Below are positions 1-63,117 of a stretch of 63,117 bases of DNA, piece by piece. The position numbers and the translations under genes were made by a program. The first letter of the stretch is position 1. Each line of letters begins with the position of its first letter. The notes under the pieces are model-generated. The model worked only from the letters and a program-made list of their open reading frames with translations, had not been told where the DNA came from and did no database searches. Source of the DNA: Acidobacteriota bacterium (lineage in GTDB: Bacteria; Acidobacteriota; Polarisedimenticolia; J045); the NCBI GenBank assembly GCA_025456425.1, contig JALOKP010000024.1:1-63117 (forward strand), given 5' to 3'.

Positions 1-689
1 CCCGTGATCCAGGACTGCGCGGGGTCGAGCAGCCAGGCGATCATCGCCGCGACGTCGTCCGGCTCCCCGAGGCGCCCGAGGGCGTGCAGCGCGGTCGAGG
101 CCGCGGCCGCCGTCTCGCTGGCGGTGATCTTCGCCGTCAGGGGAGAGCGCACGAGGCCGGGGGCAACCGCGTTGAAGCGCAGGCCCTGGGCTGCGTAGGT
201 CGCCGCGGACGAGAGGGTCAGGCCGATCACTCCCGCCTTGGCCGCGGCGATCGCCTCGTGCATCGCGAGCCCAAGGCGAGCCGCGGCCGACGACACCAGC
301 ACGACCGAGCCGCCGCTCTTCATCGTCTTCGCCGCCGCACGGACGGTGCCGAAGGCGCTTCCGAGGTTGAGTGCGAGCGTCTCGGACCACTCGGCGTCGG
401 TCGTCAGGTGGGCCGGCTTGAGCAGCAGCGAGCCGACGCAGTTCGCGATGCCGTCGAGGCGGCCGTGCCGCTCGAGCGCGTTCCGCGCCGCCGCTTCGAC
501 CGCGGCCGTGTCGCGCGCGTCGAGCTCGATCGGCTCGGCGGCGAGGTCCGCGCCCAGGGCGGACAGCCGGTCGGAAGCGCGACCGGCGGGGACGACACGG
601 GCGCCGCCGCGCACCAGGCGATGGGCGAGCACGGAGCCGATCCCTCCCGAAGCGCCGAGGATCAGGAAGACCGGGGAGTTGTCGTTCAT
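1..689 (-). CDS. SDR-family oxidoreductase, 3' end outside window
   Basis: Short-chain dehydrogenase/reductase with a Rossmann fold; substrate unknown. The ATG at 687-689 opens a frame with the cofactor motif GASGGIG near residue 12 and the later blocks NAVAPG and LLDPAQSWITG. The frame is still open at base 1, so roughly the last 15-20 residues are outside the window. The usual catalytic YxxxK is replaced by IAAAK (within HEAIAAAKAGV): Lys is kept but Tyr is Ile. I recall the same block in some SDR proteins, so it probably marks a subgroup, not a mutation. The family call is secure; whether it is an active oxidoreductase is not. Confidence 0.85.
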   Translation of the reverse strand, partial: MNDNSPVFLILGASGGIGSVLAHRLVRGGARVVPAGRASDRLSALGADLAAEPIELDARDTAAVEAAARNALERHGRLDGIANCVGSLLLKPAHLTTDAEWSETLALNLGSAFGTVRAAAKTMKSGGSVVLVSSAAARLGLAMHEAIAAAKAGVIGLTLSSAATYAAQGLRFNAVAPGLVRSPLTAKITASETAAAASTALHALGRLGEPDDVAAMIAWLLDPAQSWIT

Positions 690-864
690 GGGCGAAGCTC
701 CGCGCGCAGGGCGCCATCAAGTTCGGAAGTGGAGGAGGGAACAGCCGACGCCGATGGTCGGATTGGTTCCGCCCCCGCTGCCGAGACGAGAGAGTAGCAC
801 CCGCCGGCGGGATGGCGAGGAATGGGCCCGAGGTGGCGCAGCGGGCCGGCACGGAGGCCGGCCC

Positions 865-1434
865 CTACTGCGGCAGCGCGTTCTTCCCGACGCGGAAGCG
901 CATCAGCCGGCCGTCGGTCGCGGCGATCAGCGCGTTGCGCAGCGCGTCGACACGCTCGCGCTCGTGCAGCGAGGCGCTCCAGTAGCTCTCGCCCGAGCGC
1001 GTGATCACCTCGTACTGGACTGCCGGGCGGCGCCCGCCCAAGAGTGTGCGCTCGGGGATCGCGAACTCGGTCACGCTGGCGACGAGCGACTTGGGCAGGG
1101 CGACCGGTCCAAGCGGCGCGGGCCGGTCGAGCACCAGCACGTCGCCGCCGTTCACCCAGTGCACGGTGTGGAACTGGACGGCGCTGAAGGCGCCCACCAC
1201 CGCGGCGGCGAGAAAGAAGCAGCCGGCGAGCATGAGGTAGGCCACGCGGAGGGCCCCGGCCCAGCGAGCGGGGGCGAGACGACCTCGCAGCGAGAAGAAC
1301 AGCAGCGAGAGCATCCCGCAGAGCGCAAGCACCTGGGGGACCAGGTACGGCGCCGGGGCAAAGAACGCGCTGCTGAGCAAGGTACCCTCCGCGCTCCGGC
1401 GCGCGACTTCCCTCGTCGGCGCCGTTTCGAGCAA
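865..1434 (-). CDS. Hypothetical membrane protein
   Basis: 189-residue frame. Two hydrophobic segments (about residues 32-50 and 64-88) are followed by a roughly 100-residue soluble C-terminal part that looks like a small beta-rich domain. No family was recognised. The first 30 residues are polar and low in complexity, so the real start may lie further in; no convincing ribosome site was found for the ATG at 1434. It lies between the SDR gene and the divergent nudix gene and shows no clear operon partner. Confidence 0.55.
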   Translation of the reverse strand: MLETAPTREVARRSAEGTLLSSAFFAPAPYLVPQVLALCGMLSLLFFSLRGRLAPARWAGALRVAYLMLAGCFFLAAAVVGAFSAVQFHTVHWVNGGDVLVLDRPAPLGPVALPKSLVASVTEFAIPERTLLGGRRPAVQYEVITRSGESYWSASLHERERVDALRNALIAATDGRLMRFRVGKNALPQ

Positions 1435-1567
1435 GGTACCGGGCCGGCGTACCGGGCGCCAAAGTTTTGTTTCTTTCGAGGACGTCCGCTGCGAGAGACG
1501 GTGGCCTGGCGGCCCCAGCTTGCCGCCGGTCGCGGGGGGTGGCTACCATCGCCGCCCCGGAGGTCCC

Positions 1568-1981
1568 TTGACCCAGCGCCTGCTCCGCGTCGCCGCCGGC
1601 ATCGTGCCGCAGGGGGACCGCTTCCTGCTCCAGCGCCGGCCAGCGGGGACCCACATGGCCGGCTACTGGGAGTTCCCCGGCGGCAAGCTGGAGGAGGGGG
1701 AAACCCCTGCCGCCGCGCTGGCCCGCGAGATGCGCGAGGAGCTGGGGGTCGAGATCGACGGCGTGCGGCCGCTGTGGGTGATCCGGCACGCCTACGACGA
1801 CCGCGAGGTCGAGCTGCACTTCCTGGCGGCGAGGATCGCCGCGGGGGAGCCGCGGGCGCTGCAGGCCGACGCGATCGGCTGGTATGCGCCGGAGGCGATG
1901 CCGGGGCTGCCGATCCTGCCGGCTGACCTGGAGATCGTGGCGCGCCTGGTGCCAGGGCTGCCGGACGCGGAGGGGGCGTGA
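1568..1981 (+). CDS. NUDIX hydrolase, MutT-like
   Basis: Nudix pyrophosphohydrolase of about 137 residues, the length of MutT (8-oxo-dGTP sanitation). The nudix box is complete, from GGKLEEGETP to REMREELGVEI, fitting GX5EX7REUXEEXGU. The preceding strand (FLLQRRPAGTHMAGYWEFPGG) is typical of MutT. I chose the TTG at 1568 because CGGAGG lies 4 nt upstream and homology begins there; an ATG at 1520 in the same frame would add 16 proline/glycine-rich residues. Its stop overlaps the start of the nuclease gene by 4 nt, so the two are probably translationally coupled. Substrate specificity is inferred from family only. Confidence 0.85.
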   Translation: MTQRLLRVAAGIVPQGDRFLLQRRPAGTHMAGYWEFPGGKLEEGETPAAALAREMREELGVEIDGVRPLWVIRHAYDDREVELHFLAARIAAGEPRALQADAIGWYAPEAMPGLPILPADLEIVARLVPGLPDAEGA

Positions 1982-2943
1982 GCGTCCCGCCGCTGCCGTC
2001 GTTCGCGCCGGTGCCGCGCGGCTTCTCCTGGTCCGCGACCCGCCACGGCGCCTTCACCGACTGCCCGCGCGCCTATTTCTACGGCTACTACCTGGCGAAG
2101 GGGCGTGCCGACGGCGCCGACCTGGAGCGCGCGCGGCTGGCGGCGCGGCTGGCCGCGCTGACCTCGCTGCCGATGTGGGTCGGCTCGCGGGTTCACGACG
2201 CGATCGAGGGGCTGCTGCGCGAGGCGCTGGGCGGCGGCCCGGCCGAGGTCGAGCCGGCGATCGAGCGGATGGTGGCGCGGATGCGCCGCGACTACGCGGC
2301 CAGCCGCGACGGGGACCAGCTCGTCGCGGACGACCCGCGCAGCGTCGCCCGCTTCGCCGAGCACGAGTACCCGCACCTGGCCGCCCGTGACGAGGACTGG
2401 CGCACGCGGGTGGGCGAGGCGCAGGAGATGGTCCGGGCCTTCGCGGCGCAGGGCTATCTGGACGCCGCGCGCGCGCTGCCGCGCGAGGCGCAGGCGTCGG
2501 TCGAGCGGCTCGAGAAGTTCGCGCTGGACGGCGTCGACGTCTGGGTGAAGATCGACTTCGCCTGGCGCGACGGGCAGGGGCTGGTCCACATCGTGGACTG
2601 GAAGACGGGGAAGCAGGAACGCGGCGAGAATCCGCTCCAGATGCTGGTCTACGCCGGCTACGCGCGGAAGGTCTGGAAAGCCGAGCCGGAGCGGCTGCGG
2701 GTGCGCGAGGTCTACCTGCGACAGCCCGACCCCGAGCGCCCCTGCACGATCACCGCGGAGACGATCGGCGCGGCCGAGGAAGCGATCCGCGCCTCGATCG
2801 GCGCGATGCTGGCGAAGGTCTCGGACCGAGCGCTCCACCGCGCATGCGAGGCCGACTTCGAGCTGGCGGCGTCGGCGCGCCCGTGCCGTGGCTGCTTCTT
2901 CCGCGCGATCTGCCCCGCGCCCCGCGACGCGGGGGGACCGTGA
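1978..2943 (+). CDS. PD-(D/E)XK nuclease with Cas4/RecB-like iron-sulphur cysteines
   Basis: RecB-family nuclease of 321 residues with a GTG start overlapping the nudix stop. The catalytic core is visible as VWVKIDFAW followed by VHIVDWKTGK (Asp, then Asp-x-Lys), with a later Gln-Tyr helix (QMLVYAGYAR). An N-terminal Cys in FTDCPRAY and a C-terminal C-x2-C-x5-C (CRGCFFRAIC) form the four-cysteine pattern that binds a 4Fe-4S cluster in Cas4 and AddB. No cas gene or repeat array is near, so a DNA-repair or housekeeping role is more likely than CRISPR adaptation. It overlaps the downstream sigma factor gene by 4 nt, which makes the three genes look like one transcription unit. Confidence 0.85.
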   Translation: MSVPPLPSFAPVPRGFSWSATRHGAFTDCPRAYFYGYYLAKGRADGADLERARLAARLAALTSLPMWVGSRVHDAIEGLLREALGGGPAEVEPAIERMVARMRRDYAASRDGDQLVADDPRSVARFAEHEYPHLAARDEDWRTRVGEAQEMVRAFAAQGYLDAARALPREAQASVERLEKFALDGVDVWVKIDFAWRDGQGLVHIVDWKTGKQERGENPLQMLVYAGYARKVWKAEPERLRVREVYLRQPDPERPCTITAETIGAAEEAIRASIGAMLAKVSDRALHRACEADFELAASARPCRGCFFRAICPAPRDAGGP

Positions 2944-4013
2944 GCGCGCGCCGCCGCCGCCCGGCGGAGGCCGAGCCGGAGCGGGTCGTGGACGCGGAGA
3001 TCGTGCGGGAGGCGGACGGCGCGGCTCCCGCCGACGGCGAGATCGGGCCGGTCGAGGAGCTGCTGGCTGCGGACCTCCCCGAGGGCCTCGTCCCGGCCGC
3101 GGCGGAGCACGAACTGGCCCGGGCGCTCGCCCCGGTCAGCGGGCGCGGGCTTCCCGCGCGGCTCGACCCGACCGCTCGCTACATCGCGGAGGTACGCGCG
3201 ATCCCGCCGCTCGCGGCCGAGGAGGAAGCGCGGCTGGCACGGCTCTTCCGCGACACCGGCGACCGCGACGCGGCGGCTCAGCTGGTCAACGCGAACCTGC
3301 TGCTGGTGGTCAAGCTGGCGCTGATGTACCGCCGCTTCGTCGAGAACCTGATGGACCTGGTGCAGGAGGGGAACGTCGGGCTGATGGAGGCGGTGAAGCG
3401 CTTCGACCCGGAGCAGGGGAGCCGCTTCTCAACCTACGCCGCATGGTGGATCAAGGCGTACATCCTGAAGTACCTGCAGGACAACCGTCGGATCGTCCGC
3501 TTCGGCACCACCAACGACCGCCGCAAGCTGCTCTACCACCTGCGCAGCGAGCAGGCCAAGCTGGCCGCGCAGGGGGTGCAAGCCACGCCGAAGCTGCTCG
3601 CGGCCCGGCTGGACGTCTCCGAGAGCGACGTCGTCGAAGCCGAGAAGGTGCTGGCGACGCGGGACGCGTCGCTGGACCAGCCGCTGACGGCCGAGGGGAC
3701 CGCGACCCTGGCTGACGTGCTGGCGGACGACGAGGCCGACGCGGAGCAGCGGGTCATCGCGGAGGACCTGCAGGGGCGGACGCGTCGCGCGCTGGAGGAG
3801 TTCCGGTCGACGCTGTCGGAGCGCGACCGCGCGATCCTCGACCAGCGGCTGGGGGCGCTGGACGAGGCGACGCTGCAGGAGCTGGGGGACAGGTTCGGCG
3901 TCACGCGCGAGGCGATGCGCCAGGCGGAAGTGAAGCTGCGCCAGCGGCTGGCGGCGTTCCTGAGGGACCGGCTGGGGGACGACGTCATCCGCGGGATGAT
4001 CGGCGGGGGGTGA
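2940..4013 (+). CDS. RNA polymerase sigma factor, RpoH-like (sigma-70 family)
   Basis: Alternative sigma factor of about 357 residues. The GTG at 2940 overlaps the upstream stop (GTGA). Region 2 is strongly conserved (LMDLVQEGNVGLMEAVKRFDP, then FSTYAAWWIKAYI). It is followed by RRKLLYHLR, the counterpart of the RpoH box that separates sigma-32 from primary sigma factors. Region 4 carries a helix-turn-helix (LQELGDRFGVTREAMRQAE). The N-terminal 70 residues are acidic and poorly conserved. There is no region 1.1 or large non-conserved insert, so it is not the primary sigma factor. A heat-shock or general stress role is inferred from family. The coupling to a nudix enzyme and a nuclease is unusual. 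Confidence 0.85.
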   Translation: MSARRRRPAEAEPERVVDAEIVREADGAAPADGEIGPVEELLAADLPEGLVPAAAEHELARALAPVSGRGLPARLDPTARYIAEVRAIPPLAAEEEARLARLFRDTGDRDAAAQLVNANLLLVVKLALMYRRFVENLMDLVQEGNVGLMEAVKRFDPEQGSRFSTYAAWWIKAYILKYLQDNRRIVRFGTTNDRRKLLYHLRSEQAKLAAQGVQATPKLLAARLDVSESDVVEAEKVLATRDASLDQPLTAEGTATLADVLADDEADAEQRVIAEDLQGRTRRALEEFRSTLSERDRAILDQRLGALDEATLQELGDRFGVTREAMRQAEVKLRQRLAAFLRDRLGDDVIRGMIGGG

Positions 4014-4662
4014 GCGGGGCCCGGGTCCGGGTGCGTCGGGATGGTGCGGCGCGGCTGCGGCGGGGGTGTGGCGCGAGCGCTCGGGGCGAAGGGGAGCGAA
4101 GAGGTGGCGGGGCGTGGCGCGGGCCAAGCCGGCTCTGTGCGGCGCGATCCGGCACCGGGTCCCGTCTCGGGGCGACAGAGCCCCTTCGAATGCACCTCAG
4201 CCGAGACGGAGCCCCCTTGGGTGCACCTTCGGCCCTCATCGTGGGGATCCTGCCGCGCAGAAGCTCCCCGGAAACCGCCGCAGGGCGCGGGTATTGGTAG
4301 AGACGGGCGCGACGGAGCCAAGGGCGAAGCGCGCGACAGGCCTTCAATCCGGTCGAAAGCGTGCGCTCATGGGGGCTCCGTCTCGGCTGAGGTGCATTCG
4401 AGGGGGCTCTGTTCCTGAATGGGACCGGGTGGCCCGTCGGCCCCGCGTCGCTGCCCGTTCGACGGGCCCGAGCGAATCCTACTCCGCGAGCCCCTGGCGC
4501 GCGCGCAGCTCGCAGCCCGTACGGACGCCGGCGCCACCCAGCGCGTGCCTCGCGCGTCGCCAGCGCCCCACTTGACCGCAGCGCGAGCCCCCCCGACTCT
4601 GGTCGCGCCTTGACCGATGCAGGCCGGCCGCGGTTGCGTCGCGGCCGGAAAAGGAGCTCTCG
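4014..4662 (+). other. Gene-free 650-bp spacer
   Basis: No coding region with family similarity or credible codon structure was found on either strand between the sigma factor and the YciI-like gene. The main structure is a long inverted repeat, listed separately. The sequence from 4590 to 4662 should carry the promoter and ribosome site (AAAAGGAG ending about 9 nt before ATG 4663) of the next gene. Confidence 0.5.
4175..4412. repeat. 42-bp inverted repeat with 154-bp loop
   Basis: Bases 4175-4216 and 4371-4412 are reverse complements at 41 of 42 positions; the single mismatch is in the C/G run. The left arm is itself followed by a diverged second copy of its start (GAGCCCC, TGCACCT), giving a partial tandem of about 31 nt. 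The loop encodes nothing obvious. It could be a non-autonomous mobile element (MITE-like), a large structured RNA or a recombination site. I saw no second copy in the window and no target-site duplication. Confidence 0.75.
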
Positions 4663-5130
4663 ATGCGACGCTTTGCGCGGACCTTGTGGGTGGCCCTGAT
4701 CCTCGCCGGTGCCGGCGTGCTGGGCGCGGGCGCCGAGGACTCGAAGTCGGCCCCGACGATCACGATGAAGACCTACTACCTCGGCCTAATCCGGAGGGGT
4801 CCGGCGTGGACGCCCGGCGACACGCCCGAGATCCGCGCGATCCAGGAAGGGCACATGGCGAACATCCGCCGTCTGGGGGCGGAGGGGAAGCTGGTGCTGG
4901 CCGGGCCGTTCCTGGACGACGGCGACCTGCGGGGGCTCTTCCTCTTCGAGGTGGGCTCCCTGGAGGAGGCGAAAGCGCTGTGCGAGACCGATCCCGCGGT
5001 GAAGGCGGGCCGGCTGGTGGTCGAGGTCCACCCGTGGATGGGGCCGGAGGGGCTGACCTTCCGCGGTGCCCTCCCACGGCCGACCGCACCGCCGCCGCCA
5101 GCACCCGCCGCGGGACCGGGAGCGAAGTAG
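4663..5130 (+). CDS. Exported YciI-like domain protein
   Basis: 155-residue protein with a clear Sec signal peptide (MRRFARTLWVALILAGAGV, cleavage near AGAEDS). The YciI/dimeric alpha-beta barrel-like body has the hallmark stretch HMANIRRLGAEGKLVLAGPF, followed by an acidic-residue strand and a VVEVHPWM end. YciI domains are small ferredoxin-fold units of unknown chemistry, usually cytoplasmic, so the export signal is the notable point. The C-terminus is a proline/alanine-rich tail of about 25 residues. The gene stands alone ahead of the acetyltransferase run. Confidence 0.75.
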   Translation: MRRFARTLWVALILAGAGVLGAGAEDSKSAPTITMKTYYLGLIRRGPAWTPGDTPEIRAIQEGHMANIRRLGAEGKLVLAGPFLDDGDLRGLFLFEVGSLEEAKALCETDPAVKAGRLVVEVHPWMGPEGLTFRGALPRPTAPPPPAPAAGPGAK

Positions 5131-5259
5131 CCGGCGCGCGGCCCACCGCACCGCCCGCCGCTCGAGCCGCACTGCCCGCCGGTCGCGCCTGTGCCGCGCA
5201 CCGGCCGAGCGGCACCGCCCGCTGGTCGCGTGGCACCGCCCGCGCTACCCTGCCTCCCC

Positions 5260-5829
5260 ATGCGCCGCACCGTCACAATCTGGCACCTCGAACTGCGCGA
5301 CCCGCTCGACTTCCGCCCCGTCACCGAGCCGCCGTCCGACGTCGAGGTCAGGCAGGTCGAGATTGTCTCCCCGGAGTTCAACCGCTACATGTACACCGCG
5401 GTCGGTGGCGACTGGTGGTGGGTCGACCGGCTGTCGTGGACCTGGCAGCAGTGGCTGGACTGGCTGCAGCGGCCCGAGGTCGAGACCTGGTGCCTCTGGG
5501 TCAAGGGCACGCCGGCCGGCTACTTCGAGCTGGAGGCCCAGGAAGCGGGGAGCGTCGAGATCGTCTACATCGGCCTCCTGCCGCAATTCGTGGGGCAGGG
5601 GCTCGGCGGCTGGCTGCTGACCGCGGCGACGCGCCGGGCCCGGCAGATCGGCGGCGCGCGGGTCTGGCTTCACACCTGCTCGCTGGACCACCCCGGCGCG
5701 GTCGCGAACTACAAGGCCCGCGGCTTCCGGCTCTTCAAGGAGGAGACGGTCGTGCAGAACGTGCCGGTCCTGCCGCCGGGGCCGTGGCCGGGCGCCGAGC
5801 GCCCGCGGCCCGACGAGGACGGGGCGTGA
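5260..5829 (+). CDS. GNAT-family N-acetyltransferase
   Basis: Acetyl-CoA-dependent acyltransferase of about 189 residues. The GNAT core is visible as IVYIGLLPQFVGQGLGGWLL, where the V/IGLLP strand and the Q-x-x-G-x-G/A acetyl-CoA loop (QFVGQGLG) sit together, followed by WLHTCSLDHPGAVANYKARGF. The substrate cannot be read from the sequence; the tryptophan-rich N-terminal half (GGDWWWVDRLSW) is distinctive. ATG 5260 was preferred over the ATG at 5191 because the extra 23 residues are low-complexity and homology begins at MRRT. The stop overlaps the next gene by 4 nt. Confidence 0.85.
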   Translation: MRRTVTIWHLELRDPLDFRPVTEPPSDVEVRQVEIVSPEFNRYMYTAVGGDWWWVDRLSWTWQQWLDWLQRPEVETWCLWVKGTPAGYFELEAQEAGSVEIVYIGLLPQFVGQGLGGWLLTAATRRARQIGGARVWLHTCSLDHPGAVANYKARGFRLFKEETVVQNVPVLPPGPWPGAERPRPDEDGA

Positions 5830-6233
5830 CCGCGCCGGAGGCGCGGCGAATGCTGGTCGAGCTGCCGTTCCGGGTCAGCACCTACGACGTCGACTTCGTC
5901 GGGATCGTCCACAACGCGGTCTACATCCGCTGGCTCGAGGACCTGCGCAACAAGCTGCTCGACGAGTACTTCCCGCTGAAGGCCGCGCTCGAGCGCGGGA
6001 TCGCGCCGGTGCTCTCGCGCACCGAGATCGACTACCGCTGGCCGGTGCGGATGTTCGACCGCGTCGTCGGGCGGATGTGGGTGCCGGAGACGAAGCGCGC
6101 GCAGTGGGTCGTGGCGGCGGAGATCGTGACGGAGGACCGCGTCGCGGCGACGGCGCGGCAGACCGGGTACTTCGTCGAGATCGAGAGCAAGCGACCGATC
6201 CCGCTGCCGGAGGAGTTACGGGGAAAGCTGTAG
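5826..6233 (+). CDS. Acyl-CoA thioesterase, 4HBT/YbgC-like
   Basis: Hot-dog fold thioesterase of 135 residues, starting at GTG 5826 inside the stop of the acetyltransferase gene. The catalytic block STYDVDFVGIVHNAVYIRWLED matches the 4HBT pattern (Asp in YDxD, then G-x-V-H/Y, then Y-x-R-W-E/L-E). The rest follows YbgC/FadM length and order. It should hydrolyse acyl- or hydroxybenzoyl-type CoA thioesters; chain-length preference is unknown. Overlap with the acetyltransferase suggests coupled translation. Confidence 0.85.
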   Translation: MTAPEARRMLVELPFRVSTYDVDFVGIVHNAVYIRWLEDLRNKLLDEYFPLKAALERGIAPVLSRTEIDYRWPVRMFDRVVGRMWVPETKRAQWVVAAEIVTEDRVAATARQTGYFVEIESKRPIPLPEELRGKL

Positions 6234-6427
6234 CTCGAGCCGCCGCACGCGTTCCCGGTCACGAGTCCTCGCCCCCTCCTGAAGTCCCAACGAAGTGGTG
6301 CCACTCGCTTGGCACTCGACGCCGATCACGGTGCGAGAGCGGGTGGAATTCGGGCCCCGAGCGCAATACCCCGCGGCCCCCGGCCCGCCGGGCCGTGCGG
6401 GGCCGCGCCCGGCGCTATCATCCCCCC

Positions 6428-7072
6428 ATGCCCCGCACCGCCCTCGTCCTCGTCCACGGCGATGCGCCCGACCCGGCGCTGCTCGCGGACCGCGCCGCGG
6501 CGGCCGACTGGTTCGTCTGCGCCGACGGCGCCGTGGGGACGGCGCTGGCGGCCGGGGTGACGCCGCACGCGGTGATCGGCGACATGGACTCCCTCGACGC
6601 GCGCGGCCCGGGAGCGGCCGCGCTTCCCGCGGGGATCGAGCGCATCCCGGTCCTCGACCAGGAGACGACCGACCTGGAGAAGGCGCTGCTGGAGGCGATT
6701 CGTCGCGGCTTCGGCCGCGTCGTCGTGCTCGGCGCGGCGGGACGGCGCTGGGACCACTTCTACGGGCACCTGTCGCTGTTCGCGCGATTCGCAGACCGGC
6801 TGCAGCTCGAATCCGAGGACGCGCACGGACGGCTGCGTGTCCTGCCGCCGGGCCCCTGGTTCGCGCTCGATCTTCCGCCGGGCTCGAAGCTCTCCCTGCT
6901 CCCGCTGCCGCGCGCGAGTGGGATCGAGACCGACGGCCTGCGCTGGCCGCTGGCCGGGGCCACGCTGGCGCTGGGCGAGCGGGAGGGGATCAGCAACGCG
7001 GTCGAGCGCTCGCCGGCCCGCGTCCGTTACGCTACCGGGTGCCTCGCGCTCTACGAGGTCGGGGCGGAGTAG
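6428..7072 (+). CDS. Thiamine pyrophosphokinase
   Basis: Transfers pyrophosphate from ATP to thiamine to make TPP. The 214-residue protein shows the family signatures in order: FVCADGAVGTAL, HAVIGDMDSLD, LDQETTDLEKAL, LGAAGRRWDHFYGHLSL and a C-terminal thiamine-binding beta region ending GISNAVER. The ATG at 6428 starts exactly where family homology begins. No TPP riboswitch or other thiamine gene was seen nearby, so it is probably a salvage or housekeeping copy. Confidence 0.9.
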   Translation: MPRTALVLVHGDAPDPALLADRAAAADWFVCADGAVGTALAAGVTPHAVIGDMDSLDARGPGAAALPAGIERIPVLDQETTDLEKALLEAIRRGFGRVVVLGAAGRRWDHFYGHLSLFARFADRLQLESEDAHGRLRVLPPGPWFALDLPPGSKLSLLPLPRASGIETDGLRWPLAGATLALGEREGISNAVERSPARVRYATGCLALYEVGAE

Positions 7073-7081
7073 GCTCTCCCC

Positions 7082-8170
7082 GTGAGCGAGGTCGACCTCG
7101 AGGCCTGGTGCCGCCGCGACCCCGAGCCCTTCCTCTGGGCCGAGTCGGTGCGGCTGCTCGCCGACGGGAGCGAGACCTATCCCGCGATGCTGCGCATCGA
7201 CCGGGCCTTCCGGCAGCCGATGCTGGATGCGGGGATCCAGGTCGCGGTCTTCCACCCGCTGCAGCTGACCCGCCCGCTCTGGCTGCTCAACCGGCGCGAC
7301 CACCGCAAGATCCTGATCGTCGACCGTCGGCGGTCCTTCACGGGGGGCGTCAACGTCAGCGACGACAACCTCCCCGAGGCGCAGGACGTCGCCTGGCGCG
7401 ACACGCACGTCGAGATCGAGGGGGCGGCCGCCGCGGCGCGCCTGGCGACGCTGTTCGAGGCAGGCTGGCGCCGGGCGCACCACTTTCCGCCGGACGGCGG
7501 CCGGCCGCGTCGGCGGCTCGGAACCCGGCTCCCGGGAGGTCGCGCGGCGCGGGACCGGGCGGAGGCCGCGCCGCCCGGTGCGGACCCCGAAGGGCGCGCG
7601 ACGCCCCAGCCTCCGACCCGCGGCGTGCTGGTCCGCGTGCTCGGCAATGGCGCGGTCCGCAACCGCTTCCGGATCCGGCGCGCCTACCTCGAGGCGATCG
7701 ACCGTGCGGCGCGCTTCGTGCTGATCGAGAACGCCTACTTCATCCCGTCGCACGTCTTCATAAGAACGCTGGCGAGGGCGGTGCGGCGGGGGGTCGAGGT
7801 GCGGGTCCTGCTGGCGCGCCGGAGCGACGTCCCGGCCGTGGGGTGGGCGTCGCGCGCGCTCTATCAGCGGCTGATGGACGACGGCGTCCGACTGAGCGAG
7901 TGGACCCGCGGGATGATGCACTCGAAGACGGCGACGATCGACGGCATCTGGTCGATCGTCGGCAGCTACAACCTGGACCAACGCTCGCTATGGCACAACC
8001 TCGAGGTCGTCGTCGAGGTCGTCGACCCGGAGTTTGCGGCCGCGCTGGCGCGGCGGACGGTCGACGGGCTGGCCGCGAGCGAGCCGGTCGATCCGGAGGC
8101 GCACCGCCGCCGGGGAGTCGCCGCGCGGGTCCTGGAACGGCTCGGGTACGCGTTCCGCTACTGGCTGTAG
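7082..8170 (+). CDS. Phospholipase D / cardiolipin synthase-like enzyme, shortened N-terminal half
   Basis: Two HKD half-sites are present: HRKILIVDRRRSFTGG (near residue 75) and MHSKTATIDGIWSIVGSYN (near residue 280), as in bacterial cardiolipin synthases without membrane anchors. About 50 residues usually found between the first strand (ETYPAML) and the DAGIQVAVFHPL strand are missing in frame, so the protein is 362 residues where 400 or more is usual. Residues 140-180 form an Arg/Pro/Gly-rich linker. The catalytic residues survive, so it could be active, but the missing core helices make this doubtful. The GTG start lies 9 nt after the upstream stop. Confidence 0.75.
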   Translation: MSEVDLEAWCRRDPEPFLWAESVRLLADGSETYPAMLRIDRAFRQPMLDAGIQVAVFHPLQLTRPLWLLNRRDHRKILIVDRRRSFTGGVNVSDDNLPEAQDVAWRDTHVEIEGAAAAARLATLFEAGWRRAHHFPPDGGRPRRRLGTRLPGGRAARDRAEAAPPGADPEGRATPQPPTRGVLVRVLGNGAVRNRFRIRRAYLEAIDRAARFVLIENAYFIPSHVFIRTLARAVRRGVEVRVLLARRSDVPAVGWASRALYQRLMDDGVRLSEWTRGMMHSKTATIDGIWSIVGSYNLDQRSLWHNLEVVVEVVDPEFAAALARRTVDGLAASEPVDPEAHRRRGVAARVLERLGYAFRYWL

Positions 8171-8192
8171 CGGGCCGGCCGGCAACACGCCG

Positions 8193-8897
8193 TCAACGGG
8201 AAGCGCCGCCGCGATCGGAGCTTACGGCCTGCGAAACCAGCCGGGCGAGCAGGACGGCCAGGTAGAGCGGGCCCGTGACCGCCTCCAGCGCGGCCAGCGA
8301 GCGTGCCGCGGGGTGAACCGGCAGGACGTCGCCGTAGCCGACGGTCGTGAGCGTCGTGAAGCTGAAGTAGAACCAGGCGCGGGGGCCGTCCGCGACGTCG
8401 ATCGGCCCCGCGAACGAGCCGGGCCGGAGGATCTCGAGCAGAGAGTAGGCCTCCGCCCAGATCACGCCGAGGAGGATGTAGGCCGCCACGGCCCCGAGCA
8501 GCCGGTGATGGGTGACCGGCCCGTCGCGGAAGGTCTGCGCCAGGACGATCAGCAGCAGCAGCAGGAGCGCGAGCAGGACGCAGACCCGGATCCAGGCCTC
8601 CGGGACCGGTACGACCCAGCTCGCCAGGTCGACGGAGAGAACGAGGATCGCGATCGGCATCAGCACCTGCCGTGCGATCCGCCAGTGATAGAGCGCCCGC
8701 ACGCCCGCGACGAGGAGCAGGGCGAAGATCAGGTCGCTGATCGGCCGGCGGCCGCCGCCGGCGGGCAGGAACGGGGGGACCAGGAAGACCGCGATCAGCA
8801 GCAGGGCCAGGAAGTGGGAGAGGCTCTGCTCCCGGCGCCAGAAACGCGTCAGGACGTCGAGCGGTCTCCAGTCGTGGACGTCCGGCAGTCGCACCAT
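8193..8897 (-). CDS. Potassium channel family protein
   Basis: Membrane protein of 234 residues with about six hydrophobic segments and a re-entrant pore carrying the potassium selectivity filter TTVGYGD near residue 190. The last transmembrane helix follows at once and the C-terminus is short, with no RCK or cyclic-nucleotide domain. The voltage-sensor arginine ladder is not evident. The upstream gene on this strand (VIT-like) ends 3 nt before its start, which implies one transcript with the VIT-like and SulP genes. Confidence 0.85.
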   Translation of the reverse strand: MVRLPDVHDWRPLDVLTRFWRREQSLSHFLALLLIAVFLVPPFLPAGGGRRPISDLIFALLLVAGVRALYHWRIARQVLMPIAILVLSVDLASWVVPVPEAWIRVCVLLALLLLLLIVLAQTFRDGPVTHHRLLGAVAAYILLGVIWAEAYSLLEILRPGSFAGPIDVADGPRAWFYFSFTTLTTVGYGDVLPVHPAARSLAALEAVTGPLYLAVLLARLVSQAVSSDRGGASR

Positions 8898-8900
8898 CTG

Positions 8901-9575
8901 TCAACCTCCCAGGGCGATCGTCGCCGCCACCAGCACGGTGCCGCCGAGCAGGAAGACCAGCCCGGCGAGCCACGGCCGGGCGACGGCGTACCGTCCCCAG
9001 GCGTGACCGGTGACGAACAACAGCGCCAGCAGAAGCAGATTGGAAACGCGGAGCGCCCACCAGGCGTCGTCGATGAAGACGAACGGGATCGCGGCCGGCA
9101 GGCTGGCGAAGAAGACCAGCCAGAAGCTCGCGACGGCTCCCGCCAGGTCCTCCCGGGTCATCCGGTTCGGCGGGATCGTCCCGGAGCGGAGGCGGCCGAC
9201 GACGCGCCGGTAGAGGCTCAGCCGCTCCTCGGCGCTGGTCACCGCCCCCAGCACGTCGTCGTACTCGCCGGCCACGAGCGCGATCGCCCCCGCCTCGTCA
9301 CGGGTCTGCCCGATCCGCAGGGCCAGCCGCTTGCGCCGGCCGCGTTCGAATAGCTGCCCGACGATGTACAGCACGCCGTCGATCGCGCCCCAGGCGATGT
9401 TGCAGCCGATCGTTGCGATCAGCAGCTCGCGGGCTCCCTCGCGGCCCTCCTGCTGGATCGTCAGCCCCGCCCCCAGCGTGAAGGTGAGGGTCATGATCAG
9501 GCCGAACAGGACTTCACTCAGGCTCGAGGCCGGGTCGAGGGACTTGCGCGCGAGCGCTCCACGGAAGGACGCCAT
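8901..9575 (-). CDS. VIT/CCC1-like transporter family protein
   Basis: 224-residue membrane protein. The opening helix (SLSEVLFGLIMTLTF) and the second helix block (IATIGCNIAWGAIDGVLYIVG) resemble the first two helices of VIT1/CCC1 iron-manganese transporters. A cytoplasmic charged middle follows and then three further hydrophobic segments. Metal-binding glutamates of the plant VIT1 cytoplasmic domain cannot be assigned confidently, so the substrate is open. It lies between SulP and the channel gene with gaps of 9 and 3 nt, clearly one operon. Confidence 0.7.
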   Translation of the reverse strand: MASFRGALARKSLDPASSLSEVLFGLIMTLTFTLGAGLTIQQEGREGARELLIATIGCNIAWGAIDGVLYIVGQLFERGRRKRLALRIGQTRDEAGAIALVAGEYDDVLGAVTSAEERLSLYRRVVGRLRSGTIPPNRMTREDLAGAVASFWLVFFASLPAAIPFVFIDDAWWALRVSNLLLLALLFVTGHAWGRYAVARPWLAGLVFLLGGTVLVAATIALGG

Positions 9576-9584
9576 GGGGGAGCC

Positions 9585-11297
9585 TCAGCCGAGAGGGGCG
9601 GGAGGGCGCCGCTCGAAAGCCTCGATCGCCGCCTCCAGGTTCAGGAACATGCGCTCGTGCCCGAGCCGCGGGCCGAGCCCGGAACGTTGGACCATCGCGT
9701 AGGCCTCCGGGTTCAGACCGGCGAGCCACAATTGGACCCCCTCGCGCCGGAGCTTGGCGTCGTCTTCAGCGAGTATCTTGAGCGCCGTGTACTCGATGTC
9801 GAAGATCGCGCGGCAGTCGATCAGGACGACGGCTGGCCGCGCGTCCTGGATGAGCTTCCACAAGCGGTCGCCGACCCGCTGGACGTTGGCGAAGAAAAGG
9901 CGCCCCTCGGGGCGGACGATCAGCAGGTCCGGCCAGCGCTGGTCGTCCGGGTGCTCGTCCGAGACCGGCCGGAAGACGTTCGTTCCCCGCTTCCGGCCGA
10001 GCACGTAGACCGGCGGGTCATAGGCCTGCTGCGCGAGCGACACCAGCGACGCGATCACCGCGACCAGGATCCCGCGCAGCGTGCCGAGCAGGACGACGCC
10101 CGCGAAGGCGATCACGGCCCACCGGAACTCGACGCGGCGGACGCGCAGGATCTCGCGGAAATCGGCCGGCCGGATCAGTTCGATCGAGTAGGCGATCACC
10201 ACCGCGGCGAGAGCCGCCTGCGGCATCAGCGAGACGAGCGGCGCGAGCAGCAGGATCGTCGCCACCGCCGCCGCCGCGGTGACCAGCTCGGCGGCCTGCG
10301 AGCGGGCTCCCGCGCGGCGGTTGACCGCCGTCTGCGAGGTGCCGCCGCCGGCCGGCATCGCGCCCAGGAGGCCGCCGCCGGCGTTCGCCAGGCCCAGCGC
10401 GAGCAGCTCGCGGTTCGGCCTGGGACGCGGCTCGTCGGGGCCGCTGAAGGCCCGGCCGGCGGCGATGCTCTCGGTGAAGCTCATCAGCGCGATCCCGATC
10501 GCGCCGGGCCAGAGGGCGGCCAGCAGGTCGAGCCGGGGCGGCAGGAATCCCGGCAGGCCGCGCGGGATCGGGCCCACCGTCTCGACGCCCAGGGAATCCA
10601 GCCGCAGCAGGACCGTGGCGACGATCGCGAGGCCAATCGCGATCAGCGGCGCGGGAGCGCGGGGTGCCTTCTTCTCTAACAGCACGAGCACGGCAAGGAC
10701 GCCGAGCCCGATCAGCAGGGTCGGGAGGACCGTCCCGGGCAGGTGCTTCGTCAGCGAGACCAGGTCGCGCAGAAACCCCGTCTTCTCGAAGTGCACGCCG
10801 AGCAGCTTCGGGATCTGGTCGACCACGATGACGAGCCCGATGCCGGACTTGAACCCCGTCAGCACCGGTTCCGAGATGAAGTTGGCGAGGAACCCCAGCC
10901 GCAGCAGCGAGGCCGCCAGCAGGATCGCGCCGACGAGCACGGCCAGCGTGGCGGACGCGGCGACGAGCGTCGTCGGGTCGCCGCCCGGAGCCGCCTCGCC
11001 GAGCGCGCTGGCGGTCAGGATCGCGAGCGTGGTCGTCGTGCTGACGCTCAGGGGGCGTGACGTGCCGAGCAGCGCGTAGATCGCCATCGGCACGAACGCG
11101 GTGTAGAGGCCGACCTGCACCGGCAGGCCCGCGACGGTGGCGTAGGCCATCGCCTTGGGGACGACCACCGCGGCGGCGGTCAGGCCGGCCAGCAGGTCCG
11201 GGCGCCACCACGCGCGCGGGTAGTGGAGCAGCCAGTGCCCCCGTGGTCCCGACTCGCGGGCCTGTGTCGGCGCTTCCGGCTGCCTTGCGTCGACCAT
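9585..11297 (-). CDS. SulP-family anion transporter with C-terminal STAS domain
   Basis: 570-residue SLC26/SulP transporter. About 12-14 hydrophobic segments carry the family motifs VVPKAMAYATVAGLPVQVGL and FISEPVLTGFKSGIG. The C-terminal STAS domain starts near residue 440 (DLLIVRPEGRLFFANV, VVLIDCRAIFDIEYTAL). Sulfate, bicarbonate or C4-dicarboxylates are all known substrates in the family, and none can be chosen here. The ATG at 11297 was preferred over an upstream in-frame ATG (11468) because the extra 57 residues are low-complexity and homology starts after MVDARQ. It is probably the first gene of the minus-strand transporter operon. Confidence 0.9.
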   Translation of the reverse strand: MVDARQPEAPTQARESGPRGHWLLHYPRAWWRPDLLAGLTAAAVVVPKAMAYATVAGLPVQVGLYTAFVPMAIYALLGTSRPLSVSTTTTLAILTASALGEAAPGGDPTTLVAASATLAVLVGAILLAASLLRLGFLANFISEPVLTGFKSGIGLVIVVDQIPKLLGVHFEKTGFLRDLVSLTKHLPGTVLPTLLIGLGVLAVLVLLEKKAPRAPAPLIAIGLAIVATVLLRLDSLGVETVGPIPRGLPGFLPPRLDLLAALWPGAIGIALMSFTESIAAGRAFSGPDEPRPRPNRELLALGLANAGGGLLGAMPAGGGTSQTAVNRRAGARSQAAELVTAAAAVATILLLAPLVSLMPQAALAAVVIAYSIELIRPADFREILRVRRVEFRWAVIAFAGVVLLGTLRGILVAVIASLVSLAQQAYDPPVYVLGRKRGTNVFRPVSDEHPDDQRWPDLLIVRPEGRLFFANVQRVGDRLWKLIQDARPAVVLIDCRAIFDIEYTALKILAEDDAKLRREGVQLWLAGLNPEAYAMVQRSGLGPRLGHERMFLNLEAAIEAFERRPPAPLG

Positions 11298-11591
11298 GCG
11301 TGACGCTCCGGGTCTCGATGAAAACTCCGGGCCAGCGACCCGGGCCCGTGAGCGGGCCTGGCGCCGACCGGTTGCCCGCCGAACCGCCATGATATCCGAG
11401 GCAATCCGCGCGCCGGGCAGGAACTCCGCGCCCGATGAGCCCGAAACTCGTAATTCCACTAGGTTCATCCCGGCCCCGCGTGGGCTAATCTCCTGCCGGA
11501 GCGCCGTGCAGTGATGGAGTCCACGTGAACGAACCCATCCCGGAGGCGCCGCCCGATGCGCGTCGCGTCCTCATGCGAGGAGGTGCCCCCG

Positions 11592-12941
11592 ATGCGGAAT
11601 GACCAGCACCCTGGCGCTCCGGGCGAGATCGTCCGCGGCTCGAGCGTCCAGTCGCTCGACCCGTACGGCCTCGGCCTCAGCGGTGAGCGCCCGGAGAAGA
11701 TCCTCGTCGTCAACTGCGGCTCGTCGTCGCTCAAGTACACGTTCTTCGATACCGCCGACCCGTCGCGCCAGGTGCGCGGCCTCGTCGAGCGGATCGGCAT
11801 CGACGGGACGCTGCACGCATTCCGCGGTCCCGGCGGTGAGGTGAAGCAGGCAATGCCATGCGGCGGCTTCAGCGAGGCCTTCGGCGCGATGATCGACGCG
11901 CTGACGAAGTCCGGGCAGCGCGTCATCTCCGGCCCAGGCGAGGTCACCGTGGTGGCCCACCGGGTCGTCCACGGTGGCGAGCGGTTCACCGAGGCGACGC
12001 GGGTCGACGACGAGGTGCTCGAGCAGCTCGAGGCGCTGAGCGCGCTCGCCCCGCTGCACAACCCGGTCAACCTGGCCGGCATCCGCGAGATGCGCAAGCT
12101 CTTCCCGGCGGCCCCGCACTTCGCCGCATTCGACACGGCGTTTCACCACGCGCTGCCGTCCTACGCTTTCCTCTACGGCCTGCCCCACGAGCTGTACGAG
12201 AAGAAGGGCGTCCGTCGCTACGGCTTCCACGGGACCTCGCACGCCTACGTCAGCCTGCGCGCCGCCGAGTTCCTGGGCCGGCGTCCCGACGAGCTCAAGA
12301 TCGTGAGCTGCCACCTGGGCAATGGCGCGTCGCTGTGCGCCGTGGACCGCGGGCGCTCGGTCGACACGACGATGGGGTTCACCCCCGCGGAGGGGCTGAT
12401 CATGGGGACGCGCTGCGGCGACGTGGACGCCGGGGTGCTGGCGTTCCTCGAGCGCACCGAGGGCCTGACGGCCAGCCAGAGCGAGGAGCTGCTCAACAAG
12501 AAGAGCGGCCTGCTCGGGATGTCCGGCATCTCGAGCGACATGCGCGAGGTCCTGAAGGCCGCAGAGGCCGGTGAGCCGCGCGCGCTGGCGGCCCTGGAGG
12601 CCTACTGCTACCGCGTCCGGAAGTACATCGGCGCCTACTTCGCGGCGATGGGCGGGATGGATGTCGTGGCGTTCACCGGGGGCGTCGGGCAGGGGAGCGA
12701 GGTGGTGCGGGCGCGGGCGCTCCAGGGCCTGGGCTGCATGGGGATCCGGCTCGACGAGGAACGCAATCGCACCGCCCGAGGCTTCGACGAGATCTGCCGG
12801 ATCTCGCGAGACGACTCTCCCGTGACGGTGCTGGTGATCCCGGCCGACGAGGAGCGAATGATGGCCCGCGAAGCGCTGCGTGCGATGAGCTGCTCGACCG
12901 GCGCAAGGGGCCGCCTTGAGCGGAGCCAGGGCCACGGCTAG
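11592..12941 (+). CDS. ackA: Acetate kinase
   Basis: Interconverts acetate + ATP and acetyl phosphate + ADP. Both ASKHA-family signatures are intact: VVNCGSSSLKY near residue 40 and GFHGTSHAYVS near residue 212. The substrate-contact block VVAHRVVHGGERF and the glycine-rich GNGASLCAV are also present. I chose ATG 11592 because GCGAGGAGGT sits about 9 nt upstream; an ATG at 11556 is possible. About 35 residues precede the usual N-terminus (EKILVVNC). No phosphotransacetylase gene is adjacent; instead it heads a run with two carbohydrate-active enzymes. Confidence 0.95.
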   Translation: MRNDQHPGAPGEIVRGSSVQSLDPYGLGLSGERPEKILVVNCGSSSLKYTFFDTADPSRQVRGLVERIGIDGTLHAFRGPGGEVKQAMPCGGFSEAFGAMIDALTKSGQRVISGPGEVTVVAHRVVHGGERFTEATRVDDEVLEQLEALSALAPLHNPVNLAGIREMRKLFPAAPHFAAFDTAFHHALPSYAFLYGLPHELYEKKGVRRYGFHGTSHAYVSLRAAEFLGRRPDELKIVSCHLGNGASLCAVDRGRSVDTTMGFTPAEGLIMGTRCGDVDAGVLAFLERTEGLTASQSEELLNKKSGLLGMSGISSDMREVLKAAEAGEPRALAALEAYCYRVRKYIGAYFAAMGGMDVVAFTGGVGQGSEVVRARALQGLGCMGIRLDEERNRTARGFDEICRISRDDSPVTVLVIPADEERMMAREALRAMSCSTGARGRLERSQGHG

Positions 12942-12998
12942 AGTCGGGAACCGGGGGCGCGGCGGGATTCCGGTCGGTCCCCGGGGAAAGAGGCGGCG

Positions 12999-14324
12999 AT
13001 GGCGAACGAACTTCCCACGCAGCAGAAGGCGCTCTCGCTCAACCTGGACCCCACGATCTACGGGACGATCGCCGAGATCGGCGCCGGCCAGGAGGTGGCG
13101 CGGTGGTTCTACCGGGTGGGTGGCGCCGCCGGAACGGTCGCCAAGACGATGTCGGCCTACGACATGGCGGTCAGCGACGCGGTCTACGGCAAGGCCGGGC
13201 GCTACGTCTCGCGCGAGCGCCTGCTGGCGATGCTGGACCACGAGTACGGCCTGCTGGTGGCGCGCCTCGACGCCGCGCGTGGTGCCGACACGACGTTCTT
13301 CGCCTTCGCCGACACGGTTGCTGCCCGCAACTACGCCGGGACCAACGAGTGCCACGGCTGGATCGGGCTGCGCTTCCAGACCGAGCCGCGCGGCGCGCCC
13401 AGCCAGGTCCTGCTCCACGTCAACCTGCGCGACCCGGCGAACCTCCTGCAGCAGGAGGCGCTGGGGATTCTCGGCGTCAACCTGCTCCACGGCGTGTACT
13501 ACGAGCGCGCGACCCCGACGGCCCTGCTTGCCGCGCTGTTCTCCGGCCTGTCGCTGGAGCGGATCGAACTGGACGCGGTCGAGCTGTCGGGGCCGGCCTT
13601 CCCGGACCTCGACCCGCGGCGGGTCGCCGTGAAGGCGGTCCGCGACGGATACGCCAACGCGATCGTCCTGCCGACCGAAGGCCCGATCGTGCCTCCCACC
13701 GAGGCCCTGCGGAAACGGCCGATCCTGCTCGAGCGAGGCCTCTTCCGCACGGTCAAGCCGGTCTACGGCGCGATGCTCGCGGCGGCCCGCACGCGCTTCC
13801 AGCAGGAGTTCCCCGGCGCGGAGCACGAGCCGCTCTCGATGTTCGAGATCTCGCTCCAGCCGGCGCGTCGCGAGGAGACGCCGAGCGACGACGAGATCAT
13901 CCGGCGCGCCGACGAGCTGCTGAAGCTCGGCGCCCCGGTCGCAATCACGCGCTATACCCGGTCGTACCGGCTGACGGAGCACCTGCGCCGCTACACCGCG
14001 GAGCCGCTGCGCTTCGTCATGGGCCTCCCGGCGGTGCTCGAGCTGCTCGAGGCGAGCTACTACGACGGTATGGTCGGCGGCGCACTGGAGGCGATGGGGA
14101 AGCTGCTGGCCGAGAACGTCAAGCTCTACGTCTACCCGGTCGACGCCTCCCGGCTCCCGGACCTGCTCCGCCGCTCCCGCCTGGACCCGACAGAACTCAG
14201 CTATCCAGCGTGGGGAGATGTGACCGCGGACAACATCAAGGTCGCTCCCCCCACCGGGCACCTGTACGACTACCTGCTCGACTCCGGCTGGATCGTCCCG
14301 CTGTCCAGGGAGCCCGCCGGATGA
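12999..14324 (+). CDS. Conserved protein of unknown function
   Basis: 441-residue soluble protein with no signal peptide. The N-terminus (NLDPTIYGTIAEIGAGQEVARWFYRVGGAAGTVAKTMSAYD is its conserved stretch, residues 15-55) belongs to a family I recognise from many bacteria, where names vary and none is supported by function. Other conserved pieces include FFAFADTVAARNY, HGWIGLRFQ and NLLHGVYY. No catalytic motif can be assigned. It sits 57 nt after ackA and 17 nt before the glucosidase, suggesting co-expression with acetate and glucan metabolism. Confidence 0.75.
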   Translation: MANELPTQQKALSLNLDPTIYGTIAEIGAGQEVARWFYRVGGAAGTVAKTMSAYDMAVSDAVYGKAGRYVSRERLLAMLDHEYGLLVARLDAARGADTTFFAFADTVAARNYAGTNECHGWIGLRFQTEPRGAPSQVLLHVNLRDPANLLQQEALGILGVNLLHGVYYERATPTALLAALFSGLSLERIELDAVELSGPAFPDLDPRRVAVKAVRDGYANAIVLPTEGPIVPPTEALRKRPILLERGLFRTVKPVYGAMLAAARTRFQQEFPGAEHEPLSMFEISLQPARREETPSDDEIIRRADELLKLGAPVAITRYTRSYRLTEHLRRYTAEPLRFVMGLPAVLELLEASYYDGMVGGALEAMGKLLAENVKLYVYPVDASRLPDLLRRSRLDPTELSYPAWGDVTADNIKVAPPTGHLYDYLLDSGWIVPLSREPAG

Positions 14325-14341
14325 TGAAAGGGGGTCCCACC

Positions 14342-17092
14342 ATGGCCCGCTCGACCCGACCGAAGGACCTCAGCGAGTGCACCGAACAGAAGCGCCTGAA
14401 TGACGCCCGCGAGCAGGGGATCCCGTGGAAGAAGTGGGGTCCGTACCTCTCCGAGCGGCAGTGGGGAACGGTGCGCGAGGATTACAGTGCGAGCGGCGAC
14501 GCGTGGGACTACTTTACGCACGACCAGGCCCGCTCGCGCGCCTACCGCTGGGGCGAGGACGGCATCGGAGGGATCTCCGACGACCGGCAGCGCCTCTGCT
14601 TCGCGCTCGCGCTCTGGAACGAGCGGGACCCGATCCTGAAGGAGCGGCTCTTCGGCCTGACGAACAGCCAGGGGAATCACGGCGAGGACGTCAAGGAGTA
14701 CTACTTCTACGTCGACTCGACCCCGACGCACTCGTACATGAAATCGATCTACAAGTACCCGCAGCGCGAATTCCCCTACGGCGACCTGATCGAGACGAAC
14801 GGCAGGCGCTCGCGCGAGGAGATGGAGTACGAGCTGCTCGACACCGGGGCCTTCGCCGAGGACCGCTATTTCGACGTCGTTCTGGAGTACGCCAAGGACG
14901 GCCCGGAGGACCTCCTGGTCCGGGTCACCGTCCACAACCGAGGGCCCGAGGCGGCGCGCGTGCACCTGCTGCCGACGCTCTGGTTCCGGAACACCTGGTC
15001 GTGGGACGAGTGCGGAGAGAAGCCGCTCCTGGCGGAAGCGGGAGCGGGGACGATCCGCGCCGACCATCCCGAGCTGGGCGCGTACACCCTGGCCTGCGAC
15101 GGCAAACCGGAGCTCCTCTTCACCGAGAACGAGAGCAACGCGGAGCGCCTCTGGGGGCAGCCCAATCCGTCCCCGTACGTGAAGGACGCGTTCCACCGCT
15201 ACGTCGTCGACGGGGAGACCGGCGCGGTGAACCCGGCGAAGACCGGCACCAAGGCGGCGGCCCGCTACATCCTCGACGTGCCGGCGGGCGGGAGCCAGGT
15301 CGTCCGGCTCCGCCTCGCCGCGGCGCTCCCCCGCGACCCGTTCGGAAAGGCGTTCGACGAGAGCCTCGCCGCGCGGATCGCCGACGCCGACGAGTTCTAC
15401 GGCAAGATCACGCCCCCTTCGCTGACCGAGGACGAGCGCCGGGTCCACCGGCAGGCGCTCGCCGGGATGCTCTGGTCGAAGCAGTTCTACCTGTTCGACC
15501 TCGACCGCTGGCTGATGGAGCACGACGCACACCCGCTCCTCGGAAGCCAGGCCGGTGGTGTCCGGAACGCCGAGTGGTTCCACATGTTCAACGGCGACGT
15601 CATCTCGATGCCCGACAAGTGGGAGTACCCCTGGTACGCGGCGTGGGACCTGGCGTTCCACACGCTGCCGCTCGCCCTGGTCGACTTCGACTTCGCGAAA
15701 GAGCAGTTGCTCCTGATGCTGCGGAGCCTCTACGCCCACCCGAACGGGCAGATTCCCGCGTACGAGTGGAACTTCAGCGACGTGAACCCGCCGGTCCACG
15801 CCTGGGCGACGCTCTTCCTCTACCAGGTCGAGCGGAACCTCGGGCGGGGCGACGTCCAGTTCCTCGAGCGCTCCTTCCAGGGGCTGCTGCTCAACTTCAA
15901 CTGGTGGCTGAACCGGAAGGACCCCGACGGGCGGAACGTCTTCGCCGGCGGTTTCCTCGGCCTCGACAACATCGGCGTCTTCGACCGGAGCTCGCCGCTC
16001 CCCACGGGCGGTTCGCTCGAGCAGGCGGACGGAACCGCCTGGATGGCCTTCTTCTGCCAGAACATGCTCGAGATCGCGCTGATCCTGGCCGAGGAGGATC
16101 CCATCTACCAGGAGCACGCCTACCGGTTCTTCCAGCACTTCATCTGGATCTCGTACGCGATGGACCGTCGCGGCGAGCACCACGACGAGATGTGGGACGA
16201 GGGGGACGGCTTCTACTACGACCTCCTGAGGCTGCCGGACGGCAGCGCGACGCGGCTGAAGGTGCGGTCGATGGTCGGGCTCCTGCCGCTCTGCGCCTCC
16301 ACGGTCTTCGAGGGGGATCTCCTCGAGCGGTTCCCGAGGCTCCGGGAGTTGATCGCGCTGTTCCGCAAGCGCCACCCCGAGGTCCTCGCGCACGTCGCCC
16401 CGACCGAGGAGGGGTTCATCGGTTACGCGAACCGCCGCCTGATGTCGGTGCTCAACCGGCAGAAGCTCGAGCGCGTGCTCGGTTACCTCCTCGACGAGAA
16501 CGAGTTCCTCGGGCCGTACGGCATCCGGTCGCTGTCGCGGTACCACCGGGACCATCCGTTCGTCTTCCACGTCGCGGGCCGCGCCTACGACGTGTCGTAC
16601 CTGCCGGCGGAGTCGAACACGGGGATGTTCGGAGGGAACTCGAACTGGCGGGGTCCGGTCTGGATGCCGGTGAACGTGCTCCTGATCCGCGGGCTCCTGA
16701 ACCTCTACCCCTTCTACGGCGACGACTTCAAGGTCGAGTGCCCCACGGGCTCCGGGAACCGGATGACACTCTTCGAGGTCGCCCGGGAGATCTCGCGGCG
16801 CCTCGCGGCGACCTTCCTGCGCGACGAGAGCGGCCGCCGCCCGGTGTACGGGGGGACGGAGAAGTTCCAGACCGATCCGCACTGGCGGGACCTGATCCTT
16901 TTCTACGAGTACTTCCACGGCGACAACGGGGCCGGCCTCGGCGCCAGCCACCAGACGGGCTGGACGGGCACCATGGCCCGCCTGATGGACCTCTTCGGTC
17001 GGCTCGACGCCGAGACCGTCCTCGGGGCTCCGAAGGGGAGGGTCCTGTCCAAGCTGGTCCGCGAGCAGGTGAACGGGACCCCGGAGAAGTGA
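14342..17092 (+). CDS. Glucosidase, GH63-like (alpha/alpha)6 barrel
   Basis: Large cytoplasmic protein (916 residues, no signal peptide) of the bacterial family related to mannosyl-oligosaccharide glucosidases. An N-terminal beta-sandwich region (about residues 1-330) is followed by a helical barrel. The barrel carries [38 protein letters not shown] and [10 protein letters not shown], which I take as active-site loops; the catalytic pair cannot be fixed by eye. Likely substrate is a short alpha-glucoside. ATG 14342 has AAAGGGGG upstream; ATG 14321 is an alternative. Its stop overlaps the next start (TGATG), tying it to the GH13 enzyme. Confidence 0.85.
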
Positions 17093-18627
17093 TGACCGCC
17101 GGCCGGTACCCGGCGCTCTTCCAGGTCAACACGCGCGCGCGGCTCTCGGAGCTTGCGCGGGAACTCGGCCGTCCGGCGACGCTGGACGACGTGACGGACG
17201 CGGAACTGGACGGGCTCGCCGCGGACGGCTTCGACCTCGTCTGGTTCCTCGGCGTCTGGCAGACGGGGCAGGCCGCCCGGCGCGTGTCGCGCTCGAAGCC
17301 GGAGTGGCTCACGGAGTACCGGCGGGTCCTGCCCGACTTCCGCGAGGCGGACGTGACCGGGTCCTGCTTCGCGGTGCGCGACTACCGGGTGCATCAGGAT
17401 TTCGGCGGCGACGCGGCCCTCGCGCGCCTGCGCGAGCGGCTCCGCTCACGCGGCCTGCGCCTGATTCTCGACTTCGTCCCGAACCACGTCGCGCCGGACC
17501 ACCCCTGGGTCGAGCAGCACCCGGAGTACTTCGTCGCGGGGACGGAAGAGAAGCTGGTGGCCGAGCCGCAGAACTGGGGTCGCGCGGGGGACCGGATCCT
17601 CGCTTACGGCCGCGATCCGTACTTCGATGGCTGGCCCGACACCTTCCAGCTGAACTACGGCAGCCCCGCGCTGCAGGACGCGATGCTCGGCGAACTGTCC
17701 CGAATCGCGCGGCAGTGCGACGGGGTCCGGTGCGACATGGCGATGCTCGTCCTCCCCGAGATCTTCGAGCGGACCTGGGGCGTCGCGGCGAGCCCCTTCT
17801 GGCCGCGGGCGACGGCTGCCGTCCGTGCCGAGGTCCCGGGCTTCCTCTTCCTGGCGGAGGTCTACTGGGACCTCGAGTGGACGCTCCAGCAGCAGGGGTT
17901 CGACTACGCCTACGACAAGCGGCTCTACGACCGCCTCGAGCACGGCGCGGCGCGGCCGGTCCGGGAGCATCTTCTCGCCGGCCTCGACTACCAGGACCGG
18001 CTGGCGCGCTTCCTCGAGAACCACGACGAGCCGCGCGCGGCGGCGACCTTCCCGCCCGAGGTCCACCGCGCGGCGGCGGTCGTCACGTACTTCGCGCCGG
18101 GACTCCGCTTCCTTCATCAGGGGCAGCGCGAGGGGAAACGGGTCCGGATCCCGGTCCACCTGGGAAGGGGGCCTGCGGAGCCGGTGGACGAGGCGATCCG
18201 CGAGTTCTACGGCCGGCTCCTGGCCTGCCTGAAGGACCCGGCGTTCCGCGACGGGCGTTGGCAGCTGCTCGAAGCCCGGCCCGCCTGGCCAGGAAACGAC
18301 TCCAGCGACGCGTTCGTGGCGTTCTCGTGGACCGGTCCGGGCAGCCTCCGCCGCCTGGTTGCCGTCAACTACGCCGGTCACCGGAGCCAGTGCTTCCTAG
18401 AGCTGCCGTGGGGCGATCTCGCGGGCCGCGCCTGGCGTCTCGCCGACCGGATGGGGCCCGACATCTACGACCGATCGGGAGACGATCTCGCCGTGCACGG
18501 CCTCTACCTCGATATGCCCGCGTGGGGACACCACGTCTTCGCGATGGAGCCGGCTTCCGTCCCGTCGCCTCTGCCGCGCTCCCGGACCTTCCCGCCTTGC
18601 TCAGGCGCCGCTCGAGCGCAGGCATGA
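17092..18627 (+). CDS. Alpha-amylase family (GH13) glycosidase
   Basis: TIM-barrel enzyme of 511 residues without signal peptide. The four conserved GH13 regions are visible: LDFVPNHVAPDH (region I), GVRCDMAM with the nucleophile Asp (II), FLAEVYWD with the acid/base Glu (III) and ENHDEPRA with the transition-state Asp (IV). A C-terminal beta domain follows. The specific activity is not readable; a cytoplasmic maltodextrin or trehalose-type enzyme is plausible beside the GH63-like glucosidase, whose gene it overlaps. Confidence 0.9.
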   Translation: MTAGRYPALFQVNTRARLSELARELGRPATLDDVTDAELDGLAADGFDLVWFLGVWQTGQAARRVSRSKPEWLTEYRRVLPDFREADVTGSCFAVRDYRVHQDFGGDAALARLRERLRSRGLRLILDFVPNHVAPDHPWVEQHPEYFVAGTEEKLVAEPQNWGRAGDRILAYGRDPYFDGWPDTFQLNYGSPALQDAMLGELSRIARQCDGVRCDMAMLVLPEIFERTWGVAASPFWPRATAAVRAEVPGFLFLAEVYWDLEWTLQQQGFDYAYDKRLYDRLEHGAARPVREHLLAGLDYQDRLARFLENHDEPRAAATFPPEVHRAAAVVTYFAPGLRFLHQGQREGKRVRIPVHLGRGPAEPVDEAIREFYGRLLACLKDPAFRDGRWQLLEARPAWPGNDSSDAFVAFSWTGPGSLRRLVAVNYAGHRSQCFLELPWGDLAGRAWRLADRMGPDIYDRSGDDLAVHGLYLDMPAWGHHVFAMEPASVPSPLPRSRTFPPCSGAARAQA

Positions 18628-18774
18628 ACCCGGGGCATGGGGGGCAGCATGTGACTGTTCCGATTCGCCCGGCTTCTCGGTGCGGGGTGTGTCCGCCAGG
18701 CCGGCGATCCGTCGCCCGAGGCGTGCTACATTGCTGAGGCCCATTACCAGCCGGGTCCCGGCAACGGAGGTCAG

Positions 18775-20331
18775 ATGTCGACCCTCGGCACGACACTCCC
18801 CGACCCAACTCACTCCCCGATCCGCGCCGCTCTGGCAAGGACGGCCGCCGTCCTCGTGTCGGTCCTCGTCAGCGGTCCGATCCTGGCCGCACTCGAAACG
18901 AAGCCGTCCCCGCAGGCGCCCGAGCGCGAGCAGCTCACCATCGCGCTCGAAGATGCGATGAAGCCGTGGACCGGCGACCTCGACGCGATGATCGAGCGAC
19001 GGATCATTCGAATCCTGACGGTTTACAGCAAGAACCTCTACTTCGTGGACAAGGGTGTCCAGCGCGGCATAAGTTACGAGATCGGTACCCTGTTCGTGGC
19101 GGATCTGAACAAGAAACTGGCGGCGACCAGCAGCCAGAAGAACAAGAACCTCAAGGTGCACGCGGTCTTCATCCCGCTCGATCGGGGCGAACTGCTGCCG
19201 GCGCTGCTTGCCGGCAAGGGCGACATCGTGATGTCCGGCTTCGGCGTGACCGACGAGCGCCGGAAGCTGGTGGACTTCTCCGCCCCGGTGATGTCCAACC
19301 TCCGCGTGGTGGTGGTGTCCGCACCCGGGTCGCCCGCGATCACCAGCGTGGACGATCTGGCGGGTAAACAGGTCTTCGTGCGTAAGTCCTCGGCCTATTA
19401 CGAGGACCTGGTGGCCCTGAACCGGCGCTTCGCCATCGAGAAGAAGCCTGCGGTGATCATCAAGGAGGCGCCGGAGACGCTGGAAGACGAAGACCTGATC
19501 GAAATGGTGAACGCGGGATTGATTCCGCTCACCGTCTCCGTCGACTTCCTGGCGAGCTTCTGGAAGCAGGTGTTCCCCACGATCACGGTGCACGAGGGGA
19601 TCACTCTGCGCACCGGCGGCGAGATGGCCTGGGCGATCCGCAAGGACAGCCCGCAGCTCAAGGCCGCAGCCGACGCGTTCGTCGCTCGCAACGTCAAGGG
19701 GACCGCGACCGGAAACCAGCTCCTGACGCGCTACTTCAAGAACGCGAAGTACGTCAAGGATGCCGGCTCCGAGGCCGAGCGCAAGAAGTTCCTTGCCCTG
19801 GTCCAGTACTTCAAGAAGTACGGCGACAAGTACGACGTGGACTGGCTGCTGATGGCGGCCCAGGGGTACCAGGAGTCGCAACTCAATCAGGCCGCGAAGA
19901 GCCCGGTGGGCGCCGTCGGCGTCATGCAGGTCATGCCCGCGACCGGGAAGGAGCTCAACGTGGGCGACATCGCCGAGACGGAGCCGAACATCCACGCGGG
20001 CGTCAAGTACATGCGCTGGATGATCGACAACTACTACGGCAAGGAGCCGATGACCAATCTGGACAAGGCGCTGTTCGCGTTCGCTTCCTACAATGCGGGC
20101 GCGGGCCGCGTTTCTCAACTGCGCAAGGAAGCCGCCAAACGTGGACTGGATCCGAACGTCTGGTTCCACAACGTCGAGTACGTCGCCGCCGACAAGATCG
20201 GTGCGGAGACGGTGACCTACGTGAGCAACATCTACAAGTACTACATCGCCTACAACCTGATAATGGAAGCCAGGGCAGAGAAGCAGCAGGCCGTAGAGAA
20301 GATGAAAGTCCCGGGCAAAGAGGTTCGCTGA
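18775..20331 (+). CDS. mltF: MltF-like membrane-bound lytic murein transglycosylase
   Basis: Cleaves peptidoglycan glycan strands to 1,6-anhydromuramic ends. The 518-residue protein has an N-terminal hydrophobic segment (about residues 20-40, signal or anchor) and a periplasmic solute-binding-protein type 3 domain (about 70-330) with RKLVDFSAPVMSNLRVVV. A C-terminal SLT domain carries the catalytic Glu in GYQESQLNQ and the motifs GVMQVMP and ASYNAGAGRV. This is the MltF order of domains. Some N-terminal sequence is unusually proline-rich. Single gene, convergent with the asparaginase cluster. Confidence 0.85.
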   Translation: MSTLGTTLPDPTHSPIRAALARTAAVLVSVLVSGPILAALETKPSPQAPEREQLTIALEDAMKPWTGDLDAMIERRIIRILTVYSKNLYFVDKGVQRGISYEIGTLFVADLNKKLAATSSQKNKNLKVHAVFIPLDRGELLPALLAGKGDIVMSGFGVTDERRKLVDFSAPVMSNLRVVVVSAPGSPAITSVDDLAGKQVFVRKSSAYYEDLVALNRRFAIEKKPAVIIKEAPETLEDEDLIEMVNAGLIPLTVSVDFLASFWKQVFPTITVHEGITLRTGGEMAWAIRKDSPQLKAAADAFVARNVKGTATGNQLLTRYFKNAKYVKDAGSEAERKKFLALVQYFKKYGDKYDVDWLLMAAQGYQESQLNQAAKSPVGAVGVMQVMPATGKELNVGDIAETEPNIHAGVKYMRWMIDNYYGKEPMTNLDKALFAFASYNAGAGRVSQLRKEAAKRGLDPNVWFHNVEYVAADKIGAETVTYVSNIYKYYIAYNLIMEARAEKQQAVEKMKVPGKEVR

Positions 20332-20340
20332 GTTCGCCGT

Positions 20341-20373
20341 GCCGCCCGCCGGTCAGCCCGATCGGCAGGCGGC
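20341..20373. terminator. Candidate bidirectional hairpin between convergent genes
   Basis: An 11-bp stem (20341-20351 with 20363-20373, one mismatch) encloses an 11-nt loop in the 50-bp gap between mltF and the convergent asparaginase gene. There is no clear T-tract on either side, so a classical intrinsic terminator is not proven. Confidence 0.4.
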
Positions 20374-20381
20374 GGCGCGGC

Positions 20382-21485
20382 TCAGTACTCCTCGAAGGCG
20401 CGCTGGATCGCCTTGACGTCCGTCGTCCTGGTCAGCGCCAGGCGCAGCAGCACGCGCGCCTTCGGCGGGTTCAGGTCCACCCCCGCGACGAATCCCAGCT
20501 TGTCGTCGTTCAGTTCGATGTTGCGCCGTACGATCCCGCTGCCGACCCGGGAGCTTCGGACGACCACGACCCCCTGCTTCGCCGCCTCGGCCAGTGCGTC
20601 GATCAGCGCCTGGGTCCCGTTGCCGTCGCCGACGCCGGCCAGGACGATCCCTCTCGCCCCCGCGGCGACGGCGGCCTTGACCTGCGTGCCGTCGACGTTC
20701 TCGTAGGCGTAGACGATGTCGACGCGCGGCAGCGCGGTGAGACCGTCGAGCGAGAATTCGCTCCTCGTGGTGTGGCGGTTCGACGGGGCGCCGTAGACGA
20801 CCATCTTGCCGTAGTAGGCCTCGCCGAGCGCGCCGCGACCGGTCGAGATGAAGGTCTGGACGTCGGTCGTGTTGGTCTTCGTGATGTAGCGCGCCGAGTG
20901 CAGGTCGTCGTTGGCGACCACGAGGATCCCCAGCCCCTTCGCGGCCGGGTCGGCCGCAACCGCCACGCCGTTGTAGAGGTTGAGCGGGCCGTCGGGGCTG
21001 GTCGAGGTGGCGGGGCGCATCGAGCCGACCAGCACGACCGGCTTGTCGCTCTTCGTGACGAGGCCCAGGAAGAACCCGGTCTCCTCTAGCGTGTCGGTGC
21101 CGTGGGTGATGACGATCCCGGCCACGTCGGGCCGGGCCAGCACCTCGTTGACGCGCCGGGCGAGCTTGAGCCAGACGGCGTCGTTCATGTCCTGGCTGCC
21201 GATGCTCGCGATCTGCTCGCCCTCCAGGACGGCCAGCTTGTCGACCCCGGGCGCGGCGCCGATCAGGGATTCGATCGAGAGGCTGCCGGACTTGTAGCCC
21301 GGATCGCCCTCCTTGGGCTGAACGCCGGCGATCGTGCCGCCTGTGGCGAGGATCACGACCTTCGGCAGGGACGCCTGGGCCGCGGGGGCGGCCGCCTGGG
21401 GAGCGGGGAAGGCGAGTGCGGGGACGGCCACGGCGAGCACGGCGGCGAGCGCCACGGTAGAGAGCAGGGCGGAGTGCTTCCTCAT
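20382..21485 (-). CDS. ansB: Type II (exported) L-asparaginase
   Basis: Hydrolyses L-asparagine to L-aspartate and ammonia in the periplasm. The 367-residue protein has a strong signal peptide (MRKHSALLSTVALAAVLAVA, cleavage after ALAFPA). It carries both asparaginase signatures: LATGGTIAGV with the nucleophile Thr, and ITHGTDTLEET with the second Thr-Asp pair. The C-terminal domain (VVVVRSSRVGSG) is complete. It is the last gene of the minus-strand amino-acid cluster, 11 nt after aspT, so aspartate made here can be taken up by the adjacent exchanger. Confidence 0.95.
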   Translation of the reverse strand: MRKHSALLSTVALAAVLAVAVPALAFPAPQAAAPAAQASLPKVVILATGGTIAGVQPKEGDPGYKSGSLSIESLIGAAPGVDKLAVLEGEQIASIGSQDMNDAVWLKLARRVNEVLARPDVAGIVITHGTDTLEETGFFLGLVTKSDKPVVLVGSMRPATSTSPDGPLNLYNGVAVAADPAAKGLGILVVANDDLHSARYITKTNTTDVQTFISTGRGALGEAYYGKMVVYGAPSNRHTTRSEFSLDGLTALPRVDIVYAYENVDGTQVKAAVAAGARGIVLAGVGDGNGTQALIDALAEAAKQGVVVVRSSRVGSGIVRRNIELNDDKLGFVAGVDLNPPKARVLLRLALTRTTDVKAIQRAFEEY

Positions 21486-21496
21486 CGGGGTTTCTC

Positions 21497-23173
21497 CTAT
21501 TGCATGAGAAGAACGATGACCGGCCCCCATGCCGTGAGCAGGATGTTGCCGACGGCGTAGGGTACGGTGTAGCCGAGGACGGGGAGCTTGCTCTGCGCCT
21601 CGTCCTGGACCGCGCGGAGCGCGGCGGTGGCGGTTCCGGCGCCGGCGCAGGCCCCGAGCAGGATCACCGGGTTCATCTTCAGGACGTAGCGTCCGAACAG
21701 GACGGCGACGACGTGCGGGGTCAGGGCGACGAGCAGCCCGACGACCAGCAGGCTGGGACCCGTCTCGCGCACGCCGGCGACGAAGCTGGGCCCGGCGCCG
21801 ATCCCCACGACGCCGATGAAGACCGCCAGCCCGACGGAGTCGAAGACCCAGAGCGCCGGCTCGGGGATCCGCCCGAAGGTCGGACGGACCGAGCGCAGCC
21901 AGCCGAAGACCAGCCCCATGATCAGCGCCCCGCCGCTGGCGGTGAGGCTCAGGGGCAGGTCGCCGACCATCAGCGTCAGGCCCCCGACCAGCCCGCCGAG
22001 CAGGATGCCGAGGCCGACGAAGACGATGTCGGTTTCGCTCGACGGCCGCTCGATGTAGCCCAGTTCCTTCCCGGCGCGCTCCACGTCCCACTGCGCGCCG
22101 GCCAGCCTCAGAATGTCGCCCCGGTCCACGGTCGTACCGGGACCGAACGGGATCTCCTCGCCGGCGCGGACGAGCCTCAACAGCGCGACGCCGCGCCCAT
22201 GCTGCTCGGCCAGCGAGAGCAGCGTCCGCTCCACGGCGCCGCGATTCGTGACAACGACGTCGTAGGCCACGACCGGGAAATCGAGCAATTCGCGGTCCTC
22301 GACCTCCTCGGTGAAGCCGTGTCCCGGGGCCAGCAGCACCTGGCGCCGGGCGCCCAGGACCACGGCGTCGCCCGAGCGCAGTACGAGGTCGGGTGCTGCC
22401 TCGAGGAGCTCGCTTCCGCGCCGGACGCGCTGCACGAACACGCGGGCCGGCGCGAAGGAGGCCTCGGCCTCCGCGACGCGGCACCCCGCCAGCGCGTCGG
22501 GCAGCCGAAAGGCCCGGATCACCCATTCCCGGTAGGCTGACTGCACGCCGCTCTCGGGGCTGGACAGCGAGCCCGACTCCGCCTCCAGCTTCCGGCTCTC
22601 CGCCTTGAGGTCGACCTTCATCAGCCGCGGCGCGAGGCTGGAAAGGAACCAGACGACGAAGCCGGTGCCGACCAGGTAGCTGACCGCGTAGGCCACCGGG
22701 ATGTTGTTCAGCAGGGCGGCCTTCTGGTCCTCGGGCAGATTCAGCCGGGAGATCGTGTTCCCGGCCGTGCCGATGATCGTCGACTCGGTGAAGGCGCCGG
22801 CGACCAGGCCGGCCGCTGTCCCGACGTCGTAGCCCATCAGCTTGGAGGCGATCACGGCCACGATCAGGCTGGTGACGCAGAGCACGACGGTCAGGGCGAG
22901 CTGCGGCAGCGCGGCCTTCTTGAGGCCGCGGAAGAACTGGGGTCCGACCTTGTACCCGGTCGCAAAGAGGAAGAGCGCGAAGAAGGTCATCTTGACGACC
23001 GGTGCGACCGGGATCTCGAGCTGGCCGACCAGCACCCCGGCCAGCAGCGTGCCGACGACATTCCCCAGCTTGAAGCTCCCGACTCGGATCCTCCCCAGGA
23101 CGAACCCGATCGCCAGCGTCAGGAAGATCGCGAGTTCCGGGTTCTCGCGGAGCGTCGTCACGAACCAGTCCAT
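21497..23173 (-). CDS. aspT: Aspartate:alanine exchanger family transporter (AspT-like)
   Basis: 558-residue AAE-family carrier. Two membrane halves (about residues 10-185 and 385-558) flank two cytoplasmic RCK/TrkA-C-like domains (about 205-375), the layout of AspT and YidE/YbjL. The second half opens with the glycine-rich GLGILLGGLVGGL and ends with GACAGAGTATAALRAVQDEA, a typical AAE motif. In characterised AspT it exchanges aspartate for alanine; here dicarboxylate or aspartate exchange is inferred from aspartase and asparaginase neighbours. It precedes ansB by 11 nt. Confidence 0.85.
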   Translation of the reverse strand: MDWFVTTLRENPELAIFLTLAIGFVLGRIRVGSFKLGNVVGTLLAGVLVGQLEIPVAPVVKMTFFALFLFATGYKVGPQFFRGLKKAALPQLALTVVLCVTSLIVAVIASKLMGYDVGTAAGLVAGAFTESTIIGTAGNTISRLNLPEDQKAALLNNIPVAYAVSYLVGTGFVVWFLSSLAPRLMKVDLKAESRKLEAESGSLSSPESGVQSAYREWVIRAFRLPDALAGCRVAEAEASFAPARVFVQRVRRGSELLEAAPDLVLRSGDAVVLGARRQVLLAPGHGFTEEVEDRELLDFPVVAYDVVVTNRGAVERTLLSLAEQHGRGVALLRLVRAGEEIPFGPGTTVDRGDILRLAGAQWDVERAGKELGYIERPSSETDIVFVGLGILLGGLVGGLTLMVGDLPLSLTASGGALIMGLVFGWLRSVRPTFGRIPEPALWVFDSVGLAVFIGVVGIGAGPSFVAGVRETGPSLLVVGLLVALTPHVVAVLFGRYVLKMNPVILLGACAGAGTATAALRAVQDEAQSKLPVLGYTVPYAVGNILLTAWGPVIVLLMQ

Positions 23174-23192
23174 CCCGCCTCCCTCGCCGGCG

Positions 23193-24608
23193 TCAGCGCG
23201 CCACGAACAACAGCCATGGTACGCCGACCAGCAGGTAAACCAGCAGGTTGAAGACGGTGGTGAGGGCCCCCAGCTTGTACAGCTCTCCCTGGGTCAGGTA
23301 GCCGCTCCCCGCGAACAGCAGGTTGGCGCTCGAGCCCTGCGGCGTGTTGGCGGAGAAGTAGTTGGTGGCGAACAGCAACTGGAAGGCGAGCGGCGCGACC
23401 GGCACGCCGAGCTTGACGCCGACGTCGAGGAACACGCCGAACAGCGCCAGCAGGTGCGCGGTCTGGCTCACGAACAGGTAGTGCAACAGGACGTACGCGA
23501 CCACGAGGACCAGGCCGGTCACCAGCGGCGAGAGCCCCCCGAGCCCGCCGGCCAGCCGCTCGCCGAGGTAGCTCATGAACCCCAGCTCGTTGAGCTGGCC
23601 GCTCAGCGTGAAGAGGACCGCGAACCAGATGAAGGTCGCGAGGACGTCCCCCTCCTTCGCGATGTCGGCGAGCGTCAGGACCCCGGTCGTCAGCAGCACG
23701 CCGAGCCCGAGGAAGGCGATCGCGGTCGAGTCCAACCCGAGCGTCGCCGCCGCGGCCCAGAGCGCCACCATCCCGACGAAAGTCGCGGCGACGATCTTCT
23801 CGTCCCGGCTCAGCGGGCCCATCGCGGCCAGCGCCCGGCGCGCGGCGTGCGGGGCCTCCGGCGTCGCCGTGACCTCGGGCTTGATCAGCTTGTAAAGGAA
23901 CAGCGGCAGCAGCGCCATCGCCGCGAGCGTCGGCACCGACGACGCGACGAGCCAGGAGCCGAAACCGATCGTCAGGCCGTAGCCGCGCGCGATCTCGGAT
24001 CCCAGCGGATTTGCCGCCATCGCCGTCAACCACAGCGCCGACGAGACGGTGAGGCTGGCCATCCCGGAGAACATCAGGAAGCTGCCGAGGCGCCGCCGGT
24101 CCGGCCTGTCGAGCTTCGCGCCGGCCGCTTCGGCCACCGACAGCGCCAGCGGGTAGAGCACGCCGGAGCGCGCGGTGTTGCTGGGGAAGGCCGGCGCGAT
24201 CACGCCGTCGACCAGGAAGATGCTGTAACCGAGCCCGAGCGTGGAGCGCCCGAAGAGGCTGACCACGAGGTGACCGAGCCGCTCGCCCAGGCCGCACTTC
24301 ACGACGGCTCGGGCGACGAGGAAGGCGACGACGATCAGCAGGATCGTCCCGTTGGCGAAGCCGGAGTAGGCCTTGGCCGGGGCGAGCGTGCCGGTCAGGA
24401 CAGCCGCGGCGAGCGCGAGCACGGAGGCGGTCAGGATCGGGAAGGCGCCGATCACGACCGCGGCGATCGCGGCGAGGAAGAGCCCGAAGAGGTGCCACGC
24501 CTCGGGAACGAGCCCCTCCGGCACCGGCGAGAACCAGATCGCCAGCGCCAGCGCGATGACGATCGCGCGCAGGACGAGCGTCCTGCGCGCTGGGGTCGCG
24601 CCGCTCAC
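23193..24608 (-). CDS. DASS-family dicarboxylate/anion transporter (CitT/SdcS type)
   Basis: 471-residue divalent anion transporter with about 11-12 membrane helices. Both pseudo-symmetric substrate motifs are present: SNT within FPSNTARSGVLYP, and its counterpart in SANTPQGSSANLLF. These bind carboxylate and sodium in VcINDY-type carriers. Likely substrates are C4-dicarboxylates such as fumarate, succinate or malate, which fits the aspartase upstream. The GTG at 24608 overlaps the stop of the preceding gene by 4 nt; an ATG further up would intrude into that gene. Confidence 0.85.
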   Translation of the reverse strand: MSGATPARRTLVLRAIVIALALAIWFSPVPEGLVPEAWHLFGLFLAAIAAVVIGAFPILTASVLALAAAVLTGTLAPAKAYSGFANGTILLIVVAFLVARAVVKCGLGERLGHLVVSLFGRSTLGLGYSIFLVDGVIAPAFPSNTARSGVLYPLALSVAEAAGAKLDRPDRRRLGSFLMFSGMASLTVSSALWLTAMAANPLGSEIARGYGLTIGFGSWLVASSVPTLAAMALLPLFLYKLIKPEVTATPEAPHAARRALAAMGPLSRDEKIVAATFVGMVALWAAAATLGLDSTAIAFLGLGVLLTTGVLTLADIAKEGDVLATFIWFAVLFTLSGQLNELGFMSYLGERLAGGLGGLSPLVTGLVLVVAYVLLHYLFVSQTAHLLALFGVFLDVGVKLGVPVAPLAFQLLFATNYFSANTPQGSSANLLFAGSGYLTQGELYKLGALTTVFNLLVYLLVGVPWLLFVAR

Positions 24609-25126
24609 GGCGCGCCTCCGGCGCGCCGGAAGCGCCCGGTCAGGCCGACGGCCCGGACCTGGAACGCGCCGTCCTCGCCCTCGACCAGGTACTGCCACGT
24701 GAGGGAGTACTCGCCCTCGAGGCCCGCGTAGCGGCCCGTCCCGCCGGTGATCGTGCCGACCAGCTTCCGCCCGGTGGCCAGCTGCTCGCCGCGCACCCGG
24801 CTGTAGATCCGGTCACCGTGATCGTCGGTCCAGACGGACCGGCCCACGATCAGCCCCTGGCCGTCGTCGTAGCCGATCGAGCGGCCCTGGAAGCCGCGGC
24901 TCAGCCCGCTTCCGGGTGCCAGGACGATCGCACCCGAGACCTCCACGATCACGGCGCTTCCGTCTCCCTCGATCTCGATCGGAAGGCGGCGGCCCGAGGC
25001 CGACCAGGTTCCTTCGAAAGACTGCCACCCGGCCGCGGCGGGTGCTGGGGGAGGTGCACCTGTCGCGACCGGGTGGCCCGCCACGAGTGCCAGGAGGCCG
25101 GCCAGCGCGGCGGCAGTGCGTCTCAT
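24605..25126 (-). CDS. Small exported protein of unknown function
   Basis: 173 residues with a signal peptide (MRRTAAALAGLLALVAG). The mature part is rich in beta structure and glycine, with repeats of turns such as GTITGGTGRYAGLEGEYSLTW, which vaguely recalls allene-oxide-cyclase-like barrels; I would not assign the family. It overlaps both neighbours by 4 nt (ATGA at its start with the aspartase stop, GTGA at its end), so it is firmly inside the amino-acid operon and may be a periplasmic accessory. Confidence 0.65.
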   Translation of the reverse strand: MRRTAAALAGLLALVAGHPVATGAPPPAPAAAGWQSFEGTWSASGRRLPIEIEGDGSAVIVEVSGAIVLAPGSGLSRGFQGRSIGYDDGQGLIVGRSVWTDDHGDRIYSRVRGEQLATGRKLVGTITGGTGRYAGLEGEYSLTWQYLVEGEDGAFQVRAVGLTGRFRRAGGAP

Positions 25127-26532
25127 GCGGGGCGTCCTCCTCCCGTCATCGCCTTGGGGTCGAGGACCTTCGCGATCTGCTCTTCCGTCAGGATCTTCTT
25201 CTCGCGGAGCAGTTCCAGGATCCCGCGGCCCGTCTTCATCGCCTCGGCCGCCAGCTCGGTGGCCTTGTCGTAGCCGATGACGGGATTGAGCGCGGTCACG
25301 GTCCCGATGCTGTAGTCGACGTAGTGGCGGCAGATCTCCGGGTTGGCCGTGATCCCCTCGATGCAGTGAACGCGCAGCGTGCGCGCCGCGTTCATGAACA
25401 GCGTCTGGGCCTCGAAGATGCAGGCTGCGATCACCGGCTCGAAGACGTTGAGCTGGAGCTGCCCGCCCTCGGCGGCGAGCGAGACGGTCAGGTCGCTGCC
25501 GATGACCCGGAAGCAGACCATGTTGACGACCTCCGGGATCACCGGGTTGACCTTGCCGGGCATGATCGAGGAGCCCGGTTGCTTGGGGGGCAGGTTGATC
25601 TCGCGCAGGCCGCAGCGCGGCCCGGACGAGAGCAGGCGCAGGTCGTTGCAGACCTTCGACAGCTTGATCGCGAGGCTCTTCATGCAGGAGGAGTAGAGGA
25701 CGAAGGCCTGCGTGTCCTGGGTGGCCTCGATCAGATCATCGGCCAGCCGGATCGGCAGCCCGGTGACCTTCGCCAGGTGCGCCGTGCACTTCTCCGCGTA
25801 GCCGGCGGGCGCGTTGAGCCCGGTGCCGATCGCGGTCGCCCCCATGTTGACCTCGCAGAGCACGTTCTGGATCACCCCGAGCGCCTTCACCTCGCCCGCC
25901 AGCGTCTCCGCGAAGGCGTTGAACTCCTGGCCCAGCGTCATCGGCACGGCGTCCTGGAGCTGCGTGCGCCCCATCTTCAGCACCGGCCCGAACTCCTTCC
26001 CCTTGGCGCGGAAGGCCGCGATCAGCTCGTTCATCGCGGCGATGAGCTGGATGTTGCCCAGGACCATGCCCAGGTGGAGCGCGGTCGGGTAGGCGTCGTT
26101 GGTCGACTGCGAGCAGTTGACGTGGTCGTGCGGGCTGCAGTGCGTGTACTCGCCCTTGGCGCGCCCCATCAGCTCGAGCGCGCGGTTGGCGATCACCTCG
26201 TTGGCGGCCATGTTGGTCGAGGTCCCGGCGCCACCTTGGAAGACGTCCAGTGCGAACTGATCGTGGAGCTTGCCGTCGATCAGCTCCCGGCAGGCTCCCT
26301 CGATTCCCGCGAGGACCTCGGGGCCGAACTGGCCGCAGTCGTGGTTGGCGCGGGCGGCGGCCAGCTTGACCATCGCGAAGGCCTTGATCAGGTTCGGGTA
26401 GAGAAACAGCTTGACGCCCGAGATGTGGAAGTTCTCGAGGGCGCGCGCGGTCTGGACGCCGTAGTAGGCGTCCACCGGGACATCCTTGGGGCCCAGGAGA
26501 TCGTGCTCGGTGCGGGTGGCGCGTGCGGTCAT
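25123..26532 (-). CDS. aspA: Aspartate ammonia-lyase (aspartase)
   Basis: Converts L-aspartate to fumarate and ammonia. The 469-residue protein belongs to the fumarase/aspartase superfamily. The catalytic flexible loop signature GSSIMPGKVNP is intact, and the substrate-binding blocks TSTNMAANEVIANRA, SQSTNDAYPTALHL and QLQDAVPMTLGQEF favour aspartase over class II fumarase. Length is that of E. coli AspA. Genes for an exported glutaminase, exported asparaginase and C4/Asp carriers on the same strand support a catabolic role. Confidence 0.92.
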   Translation of the reverse strand: MTARATRTEHDLLGPKDVPVDAYYGVQTARALENFHISGVKLFLYPNLIKAFAMVKLAAARANHDCGQFGPEVLAGIEGACRELIDGKLHDQFALDVFQGGAGTSTNMAANEVIANRALELMGRAKGEYTHCSPHDHVNCSQSTNDAYPTALHLGMVLGNIQLIAAMNELIAAFRAKGKEFGPVLKMGRTQLQDAVPMTLGQEFNAFAETLAGEVKALGVIQNVLCEVNMGATAIGTGLNAPAGYAEKCTAHLAKVTGLPIRLADDLIEATQDTQAFVLYSSCMKSLAIKLSKVCNDLRLLSSGPRCGLREINLPPKQPGSSIMPGKVNPVIPEVVNMVCFRVIGSDLTVSLAAEGGQLQLNVFEPVIAACIFEAQTLFMNAARTLRVHCIEGITANPEICRHYVDYSIGTVTALNPVIGYDKATELAAEAMKTGRGILELLREKKILTEEQIAKVLDPKAMTGGGRPA

Positions 26533-26572
26533 GGTGGGCCTCCTGCGGGCTGTCCCGCCGTCGTCGATCCGG

Positions 26573-27604
26573 TTACTTCGGGCGCGCCTCGTAGGGATTG
26601 CCGTGGAGCACCGTGGAGATCTCGGCGATCGCCTTCTGGGCGCGCACGCTGTTGCCGGCCTTGTCGAGCGGCGGTGAGATCACCGCGATGCCGAACTTGC
26701 CCGGCGAAACGGCGATGATCCCGCCGCCGACCCCGCTCTTGGCCGGCAGGCCGGTCGCATAGAGCCACTTGCCCGAATCGTCGTAGAGGCCGGCCGTCGC
26801 CATCACCGCGAGGACCTCCGGGACGTTCTCGGATTTCATGACCTGCTTGCCAGTCGCGGGGTTCTTCCCACCGTTGGCCAGCGTCGCCGCCATCGTGGCG
26901 AGGTCTTTCGCGTTGACGCTGATCGAGCACTGCTCCGTGTAGATGTCGGTGGCCTGGAGCGGGTTGTCCTTGATGTGGCCGTAGGCGTACATCAGCATCG
27001 AGATCGCCTGGTTCCGCTGGTTGGTCTCGGCTTCGGACTTGAAGACCTCCTGGTTCACCGTCAGCGTCCGGCCGGCGAACGCCCCGTGCCAGGCCAGGAT
27101 CTTGTTCCAGATCTCGGCCCGGTCTTTGCCCGAGACCATGCTCGTCGCCGTGATCGCGCCCGGGTTGACCAGGGGGTTCATCTCGGCGCCCTTGTACTGC
27201 TCCACCGCGACGATCGAGTTGAAGACCTGACCGGTCGCGTCGACGCCCATGTTCTTCTCGATCGCCTCGACGCCCTGCTCCTCCATGACCAGCGCCATGG
27301 TGAAGACCTTGGAGATCGACTGGATCGATACCTCCGACTTGACGTCGCCCGCGGTGTAGACCTTGCCGTCGGTCGTGACGAGCGCGATCCCGTAGATGGC
27401 GGAGTCGACCTTCGCGAGCGCCGGGATGTAGTCGGCGTTCGCGCCCTCCTTGAGCCCCTTGTACTTCTCTAAGGCCGCCTTGAGAGCCGCGTTGATCTGA
27501 TCGGGCGTCTGGGCCCACGAGACGGACGCGAAGGACGCGAGGACGAAGACGGCGAGCACCAGGGCGGCAGGCCGCCGGAACGACGAGCGCAGGAATCCGA
27601 GCAT
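26573..27604 (-). CDS. glsA: Glutaminase with export signal
   Basis: Hydrolyses L-glutamine to glutamate and ammonia. The serine-dependent glutaminase fold is shown by SIQSISKVFT (Ser-x-x-Lys), MNPLVNPGAITATSMV and the late GLPAKSGVGGGI. Unusually for bacterial GlsA, the 343-residue protein begins with a signal peptide (MLGFLRSSFRRPAALVLAVF, cleavage near SWAQTPD), placing it in the periplasm. GGAGGGAAGTAG lies just before the ATG at 27604. It sits 2 nt after the porin gene's stop, forming one transcript with it. Confidence 0.92.
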   Translation of the reverse strand: MLGFLRSSFRRPAALVLAVFVLASFASVSWAQTPDQINAALKAALEKYKGLKEGANADYIPALAKVDSAIYGIALVTTDGKVYTAGDVKSEVSIQSISKVFTMALVMEEQGVEAIEKNMGVDATGQVFNSIVAVEQYKGAEMNPLVNPGAITATSMVSGKDRAEIWNKILAWHGAFAGRTLTVNQEVFKSEAETNQRNQAISMLMYAYGHIKDNPLQATDIYTEQCSISVNAKDLATMAATLANGGKNPATGKQVMKSENVPEVLAVMATAGLYDDSGKWLYATGLPAKSGVGGGIIAVSPGKFGIAVISPPLDKAGNSVRAQKAIAEISTVLHGNPYEARPK

Positions 27605-27606
27605 GG

Positions 27607-28827
27607 CTACTTCCCTCCGAACGAATGACCGAAGCTGTACTTGGCCGAGAACTGGACTCGGAAGTCGTTGTAGTCCCACCCGTCGGAGTTGTTCTGGCGG
27701 TAACCCCACTGCAGTTCGGGACCCAGCATGACGTTCTTGACGGGGTAGTAGAGCAGGTTGGCGAGGGCGTACTGGCCCGTCTTGAAGGCGTCGGGCTCCT
27801 GCCCGGGGCTGTTGTCGATGTCGACGCGCGAGTAGCCGATGGTGCTCGACCACTTCTCATTCCAGTTCATGTCGTAGAACGCGACGATGCCCAGGATCGG
27901 CAGGACCTCGCCGATCTGGCCGATGTTGTCGCTCAGGCCGATGTCCACCGGGGCGTCGTTCATGTAGTTCTGGATGCCCGCGCCGTAGACCACCGAACCG
28001 CGGAACACGCCCTTGCCGGCCTTGAGGTTGGTGCTGACGTTGATTCCCCAGCCCATGTCCTCGCCGTCGAGGTCGAAGGCGTCGTCGAGCGTGTCGGTCC
28101 AGCCGATGTAGCGAACGATTCCGGCGATCTGCAGGTGTCCCCAGTCCCGCGTCATACGGAAGTGAGAAGTCAGGTCGGGGTACGGAAAGTGCCCCTTGAT
28201 GTTCTGGATCTCGACGCGGTCCGAGTAGGCGCCGGCGTCCGCCGAAGCGCCCGGCCGCTCGGCGGCGATCATGAACTCGTTCTCGCCCTGGATCGGGGTC
28301 CAGCGCAGCTGGACGTTGCGGAAGAAGACCATTCCGTTCGGCCCCCAGTACTCGATCGAGTTCGGGAAGACGTCGGGGTCCATGAACGGGCTCCAGGTCT
28401 GGCCGGCGCCGATCTGCCCCAGCTCGCCCCAGGCTTGCCGCAGGCGGAAGGTCGTCTGGCCGGCGTCGACCCCCGTGCCGAACAGCTCGAATTCGAAGAT
28501 CGTCCTCAGCTCGCCCCAGGCCGTCGGTGTGAAGGTCTTGACGCCGAACCGGCTCTGGCGGACGCTGGCGAAGAAGTTGCCGTCCTCGCCGTACTCGTCC
28601 TCGTACGAGGGGAGCTTGGTGGGGCGGACGGTGTCGAACCAGTCGGGGTTGATCTGCCCGGCGTTGTAGCCCATGTCGAGCATCGCGAACCCGTAGAGGT
28701 CGACCCGCGTCTTCGACGCGTCGCCTTCCTCGGCCCACGCGCTCGCTGCACATGCCAGCAGGAGGATCGCCACGGCGACCCCCCACCGGCTCGCCCTGAA
28801 CTGTCCACGCGTCGTGGTCGTGCCCAT
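27607..28827 (-). CDS. DcaP-like outer-membrane porin
   Basis: 406-residue exported beta-barrel protein. A signal peptide (cleavage near ASAWAEEG) is followed by many alternating aromatic/polar strands and a C-terminal end (SAKYSFGHSFGGK) near the usual terminal aromatic strand. Blocks such as LYGFAMLDMGYNAGQINPDWFDT and SRFGVKTFTPTAWGELRTIFEFE match the DcaP/porin family, which admits dicarboxylates and related small acids. It is the first structural gene of the amino-acid cluster, and its position suggests uptake of Asn, Gln, Asp or C4 acids across the outer membrane. Confidence 0.85.
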   Translation of the reverse strand: MGTTTTRGQFRASRWGVAVAILLLACAASAWAEEGDASKTRVDLYGFAMLDMGYNAGQINPDWFDTVRPTKLPSYEDEYGEDGNFFASVRQSRFGVKTFTPTAWGELRTIFEFELFGTGVDAGQTTFRLRQAWGELGQIGAGQTWSPFMDPDVFPNSIEYWGPNGMVFFRNVQLRWTPIQGENEFMIAAERPGASADAGAYSDRVEIQNIKGHFPYPDLTSHFRMTRDWGHLQIAGIVRYIGWTDTLDDAFDLDGEDMGWGINVSTNLKAGKGVFRGSVVYGAGIQNYMNDAPVDIGLSDNIGQIGEVLPILGIVAFYDMNWNEKWSSTIGYSRVDIDNSPGQEPDAFKTGQYALANLLYYPVKNVMLGPELQWGYRQNNSDGWDYNDFRVQFSAKYSFGHSFGGK

Positions 28828-28883
28828 CGAGCCTCCCTGTCTGGATTCGTCACGAGACGGAAAAGGTGCCATGGAGTCCCTCG

Positions 28884-29276
28884 TCAAGGGAAGGGCCGTC
28901 CCGCCAGGACGGCCTCGGCGGCGGGAAGCAGGTCGGTGGCGATGGAGCGCTTCAGGACGAAGGCGTCCGCCCCGGCGGTTCTCGCCGCCCGCTCCACGCC
29001 GGCTTCGTCGTGGACGCTGACCACGATCACCTTGAGGCCGGGACTGGCGGCGCGAAGGTCCGACAACCACCGGAGGCCTCCCTGGCGTTCGAGCGAGAGA
29101 TCCACGACGGCGAGGGCGGGGTGCAGCCGGGACGCGCTCTCGATGAGCGAGGGCTCGTCGGCAACCATGACGACGACCTCGAACATCGATCGGAGCATCA
29201 TGCACACGCCCTCGCTGAGACCGTGGTGTCGATCCGCGAGGAGGACGCACTGGACGCCTGATCTTCTCTCCGCCAT
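28884..29276 (-). CDS. Single-domain response regulator receiver protein
   Basis: 130-residue CheY-like receiver with no output domain. The acidic start is weak (LLADRHHG), but the phospho-acceptor Asp is visible in AVVDLSL, the Thr/Ser switch in VIVVSVHD and the conserved Lys in FVLKRSI. It lies between the LuxR-type regulator and the porin and points the same way. It could act as a phosphate sink, a transfer domain or a remnant of a full regulator that lost its helix-turn-helix. Confidence 0.75.
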   Translation of the reverse strand: MAERRSGVQCVLLADRHHGLSEGVCMMLRSMFEVVVMVADEPSLIESASRLHPALAVVDLSLERQGGLRWLSDLRAASPGLKVIVVSVHDEAGVERAARTAGADAFVLKRSIATDLLPAAEAVLAGRPFP

Positions 29277-29317
29277 GGGGTCCCGCGAGGATAGTCCCCG
29301 CTCCGGACGACGCGGAC

Positions 29318-29355
29318 CTAGTGAAATTACCGGTCGCAGCAGGGAAATTTTCTAG
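29318..29355. promoter_or_regulatory. AT-rich inverted repeat, candidate operator
   Basis: In the 131-bp gap between the two response-regulator genes, CTAGTGAAATT (29318-29328) and AAATTTTCTAG (29345-29355) form an imperfect inverted repeat (8 of 11 positions match). It stands out as an AT-rich island in very GC-rich DNA. Its position upstream of the receiver gene and the porin-glutaminase genes would suit a dimeric LuxR-type regulator. No clean -10/-35 pair was assigned. Function is inferred. Confidence 0.4.
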
Positions 29356-29407
29356 TTTACGCCGGACCCACTGCGCGGTCTGATGGGGTCCCGCGGGTGG
29401 GAGCGGC

Positions 29408-30043
29408 TCAGCCCGGGACGATCCCGTGCGTGATCGCGAAGTGGATCAGCTCGGCGCTGCTGTGGAGGCCGAGGGTTTCCATCATGCGGTACTTGTGAAA
29501 CTCGACCGTGCGGGACGAGATGCCGAGTACCGCCGCGATCTCCTTCGCCGAGCGGCCCGCGACCAGCAGCTGGAGGATCTCCCGTTGTCGCAGCGTCAGC
29601 GTCCCCCCCGGTTCCCGCGGTGCCTCGCGCCCGGCGGGCCGGAGCATGTCGCCGGCCAGGGCGGGGGTGACGTAGGTCCGGCCCTCCAGGGCGCACCTCA
29701 CGGCGAGGACCAGCTCTGCTGGCGCGGAGTGCTTCACCACGAACCCCAGGGCTCCTTCGGCCAGCGCCCGGCGCGCGTAGGCGGTCTCGGCGTGCATCGT
29801 CAGGAACACGACGCGGACCCCCGGGTCCTCCTTCTTCAGCTCGGCCAGAGCCTCGAGCCCCCCCATGTGCGGCATCGCGATGTCGGCCACGATCACGTCG
29901 GGGCGCAGCGCCTTCGCGGCCTCGACCAGCGCCCGGCCGTCCTCGACGATCCCCACCAGGTCGAACTCGGCGCCCAGCAGGTGCTTCAACCCTTCGGCCA
30001 CGATGCGATGATCGTCGGCGAGCAGCACGCGCGGGCGGCTCAT
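29408..30043 (-). CDS. NarL/LuxR-type response regulator
   Basis: 211 residues: receiver domain at 1-125 (acid pocket in LLADDHRIV, phospho-acceptor Asp in VIVADIAMPHMGG, switch Thr in VVFLTMHAE, Lys in FVVKHSAP), then a LuxR-type helix-turn-helix at about 145-205 (LTLRQREILQLLVAGRSAKE, then SSRTVEFHKYRMME). Its ATG overlaps the stop of the histidine kinase gene (ATGA), so the pair is translated together as a two-component system. The natural target is the minus-strand amino-acid cluster immediately downstream. Confidence 0.92.
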   Translation of the reverse strand: MSRPRVLLADDHRIVAEGLKHLLGAEFDLVGIVEDGRALVEAAKALRPDVIVADIAMPHMGGLEALAELKKEDPGVRVVFLTMHAETAYARRALAEGALGFVVKHSAPAELVLAVRCALEGRTYVTPALAGDMLRPAGREAPREPGGTLTLRQREILQLLVAGRSAKEIAAVLGISSRTVEFHKYRMMETLGLHSSAELIHFAITHGIVPG

Positions 30044-32346
30044 CCCCGTTCCTCCGCGAGCGGGACCCAGGCGACGACCGTCGTGCCCTGGTCCGGGGCG
30101 CTTTCGATGTCCAGCTCGCCTCCGGCCAGGTGGATCCGCTCCCTCATGCTCGCATGCCCGAGGCTGCGGCGCCCCCTCACGGCCGCGGGGTCGAAGCCGA
30201 CGCCGTCGTCCTGCACGGCCAGCTGCAGGCCCCCATCGAGTCCCTGCAGGCGCACCTCGACGGTGCGCGCGCGCGCGTGGCGGTCGACGTTTCGCAGCGC
30301 CTCCTGGGCGACCCGGAACAGGCAGAGCGCCGCGCCGCGGGAGACCGGCTGGGGGACGTCGCTCAGCACCAGGTCGACCGCGATCCCCGACAGGCGGCCG
30401 AAGCGGTCGCACTCCACCTGCAGGGCTTCAGCGAGGCCGAGATCCTCCAGGAGCGACGGATGCAGCCGGTAGGAGAGGGCGTGGACGTCTTCGCTCAGGC
30501 GAACCAGGCCCTCGCGCACGAGGCGCATCGTCGCTTCGGCGCGGGAGCCGCCACCCTCCTGCTCGGCGCGGCCGACGTCGATCGCGAGGCGCGCGAGCCG
30601 CTGCGTGAGGTCGTCGTGCAGTTCGCGCGCGAGCCGTGCCCGCTCGTCTTCCTGGGCGACGATCAGTCGGCGGCTCAGGTCGCGGACCGCCTCTTCGGCC
30701 AGCCGCCGCTCGGTGACATCCGTCAGCGCGCCCACCAGCCGGATCGCTCGCCCTTCGGCGTCGCGCAAGGCCTTGCCCCGCGCGAGGACCCAGCGGGTGC
30801 TGCCCTCCCCCGGCCCCAGGCGGTGCTCGGCGCGGAACGCCGGGCTCTTCCCGTCGAGATGGGCCTGGAGGGCCGCCTGCACGCGATGGCGATCGTCGGG
30901 GTGGATCCGCTCCTCCCAGGCCGCGAGCCGGTCGGCCGGCTCGCCGGCCGCGATGCCGAGCAGGGTCCGGCTGCGCGGCGTGAAGTCGATGACGCCGGTG
31001 CGGACGTCCCAGTCCCAGAGGCCGTCGGTGGTCCCTTCGACGGCCAGCGCGTACTGCTCGCGGCTCTTCCGCAGGTCGCGTTCCGCGCGCCGCCGGCCGG
31101 CGAGGCTGACGGAGAGCGCCACGATCAGCGCCGCCTCCAGGCCGAGGACTGCGGCGGTGCCGAGGATCTTTCCCTTGTGGGCCTGCCAGAGGGTCGGCTC
31201 CCGGAACCGGACCCAGCTTCCGGGCGGAAGGCGATCGGCTCCGATCCTCCAGCGGTCGAGCTCCCGTCCGTCGAAGGTCGGTGCGGCGGCGACGACCGAG
31301 GGAGGCCGAACGCGGGCCGGCTCCTCGCCGGCCAGCAACCGGTTCGCGGCGCCGGCCGCCTCCTGGGCCACGCCCCGGACCGGGATGAGCGGACCGCCGA
31401 CGATGCCGCGACCGAGCTGGTGGTCGAAGAGGCCGAACAGCGGCGCCGCGGCCACGGAATGGAGCGCGTCGAGCGCGGAGTCGTCCGCGTGCGACACGCC
31501 GTCGACGTCCGTTACGTAAAAGCCGTAGAAGATCGCGGTCCCGGCGGGCAGCTCCGCTGCGCGCTCCAGGATCGCCTGGTAGGGCAGGTCGTCCCAGAAG
31601 GTCAACCGGACGCGGTCCGCGAACGGCTGGAACTCGCGCCGCAGTTCCTCGACCCAGTACTGCTCGAGCGGGGATCGGCCCAGGATCCCGACCACTTCGG
31701 TGGTCTGCGGGAACAGTTGCAGGATGTTCGCGAACGCCCCGGCCAGGTCCAGCCGTGTGGCGACCGCGGCGTCGTCCGGGGTCAGGGCCTGCGGCTCCAG
31801 GAGCCGGCGGTCGGCTCCGGCGATCAGCAGCGGCGTGGACTTGAAGATCCGCGTGCGGTGCCGCTGGACGAAGCGCGTGGCGGACCCGCCGATCGTCACG
31901 ACGAGGTCGAATGGACGCCGCGCCTCGAAAGAGGCGAGGTAGCGGACGAAGGCCTCCTCGCTCTCGCCGCCGGGGTAGAGGGCCGTCGCCAGGGAGATCT
32001 CGTGGAGTTCGACCGGGGACGGCGAGCCGGCTGCCAGCGCAGCCCGGAACTCCGTCGCGATCGTATCGAACGGCTCGGCGCCCCGCTCGTACGACTGCAG
32101 CACGAGCACGTTGCGGGGGGCGGCGGCGCTCGCGGCGAAGGCGGCGGCGACCAGGACCAGTCCCGCGAAGGCCAGGCGGCCCTTTCTCCGTGGTGGCGCG
32201 ATGGGCTGGGTGAGTGCCAATCCGGGATCATTCTCGCCGTGGCCCCCCGCGGCGTCCAGTTCGAGGCGCGCGGCCGTGCTGCCCGGCGGCGGCCGCAGCG
32301 ACGCGTTGGCGCCGCCGCCACCCTCTCTCGCGTACGCTGATCGCAC
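30040..32346 (-). CDS. Sensor histidine kinase with ABC substrate-binding-like sensor, PAS and HisKA_3 domains
   Basis: Up to 768 residues. A transmembrane segment (about 57-76) leads into an extracytoplasmic ABC_sub_bind-like domain (about 80-385, e.g. VLVLQSYERGAEPFDT, then DLVVTIGGSATRF). A second membrane helix (about 393-416), a PAS/PAC unit (about 430-550) and a HisKA_3 dimerisation domain follow, with the phospho-His in LARELHDDLTQRLARLA. The HATPase ends the protein (FRVAQEALRNVDRHARA, DDGVGFDP). The first 42 residues look non-coding, so a TTG at 32220 may be the real start, leaving a 140-bp divergent promoter shared with ppk2. The sensor part suggests detection of a small periplasmic ligand. 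Confidence 0.88.
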   Translation of the reverse strand: MRSAYAREGGGGANASLRPPPGSTAARLELDAAGGHGENDPGLALTQPIAPPRRKGRLAFAGLVLVAAAFAASAAAPRNVLVLQSYERGAEPFDTIATEFRAALAAGSPSPVELHEISLATALYPGGESEEAFVRYLASFEARRPFDLVVTIGGSATRFVQRHRTRIFKSTPLLIAGADRRLLEPQALTPDDAAVATRLDLAGAFANILQLFPQTTEVVGILGRSPLEQYWVEELRREFQPFADRVRLTFWDDLPYQAILERAAELPAGTAIFYGFYVTDVDGVSHADDSALDALHSVAAAPLFGLFDHQLGRGIVGGPLIPVRGVAQEAAGAANRLLAGEEPARVRPPSVVAAAPTFDGRELDRWRIGADRLPPGSWVRFREPTLWQAHKGKILGTAAVLGLEAALIVALSVSLAGRRRAERDLRKSREQYALAVEGTTDGLWDWDVRTGVIDFTPRSRTLLGIAAGEPADRLAAWEERIHPDDRHRVQAALQAHLDGKSPAFRAEHRLGPGEGSTRWVLARGKALRDAEGRAIRLVGALTDVTERRLAEEAVRDLSRRLIVAQEDERARLARELHDDLTQRLARLAIDVGRAEQEGGGSRAEATMRLVREGLVRLSEDVHALSYRLHPSLLEDLGLAEALQVECDRFGRLSGIAVDLVLSDVPQPVSRGAALCLFRVAQEALRNVDRHARARTVEVRLQGLDGGLQLAVQDDGVGFDPAAVRGRRSLGHASMRERIHLAGGELDIESAPDQGTTVVAWVPLAEERG

Positions 32347-32360
32347 CCAGGAGTCCTATC

Positions 32361-33194
32361 ATGGCCAAGAGCGAGCGCAAGCACGGCGAAAAGGCAGGGA
32401 AGTCGAGCCCGGCGGCGCCGGCGGAACTCTCCAACAAGGACTACGACCGCGAACTGAAGAAGCTGCACGTCGAGCTGGTCAAGCTGCAGGAGTGGGTGAA
32501 GCACGCCGGCCTCAAGGTGTGCATCGTCTTCGAGGGGCGCGACGGGGCCGGCAAGGGCGGGACGATCAAGGCGATCACCGAGCGCGTCAGCCCGCGCGTG
32601 TTTCGGGTCATCGCGCTGCCGGCGCCGACCGAGCGCGAAAAGTCGCAGATGTACCTCCAGCGCTACCTCCCCCTCCTCCCCGCCGCCGGAGAGGTCGTGA
32701 TCTTCGACCGCAGCTGGTACAACCGAGCGGGCGTCGAGCGGGTGATGGGGTTCTGCACGGAGGAGCAGGCGAGGATGTTCCTCAAGGCCGCCCCGATGGT
32801 CGAGAAAGCCATCGTCGAGTCCGGCGTCATCCTGCTCAAGTACTGGCTGGAGGTCAGCCCTGAGGAGCAGACGCGGCGCCTCGAGTCCCGCATCGACGAC
32901 GGGCGCAAGATCTGGAAGCTCTCGCCGATGGACCTGAAGTCGTACACGCGCTGGGACGACTACACGAAGGCGCGGGACGAGATGTTCGCGGCGACCGACA
33001 CCGCGTGGGCGCCCTGGTTCGTCGCGCCGTCGGACGACAAGAAGCGGGCCCGGCTCAACATCATCTCGCACCTCCTGGGCCGGATCCCGTGCAAGTCGGC
33101 CCCGCGCAAGAAGATCGAACTGCCGAAGCGCAAGAGGCCGGCCAAGGCACGCGGGCCGGCCTCCACGGTGAGACTGGTGCCGCAGAAGTTCTGA
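32361..33194 (+). CDS. ppk2: Polyphosphate kinase 2, class I-like
   Basis: Transfers phosphate between polyphosphate and nucleoside diphosphates. The 277-residue protein shows Walker A in FEGRDGAGKGGTIKAITE, the lid/Arg region (PTEREKSQMYLQRYLPLLP) and Walker B in VVIFDRSWYNRAGVERVMGF. WYNRAGVEPVMGF-like sequence is typical of one-domain class I PPK2. ATG 32361 has CCAGGAG upstream and follows a low-complexity stretch that is not part of the protein. The C-terminus is a short Lys/Arg/Pro tail. It is divergent from the histidine kinase gene. Confidence 0.92.
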   Translation: MAKSERKHGEKAGKSSPAAPAELSNKDYDRELKKLHVELVKLQEWVKHAGLKVCIVFEGRDGAGKGGTIKAITERVSPRVFRVIALPAPTEREKSQMYLQRYLPLLPAAGEVVIFDRSWYNRAGVERVMGFCTEEQARMFLKAAPMVEKAIVESGVILLKYWLEVSPEEQTRRLESRIDDGRKIWKLSPMDLKSYTRWDDYTKARDEMFAATDTAWAPWFVAPSDDKKRARLNIISHLLGRIPCKSAPRKKIELPKRKRPAKARGPASTVRLVPQKF

Positions 33195-33414
33195 TGGTCC
33201 GTCGGATCGAGGATGGCGGCATGGCGGATGCGCTGCCGCGCGCGGGAAACCGACGGGCGGGGGCGCGACCCGCCCCCGGGGAGTCCAGGCGCGGCCGCGG
33301 GAGCGGCGGGCCTGCGGCTCCCGCCACGGGAGATACGAAGTGAGGCCCGAAGAGCTAGAATCCCGGTCCGGCCCGCCTGGCCGGCCGGCCGAACAGTCCC
33401 ACCGCGGAGGTACC

Positions 33415-34602
33415 GTGAAGCGCACCCCGTCCCACCCCCATCTCGTCGGATTCCTGCTCGGCCCCGGGTTGCTGGCCGCGCTGCTGGTCAGCGCTCCCGG
33501 CTGCTCGAAGAAGGCCGAGGCGCCGCCGCCCCCCCCGCCGGAAGTCCTCGTGGCCGAGGTCGTGCAGCGCGACGTCCCGATCGTGCAGGAGTGGGTCGGA
33601 GAGGCGCTCGGAGACCCGGACGTCGAGATCCGGGCGCGCGTCCCGGGCTTCCTCGAGGCCATGCACTTCAGCGAGGGGGGGCCGGTCAAGAAGGGGCAGC
33701 TGCTCTACTCGATCGATCCGAGCGAGTTGAAGGAGGCGCTGGCCCAGGCGAAGGCCCAGGTGGCCCGGGCCGAGACGACCCTGGCCTACGCGGTCTCCGA
33801 CGTCGCGCGCTACCGGCCGCTGGCGGAGATCAACGCGGTCAGCAAGCGCGACCTTGACGCGGCGGTGGCCAAGGAGGAATCCGCGCGGGCGGAGGTGCAG
33901 GCCGCGAAGGCCTCGCAAGCGCTCGCCGAGATCAACCTTTCGTACTCGCGGATCACCGCGCCGCTCTCCGGGTTGATCGGCATCTCGAAGGCCAAGGTCG
34001 GCGACTACGTCGGCCAGGGCCTCGGCACCGCGGTGCTCAACACCATCTCCCGCGTCGATCCGATCCGCGTGCGCTTCTCGATCACTGAGCGCGAGTTCCT
34101 CGAGTACGCCCGCCGGCGCGGCAGTGCGTCGCTCGAGGGAGGCGACCAGCCGCGAGGCGAGATCGAGATGATCCTCGCCGACGGGACGGTTCATGCCCAC
34201 AAGGGCTACGTCGACATCGCCAACCGCGAGGTCGACGCCGGGACCGGCTCGCTGATGCTCGAGGCGGTCTTCCCGAACCCCGAGGGCTGGGTCCGCCCCG
34301 GCCAGTACGCGAAGATCCGCGCCGTGATCCGGACGCTGACGGGGGCGCTCGTCGTCCCGCAGCGGGCCGTGCGGGAGCTGCAGGGGCAGTACCAGGTCTT
34401 CGTCGTCGGGTCCGACGACACGGTGAGCATCCGGCCCGTCACCCCCGGGCCGCGGCTCGGTGACCTCTGGGTGATGAGCGAAGGCCTGAAGCCGGGCGAG
34501 CGCGTGATCGTCGAGGGCGTCCAGAAGGTGCGCGGCGGGGTGAAGGTCGCGGCCAAGACCGCCGCACCGGGCGACGCGCCGGCCCCCGCTGCAGGGAACT
34601 GA
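33415..34602 (+). CDS. RND efflux periplasmic adaptor (MexA/AcrA-like lipoprotein)
   Basis: Membrane fusion protein linking an RND pump to an outer-membrane channel. The GTG at 33415 has CGCGGAGG 4 nt upstream and opens a signal peptide with lipobox (LLVSAPGC), so the N-terminus should be lipidated. A coiled-coil hairpin flanked by lipoyl halves follows (ARVPGFLEAMHFSEGGPVKK, ITAPLSGLIGISKAKVGDYV). The later beta-barrel and membrane-proximal domain end in GLKPGERVIVEGVQKVRGG. First gene of a three-gene efflux operon, 3 nt before the pump gene. Confidence 0.92.
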   Translation: MKRTPSHPHLVGFLLGPGLLAALLVSAPGCSKKAEAPPPPPPEVLVAEVVQRDVPIVQEWVGEALGDPDVEIRARVPGFLEAMHFSEGGPVKKGQLLYSIDPSELKEALAQAKAQVARAETTLAYAVSDVARYRPLAEINAVSKRDLDAAVAKEESARAEVQAAKASQALAEINLSYSRITAPLSGLIGISKAKVGDYVGQGLGTAVLNTISRVDPIRVRFSITEREFLEYARRRGSASLEGGDQPRGEIEMILADGTVHAHKGYVDIANREVDAGTGSLMLEAVFPNPEGWVRPGQYAKIRAVIRTLTGALVVPQRAVRELQGQYQVFVVGSDDTVSIRPVTPGPRLGDLWVMSEGLKPGERVIVEGVQKVRGGVKVAAKTAAPGDAPAPAAGN

Positions 34603-34605
34603 GCG

Positions 34606-37600
34606 ATGGCCAGCTTCTTCGTCAACCGGCCGATCGTGGCCATGGTCCTCTCGATCCTCATGGTGCTGCTGGGGGCGGTGGCGATGACCAGCCTGCCGAT
34701 CTCCCAGTACCCGGAGATCACGCCGCCCGAGATCCTGGTCGAGGGGACGTACACTGGCGCCAGCGCGGTCGACGTCGAGCAGTCGGTGGCGACGCCCGTC
34801 GAGCAGCAGGTCAACGGCGTCGAGAACATGATCTACATGAAGTCGACGAACGCGGCCGACGGGAAGATGCAGCTTCGCGTCTCGTTCGACGTCGGGACCG
34901 ACCTCGACATCGCCAACGTCCTGACCCAGAACCGGGTCACGCAGGCCAACCCCAGCCTTCCCGAGGAAGTGAAGCGGCTCGGCGTCTCGGTGAAGAAGTC
35001 GCTGGCCTTCCCGCTGCTGCTGGTGACGCTCACCTCGCCGAACGGCTCGTACGACAGTGGCTTCCTCAGCAACTACGCCAGCATCAACATCATCGATGCG
35101 ATCGCCCGGACCCGCGGCGTCGGCCTGGTCAACCAGTTCGGCGGCAGCGACTACGCGATGCGGATCTGGATCCGTCCCGACCGCCTGGCCCAGCTCGGGC
35201 TGACGATTCCCGACATCCAGAACGCGATCCAGCAGCAGAGCGTGATCGCCGCCGCCGGCCAGATCGGCGGGCCGCCCGCGCCCAAGGGGACAGAGTTCAC
35301 CTACACCGTCAAAACGGCTGGGCGACTCCAGTCGCCCGAGGAGTTCGGCGAGGTCGTGCTGCGCTCCAACCCGGACGGCTCGCAGGTCCGGCTGAAGGAC
35401 GTCGCAAGGATCGAGCTGGGTGCCCAGACCTACGCCATGATGGGCCGGCTCAACGGCAAACCCGCGGCGGTGCTGGCGATCTACCAGATCCCCGGTTCGA
35501 ATGCGCTCGAGGTGGCCGGCACGATCCGAAAGACGATGGAAGAGCTGTCGCAGCGCTTCCCCGAGGATCTCGAGTACAAGATCTCGCTGGATACGACGCT
35601 GTCGGTGACGGAGGGGATCAACGAGATCGTGCACACGCTGTTCGAGGCGGTCGTGCTGGTCCTGCTGGTCGTGTTCGTCTTCCTGCAGAACTGGCGCGCG
35701 ACGCTGATCCCGCTGCTGACCGTCCCGGTGTCACTGGTCGCGACCTTCATCGTCTTCCCGATGCTCGGCTTCTCGATCAACACGCTGTCCCTGCTCGGCC
35801 TGGTGCTGGCGATCGGGATCGTGGTCGACGACGCGATCGTGGTCGTCGAAGCCGTGATGCACCACGTCGAGCAGGGGATGTCGCCGAAGGACGCCACGCT
35901 CCAGGCGATGAAGGAAGTCTCGGGCCCGGTCGTCGCGATCGCGCTGGTACTCTCCGCCGTGTTCGTTCCGGTGGCCTTCGTCAGCGGCATCACCGGCCGC
36001 CTCTACCAGCAGTTCGCGATCACGATCGCGATCTCGGTGCTCTTCTCGGCGCTCAACGCGCTGACCCTCAGCCCCGCGCTGTCGGCCAAGCTGATCAAGA
36101 CCAAGGGCGAGTCGAAGAGCTTCCTCGATCCCTTCTACCGCGGCTTCAACAAGGTCTTCGACATCATCACGAACGGTTACATCGCGGTCACGCGCCGGCT
36201 GGTGACGAACCTGCCGCTGGCGCTCGGACTGGTGGCCGCGCTGATCGTCGGGACGGTGTTCCTGGCGCGCGCGATCCCGTCCGGGTTCGTGCCGGAGGAG
36301 GACCAGGGGTACTTCATGATCAACGTCCAACTGCCGGAGGCGGCTTCGCAGCAGCGGACCGACGCGATCTGCCGGCAGGCCGAGACGATCCTCGGCGAGA
36401 CCGGCGGGATCGACAGCTACACGACGGTCGTCGGCTACTCGCTGCTGTCGTCGTCGAGCACCTCGGACAACGCGTTCTTCTTCGTGTCGCTCGAGGAGTG
36501 GGGCGAGCGGAGCAAGGAGGAGCACGTCTTCCGGCTGATCCGGACGCTCAACGCCCGCTTCGCCCGCGAGATCCCCGGCGCCCTGGTCTACGCCTTCGGC
36601 CCGCCCGCGATCCCGGGGCTCGGGACCGGCTCCGGCTTCAGCATCATGGTCCAGGACCAGGCCGGCGGGACGCCGGCGTACCTCGAGGACCAGGTCCAGA
36701 AGTTCATCGCCGAGGCCCGGAAGCGGCCGGAGATCGGCAACGCGTTCACGACCTACAGCGCGCGCGTGCCGCAGATCTTCGCCGACATCGACCGCGAGAA
36801 AGTGCTCAAGCTCGGGGTCCAACTGAAGGACGTCAACACCACGCTGGGGGCGAGCCTCGGCGGCTCGTACATCAACGACTTCAACCGCTTCGGGCGCCTG
36901 TACAAGGTCTACGCCCAGGCCGAGCCGGAGTACCGCGCGAAAGCCGACACGCTGGGGCAGTACTTCGTGCGGAACGCGGAAGGGGGGATGGTCCCGCTCT
37001 CCACGATCGTCGACTTCAATCCCCTGAGCGGACCGAGCTACACGAACCGCTTCAACCTGTTCCGCGCCGCCGAGGTGACGGGCACGCCGGCGCCGGGCTA
37101 CAGCTCGTCCCAGGCGATCGAGGCCCTCAAGTCGGTGGCGAACGAGACGCTGCCGACCGGGATGGGCTACGCCTGGAACGCCATGTCGTTCCAGGAAGTG
37201 GCCGCTGCCGGGACTGCCGCGGTCGTCTTCGTCTTCGCGCTGGTCGTGGTTTTCCTGATCCTGGCCGCGCAGTACGAGAGCTGGTCCCTGCCCTTCAGCG
37301 TCCTGCTCGGGACGCCGTTCGCCGCCTTCGGGGCCTTCTTCGGCCTGTGGGCCGCGCGGTTCTCGAGCGAGAGCTACGTGAACAACGTCTTCGCGCAGAT
37401 CGGACTGGTCATGCTGATCGGCCTCGCAGCCAAGAACGCGATCCTGATCGTCGAGTTTGCGCGGGCCAAGTTCCACGAGGGGATGCCGCTGGTCGAGGCG
37501 GCGCTGCTGGGGGCGCGGCTGCGCTTCCGGCCGATCCTGATGACCGCCTTCGCCTTCATCCTGGGGGTGGTGCCGCTGGTCCGCGCCACCGGTGCGGGGG

Positions 37601-37797
37601 CGGAGGCGCGCAAGGTGATGGGGATGGCCGTCTTCTCCGGGATGCTGATCGCGACGATCATCGGGGTCTTCCTCGTGCCGGCGCTGTTCGTCGCGGTCGA
37701 GCGGCTGACGGGCGGAAAGCGGCCGGAGCACGCGCCGGGGGGCGCTCCTCCCGAGGGCTCGCACTCGGCCGCGCCGGCGCACGGGGGAGGGCACTGA
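34606..37797 (+). CDS. RND multidrug efflux pump, inner-membrane subunit (AcrB/MexB-like)
   Basis: 1063-residue HAE1-type transporter, full family length. It has twelve membrane helices in the usual 1+5/1+5 arrangement and two large periplasmic loops. The N-terminal FFVNRPIVAMVLSILM, the TGASAVDVEQSVATPVEQQV block and the proton-relay helix 4 (GLVLAIGIVVDDAIVVVEAV, with two adjacent Asp) are intact. The C-terminal half has GLAAKNAILIVEFA. Substrates cannot be told from the sequence. It sits between adaptor and outer-membrane factor, a complete tripartite system. Confidence 0.95.
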   Translation: MASFFVNRPIVAMVLSILMVLLGAVAMTSLPISQYPEITPPEILVEGTYTGASAVDVEQSVATPVEQQVNGVENMIYMKSTNAADGKMQLRVSFDVGTDLDIANVLTQNRVTQANPSLPEEVKRLGVSVKKSLAFPLLLVTLTSPNGSYDSGFLSNYASINIIDAIARTRGVGLVNQFGGSDYAMRIWIRPDRLAQLGLTIPDIQNAIQQQSVIAAAGQIGGPPAPKGTEFTYTVKTAGRLQSPEEFGEVVLRSNPDGSQVRLKDVARIELGAQTYAMMGRLNGKPAAVLAIYQIPGSNALEVAGTIRKTMEELSQRFPEDLEYKISLDTTLSVTEGINEIVHTLFEAVVLVLLVVFVFLQNWRATLIPLLTVPVSLVATFIVFPMLGFSINTLSLLGLVLAIGIVVDDAIVVVEAVMHHVEQGMSPKDATLQAMKEVSGPVVAIALVLSAVFVPVAFVSGITGRLYQQFAITIAISVLFSALNALTLSPALSAKLIKTKGESKSFLDPFYRGFNKVFDIITNGYIAVTRRLVTNLPLALGLVAALIVGTVFLARAIPSGFVPEEDQGYFMINVQLPEAASQQRTDAICRQAETILGETGGIDSYTTVVGYSLLSSSSTSDNAFFFVSLEEWGERSKEEHVFRLIRTLNARFAREIPGALVYAFGPPAIPGLGTGSGFSIMVQDQAGGTPAYLEDQVQKFIAEARKRPEIGNAFTTYSARVPQIFADIDREKVLKLGVQLKDVNTTLGASLGGSYINDFNRFGRLYKVYAQAEPEYRAKADTLGQYFVRNAEGGMVPLSTIVDFNPLSGPSYTNRFNLFRAAEVTGTPAPGYSSSQAIEALKSVANETLPTGMGYAWNAMSFQEVAAAGTAAVVFVFALVVVFLILAAQYESWSLPFSVLLGTPFAAFGAFFGLWAARFSSESYVNNVFAQIGLVMLIGLAAKNAILIVEFARAKFHEGMPLVEAALLGARLRFRPILMTAFAFILGVVPLVRATGAGAEARKVMGMAVFSGMLIATIIGVFLVPALFVAVERLTGGKRPEHAPGGAPPEGSHSAAPAHGGGH

Positions 37798-37798
37798 G

Positions 37799-39208
37799 AT
37801 GAGGCGCCTTCTCGCGCTCGCCCTGCTGCCGATCGTCCTGCCCGCGGGCGGCTGCCTGCTCGGGCCGAACTACGAACCGCCGCAACTCGAGGCGCCGGCC
37901 AGCTTCCCGCAGCCGGCCACGACCGGCGCGGCGATCGCCAACCTGCCGTGGTGGGAGGTCTACCAGGATCCGGCGCTGCAGGAGTTGATCCGGATCGCGA
38001 TCGCCGAGAACCAGGACCTCGGGATCGCGATCTGGCGGATCGAGGAAGCCCGCGCGCGGTACGGGGTCACGCGGGCCGACCAGTGGAACGACTTCGCGGT
38101 GGGCCTCGGCGTGGCGTGGGAGGTGGACCTGTGGGGCAAGCTGCGGCGCCTCACCGAGGCCGCGCGCGCCGAGCTGCTGGCCGAAGAGGAGAACCGCCGC
38201 GCGATCACGATCTCCCTGGTCGCCGAGGTCGCGCGCGAGTATCTGCTGCTGCGGGACCTGGACGCCCAGCTCGACATCAGCCAGCGCACCCTGGCCAGCC
38301 GGCAGGACTCGACGCGCCTGATCGCGGAGCGGTTCAAGGGCGGGATCGTCCCCGAGCTCGACCTGCGCCAGGCCGAGATCGAGCAAGCCGACGCCGCCGC
38401 GGCCGTGAGCCGCTTCGAGCGCCTGATCGCGCAGTCCGAGAACGCGCTGTCGTTCCTGCTCGGACGCAACCCGCAGGCGATCCCGCGCGGCCGCGCGCTG
38501 GCGGAGGGGCAGGTGCCGCTCGAGGTCCCGGCCGGCCTGCCGTCGGAGCTGCTCGAGCGGCGGCCCGACGTCCTGACGGCGGCGGCCCAGCTGCACGCCC
38601 AGACGGCGCGGATCGGCGTGGCCGAAGCGCTGCGCTGGCCGACCCTCGGCCTGACCGCCGCGGGCGGCCTCGAGAGTCCCGATCTCTCCGACCTCCTGAC
38701 GAGCAACGCGGCGTTCTGGAACATCGGCGCCAACCTGTTCGGGCCGCTCTTCGAGTTCGGCAAGAACAAGCGGCGCGTCGAAGTCGAGAGAGCGATCACC
38801 GAGCAGCTGCTGCTCAACTACGAGAAGACCGCCCACAACGCCTTCCGCGAGGTGGCCGATGCGCTGGCCGCGATCCGTTTCCTGCGGGAGGAGGTGGCCA
38901 TCCGCAACGGACAGGTCGAGTCGGCCACGGTCGCGGCCAGGCTCTCCCGCGCGCGCTACGACGGCGGCGTGACCAGCTACCTCGAGGTGCTCGACAGCGA
39001 ACGCTCGCAGTTCCAGGCCGAGCTGCAGGCGACCGAGGCGCTGCGGCAGCAGTACGCCGCGATCGTCGACCTCTACCTGGCGCTCGGCGGCGGCTGGAAC
39101 CCGGAGGACCCGCAGGCGATGCCGCGGGCCGAGCCGGTGCCGGAGTGGATGCGGGAGCCGGCCGAGCCGGCCTCCCAGGACGCGCCGCCGGGGGCGGGGG
39201 CGAACTGA
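37799..39208 (+). CDS. RND outer-membrane efflux lipoprotein (OprM/NodT family)
   Basis: 469-residue TolC-type channel. The signal peptide ends in a lipobox (LPAGGC), followed by the family start LLGPNYEPPQLEAPASF. Two OEP repeats form the alpha-helical tunnel (VAREYLLLRDLDAQLDISQR; later SRARYDGGVTSYLEVLDSER). AQSENALSFLLGRNPQAIPRG and LLERRPDVLTAAAQLHAQTA are typical of NodT-family proteins. The start is 1 nt after the pump stop, so the three genes are one operon. Confidence 0.93.
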   Translation: MRRLLALALLPIVLPAGGCLLGPNYEPPQLEAPASFPQPATTGAAIANLPWWEVYQDPALQELIRIAIAENQDLGIAIWRIEEARARYGVTRADQWNDFAVGLGVAWEVDLWGKLRRLTEAARAELLAEEENRRAITISLVAEVAREYLLLRDLDAQLDISQRTLASRQDSTRLIAERFKGGIVPELDLRQAEIEQADAAAAVSRFERLIAQSENALSFLLGRNPQAIPRGRALAEGQVPLEVPAGLPSELLERRPDVLTAAAQLHAQTARIGVAEALRWPTLGLTAAGGLESPDLSDLLTSNAAFWNIGANLFGPLFEFGKNKRRVEVERAITEQLLLNYEKTAHNAFREVADALAAIRFLREEVAIRNGQVESATVAARLSRARYDGGVTSYLEVLDSERSQFQAELQATEALRQQYAAIVDLYLALGGGWNPEDPQAMPRAEPVPEWMREPAEPASQDAPPGAGAN

Positions 39209-39266
39209 CGCAGGCCGGTGCGGGCGGGCCGCGACGGCCGGACCGATCCCGGTCCCCTGGGTCGGG

Positions 39267-40175
39267 CTACTTTCCGGCCGTCAGCGCCTTGCGAGCCGCC
39301 GCCAGTTCCCCGCGCTTGTCCTCGTCGACCTTCGGGAAGGCGAGGTCCAGCTCCTCGAGGGCGTCGATGACCGCCGCCGCCACGACGAGCCGCGTGAACC
39401 ACTTGTTGTTCGCCGGGACGACGTACCATGGCGCGTGGGGTGTGCTCGTGGCGCGGATCATCTCGTCGTAAGCGGCCATGTAGTCGGTCCAGAAGCCCCG
39501 CTCCTGGGCGTCGGCCAGCGAGAACTTCCAGTTCTTCGCCGGGTTCTCCAGCCGCTCGAGGAAGCGCTTCTTCTGCTCCTCCTTCGACACGTTCAGGAAG
39601 AACTTGCGGATCACGAAGCCGTTGCGCGCCAGATAGCGCTCGTAGGCGTTGATGTCCTCGTAGCGTTCGTCCCAGACCTTCTTGGTCACCAGCTTCGGCG
39701 GCAGCTTCTGCCGCTCCAGGAACTCGGGGTGGACGCGGACGACCAGGACCTCTTCGTAATAGGAGCGGTTGAAGATCCCGATTCGGCCGCGCTCGGGGAG
39801 CCGGCAGTTGGTGCGCCAGAGGAAATCGTGGTCCAGTTCCTCGGCCGAGGGGGACTTGAAGGAGTGGACCTGACAGCCCTGCGGGTTGATTCCCGACATG
39901 ACGTGCTTGATCGTTCCGTCCTTGCCGGCGGCGTCCATCGCCTGGAAGACCAGCAGCACGCCCCAGCGGTCCTGGGCGTAGAGCTTCTCCTGCAGCGCGG
40001 CCAGGTGGTCGACGCCGGCCTGCAACAGCTCGGCGGCGCGCCCCTTGGCCTCCTTGCCCAGGTCCATCGTGTCGTCGGCGTCCCACTCCTTCAGGCGGAA
40101 CTTCCCGGGCTTGTCGATGCGGTAGCGCGCTGCGAACTTCGACGCACGCTCGATCGCCTTCTTCGATGCTCCCAT
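39267..40175 (-). CDS. ppk2: Polyphosphate kinase 2, class III-like
   Basis: 302-residue polyphosphate:nucleotide phosphotransferase. Walker A is FQAMDAAGKDGTIKHVMSGI and the Walker B-lid region reads GRIGIFNRSYYEEVLVVRVHPEFL. NPQGCQVHSFKSPSAEELDHDFLWR matches class III enzymes, which can phosphorylate both AMP and ADP. It differs clearly from the class I-like copy at 32361, so the two are not recent duplicates. It is convergent with the efflux operon and divergent from glycogen phosphorylase, which suggests stored-phosphate and stored-carbon use are grouped here. Confidence 0.9.
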   Translation of the reverse strand: MGASKKAIERASKFAARYRIDKPGKFRLKEWDADDTMDLGKEAKGRAAELLQAGVDHLAALQEKLYAQDRWGVLLVFQAMDAAGKDGTIKHVMSGINPQGCQVHSFKSPSAEELDHDFLWRTNCRLPERGRIGIFNRSYYEEVLVVRVHPEFLERQKLPPKLVTKKVWDERYEDINAYERYLARNGFVIRKFFLNVSKEEQKKRFLERLENPAKNWKFSLADAQERGFWTDYMAAYDEMIRATSTPHAPWYVVPANNKWFTRLVVAAAVIDALEELDLAFPKVDEDKRGELAAARKALTAGK

Positions 40176-40273
40176 CGTGGCCTCCTGGTGTCCCGGTCGG
40201 GCGCCGATTCTAGCCCTTCCGGCACCGGAGGGCGCGCGCTAGCATGGGGCGGTCGGAACGAACGGAGGACGGC

Positions 40274-42802
40274 ATGCCCAAACCCCGGCGGACCAGAGAC
40301 CGGGCCGCGTCCCGCGGCCCGCGTCACGACGTGCGCACCGCGCTCGACCCGGACGCGCTGGCCGAGGCGATCCTGGACCACGTCGAGTTCACGCAGGGCC
40401 GACCGCCGCGGATCGCGACCCCGCACGACTGGTACATGGCTGCGGCCTTCGCGGTGCGTGACCGCCTGCTCCAGCGCTGGATCGCGACGATCGACACGCT
40501 GCGACGGCGCGAAGTCAAGGTCGTCTCGTACCTCTCGGCCGAGTTCCTGATGGGCCCACACCTCGGCAACAACCTGGTCAACCTCGGCGCGCTGGAGCGG
40601 GCCCGGACCGCCGTCGAGCGGCTGGGGATCGGCCTGACGCTCGACGAGCTGATGGCGCTCGAGGAGGAGCCCGGGCTCGGCAACGGCGGGCTGGGGCGGC
40701 TGGCCGCCTGCTTCCTGGAGTCGCTTTCGACCCTGGAGATCCCGGCGATCGGCTACGGGATCCGCTACGAGTTCGGGATCTTCGACCAGGAGATCCGGGA
40801 CGGCCGGCAGGTCGAGATCACCGACAAGTGGCTGCGCTACGGCAACCCCTGGGAGATCGGCCGCCCCGAGCTGGCGCGGTACGTCGGCTTCGGCGGCCGC
40901 ACCGAGTGGAGCAACGACCGCGGCGGCCGGCTCCGCGCGCGGTGGGTGCCGGAGCGGATGGTCAAGGGGGTGCCCTACGACACCCCCGTCGTGGGCTACC
41001 GCGTCAACACCGCCAACCTGCTGCGGCTCTGGCGGGCCGAGGCCTGCGAGTCGTTCGACTTCGATGCCTTCAATCAGGGGGACTACCTGGGCGCGGTCGA
41101 CGAGAAGCTGGTCTCGGAGAACATCACCAAGGTCCTCTATCCCAACGACGAGCCGGCGCAGGGGAAGGAGCTGCGGCTGCAGCAGCAGTTCTTCTTCGTC
41201 TCCTGCTCGTTGCAGAACATGCTGCAACTGGTGGCCCAGAGCGGCGAGCCGGTCGAACGCTTCGCCGACGCCTTCGCGGTCCAGCTGAACGACACGCACC
41301 CGTCGATTGCGGTCGCCGAGCTGATGCGTCTGCTGGTCGACGAGCACGGCCTGGACTGGGAGCCGGCCTGGGAGATCACGCGGAAGAGCGTCGCCTACAC
41401 CAACCACACCCTGCTGCCGGAGGCGCTCGAGCGCTGGCCGCTGCCGCTGTTCCGGCGCGTCCTGCCGCGCCACCTCGAGATCATCTTCGAGATCAACCGC
41501 CGCTTCCTGGACGAGGTCCGGGCGCGCTTCCCCGGGGACGAGGCCCGCGCCGCGCGACTCTCGCTGATCGACGAGGCGGGGGACAAGGCGGTGCGGATGG
41601 CGCACCTCGCGGCCGCCGGAAGCCACGCGGTCAACGGTGTGGCCGCGATGCACACCGGGCTGCTGAAGACGACGGTGATGCATGACTTCCACGAACTGGC
41701 GCCGGAGCGCTTCTTCAACGTGACGAACGGCGTCACGCCGCGGCGCTGGGTGGCGCTGGCCAATCCGGCGCTGGCGGCCCTGATCACCGAGCGGATCGGC
41801 GGCGACTGGCTGCACGACGCCGAGCACGAGTTGAAGCGGCTGGAGCCGGCGGCCGACGACGCCGCCTTCCGCGAGCGCTGGCGCGCGGTCAAGCGGGACA
41901 ACAAGCGCGCCCTCGCGCGGCTGCTTGCCGAGCGGGCCGGGGTGGAGGTCGACCCCGACGCTCTGTTCGACGTCCAGGTCAAGCGGATCCACGAGTACAA
42001 GCGGCAGCACCTGAACCTGCTGCACGTCGTGACGCTCTACCAGCGGATCCTGGCCGACCCGCGGGCCGCGGTCGTGCCGCGCGTCGTAATCTTCGGCGGC
42101 AAGGCCGCTCCCGGCTACTTCATGGCCAAGCTGATCATCCGCCTGATCAACGCCGTCGGGGCGGTCGTCAACGCCGATCCCGTCGTCGCCGGGCGGCTGC
42201 GGGTCGCCTACTTCCCGGACTTCAACGTCAAGAACGCCCAGCGGATCTACCCCGCTGCCGACCTGTCCGAACAGATCTCGACCGCAGGCAAGGAGGCGTC
42301 GGGGACGGGGAACATGAAGTTCGCGTTCAATGGCGCCCTGACGATCGGGACCCTGGATGGGGCCAATGTCGAGATCCGGGAAGCCGTGGGGCCCGAGAAC
42401 TTCTTCCTGTTCGGGCTGACGGCTTCGGAAGTTTCCGAGCGGAAGGCGAGCGGCTACGACCCACGGGCAGTCGTCGCATCGGACCCCGAGCTACGCGCGG
42501 CGATCGACGGCATCGCGTCCGGCCGGTTCTCCGGTGGCGACGCGGAACTGTTCCGGCCGTTCGTCGACTCCCTTCTCGGCCGCGACGAGTACCTGGTGCT
42601 TGCGGACTACCGGTCGTACGTCGACGCCCAGGCCCGGGTCAGCGCCGCGTACCTCGATCCGGACGCCTGGACGCGGATGTCGATCCTGAACACGGCGCGC
42701 GTCGGAAGCTTCTCCTCCGACCGCTCGATCCGCGAGTATGCCGAGATGATCTGGAAGGTCCGGCCCGTGCCGGTGGAGTGGGTTGGCGACAGAGCGCCTT
42801 GA
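40274..42802 (+). CDS. glgP: Glycogen/maltodextrin phosphorylase
   Basis: Releases glucose-1-phosphate from alpha-1,4-glucans. The 842-residue protein has the family start (YLSAEFLMGPHLGNNLVNLG), the glucan and active-site blocks (EEEPGLGNGGLGRLAACFLESL, QLNDTHPSIAVAELMRLL) and the PLP-lysine signature (EASGTGNMKFAFNGALTIGT). ATG 40274 follows ACGGAGGAC with good spacing; an ATG at 40244 would add ten residues. The regulatory phosphorylation site of animal enzymes is absent. It stands alone, with a longer gap before the next gene. Confidence 0.95.
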   Translation: MPKPRRTRDRAASRGPRHDVRTALDPDALAEAILDHVEFTQGRPPRIATPHDWYMAAAFAVRDRLLQRWIATIDTLRRREVKVVSYLSAEFLMGPHLGNNLVNLGALERARTAVERLGIGLTLDELMALEEEPGLGNGGLGRLAACFLESLSTLEIPAIGYGIRYEFGIFDQEIRDGRQVEITDKWLRYGNPWEIGRPELARYVGFGGRTEWSNDRGGRLRARWVPERMVKGVPYDTPVVGYRVNTANLLRLWRAEACESFDFDAFNQGDYLGAVDEKLVSENITKVLYPNDEPAQGKELRLQQQFFFVSCSLQNMLQLVAQSGEPVERFADAFAVQLNDTHPSIAVAELMRLLVDEHGLDWEPAWEITRKSVAYTNHTLLPEALERWPLPLFRRVLPRHLEIIFEINRRFLDEVRARFPGDEARAARLSLIDEAGDKAVRMAHLAAAGSHAVNGVAAMHTGLLKTTVMHDFHELAPERFFNVTNGVTPRRWVALANPALAALITERIGGDWLHDAEHELKRLEPAADDAAFRERWRAVKRDNKRALARLLAERAGVEVDPDALFDVQVKRIHEYKRQHLNLLHVVTLYQRILADPRAAVVPRVVIFGGKAAPGYFMAKLIIRLINAVGAVVNADPVVAGRLRVAYFPDFNVKNAQRIYPAADLSEQISTAGKEASGTGNMKFAFNGALTIGTLDGANVEIREAVGPENFFLFGLTASEVSERKASGYDPRAVVASDPELRAAIDGIASGRFSGGDAELFRPFVDSLLGRDEYLVLADYRSYVDAQARVSAAYLDPDAWTRMSILNTARVGSFSSDRSIREYAEMIWKVRPVPVEWVGDRAP

Positions 42803-42968
42803 TCCCGGCGTCGGAGCAGAGGCGGTTGGCCCCCCGGTCGACCGCCCGGTAACGGCGCTCCCAAGCCCGCCGCACGCCCGGGGAAGCCCCGTGGCGCGGG
42901 CGACGACCTGCATCGGGTGCCGGGGCCGCTGGTAGGGGGGTGCCGGGGGCCGGCGGCTGTCTTGATGT

Positions 42969-43022
42969 TGTCTAGTTTTATCTTCCTTAAAACTTGACAA
43001 AATGTAGACACCCCCGTAATGT
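42969..43022 (+). promoter_or_regulatory. Promoter and candidate operators for the fasciclin-ferritin operon
   Basis: TTGACA at 42994-42999, a 17-nt spacer and TAATGT at 43017-43022 form a near-consensus sigma-70 promoter, 72 nt before the fasciclin ATG. Just upstream is a perfect 7-bp inverted repeat, AGTTTTA / TAAAACT (42974-42980 and 42988-42994), touching the -35. TGTCTA occurs twice in opposite orientation, at 42969-42974 and (as TAGACA) at 43005-43010 within the spacer. The latter motif recurs in the Fur-katG promoter. Binding by the Fur-family protein is inferred. The rest of 42803-43093 holds no gene. Confidence 0.7.
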
Positions 43023-43093
43023 CCACCCTGTTGATGGGCATGAACCCCGGCCGCGGCGGCAACCGCCCCGGCCACCCAGCCCAGGAGGCCCAA

Positions 43094-43609
43094 ATGAACC
43101 GCTCGATCGCTCGTTCAATCCTGTTCGCCCTCGCCGTTCTTGCCGCCCTGGCCGCCCCGTTCGCCCTCGCCGGCTCCGGCAAGAGCAGCTCCGGCGCCTC
43201 CATGGATATCGTCGACACCGCCGTGGCGGCCGGGAACTTCAAGACCCTCGCAGCCGCGCTGCAGGCCGCCGGCCTGGTCGACACCCTCAAGGGCGCGGGT
43301 CCATTCACCGTCTTCGCCCCGACCGACGAGGCCTTCGCCAAGCTCCCGGCCGGGACCCTAGAGAGCCTCCTCAAGCCCGAGAACAAGGCCAAACTCGCTT
43401 CGATTCTCACCTACCACGTCGTACCCGGCGCGGTCGGCTCCGACAAGGTCGTGAAGATGACCTCGGCCAAGACCGTCCAGGGGCAGTCCGTCAAGATCTC
43501 GGTGACCGGCGGAACTGTGATGGTCGACAACGCGAAGGTCGTGAAGACAGACATCATGGCCACGAACGGCATCATTCACGTGATCGACAGCGTCCTCCTC
43601 CCGCAGTAA
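43094..43609 (+). CDS. Exported fasciclin (FAS1) domain protein
   Basis: 171 residues: signal peptide ([20 protein letters not shown]), short Ser/Gly linker, one FAS1 domain. The conserved FAS1 boxes are clear: [19 protein letters not shown] (H1) and ILTYHVVPG, with a final [12 protein letters not shown] (H2). Such single-domain proteins are secreted or surface-bound and mediate adhesion or unknown functions. ATG 43094 has AGGAGG 5 nt upstream; the ATG at 43019 would lie inside the promoter and is rejected. First gene of the operon with two tiny membrane proteins and a ferritin-like protein. Confidence 0.92.
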
Positions 43610-43675
43610 GAGTCGACTTCGGCATCGGTGAGGGCTCGGCAACGAGCTCTCACCAAGCTCCATCGGAGAAGCAGC

Positions 43676-43858
43676 ATGAACAACCGATTCCGGGCCCGCA
43701 ATCTCTTCCTCCTTGCCGCGGGATTCTCCTTCCTGCTCTCCGTCGGCCTGTGGTTCCTGGGCCAGAAAGAACAGGGAATCTTCGTCGGCCTCTGGGTTCC
43801 TTCGATACTGGCGCTCGGCGCGCTCATGCTCACCGCAAGGAGCGGCTCCCGTGCCTGA
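43676..43858 (+). CDS. Small two-helix membrane protein
   Basis: 60 residues starting at ATG 43676 (GGAGAAG upstream). A basic N-terminus is followed by two hydrophobic segments (about residues 10-27 and 34-52) and a short basic tail (TARSGSRA). No family recognised. It overlaps the next small gene by 8 nt and lies 66 nt after the fasciclin gene on the same strand. Confidence 0.6.
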   Translation: MNNRFRARNLFLLAAGFSFLLSVGLWFLGQKEQGIFVGLWVPSILALGALMLTARSGSRA

Positions 43859-44003
43859 TATCGGGATCTTCGTCCTGGGGGCGATCGTGACGGCGGTGAC
43901 CGTGATCGCCTGCATTCTCGTCGGCCGCGCCGAAGCCGAGGACGAGCGCGTCCGGGGAAAAGAGGCACGACTTCCCAGAGAATCGATGGTGGCTCCGCAG
44001 TAA
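43851..44003 (+). CDS. Small single-helix membrane protein
   Basis: 50 residues from GTG 43851, with AAGGAG 8 nt upstream. It has one hydrophobic helix (IFVLGAIVTAVTVIACILVG) and a charged tail of about 25 residues. No family recognised. The gene overlaps the preceding one by 8 nt and ends 48 nt before the ferritin-like gene. The overlap and the good ribosome site argue that it is real despite its size. Confidence 0.55.
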   Translation: MPDIGIFVLGAIVTAVTVIACILVGRAEAEDERVRGKEARLPRESMVAPQ

Positions 44004-44051
44004 TCGATGAGAAGCCCCGAAACCTCGCTCGAACCTGGAGGAGCACTGGTC

Positions 44052-44531
44052 ATGGCCAAATCGAAGCAGAAGAAGCCGGCCGGAAACGCCGACATCATCC
44101 AGAACCTGTGCGTGGCCTACGGCATGGAAATCGAGACCATTCAGAACTACATCGCGAACTCGGTCCATCTCGACGGCGTACGTTCAGAGGTCATCAAGAA
44201 GGCGCTCGCCGCCGATGTTCCGTCCGAGCTCCTGCACGCGCAGCAGCTGGCCCAGCGCATCAAAACGATCGGCGGCCGGGTTCCCGGCTCCTTCGACAAC
44301 CAGCAGAACCAGAAGTACCTGCAGCCCCCGAAGGACACGACCGACGTGGTCGCCGTCATCCGCGGTGTGATCGCTGCCGAAGAGGCAGCGATCGCTCAGT
44401 ACAACAAGATCATCAGGATCTGCGACGGTCGCGACTTTGTCACGCAGGACCTCGTGATCGGAATCCTCGCGGGGGAGGAAGACCACCGCAGGGAGTTCCT
44501 CGGGTTCCTCCGGGAGTACGAGGATCGCTGA
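44052..44531 (+). CDS. Ferritin-like diiron protein (bacterioferritin-type)
   Basis: 159-residue four-helix protein. All diiron ligands are in place: Glu26/28 in YGMEIETIQNY, an ExxH at Glu59-His62, Glu110/111 in helix C, and a second ExxH at Glu142-His145. This is the Bfr/Dps-like ferritin arrangement; no haem Met is obvious. It should oxidise and store iron or detoxify peroxide. ATG 44052 has GGAGGAG about 9 nt upstream. It is last in the fasciclin operon, whose promoter shares a motif with the Fur-katG promoter. Confidence 0.85.
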   Translation: MAKSKQKKPAGNADIIQNLCVAYGMEIETIQNYIANSVHLDGVRSEVIKKALAADVPSELLHAQQLAQRIKTIGGRVPGSFDNQQNQKYLQPPKDTTDVVAVIRGVIAAEEAAIAQYNKIIRICDGRDFVTQDLVIGILAGEEDHRREFLGFLREYEDR

Positions 44532-44560
44532 CGGCGACGATCGCCCCGGCTGATCTCACG

Positions 44561-45058
44561 CTAGCGCGGGCGAACGCTGCTGAGCCCGCCGTCGATGCGG
44601 ATGATCTGCCCGGTAATCCAGGACGCGGCCGGATCGACCAGCCAGGCGGCCGCGGTGGCGATGTCGAGCGGCGTGCCGATGCGGCCGAGTGGGTGCATGG
44701 CGATGGAGGCCTTGAGCGCGGCCTCGTTGCCGGTGAAGCGGGCGGCGAGCGGCGTGTCGGTCGGGCCCGGGGCAATGGCATTGACGCGGATGTTCTTGGC
44801 GGCGCAGGTGGCGGCGGCGCTGAACACGAGCCCGTCGATGCCGGCCTTTGCGGCGGCGAAGAGCGCGGCGACGTCTTCCTCGCGGGTCCCGTGGGCGATG
44901 AGAACGGGGACGCCGAGTTCGTCGCCAAGCTGGCGGAGGGCCGCTTCATTTCGGCCGGCCAGCACGGTGCGGTGACCACGTTCATGAAGCAGCCGGGCGG
45001 TGGCCTAACCGATGCCGCCGTTGGCGCCGAGAATGAGGACAGAGGATTGAGTTTGCAT
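44561..45058 (-). pseudogene. SDR oxidoreductase pseudogene
   Basis: From ATG 45058 the frame reads a normal SDR start (SVLILGANGGIG), then an in-frame TAG at 45005-45007 interrupts it. Translation resumes in the same frame with ATARLLHERGHRTVLAGRNE and jumps from EEDVAALF to AAAKAGIDGL. About 90 residues of the fold centre, including the active-site strand, are thus missing. The rest (NAIAPGPTDTP, SWITGQIIRIDGG) is well preserved. Its C-terminus resembles the SDR at 1-689 (shared VDPA/LDPAxSWITG), so both belong to one subgroup. The gene is non-functional unless the stop is an error. Confidence 0.8.
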
Positions 45059-45220
45059 TCCTCGCACTGCAGCAGCGTGGGGCGGATGCAAGTGACGTAG
45101 AGAGCAGAAGGAAGGCCGGTTGAACAGTCTGCTCGGAGGCGAAGAGAAGAGGGCGGTCGCCGCTGGTGGCCGCCCTGACCGCCCGTACGCTACCGGCGGC
45201 CGAGGTCCGGGTGCCGCTGA

Positions 45221-48010
<2,790 letters not shown>

Positions 48011-48331
48011 CTCAAAGAGCTTGACCGACCGACAAGAGCTGAACCCTGGCTCCTGGCGCTACACCCGCCACCGTCTCGCGACCGCGGTGCGCCGGTATGC
48101 GGCGGGGGATCGTGAAGGCATGCCGGCCCGGTCGGAGCCTGAGGGCGCGTCGTGGCTGGCTTCTCCGAGCGGATCGGGAGACACCGGCCCCGCCCGGGAC
48201 GCGTTCCGCGGGCCACCGTTGACGGGTTGCGAGGGCACCACCGGGTGTCATAGGTCCCCTTGTTCGAGGACCGCTCCCGGGGCGGCGGGCGAGGTCCCCG
48301 CGGGGCTTCGGGTCGGTAGGGAGGAGATCAG
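48011..48331 (+). other. Gene-free spacer after katG
   Basis: No credible coding region in either strand. The end (48318-48325, AGGGAGGAG) is the ribosome site of the following small membrane protein. No hairpin with a T-tract was found after katG. Confidence 0.4.
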
Positions 48332-48709
48332 ATGGACACGATCCTGCCGGTCATGCAGGCCGTCATCGCGCTCGGCATCTTCAATGTCTGGCTGTTGCGG
48401 TTCGGGAAGCCAACGCAGTGGAGAGGGGGCACCGCCCGGACCCTCAAGGAGGAGTTCGCGGTCTACGGTCTCCCTCCCTGGTTCATGTGGGTCGTGGGCT
48501 TCCTGAAGCTCCTGTGCGCCACGCTGTTGATCGCGGGCATCTGGGTCCCCGCGCTGGCGAAACCGGCGGCGGCCGGCCTGGCGGTGTTGATGCTGGGCGC
48601 GGTGGTCATGCACTTCAAGGTGAAGGACCCGCTGATGCGGGCGCTTCCCGCGTTCACGATGCTGGTGCTCTGCGCGATCGTGCTTGTCGCGGAGCGAGCC
48701 GCGATCTAG
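48332..48709 (+). CDS. DoxX-like small membrane protein
   Basis: 125 residues with four hydrophobic segments. It resembles the DoxX/DoxX_2 family: a short first helix, a basic loop (RFGKPTQWRGG), then YGLPPWFMWVVGFLKLLCATLLI, where conserved GxxKLxxA-like residues lie. DoxX proteins are linked to thiosulfate:quinone oxidation or redox homeostasis, but most are uncharacterised. AGGGAGGAGATCAG just before the ATG gives a strong start. It may belong to the katG region functionally, but that is only inference. Confidence 0.7.
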   Translation: MDTILPVMQAVIALGIFNVWLLRFGKPTQWRGGTARTLKEEFAVYGLPPWFMWVVGFLKLLCATLLIAGIWVPALAKPAAAGLAVLMLGAVVMHFKVKDPLMRALPAFTMLVLCAIVLVAERAAI

Positions 48710-48842
48710 GCGCCCCCAGGCCTCCCACGGCGTCCGTGGACCCGCGGAAGATCGCGTTTTCGACGCCGGCCGATCGGATCTGGCAGGTGCGGCCGGTCCC
48801 GGTGACGCTCGAGCCGGGGTAGGGGAAGGGCAGAGCCGGCCC

Positions 48843-49895
48843 CTACACGTCCTCGATCGCGACCTTCGCGACGTCGGCCTGGCCCAGGCCGATCCGCGCC
48901 CCCTCCGCGATCCACTTCGGGGTCCGCCCCTCGGCGGCAAGTGTCGGAAGCCCGACCTCCTGCCGGCGCGCTTCGAGCGTCTGCCAGGCGACCGCGTCGA
49001 GCGCGACCGGGTCGGTCGAAACCAGGAACCCGCCCCAGTTCCAGGTCCAGCGCGGGCTCAGCATCGGGCCGCCGTGGCACTGCGCGGTCAGGCCGTCGAC
49101 GATCGTCAGCCGCAGCCTGTCACGGATCAGCGGGTACGCGGCGAGGTGCGCGATGAAGGGGTGGCAGCCGTCGTCGTGGCACTGCTGCGGGTTGTGGATC
49201 ACCCCGTACCAGTTCTTCATTCCGACGGCGACGCCCGCCTCGCCGCCGTCCTTCAGCACGCCGACGTTGATCAGCGCGGTCATCTCGTCCGCCAGGATCC
49301 GGGTGAAGCGCGACGAGCTGGGGCCCCAGTCGCGCCGCCAGAAGGTGTAGTCGCCGTCGGCGCCGATCACGCGCACGCCGCCGCCGCCGTGGTTCGGCGG
49401 GAATCCGGCCCGGAGCAGCTCGCGCTCGTCGCGCTCGAAGATCACGACCTGGCGGGCCGGCACGCCGGCCGCCTGGAGCCAGCGCGTGATCCGCGAGACG
49501 ACCTCGGGCCGCGCCGACATCGCCCGCCCGGCGAGCGCGTTGATCTTGATCCCGACCACGTCGCGCGGGCCGAAGAGCCGGCGGAAGCCGTCGACGGCCG
49601 ACGCCTCGCCGGCCGCGCGGGCGACCGCGCTGCCGAGCGCGTCGTCCAGCAGCGCGGGGTCGGCCGGGCCGCCGCCGGCGGGCAGGATTCCCGGGCGCCG
49701 GCTGCGGTAGACGACCGCCGGGGAGGGTGCCGACTTCGGCCCCGGGAGCGGTCCGGGCACGGCATCGGAGGGGCCGGGCGCCGTCCCGTCGCCGGCGCCG
49801 CCGTTCCCGCAGCCCGTGAGCGAGAGGCCCGCGACCGGCGCGGCAGCCGCGCCGAGGAGCAGCGTTGCGGTGATGCGACGCCGTGTCCTGTCCAT
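48843..49895 (-). CDS. DUF362-domain exported protein
   Basis: 350 residues. The N-terminus ([24 protein letters not shown]) combines twin-arginine character with a lipobox-like LSLTGC, so it may be Tat-exported and lipidated; a Pro/Gly-rich linker follows. The body carries DUF362 features: [20 protein letters not shown], a metal-ligand-like [19 protein letters not shown] and [14 protein letters not shown]. Cys and His clusters suggest metal or iron-sulphur binding. DUF362 proteins have no firm function. Divergent from the typA gene with a 138-bp gap. Confidence 0.85.
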
Positions 49896-50033
49896 CGGGA
49901 GGGCGCTCCGTCAACGGACTCGACGCCCCCAGCATACGCTCCCCGCCGACTGGCCGCGGGCCCCGGTCCGGGCTAGCATCGCCGGCTCCCGCGCCGGGTC
50001 CGCCCCGGCCTCACGGACAACCGAGGACCCTCC

Positions 50034-52261
<2,228 letters not shown>

Positions 52262-52455
52262 AGAAGTATAGGCGGTACGGGCCGCAACGAGAAACTGTCG
52301 GCATGAGCCGACTGTACCGAACGCCCGAGGATGAAGCTCTCCCGCGACGAGCCGACTGTTCCCGATGCGGGAGCCCGTGGCGGTCCGATGGGCGATGCGT
52401 GCGCGCGGAGGGCGGTCCCTCGCCCTCCCGCGCGCGGATCGGACGCAGGGCCGGG

Positions 52456-52890
52456 CTACTGGCCCTTGGCCATCGCCTGCATGACCTTCTTCATGTACTG
52501 CTCGCGCTGCTGCGGCGTCAGCACCTGGAAGATCTGGTTGCGCAGCTCCATCCGGTTGACCATCCGGGCCTGGATCGCCGAGCTGGCGGCCTTGGTCAGC
52601 TGGTCGGCCTTGACGCGGTCGAACGACGCGCCGGAGATCAGCTGCTTGGCGAGTTCCTTGTCCTTCAGCAGGACGTCGCCGGGGGTGGGGAGTGCCTGCT
52701 GCTTCTCCTTGAAGGCGGCCACGAGCTTCTCGACCTTCGCGTGCTGGTCGGGCGTCAGGCCGAGCTGGGAAAGCACCGAGTCGACCGGGTCCTGGGCATC
52801 CGCACCGCCCTTCGCCTCCTGGGCGAGCGCGCACAGGGGCAGGCAGAAGAGAACGCCAATCAGGGCAATGCGGGCGGCGAAGCGGGTCAT
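52456..52890 (-). CDS. Exported LTXXQ/Spy-like helical protein
   Basis: 144 residues with a signal peptide ([20 protein letters not shown]). The mature part is all-helical, with [18 protein letters not shown] and [17 protein letters not shown], the LTxxQ motifs of the CpxP/Spy family of periplasmic chaperone-like proteins. Function in envelope stress is inferred. Its ATG overlaps (ATGA) the stop of the acyl-CoA ligase fragment just upstream, which suggests it was once cotranslated with an intact ligase gene. Confidence 0.7.
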
Positions 52891-53112
52891 GAATCGTCCT
52901 CCTGCGGGGTATTCTGCACCAACTGGGACGGCGGCGCCCGCAGCTCCCCCTTCCGCACCTTCCCCATCGCGTTGCGCGGCAGCTCGTCGAGGAAGACCAC
53001 CCGCCGCGGGACCTTGAAGTGCGCGATCCGCTCGCGCGATCACCCCGGCGGCGTCGAGCGCCAGCTCGACCTCCTTCGGGTAGACGTCGCAGCCGCCCGT
53101 TATCACCAGTTC
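52887..53112 (-). pseudogene. 3'-terminal fragment of an acyl-CoA ligase gene
   Basis: On the minus strand, ELVITGGCDVYPKEVELAL is followed, after a shift of frame near 53036, by [19 protein letters not shown] and [12 protein letters not shown]. These are two conserved pieces of an AMP-forming ligase C-terminal domain; the 40 or so residues between them are missing. It contains the catalytic Lys of that domain (GKVRKGEL) but no N-terminal part. Its last 98 bp are identical to the end of the larger ligase gene at 56881-58373. Its stop overlaps the LTXXQ-like start. Confidence 0.8.
52939..53036. repeat. 98-bp direct repeat, copy A
   Basis: Identical over 98 bp to 56951-57048 and in the same orientation. 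The sequence codes (minus strand) for the conserved C-terminal end of an AMP-forming acyl-CoA ligase. Identity stops sharply at 53036, which is also where the ligase reading frame breaks. Confidence 0.9.
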
Positions 53113-53508
53113 CCAGGCGCGGCCGGCCAGGGGCGGGCGGCCTCGACGGGCTGGGAACCGCAGCTTACCAGGAGCGGTGCGGAACAGGAGCGACCGGTCT
53201 GCGTGGCCGGCAGCAGGGCGCGGGGGAGAACTCTTGCGCCCTAGGCCGCCCGATCCTCCTGGCCGGCTGAGAGTTGCGCGGGCGGGACCGCCCTCCCTGC
53301 AGCCTCCGTCGGAATCGTGTATTGACAACCGACTTCGGTCAGCGTACACCCCCTCTGTTCTCGCTGCGGCGCTGCGACCCTCCCGCACGCTGAGAAACGT
53401 AAAGGCCGGCCCTGTTTCTCGGCGCCACGGAGTCACAAGGCGGAACGTGCGACCCGACTCGTTCCGATGTCCGGAGCCGCCCCAGCGAACAAAGAGGGGG
53501 TGGGGTCG
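53113..53508 (+). other. Spacer upstream of secreted-protein genes
   Basis: No gene was found. A TTGACA at 53322-53327 with 17-nt spacing to TACACC (53345-53350) is a weak promoter candidate because the -10 lacks the final T. The 3' end carries AGGGGGTGGGG before ATG 53509. Confidence 0.35.
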
Positions 53509-54867
53509 ATGAAGACGTCAAAGCGGTCACCCGATCCGAAGTGCCCGGCAAAGTCTCTCTCGCTCTTGATCTTGCCGACAATGATCCTCGCGGTGGTCAC
53601 CTCAATCTCGCCAATCCGGGGCCAGTGTCTTCTGAACGACCCGATCCCCAGCCCGCTCGCCGAGAACGACCCAAGCTACGCGGAGCTGTGCGGTCTCGGC
53701 TGGTCGGGGGGCCACTCGGTCCTCCCGTGCCCGATCGTCGATCCGGGTCCGACTGTGGAGGCTGGCATGACAACCTCCCACGGTGCCACCGTCAACATCA
53801 CCACGCCGAGCTACTCCAGCCGTTACGCCGCAGTGTGGTGGGAGGTCGTCGACTCCGGTTACACCCTGACGTTCCGCGAAAGAACGGTGCAGGACAAGCC
53901 CCCGACCGGCTACCCATCGGCCACGATGGTGCGCTACGGCGTCACGGCTCTGCTCCCGAACAGCACCTACTACGTCCGTTCCGCCGTCGAGGTCCCGAGC
54001 GGCAAGAAGAGCTGTTGGTCGGCTTGGGCGACGATCCAGACCACGTCGGTTTCGGCCAGTGGTCCCTCGTTGCCTTCGGAGCTGTACGTCAAGTACGAGG
54101 ACGACTTCAAGCGCCCCGCCACCGACCCGCAGCACGCCCAGACGGGCAACCCGGTGGGCAACGGCATCGGTCCGCAGAATGTCTACTATACCAGCGACGT
54201 CACAAACGCGGGCCAGACACTGCAGATCGACTCGTCCGGAACCCAGGCGCGAGCCAAGCCGAGCTCCGCCTTCTACTTCCTCCCGCGGTGGGACGAAGAC
54301 GATCACTCACTCACGCAGATCAAGGTCCGCGTTCACATGGATGCGGGCGGCCCAGGCTTTGCGTACAACTTGCAGACGCAGGTTCGGATCGGCGAACCGA
54401 ATCCAACGACGGGCGTACAACAGTCCTATGCCATCAAGCTGGTGAAGGGGGCGCGCGGCTGCACAAACGCCACGTTGCTGCTGTTCCGGCTGCCAGACGA
54501 GTACGTCGACGCGAAGTGCGAGACGATCGGGGGCCAGGAGATCATCGACCCGGATATCGGGGGGGCCTTCTGCACGGCTGCGCCGCCGCTCGATGAAGGT
54601 GACAGCACCCGCCCTGGGTACAGCAAGCCGGTGTGGCTACGGGGAGAGGTCTACAACGACCTGTACGGAATTCCGGTCATCCGTGGCCAGGCCTACTGGT
54701 ACGACTCCTCAGGGAACTTGCAGTCGTGCACCGCCATCGCGCCCACCCGAACCGACACGGGTGACCCGGGCAACATGGCCGATATTCACGGTCGCTGGGG
54801 CGCCGGCTTCCACGAGAAGACGTACGTCATCGACGAGATCATCGGCGCCGACGGCCTCGCGCCGTGA
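53509..54867 (+). CDS. Secreted protein with fibronectin III-like region
   Basis: 452 residues. A signal peptide (SLSLLILPTMILAVVTSISP) is followed by a Cys-containing region, an Fn3-like stretch (about 85-185: VWWEVVDSGYTLTFRERTVQ, then LLPNSTYYVRSAVEV) and a C-terminal beta-rich domain with several Cys, possibly a concanavalin/lectin-like sandwich. No enzyme motif was seen. I chose ATG 53509 because the signal peptide starts there; ATG 53467 would add 14 residues. Base composition and codon use are visibly less GC-biased than in neighbours, suggesting transfer. It overlaps the FG-GAP gene by 4 nt. Confidence 0.7.
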   Translation: MKTSKRSPDPKCPAKSLSLLILPTMILAVVTSISPIRGQCLLNDPIPSPLAENDPSYAELCGLGWSGGHSVLPCPIVDPGPTVEAGMTTSHGATVNITTPSYSSRYAAVWWEVVDSGYTLTFRERTVQDKPPTGYPSATMVRYGVTALLPNSTYYVRSAVEVPSGKKSCWSAWATIQTTSVSASGPSLPSELYVKYEDDFKRPATDPQHAQTGNPVGNGIGPQNVYYTSDVTNAGQTLQIDSSGTQARAKPSSAFYFLPRWDEDDHSLTQIKVRVHMDAGGPGFAYNLQTQVRIGEPNPTTGVQQSYAIKLVKGARGCTNATLLLFRLPDEYVDAKCETIGGQEIIDPDIGGAFCTAAPPLDEGDSTRPGYSKPVWLRGEVYNDLYGIPVIRGQAYWYDSSGNLQSCTAIAPTRTDTGDPGNMADIHGRWGAGFHEKTYVIDEIIGADGLAP

Positions 54868-56909
54868 TCCGGAGCAGGTCGATGTCGACGATTCGTTCGT
54901 TCGTGCTGGGTTCGACCGCCACCGCCGCGCTCGTCGCGGCGGTGGCGACTGTGTCGACTGCGAGATCTGCGACAATTGTCGACCTTGCTGAGGCCGGAGG
55001 AACCGCGGCTTTCATCGGCAATCAACTCGGAGATGGGACCGGCATTCGAGCCTCACACTGCGATTTCAACGGCGACGGAATTGATGATCTCCTGGTCGGC
55101 GCGGACGAGGCCAACGGCCTGACAGGACTCAAGAACAACTGCGGCGAAGCGTACGTCGTACTCGGCGAGCGACGCCGTTGGGCGGGAAGCTCGGGGATCG
55201 TGCAAAGCGCCGACGTACGGGTCGTCGGCCAGCAATCGACCGACGACCTTGGCGCCGCCGTGTCCTGCGGCGATCTCAATCACGACGGGTTCGACGACTT
55301 GGTGTTGTGCGCGCCATACGCCGACCGCGATCGGGATGGAACGATCACTACCGGGCAGGTGCACATCGTGTTCGGCAGCGAGTCTCCCCCACCTGTGATC
55401 GATCTCGTGACGAGTCCCGGAACCGTGATCCGAGGAGCGGTGTGGGGCGGGAGTTTGTGCGAGAATCCGGTGGTCGCCGATTTCGACGGGGACGGCCGCA
55501 TGGACCTCGTTGTCAATGACGACCATGCGTTGGGACCGGGGAATTCGCGGCCCGGCAAGGTCTACATGTTCTTCAATCGCGCGGTCTGGCCAGCGGAGAT
55601 CGACCTCCGACAACAGTCCGCTGACGTGACGATCATCGGTTCCGAGGCGGACAACTTCGCCAGCAGAACAGTTGCCGCTGGAGATTGGAATGGCGACGGG
55701 ATGGCGGAGCTGCTGATCCTGGCGCGACTCGGCGACGGCAAGAACGACACCAAATCGAACTCAGGCGATACGTACGTGGTTCGCGGACGGGCCCTGTGGC
55801 CCGAGACGCTCGACTACAGCAGTACGCTGGCTGAGACGATGATCTGGGGGCCAGACCCGGACGACCAGGCGGGAAGCGTCAGCGGGATCTGTCTTGGCGA
55901 TGTGAACCAAGACGGCAGTACCGACCTCATGGTAGGAATTTGGTTGTCGAAGAGCAAGCAGAATCTCAGGAACCTCGCGGGGGAGGTTCGCTACGTCACG
56001 AACCACTCCAATCTGCCAGCCGAGATCGACTTGGCCACGGCGGCGTCCTCGATCGTCTGGGGCGGTACGGTCTCCGACCAAGCTGGAGTATTCACGCTTT
56101 GCGGCGATGTGAACGGAGATGGGAGCCTGGACGTTGTCTTCTCCGCTGGATATGGGGATGGCTTGCAGGAGCTACGGCCTGACGCAGGAGAGATCTCTGT
56201 CGTTCACGGAAAGCCCAGCCTGAACGCCAGGCTGGATCTCCAAGCTCTCGAACAGGACGTGCTCATCGTCGGTCCAGTTCCTCAAGGGGTTGCGAATGCA
56301 ATGACACTCGCGGACTTGAACGACGACGGTGTGCTCGAGCTGCTCGTGTCATTCAACGTCGACTCGGATACGGTGCTGCCAGAGGTCAGACTCGTCTCGC
56401 CTTACGACCTCGACGGCGACGGGCTTCTCCAGCTTGCCGACAACTGCCCGCTCATCGCCAACGCGGATCAGCGTGACGGCGACAGCGATGGCCGCGGCGA
56501 CGCGTGCGCGAACGACTGGGACGGTGATTCTCAGCCGGACGGCAGCGACTGTGCCCCCTCCGACCGAACGGAAGGGCGTCCTGCGGCGATCGGCCCGGTT
56601 CTGCTGACCCACGATCGTCAGCGTGGGATCACGCAGATGACGTGGCCCTTGCCGAGCAGCGCCGATCGCTTCGATATCAGCCGCGGGGTCGTCTCCGAGC
56701 TTGCCGCCGGTTCGTTCGGGCAGTGCGAGACCTCACGAGATCCCGATCCCACCGACGGGGTGTTTCTCGATAGCGAGTCTCCCGCGCTCGGGGGCTCGTT
56801 CTTCTACCTGGTACGGGGGGTCGACGACGGGTGCGGCGGTCCGGGAACGTGGGGTGTCGATTCCGAGGGAATCGAACGCGTCAATTACGATCCGGCTGCC
56901 TGTCCTTGA
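54864..56909 (+). CDS. Secreted FG-GAP beta-propeller protein with thrombospondin type 3 repeats
   Basis: 681 residues. A signal peptide (near SMSTIRSFVLGSTATAALVA) is followed by about seven FG-GAP/integrin-alpha-like repeats with Ca-binding loops (DFNGDGIDDLLVGAD, DLNHDGFDDLVLCA, DFDGDGRMDLVV, DWNGDGMAELL, DVNQDGSTDLMVG, DVNGDGSLDVVF). A thrombospondin-3-like Ca-rich region follows (DLDGDGLLQLADNC, DGDSDGRGDACANDWDGD). The C-terminal module contains FFYLVRGVDDGCGG. GTG 54864 overlaps the upstream stop; ATG 54882 is an alternative. Probably an extracellular or surface-attached binding protein. Confidence 0.85.
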   Translation: MIRSRSMSTIRSFVLGSTATAALVAAVATVSTARSATIVDLAEAGGTAAFIGNQLGDGTGIRASHCDFNGDGIDDLLVGADEANGLTGLKNNCGEAYVVLGERRRWAGSSGIVQSADVRVVGQQSTDDLGAAVSCGDLNHDGFDDLVLCAPYADRDRDGTITTGQVHIVFGSESPPPVIDLVTSPGTVIRGAVWGGSLCENPVVADFDGDGRMDLVVNDDHALGPGNSRPGKVYMFFNRAVWPAEIDLRQQSADVTIIGSEADNFASRTVAAGDWNGDGMAELLILARLGDGKNDTKSNSGDTYVVRGRALWPETLDYSSTLAETMIWGPDPDDQAGSVSGICLGDVNQDGSTDLMVGIWLSKSKQNLRNLAGEVRYVTNHSNLPAEIDLATAASSIVWGGTVSDQAGVFTLCGDVNGDGSLDVVFSAGYGDGLQELRPDAGEISVVHGKPSLNARLDLQALEQDVLIVGPVPQGVANAMTLADLNDDGVLELLVSFNVDSDTVLPEVRLVSPYDLDGDGLLQLADNCPLIANADQRDGDSDGRGDACANDWDGDSQPDGSDCAPSDRTEGRPAAIGPVLLTHDRQRGITQMTWPLPSSADRFDISRGVVSELAAGSFGQCETSRDPDPTDGVFLDSESPALGGSFFYLVRGVDDGCGGPGTWGVDSEGIERVNYDPAACP

Positions 56910-58373
56910 GATCCGCACGACGAGGGCGGCGTCCCGGAGTGAAGGCCGACCGCAGCTCCCCCTTCCGCACCTTCCCCATCGCGTTGCGCGGCAGCTCGTC
57001 GAGGAAGACCACCCGCCGCGGGACCTTGAAGTGCGCGATCCGCTCGCGGCCTCGCCCAGGTCGGGATCCGGGATCCCGTAGACGGCTGACTCGGCCACGC
57101 CCGGCAGCGCGTCTATCGCCAGCTCGACCTCCTTCGGGTAGACGTTGTAGCCGCCGGTGATCACCAGCTCCTTCGCGCGGCCGACGATCGCGAGGTAGCC
57201 GTCCTCGCTCCACTGCCCCAGGTCGCCGGTGCGGAACCAGCCGTCGGGGGTGAAGTCCTCGGCCGCGCGCTCGGGCCGCCGCCAGTAGCCCGCGAAAACG
57301 TTGGGGCCGCGCACCTCGATCCCGCCGGGCCGGCCCGGGCCCAGCGGCCGGCCGGCCGCGTCCACGACCCGCACCTCGACCCCGGGCAGCGGGAAGCCGA
57401 CCGTGCCGGCCCGCCGCTCCCCGTCCAGCGGGTTGGAGGCGATCATCCCGGCCTCCGACATCCCGTAGCGCTCGAGGATCGCGACGCCGGTTCCCGCCCG
57501 CCAGGCGGCGAAGGTCTCGGGGTGGAGCGGCGCGGAGCCGGAGACGAACAGGCGCACCCCGCGCACCGCGTCGGCAGTGAGCCCCGGTTCCGCCAGCAGC
57601 CGGGCGTAGAAGGTCGGCACCCCCATGAGCAGCGTCGCGCGCGGTAGCGCCGCCAGCACCGCGGCGGGATCGAAGCGCCGCTGGAACAGGATCCGGGCCC
57701 CGACCAGCAGCAGCGGGTGGATCCCGACGAACAGCCCGTGGACGTGGAAGATCGGCAGCGCGTGCAGCAGCACGTCGCCGGGGCCGACCCGCCAGGCCTC
57801 GGCCAGCGCGGCGGCGTTGGAGGTGAGGTTGCCGTGCGTGACCATCGCCCCCTTGGGGCGGCCCGTGGTGCCCGAGGTGTAGACGATCACGGCCAGGTCG
57901 TCGTCGCCGGCCGGGGCGTCGTCGAAGCGCCCGGGCGCCCCCCGGGCCGCGTCCGCCAGCGAGCCCTCTCCCTCGGCGTCGAGCGTGAAGACGTGCGGCG
58001 GGTTCCCGGGCGCCGCCGCCGCGGCCAGCTCCTCGACGACCCCGCGCAGCGCGGGCCGGCAGACCACCGCCCGCGGCTCGGCGTCGCGCAGGAAGAACTC
58101 CAGCTCGTCGCGCTGGTAGGCGGTGTTGAGCGGCAGGAAGGCGAGGCCGGCGCGCAGGCAGCCGAGGTAGAGGAAGAGCGCCTGCGGCGACTTGTCGACC
58201 TGCGCCGCGACGCGGTCGCCCGGGGCCAGGCCCAGCCCCGTGAGCAGCGCGGCGACCCGGGCCGTCTCACGTTCGAGGTTGCCGTAGGTGAAGGTCGCGC
58301 CGCCGTCCCATTCCAGGAAGGTCCGGTCGAGCGCGGAGGCGAAACCCCGGAACAAGAAGCGGTAGGCGTTCAT
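56881..58373 (-). pseudogene. Malonyl-CoA synthetase-like (MatB-type) acyl-CoA ligase, frameshifted 3' end
   Basis: AMP-forming ligase activating a (di)carboxylic acid with CoA. From ATG 58373 the first about 440 residues are intact: FLEWDGGATFTYGNLER, the P-loop VIVYTSGTTGRPKGAMVTHGN, MSEAGMI and the A8 hinge GDLGQWSEDGYLAIVGRAKE. After DPDLGE (near 57049) about 25 codons are missing and the frame shifts. The correct C-terminal end ([20 protein letters not shown] to GKVRKGELR) continues in another frame to a stop at 56881-56883. The unshifted frame runs to 56733. Without the catalytic Lys in frame it should be inactive. It overlaps the FG-GAP gene end. Confidence 0.85.
56951..57048. repeat. 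98-bp direct repeat, copy B
   Basis: Perfect partner of 52939-53036. Lies in the 3' part of the MatB-like ligase gene and ends exactly where that gene loses about 25 codons. The two copies bracket 3.9 kb that holds the two secreted-protein genes. Confidence 0.9.
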
Positions 58374-58772
58374 GGATATCCCGGTGTGGTCGGCTGGAGA
58401 GAGGACGCCCGTCGCAGGGGCGTTCCTTCGGGGAAGGGCGATACGGAATCCCTGATCTTCACGCGGGTATTCTCGCGCGGAATCGGGCTGGGGGCGGAGG
58501 CTGACGCCGTGCAACAGCCGGCGGCCGGATGCGGACGCCGCGCGGGGGCGGGCCGGCCTGAGACGCGGTGTCCATCGCCACAATCGCGTCCGCACCCTCT
58601 TGACGGCTCGCGAGGCTCGGAATGGCAGGCGAACACGCGGTCGAGCGCATGCCTGCGCTTGTCGGCGACGGTCCTGCCCAGCGGCTGAATGCGGTGGCGG
58701 CGGTGCGCCTTCCTGCGAGGGCAGACGCGCTCCACGACGAGACCGCGTCCATGGAATCGTCGGGCGGAAGTG
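58374..58772 (+). other. Gene-free spacer between ligase and transposase remnant
   Basis: Nothing that resembles a gene was found on either strand. The part next to 58373 should hold the ligase promoter (minus strand). The rest may be decayed mobile-element sequence, but no terminal inverted repeat was identified. Confidence 0.35.
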
Positions 58773-59439
58773 TCAGGCGGCGCGACGCCAAGCGTAACGA
58801 TGATGAAGCCCGCCGAGGCGAGGGAGAGCGATGACCTCGGCGGCGGGATGCGGCTTTGGCTCCACGACGAGCACTGCGGACGCGTCCTTCTTCAGGGACA
58901 AGTGCATCCGGTCGTCGAGGTAGTACGAAGCGACGCCGGCCAGAAGGCGCTGCGGGTGATTCTCGTGGAGGACGATGACGTGGTCCTGAAGCTCGCGGCA
59001 TGCGGTGCTGACGAACCTCCCGGCGACTCCGTTCTGCCAGGGACTGCGATCCGCAGCTCGCGCCGCGCGTGGTGGACGACGAAGAAGACGTAGAGCACGC
59101 GGAACGTGGCGGTGGGGACGGTGAAGAAGTCGACCGCGGCGATGACCTCGCGGCGGTTGGCGAGAACGGTGCGCCATCGTTGCCGTTCGTCGGGATGGGC
59201 CGAGCGCCGGGGCATGAGGCGCGAAACCGTGCGCTCGGAGACCTCAAGGCCGAACTTCTGGACCTCGCCGTGGATGCGCGGCGCACGCCACGTCGGATTC
59301 TCGGCGGCCATCCGGCGAACGAGGGCCCGGATCTCGGCCGTTGCGCTCGGTTGTCCAGCGCGGGGTACAGGATCAGGTCGCCCCGGCGGGCGAAGATCGC
59401 GAGGAGAACCCGGGTGACGGCCAGAGCGTGGTTGAGCAT
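58773..59439 (-). pseudogene. Decayed integrase-core (DDE) transposase
   Basis: Pieces of one transposase occur in order in three frames: MLNHALAVTRVLLAIFARR (from 59439), then IRALVRRMAAENPTWRAPRI with VSERTVSRLMPRR and REVIAAVDFFTVPTATFRVL, then SPWQNGVAGRFVSTACREL with SYYLDDRMHLSLKKD. The first catalytic Asp (VDFF) survives. The stretch to the second Asp is deleted. The frames are broken at least twice and about 400 bp of a usual 1.1 kb gene are missing, so it cannot function. It marks past transposition next to the nucleotidyltransferase-HEPN pair. Confidence 0.8.
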
Positions 59440-59580
59440 CCACGCGCGATGACGGCGGTCGGGACGGAGGGCAAACGGGCTCGTCCGCGGGCGCTTCGAG
59501 TATCCAGCACAGGAGCGCAACTCGTTGAAGAGCAAGGCGGACGGCGATATGGCGAGGCACACGCAATACCCGGGATCAAC

Positions 59581-59617
59581 TTGACATCAGCCGTCCGTCC
59601 AATTAGTATCATTACTG
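59581..59617 (+). promoter_or_regulatory. Leaderless promoter of the nucleotidyltransferase-HEPN pair
   Basis: TTGACA at 59581-59586, a 17-nt spacer and TAGTAT at 59604-59609. The expected start (59616-59617) falls right before ATG 59618, leaving no room for a ribosome site, so a leaderless mRNA is predicted. AGTATCATTACT (59605-59616) is a small AGTA/TACT palindrome over the -10 and start point, where the RHH domain of the encoded protein could repress. Confidence 0.65.
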
Positions 59618-60220
59618 ATGAAAAGTGGTACTACTCGACAGAACCGCCGCCGCGACGGAATCCGCGCCCCCTCCGGACGCTTCGTGCTGCGCATCGACCC
59701 TGCCCTTCACGCCGCTCTCCGGCGCGCCGCCGCCGCTTCCGGCTCCTCCCTCAACGAGTTCTGCGCGCGCAAGTTGGCTCAACCGGCCGGGGTGGTCGCG
59801 GAGGACGAGGGCCTGCAGGCGGTGGTCGGGCGTTGCGGGGAGCTCTTTCAGCGGGCCCTGGTGGGAGTTCTCGTGCACGGATCGTGGGCCCGCGGGGAAG
59901 AGCAGGACGGGTCCGATGTCGATGTGTTGGTAGTGGTCGAGGAGAGTGTCTCCATCGACCGCGACCTCTACCGCCGATGGGACGCGTATGGGGCGCTGGC
60001 GATCGAAGACCACGAGGTCGAGGTGCACTTTGCCCGCCTGCCCTCCGGCGAGGAGGAGGTGACCCCTCTCTGGGCAGAGATCGCCCTCGACGGGATCGTC
60101 GTGGTCGAGCGGGATCGCGCCGTTTCGCGCCTGCTCGCCAGGATCCGCAGCCGCATCGCCTCGGGCCGGCTGGTGCGCCGGATCGTTCACGGGCAGCCCT
60201 ACTGGACGGAGGTCGCCTGA
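59618..60220 (+). CDS. Ribbon-helix-helix / nucleotidyltransferase fusion (MNT type)
   Basis: 200 residues. The N-terminal part (about 15-55) looks like a ribbon-helix-helix or HicB/Arc-like DNA-binding unit (FVLRIDPALHAALRRAAA, SSLNEFCARKL). The second part is a minimal nucleotidyltransferase with VHGSWARGEEQDGSDVDVLVVV, the GSx10DxD motif, and a third acidic residue in HEVEVHF. MNT proteins adenylylate and neutralise HEPN partners in known pairs. It is followed 2 nt later by the HEPN gene. The fused DNA-binding head suggests that it represses its own promoter. Confidence 0.82.
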   Translation: MKSGTTRQNRRRDGIRAPSGRFVLRIDPALHAALRRAAAASGSSLNEFCARKLAQPAGVVAEDEGLQAVVGRCGELFQRALVGVLVHGSWARGEEQDGSDVDVLVVVEESVSIDRDLYRRWDAYGALAIEDHEVEVHFARLPSGEEEVTPLWAEIALDGIVVVERDRAVSRLLARIRSRIASGRLVRRIVHGQPYWTEVA

Positions 60221-60222
60221 CC

Positions 60223-60633
60223 ATGCACAACCCAGAACTCGCCCGCGATTACATCGCCCGGGCCGAACTCCGGCTCCGCGCCGTGGACACCTTGTTCGAC
60301 GGCGGGGGCTGGGCGGATGTCGTCCGTGAGTCCCAGGAGGTCGTCGAGTTGGCTCTGAAAGGGCTGCTGCGCGCAAGCGGCATCGAGGCCCCGCGCCTTC
60401 ACGACGTGTCCGAAGTCCTGCTGCTGGAGCGGGACCGCCTCCCGAAACTCGTCGCCCACGACGTCGAGCGCCTCGCGGAGGTTTCGAAGGAACTCAGGCG
60501 GGACCGTGAACTCGCTTTTTACGGTGCCGAGGACCTTACCCCCTCGACCTTCTACGCGCGCACCGACGCCCTCCGGGCCCGCGACGGCGCCCGGTGGGTC
60601 GTCGGGCGCGTGGTGGCAGCTTCGCGGGAATGA
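60223..60633 (+). CDS. HEPN-domain protein
   Basis: 136 residues, all-helical. ARDYIARAELRLRAVDTLFD and VRESQEVVELALKGLLRASG form the HEPN core, with the partner-family block RRDRELAFYGAEDLTPSTFY near the C-terminus. The RNase motif Rx4-6H of toxic HEPN proteins is not visible, so it may be a non-nuclease partner or substrate-binding subunit of the nucleotidyltransferase. Start ATG 60223, 2 nt after the upstream stop. Module type (type VII toxin-antitoxin or minimal nucleotidyltransferase) is inferred. Confidence 0.8.
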   Translation: MHNPELARDYIARAELRLRAVDTLFDGGGWADVVRESQEVVELALKGLLRASGIEAPRLHDVSEVLLLERDRLPKLVAHDVERLAEVSKELRRDRELAFYGAEDLTPSTFYARTDALRARDGARWVVGRVVAASRE

Positions 60634-61069
60634 TGTCGTCGTACCTCGAACACGCTGCGGAGGAGGCCGGCGAACGCGAGCTGAAGCATCATCGACCGGT
60701 GCGAGCGGGTCGCCACTGGATGAGAAGAGCAGGCGCCCGCCCGGCGCAGCGGGGCCCGCCCCAGGACGAGCCGGTCCCGCCTGCGGCTGCTGTGCCCCCT
60801 TGCTGCGGGCCGGTGAAGTCGGCCACGAGCGCCGTGGACAGGTCCGCTGATCCGGTAGGCGCAAGTCCTGCCCCGGGAAAGGCAAGGCGGACGGAGTCTC
60901 GGCGAGGGACAAGCGCCCGGCCTCGCTTCGAGACGGCCGGCCGGCCCGACCGAGTACGAACAAAGGGCGAAGATATCGTCCGGCGTTCACGAGTTTCCCG
61001 GCGGGGTCGGCTGGTAGTATGACCCCCGTCGCAAGGGTCCTTTCCCCGCACACTCGAACGAGGTGTCCC
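60634..61069 (+). other. Gene-free spacer before thiolase
   Basis: No gene, tRNA or riboswitch that I can support. A short palindromic stretch around 60813-60838 (GGCCACGAGCGCC region) was seen but nothing convincing. The thiolase ribosome site (GAGGTG) is at its 3' end. Confidence 0.4.
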
Positions 61070-62251
61070 ATGTCCGGTCGCGAAGTGGTCATCGTGGGTG
61101 CCGCCAGGACGCCGATCGGCTCGTTCCTCGGTTCCCTCGCCGCCGTCCCCGCCCCGCGCCTGGGCGCCATCGCGATCAAGGCCGCGCTCGAGCGCGCCGG
61201 CGTGGCCCCCGCCGAGGTCGACGAAGTGATCCTGGGGAACGTGCTGCAGGCCGGCGTGGGGCAGGCCCCCGCGCGGCAGGCCGCGCTGTTCGCGGGCCTG
61301 CCCGAGGCCACGCCGTGCTGGACGATGCACAAGGTCTGCGGCTCCGGCCTCAAGGCCGTGATCAGCGGCGCGCAGGCGATCGCGCTGGGCGACGCCGAAG
61401 TCGTCGTCGCCGGCGGGATGGAGTCGATGTCGAACGCGCCGCACTACCTGCGCACCGGGCGCGGCGGCACCAAGATGGGCCCGATCACGCTGGTCGACGG
61501 GATGGTCCTCGACGGCCTGACCGACGCCTACGACGGGCGGCACATGGGCGAGTGGGCCGAGGACACCGCCACCGCGCGCGGCATCACGCGCGAGATGCAG
61601 GACGCCTTCGCGCTGGAGTCGACGCGGCGCGCGATCGAGGCCCAGAAGAACGGCCTGTTCGCCGCTGAGATCGTGCCGGTCGAGATCGAGGGGAGGAAGG
61701 GCGAAAAGACGGTCGTGACCGAGGACGAGGGGCCGAAGGCCGCCAAGCCGGACAAGGTCCCGACGCTCAAGCCGGTCTTCAGGAAGGACGGCACGATCAC
61801 GGCCGCCAACGCCTCGAGCATCAACGACGGCGCGGCGGCGCTGGTGCTGATGAGCGCCGAGCGGGCCCAGGCCGAAGGGAAGACCGTGCTGGCGACGATC
61901 ACCGCCTGGGGCGGTGCGGCGCGCAAGCCGGGCGAGTTCACGATCGCCCCCGCCGACGCGATCCACCGGGCGCTGGAGCGCGCCCAGCTGCAGGTCGGCG
62001 ACGTCGACCTGTGGGAGATCAACGAGGCGTTCTCGGTCGTCTCGATCGCCAACAACCAGCTGCTGGGACTGGATGGCAGCAACGTCAACGTCCGCGGCGG
62101 CGCGGTGACGCTGGGCCACCCGATCGGCGCCAGCGGCGCCCGGATCCTGGTGACGCTGCTCTACGCGATGAAGGACCTGGGGAAGAAGCACGGCGTCGCG
62201 TCGCTCTGCATCGGCGGCGGCGAGGCCGTGGCGATGGTCGTCGAGCGCTGA
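61070..62251 (+). CDS. Acetyl-CoA acetyltransferase (thiolase)
   Basis: Condenses or cleaves acetoacetyl-CoA. The 393-residue protein has all thiolase signatures: nucleophile Cys in [26 protein letters not shown], the His in [19 protein letters not shown] and the second Cys in [10 protein letters not shown]. It is of the biosynthetic/acetoacetyl-CoA type (AtoB/PhaA length). ATG 61070 with GAGGTG 5 nt upstream is chosen over ATG 61019. It leads into a CoA-transferase gene pair, so the cluster would use acetoacetate or other 3-oxoacids. Confidence 0.93.
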
Positions 62252-62894
62252 AGTCGGCCGACGCGGCCATCGCTGACGTGAAGGACGGCGCGACGCTGGT
62301 CGTGGGCGGCTTCGGGTTGTGCGGCAACCCCGAGAACCTGATTGCCGCGCTGCACCGCAAGGGCGTGAAACAGTTGACGATCGTCTCCAACAACTGCGGG
62401 ACGACCGACCAGGGGTTGGGGATCCTGCTCGCCGCGCACCAGGTCCGCAAGATGGTCTCGAGCTACGTCGGTGAGAACAAGATCTTCGAGCAGCAGTACC
62501 TGTCGGGCGAGCTGGAGGTCGAGCTGGTCCCGCAGGGGACGCTGGCCGAGCGCTGCCGCGCCGGGGCCGCCAGGTCGCCAAGGGGAAGGAGACGCGCACG
62601 CTCGGCGGGCGCGACTACCTGCTGGAGCTGCCGATCCGCGGCGACTTCGCGCTGATCAAGGCCTGGAAGGCCGACGCCCTGGGGAACCTGGTCTTCCGCC
62701 GCACCGCGCGCAACTTCAACGGCTGCATGGCCGGGGCGGCGCCGGTCACGATCGCCGAGGTCGAGGAGATCGTGCCGGTCGGCGCGCTCGACCCCGACGC
62801 GATCCACGTGCCGTCGATCTACGTCCAGCGCCTGGTCCTGGGTAAGGACTACGTGAAGCCCATCGAGCGCCGCACCACGCGGCCGAGGTCGTGA
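62248..62894 (+). pseudogene. scoA: 3-oxoacid CoA-transferase subunit A, frameshifted
   Basis: Subunit A of a succinyl-CoA:3-oxoacid-type transferase. The first half is typical ([48 protein letters not shown]). Near 62570 about 15 residues (GIPAFYT...-like) are missing and the frame shifts. The second half continues in another frame ([40 protein letters not shown]) to the stop at 62892-62894. No ATG, GTG or TTG fits the expected N-terminus; a CTG at 62248 overlapping the thiolase stop, or GTG 62278, are the candidates. Confidence 0.82.
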
Positions 62895-62895
62895 G

Positions 62896-63117
62896 ATGCC
62901 GTTGACGCGCGAGCAGATCGCCCAGCGCGCGGCCCAGGAGCTGCGCGACGGGTTCTACGTCAACCTCGGGATCGGGATGCCGACGCTGGTCGCCAACTAC
63001 GTCCCGCCCGGCGTCGAAGTCGTGCTGCAGTCCGAGAACGGGATGCTGGGGCTCGGCCCCTACCCGTACGAGGACCAGGTCGACCCCGACCTGATCAACG
63101 CCGGCAAGGAGACCGTG
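62896..63117 (+). CDS. scoB: 3-oxoacid CoA-transferase subunit B, partial
   Basis: First 74 residues of subunit B; the gene runs off the window. ATG 62896 comes 1 nt after the scoA stop. The start ([20 protein letters not shown]), [15 protein letters not shown] and the active-site Glu in [14 protein letters not shown] are exactly as in ScoB/AtoA-type proteins. Expected total length is about 210-220 residues. Confidence 0.93.

Follow-up and report, generated by a model that had tools for sequence, protein, structure and literature searches.

What a near-perfect inverted repeat is doing in a gene-free spacer, and to which kind of system it belongs, is the question raised by positions 4014 to 4662 of the window, i.e., the whole 63,117-nucleotide stretch of Acidobacteriota DNA analysed here. 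This 649-bp intergenic gap houses the element between a sigma-70-type gene, in which sigma-70 regions are present and which ends at 4013, and a gene with a YCII domain, the start of which is at 4663. The inverted repeat itself is as the earlier note described it, with arms at 4175-4216 and 4371-4412 paired at 41 of 42 positions around a loop of 154 bp, and a repeat search could extend the pairing to 52 nt at 92%. It is the top inverted repeat within 500 bp across the window (score 40, versus 13-16 in eight dinucleotide-preserving shuffles of the whole window), and the RNA folding of 4140-4440 comes out 11 standard deviations better than that of shuffles. With a probability of roughly two in three, it is regarded here as a gene-free element, in which bipartite 31-bp units form two head-on arrays on either side of a loop of near-fixed length with a position-locked core, and which belongs to a RAYT-type HUH transposase with a DnaA domain IV.

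As for its structural organisation, each arm is built of a tandem pair of units spaced exactly 31 bp apart, those of the left arm being on the plus strand and those of the right arm on the minus strand (Table 1). The units are bipartite, namely two kept half-sites separated by a freer spacer. A diverged half-copy had been noticed next to the left arm; there is indeed a repeat at this place, which is really part of the second tandem unit. Considered as hairpins, none of six single units folds better than shuffles (z from -0.9 to 1.2). Runs of four or more T or A are absent from 4140-4440, in agreement with the lack of a T-tract initially pointed out, and no terminator-like site is present there.

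Table 1. Coordinates of the parts of the focal element, of its sister copies and of features beside related genes (positions without a prefix are those of the window).
Feature	Position	Strand	Basis or remark
Degenerate outward-facing partial unit, left of left arm	4157..4170	-	14 nt at 86%; weak
Left outer 31-bp unit	4172..4202	+	unit mapping
Left inner 31-bp unit, containing the half-copy of the earlier note	4203..4233	+	unit mapping
Loop	4234..4353		130 nt between 26-nt unit ends; sisters 129 and 131 nt
GAAACC, candidate core	4271..4276	+	offset 42 from left inner unit; sequence, putative function
Degenerate partial unit within loop	4308..4319	+	repeat search; weak
Right inner 31-bp unit	4354..4384	-	unit mapping
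Right outer 31-bp unit	4385..4415	-	unit mapping
Sister copy on contig C86	~24229-24500		BLAST, own MAG; 2 units left, 3 right
Sister copy on contig C216	~2204-2568		BLAST, own MAG; 5 units left, 3 right
GC-rich 17/34-bp satellite adjoining the C86 element	L037:4558-4837
Transposase genes beside arrays, not in one frame	L070:3879-4774, L074:4001-4746
Palindromes and sigma-54-like sites upstream of transposase genes	L067:101-240, L068:1298-1428, L069:330-465, L073:3870-3975
Outer-end palindromes of G009 elements	L079:1520-1571, L103:579-630, L075:1707-1758, L078:1496-1547, L076:1107-1158, L077:1496-1547
Two-sided GGGGWSAS repeats	L061:1202 and 2048-2074; L063:1181 and 2035-2062

The search of the genome for further copies, as suggested in the earlier note, brought out two of them by BLAST in the same MAG (4.28 Mb, 252 contigs, 85% complete), one on contig C86 and the other on contig C216, where its neighbours are a tilS-like gene on one side and a tRNA-Met gene on the other. 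Since only BLAST copies were counted, the number of three for this genome is a lower limit; a single-unit search with a 17-base pattern (three mismatches at most) gave 40 matches against 13 for the reversed control, of which those beyond the two of the window and one in the C86 element were assumed unrelated and left uncounted. The loops of the focal, C86 and C216 copies measure 130, 129 and 131 nt and have GAAACC in common, at offsets of 42, 41 and 42, respectively, on the plus strand for the focal copy (contig C219) and on the minus strand for the two others; apart from this motif, their alignment is no better than that of shuffled loops. In a search of 60 genomes of relatives, no DNA match to the element was found in any of the 59 others (0/59), and the unit sequence is therefore genome-specific. 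At the sigma gene, none of the 12 relatives carrying it has the element, nor is a YCII gene near it in any of them; as gene order is not kept beside the sigma gene in these 12 relatives, the empty-site comparison says nothing.

A 271-codon gene, P0001, spotted by reading the ORFs beside the C86 copy, starts at a distance of about 90 bp from it. The encoded protein matches the NCBIfam model NF047646 (REP_Tyr_transpos) with an E-value of 3e-11 and 43 bits, which is under the cut-off of 80; among Pfam models, including Y1_Tnp and Bac_DnaA_C, none matches it, and searching the whole genome with Pfam Y1_Tnp returned nothing. In the predicted structure (pLDDT 91.4, pTM 0.91), residues 1-153 match TnpA_REP 4er8 (Z 12.5, 134 aligned residues, 2.6 A; E-value of 2e-3 with Foldseek alone), and residues 170-248 match DnaA domain IV (3pvp, Z 9.0, 79 aligned residues, 2.6 A; 1j1v, Z 8.9); fold searches of this type list matches only, and the absence of other folds there carries no meaning. 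The predicted model thereby suggests a transposase where TnpA_REP is joined to a C-terminal DnaA domain IV. Close relatives of P0001 among 41 genomes of the class amount to two genes, both in the genome G009, with 56% and 54% identity, and a scan of genome contigs provided ten relatives: besides the two of G009, a single deltaproteobacterial MAG contributed three, and the remaining five come from further MAGs of proteobacteria or deltaproteobacteria. The aligned relatives have the HxH and Tyr residues in common, H43, H45 and Y100 being invariant (9 proteins), where the alignment took in nine of the ten relatives and excluded L074, which is not in one frame. The transposase genes beside the arrays of L070 and L074, neither of which is in one reading frame, correspond either to broken genes or to sequencing errors (Table 1). 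Upstream of several transposase genes are short palindromes of the GACGnnnGTC type, which are possible operators, and nearer the gene start a sigma-54-like TGGCACG-N4-TTGCA site, a possible promoter.

Considering P0001 together with its ten relatives, i.e., 11 genes, head-on 31-bp arrays were recognised by reading the flanks of seven, namely C86, L065, L066, L069, L070, L073, and L074, either upstream or downstream of the gene but always on one side only (7/7). An irregular array with a spacing of about 32 is found at L071, and none was recognised in the flanks of L067, L068, and L072, the first and last of which lie close to the end of a contig. Respective to periodicity, when lags 15-60 are compared, lag 31 comes out on top in one flank of six of the 11 genes (L065, L066, L068, L069, L070, and L074), the case of L068 resulting from a palindrome pair and not from an array; it ranks second at L073 and fourth at C86, where a 17-bp satellite and multiples of it rank higher. 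A GC-rich satellite of 17/34 bp adjoins the C86 element. In the control, lag 31 came first in none of 68 flank stretches from 34 distant Y1 loci (0/68), a set omitting L121, L124, and L131 (repeats of L043, L042, and L056) and with imprecise flank borders for truncated loci (L047, L058 and others). The unit sequences vary from genome to genome. In a genome of the same family, a strong 45-bp tandem repeat occupies the left flank of L055, beside a distant Y1 relative.

Elements of this architecture are dispersed in three genomes, namely that of the focal element (G000), G009 and G396. In G009, the unit pattern has 41 matches against 0 for the reversed pattern, and spacings are of 31 bp almost throughout the eight elements analysed, with lengths of 181, 187, 187, 208, 218, 219, 219, and 219. 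Their loops are of 75 (four elements), 106, 107, 96, and 36 nt, with a motif of their own at offset 41 in six of the eight. Many G009 elements also exhibit an extra head-to-head unit at the outer end, so that a palindrome of some 42 bp is formed. The array of L070 is found at six places in its genome, G396 (9.3 Mb), and all six elements are exactly 203 bp long, most with GCAAC...GTTGC ends and all with a loop of 87 nt. The pairwise identity of these loops is only 37-52% in the better orientation (about 27% when shuffled); with such low identity the copies are old, unlike recent jumps. Inspected by eye, the 6-nt flanks of the six G396 elements show no target duplication. At the same search sensitivity, the arrays of L041 and L074 are single copies in their genomes.

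The G396 loops yield a core, AACGCCnGTTTTCG, which is also present in the loops of L069 and L071 (0/300 shuffles each), in that of L074 (1/300) and weakly in that of L073 (27/300); its matrix has no match in the loops of G000, G009 or L041. For this core search, the loops of L069, L071, L073, L074, and L041 were delimited by eye. Six of 17 loops have GAAMCGCC at an offset of 38-47 (0.5 on average and at most 4 in shuffles), which is only suggestive, the motif having been chosen after looking.

An architecture found in several copies in its own MAG, one of them beside a transposase gene, found again beside relatives of this gene and dispersed in three genomes is best read as either a non-autonomous element or a processing site that a DnaA-domain RAYT would use, close to TIRYTs/TIRtrons in kind. 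That relatives of the element adjoin a DnaA-domain transposase suggests what the enzyme works on. As such, the 31-bp units, the spacing of which is about three helical turns, would be binding sites in double-stranded DNA that a transposase dimer reads through its DnaA-like domain; the HUH/tyrosine domain may nick DNA in single-stranded form within the loop core or close to it, and copies of the element would spread in trans without target duplications. Counting against this reading are the age of the copies, the two array-flanked transposase genes that are not in one frame (L070 and L074), the three of 11 genes at which no array was recognised (L067, L068, and L072) and the lack of a match to the G396 core in the loops of G000 and G009.

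Several other explanations have to be weighed against this one. Chance or a one-off inversion of local sequence, to which the earlier note would have reduced a repeat with neither other copies nor conservation, would account just for the near-perfect arms of the focal copy; copies and relatives exist and the score is far above shuffles, and with sister elements this explanation is refuted, keeping next to no probability. A structured RNA, also envisaged in the earlier note, or a terminator downstream of the sigma-factor gene is very improbable: the predicted fold is very stable, but neither an Rfam family nor a T-tract or terminator-like site supports it, the other copies adjoin unrelated genes, and the arms of the G396 family agree at only 61-70% over 64 nt, indicating that perfect arm pairing is not what is kept. 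A conserved hairpin with co-evolving arms was a further candidate, dropped on this agreement in G396 and on that of 62-75% in G009. The main rival is a host-maintained chromosomal site, unlikely on balance yet of some weight, where the DnaA-domain RAYT would have been retained for site-specific DNA binding or nicking at the dispersed arrays, with a role in replication- or DnaA-related control or in the regulation of neighbours. The loops of all six G396 elements are strongly diverged with unchanged length, which could just as well reflect sites maintained by the host, and the lack of target duplication by eye, the presence of only three to eight copies per genome and the DnaA-type domain point the same way; on the contrary, the unit sequence changes from genome to genome within one family, the genes next to the copies are unrelated, and the nearest relatives known are regarded as mobile. 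It is doubtful, too, that the elements are the fixed-geometry recognition sites, with phased bipartite 31-bp units and a nick-site core, of a DnaA-HUH fusion turned into a host-kept, site-specific chromosomal system for single-strand DNA processing with strict spacing, and not transposon debris; if true, RAYT domestication would be tied to replication control.

A further explanation, an improbable one, is a plain TIRtron as described for TIRYTs, its two TIRs lying on the same side of the gene. According to the available text of Di Nocera 2013 (PMC3733652), TIRYTs are RAYT-like genes flanked by long TIRs, with one group in Acidobacteria, where the TIR families are dispersed and moderately abundant, as dimers or groups, and where many repeats, though not all, share GGGGWSAS; most TIRYTs are placed in subclass 2.1 of TnpA_Y1, with HTH or DnaA-like C-terminal domains, in the available part of the survey by Quentin 2018 (PMC6006769). 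The likeness is to be found in (i) the same transposase superfamily, with a RAYT-like Y1 gene exhibiting HUH and Tyr motifs, (ii) inverted repeats unrelated to GTAG REPs, and (iii) the dispersal of repeats elsewhere in the genome (here G000, G009, and G396). While TIRs are two-sided in TIRtrons, both arms are here on one side at all seven array-bearing genes, and the tandem 31-bp units, the fixed loop and the core further differ, with GGGGWSAS in just 1 of 17 elements; the element is thus not filed as a TIRtron. Two-sided GGGGWSAS repeats with a spacing of 26-27 bp, like those of published TIRtrons, do occur in the same class and belong to other, distant Y1 genes (L061 and L063).

Respective to the transposase, a TnpA_REP core and a DnaA-type C-terminal domain, as predicted for P0001, also characterise TnpA_Y1 subclass 2.1 (2.1.2; PMC6006769, in its available part), a likeness drawn from predicted domains. 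REP-like DNA was not found beside subclass 2.1 genes in this survey, as far as its available text goes (Quentin 2018, PMC6006769), whereas a candidate partner is proposed here. RAYTs with a DnaA-like domain being a described HUH subclass, the finding proposes their partner DNA, i.e., a 31-bp lattice, a fixed loop and a core, the unit sequence of which would change along with the transposase. Recognition, cleavage and mobility thereby become directly testable for this subclass, and the geometric signature lets such elements be found despite unconserved unit sequences. Literature searches on 31-bp repeat elements and on DnaA-domain RAYTs gave no match, and novelty is limited to that scope.

Among other known systems, REP, BIME and REPIN elements with their RAYT are likewise small extragenic inverted elements tied to a Y1 transposase, but the units described here are not hairpins, have no GTAG end tag and are present in few copies, by comparison with the available part of PMC2817692. 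GTAG occurs in 7 of the 17 elements at scattered positions, mostly in loops. Classical MITEs are short, gene-free and dispersed, with inverted repeats. The MITE-like nature proposed in the earlier note is close, in so far as the gene-free inverted elements form a small, dispersed family, one copy of which adjoins a transposase gene, but the element is probably not a classical MITE with TIRs and TSD; no target duplication is seen by eye, the arms are tandem 31-bp units and no parent with matching ends surrounds the transposase gene. Iterons and DnaA-box clusters, finally, are helically phased repeats; the logic would be the same if a DnaA-type domain reads phased 31-bp units, but the present arrays have no replication gene tied to them and, judged by eye, their units are not DnaA boxes.
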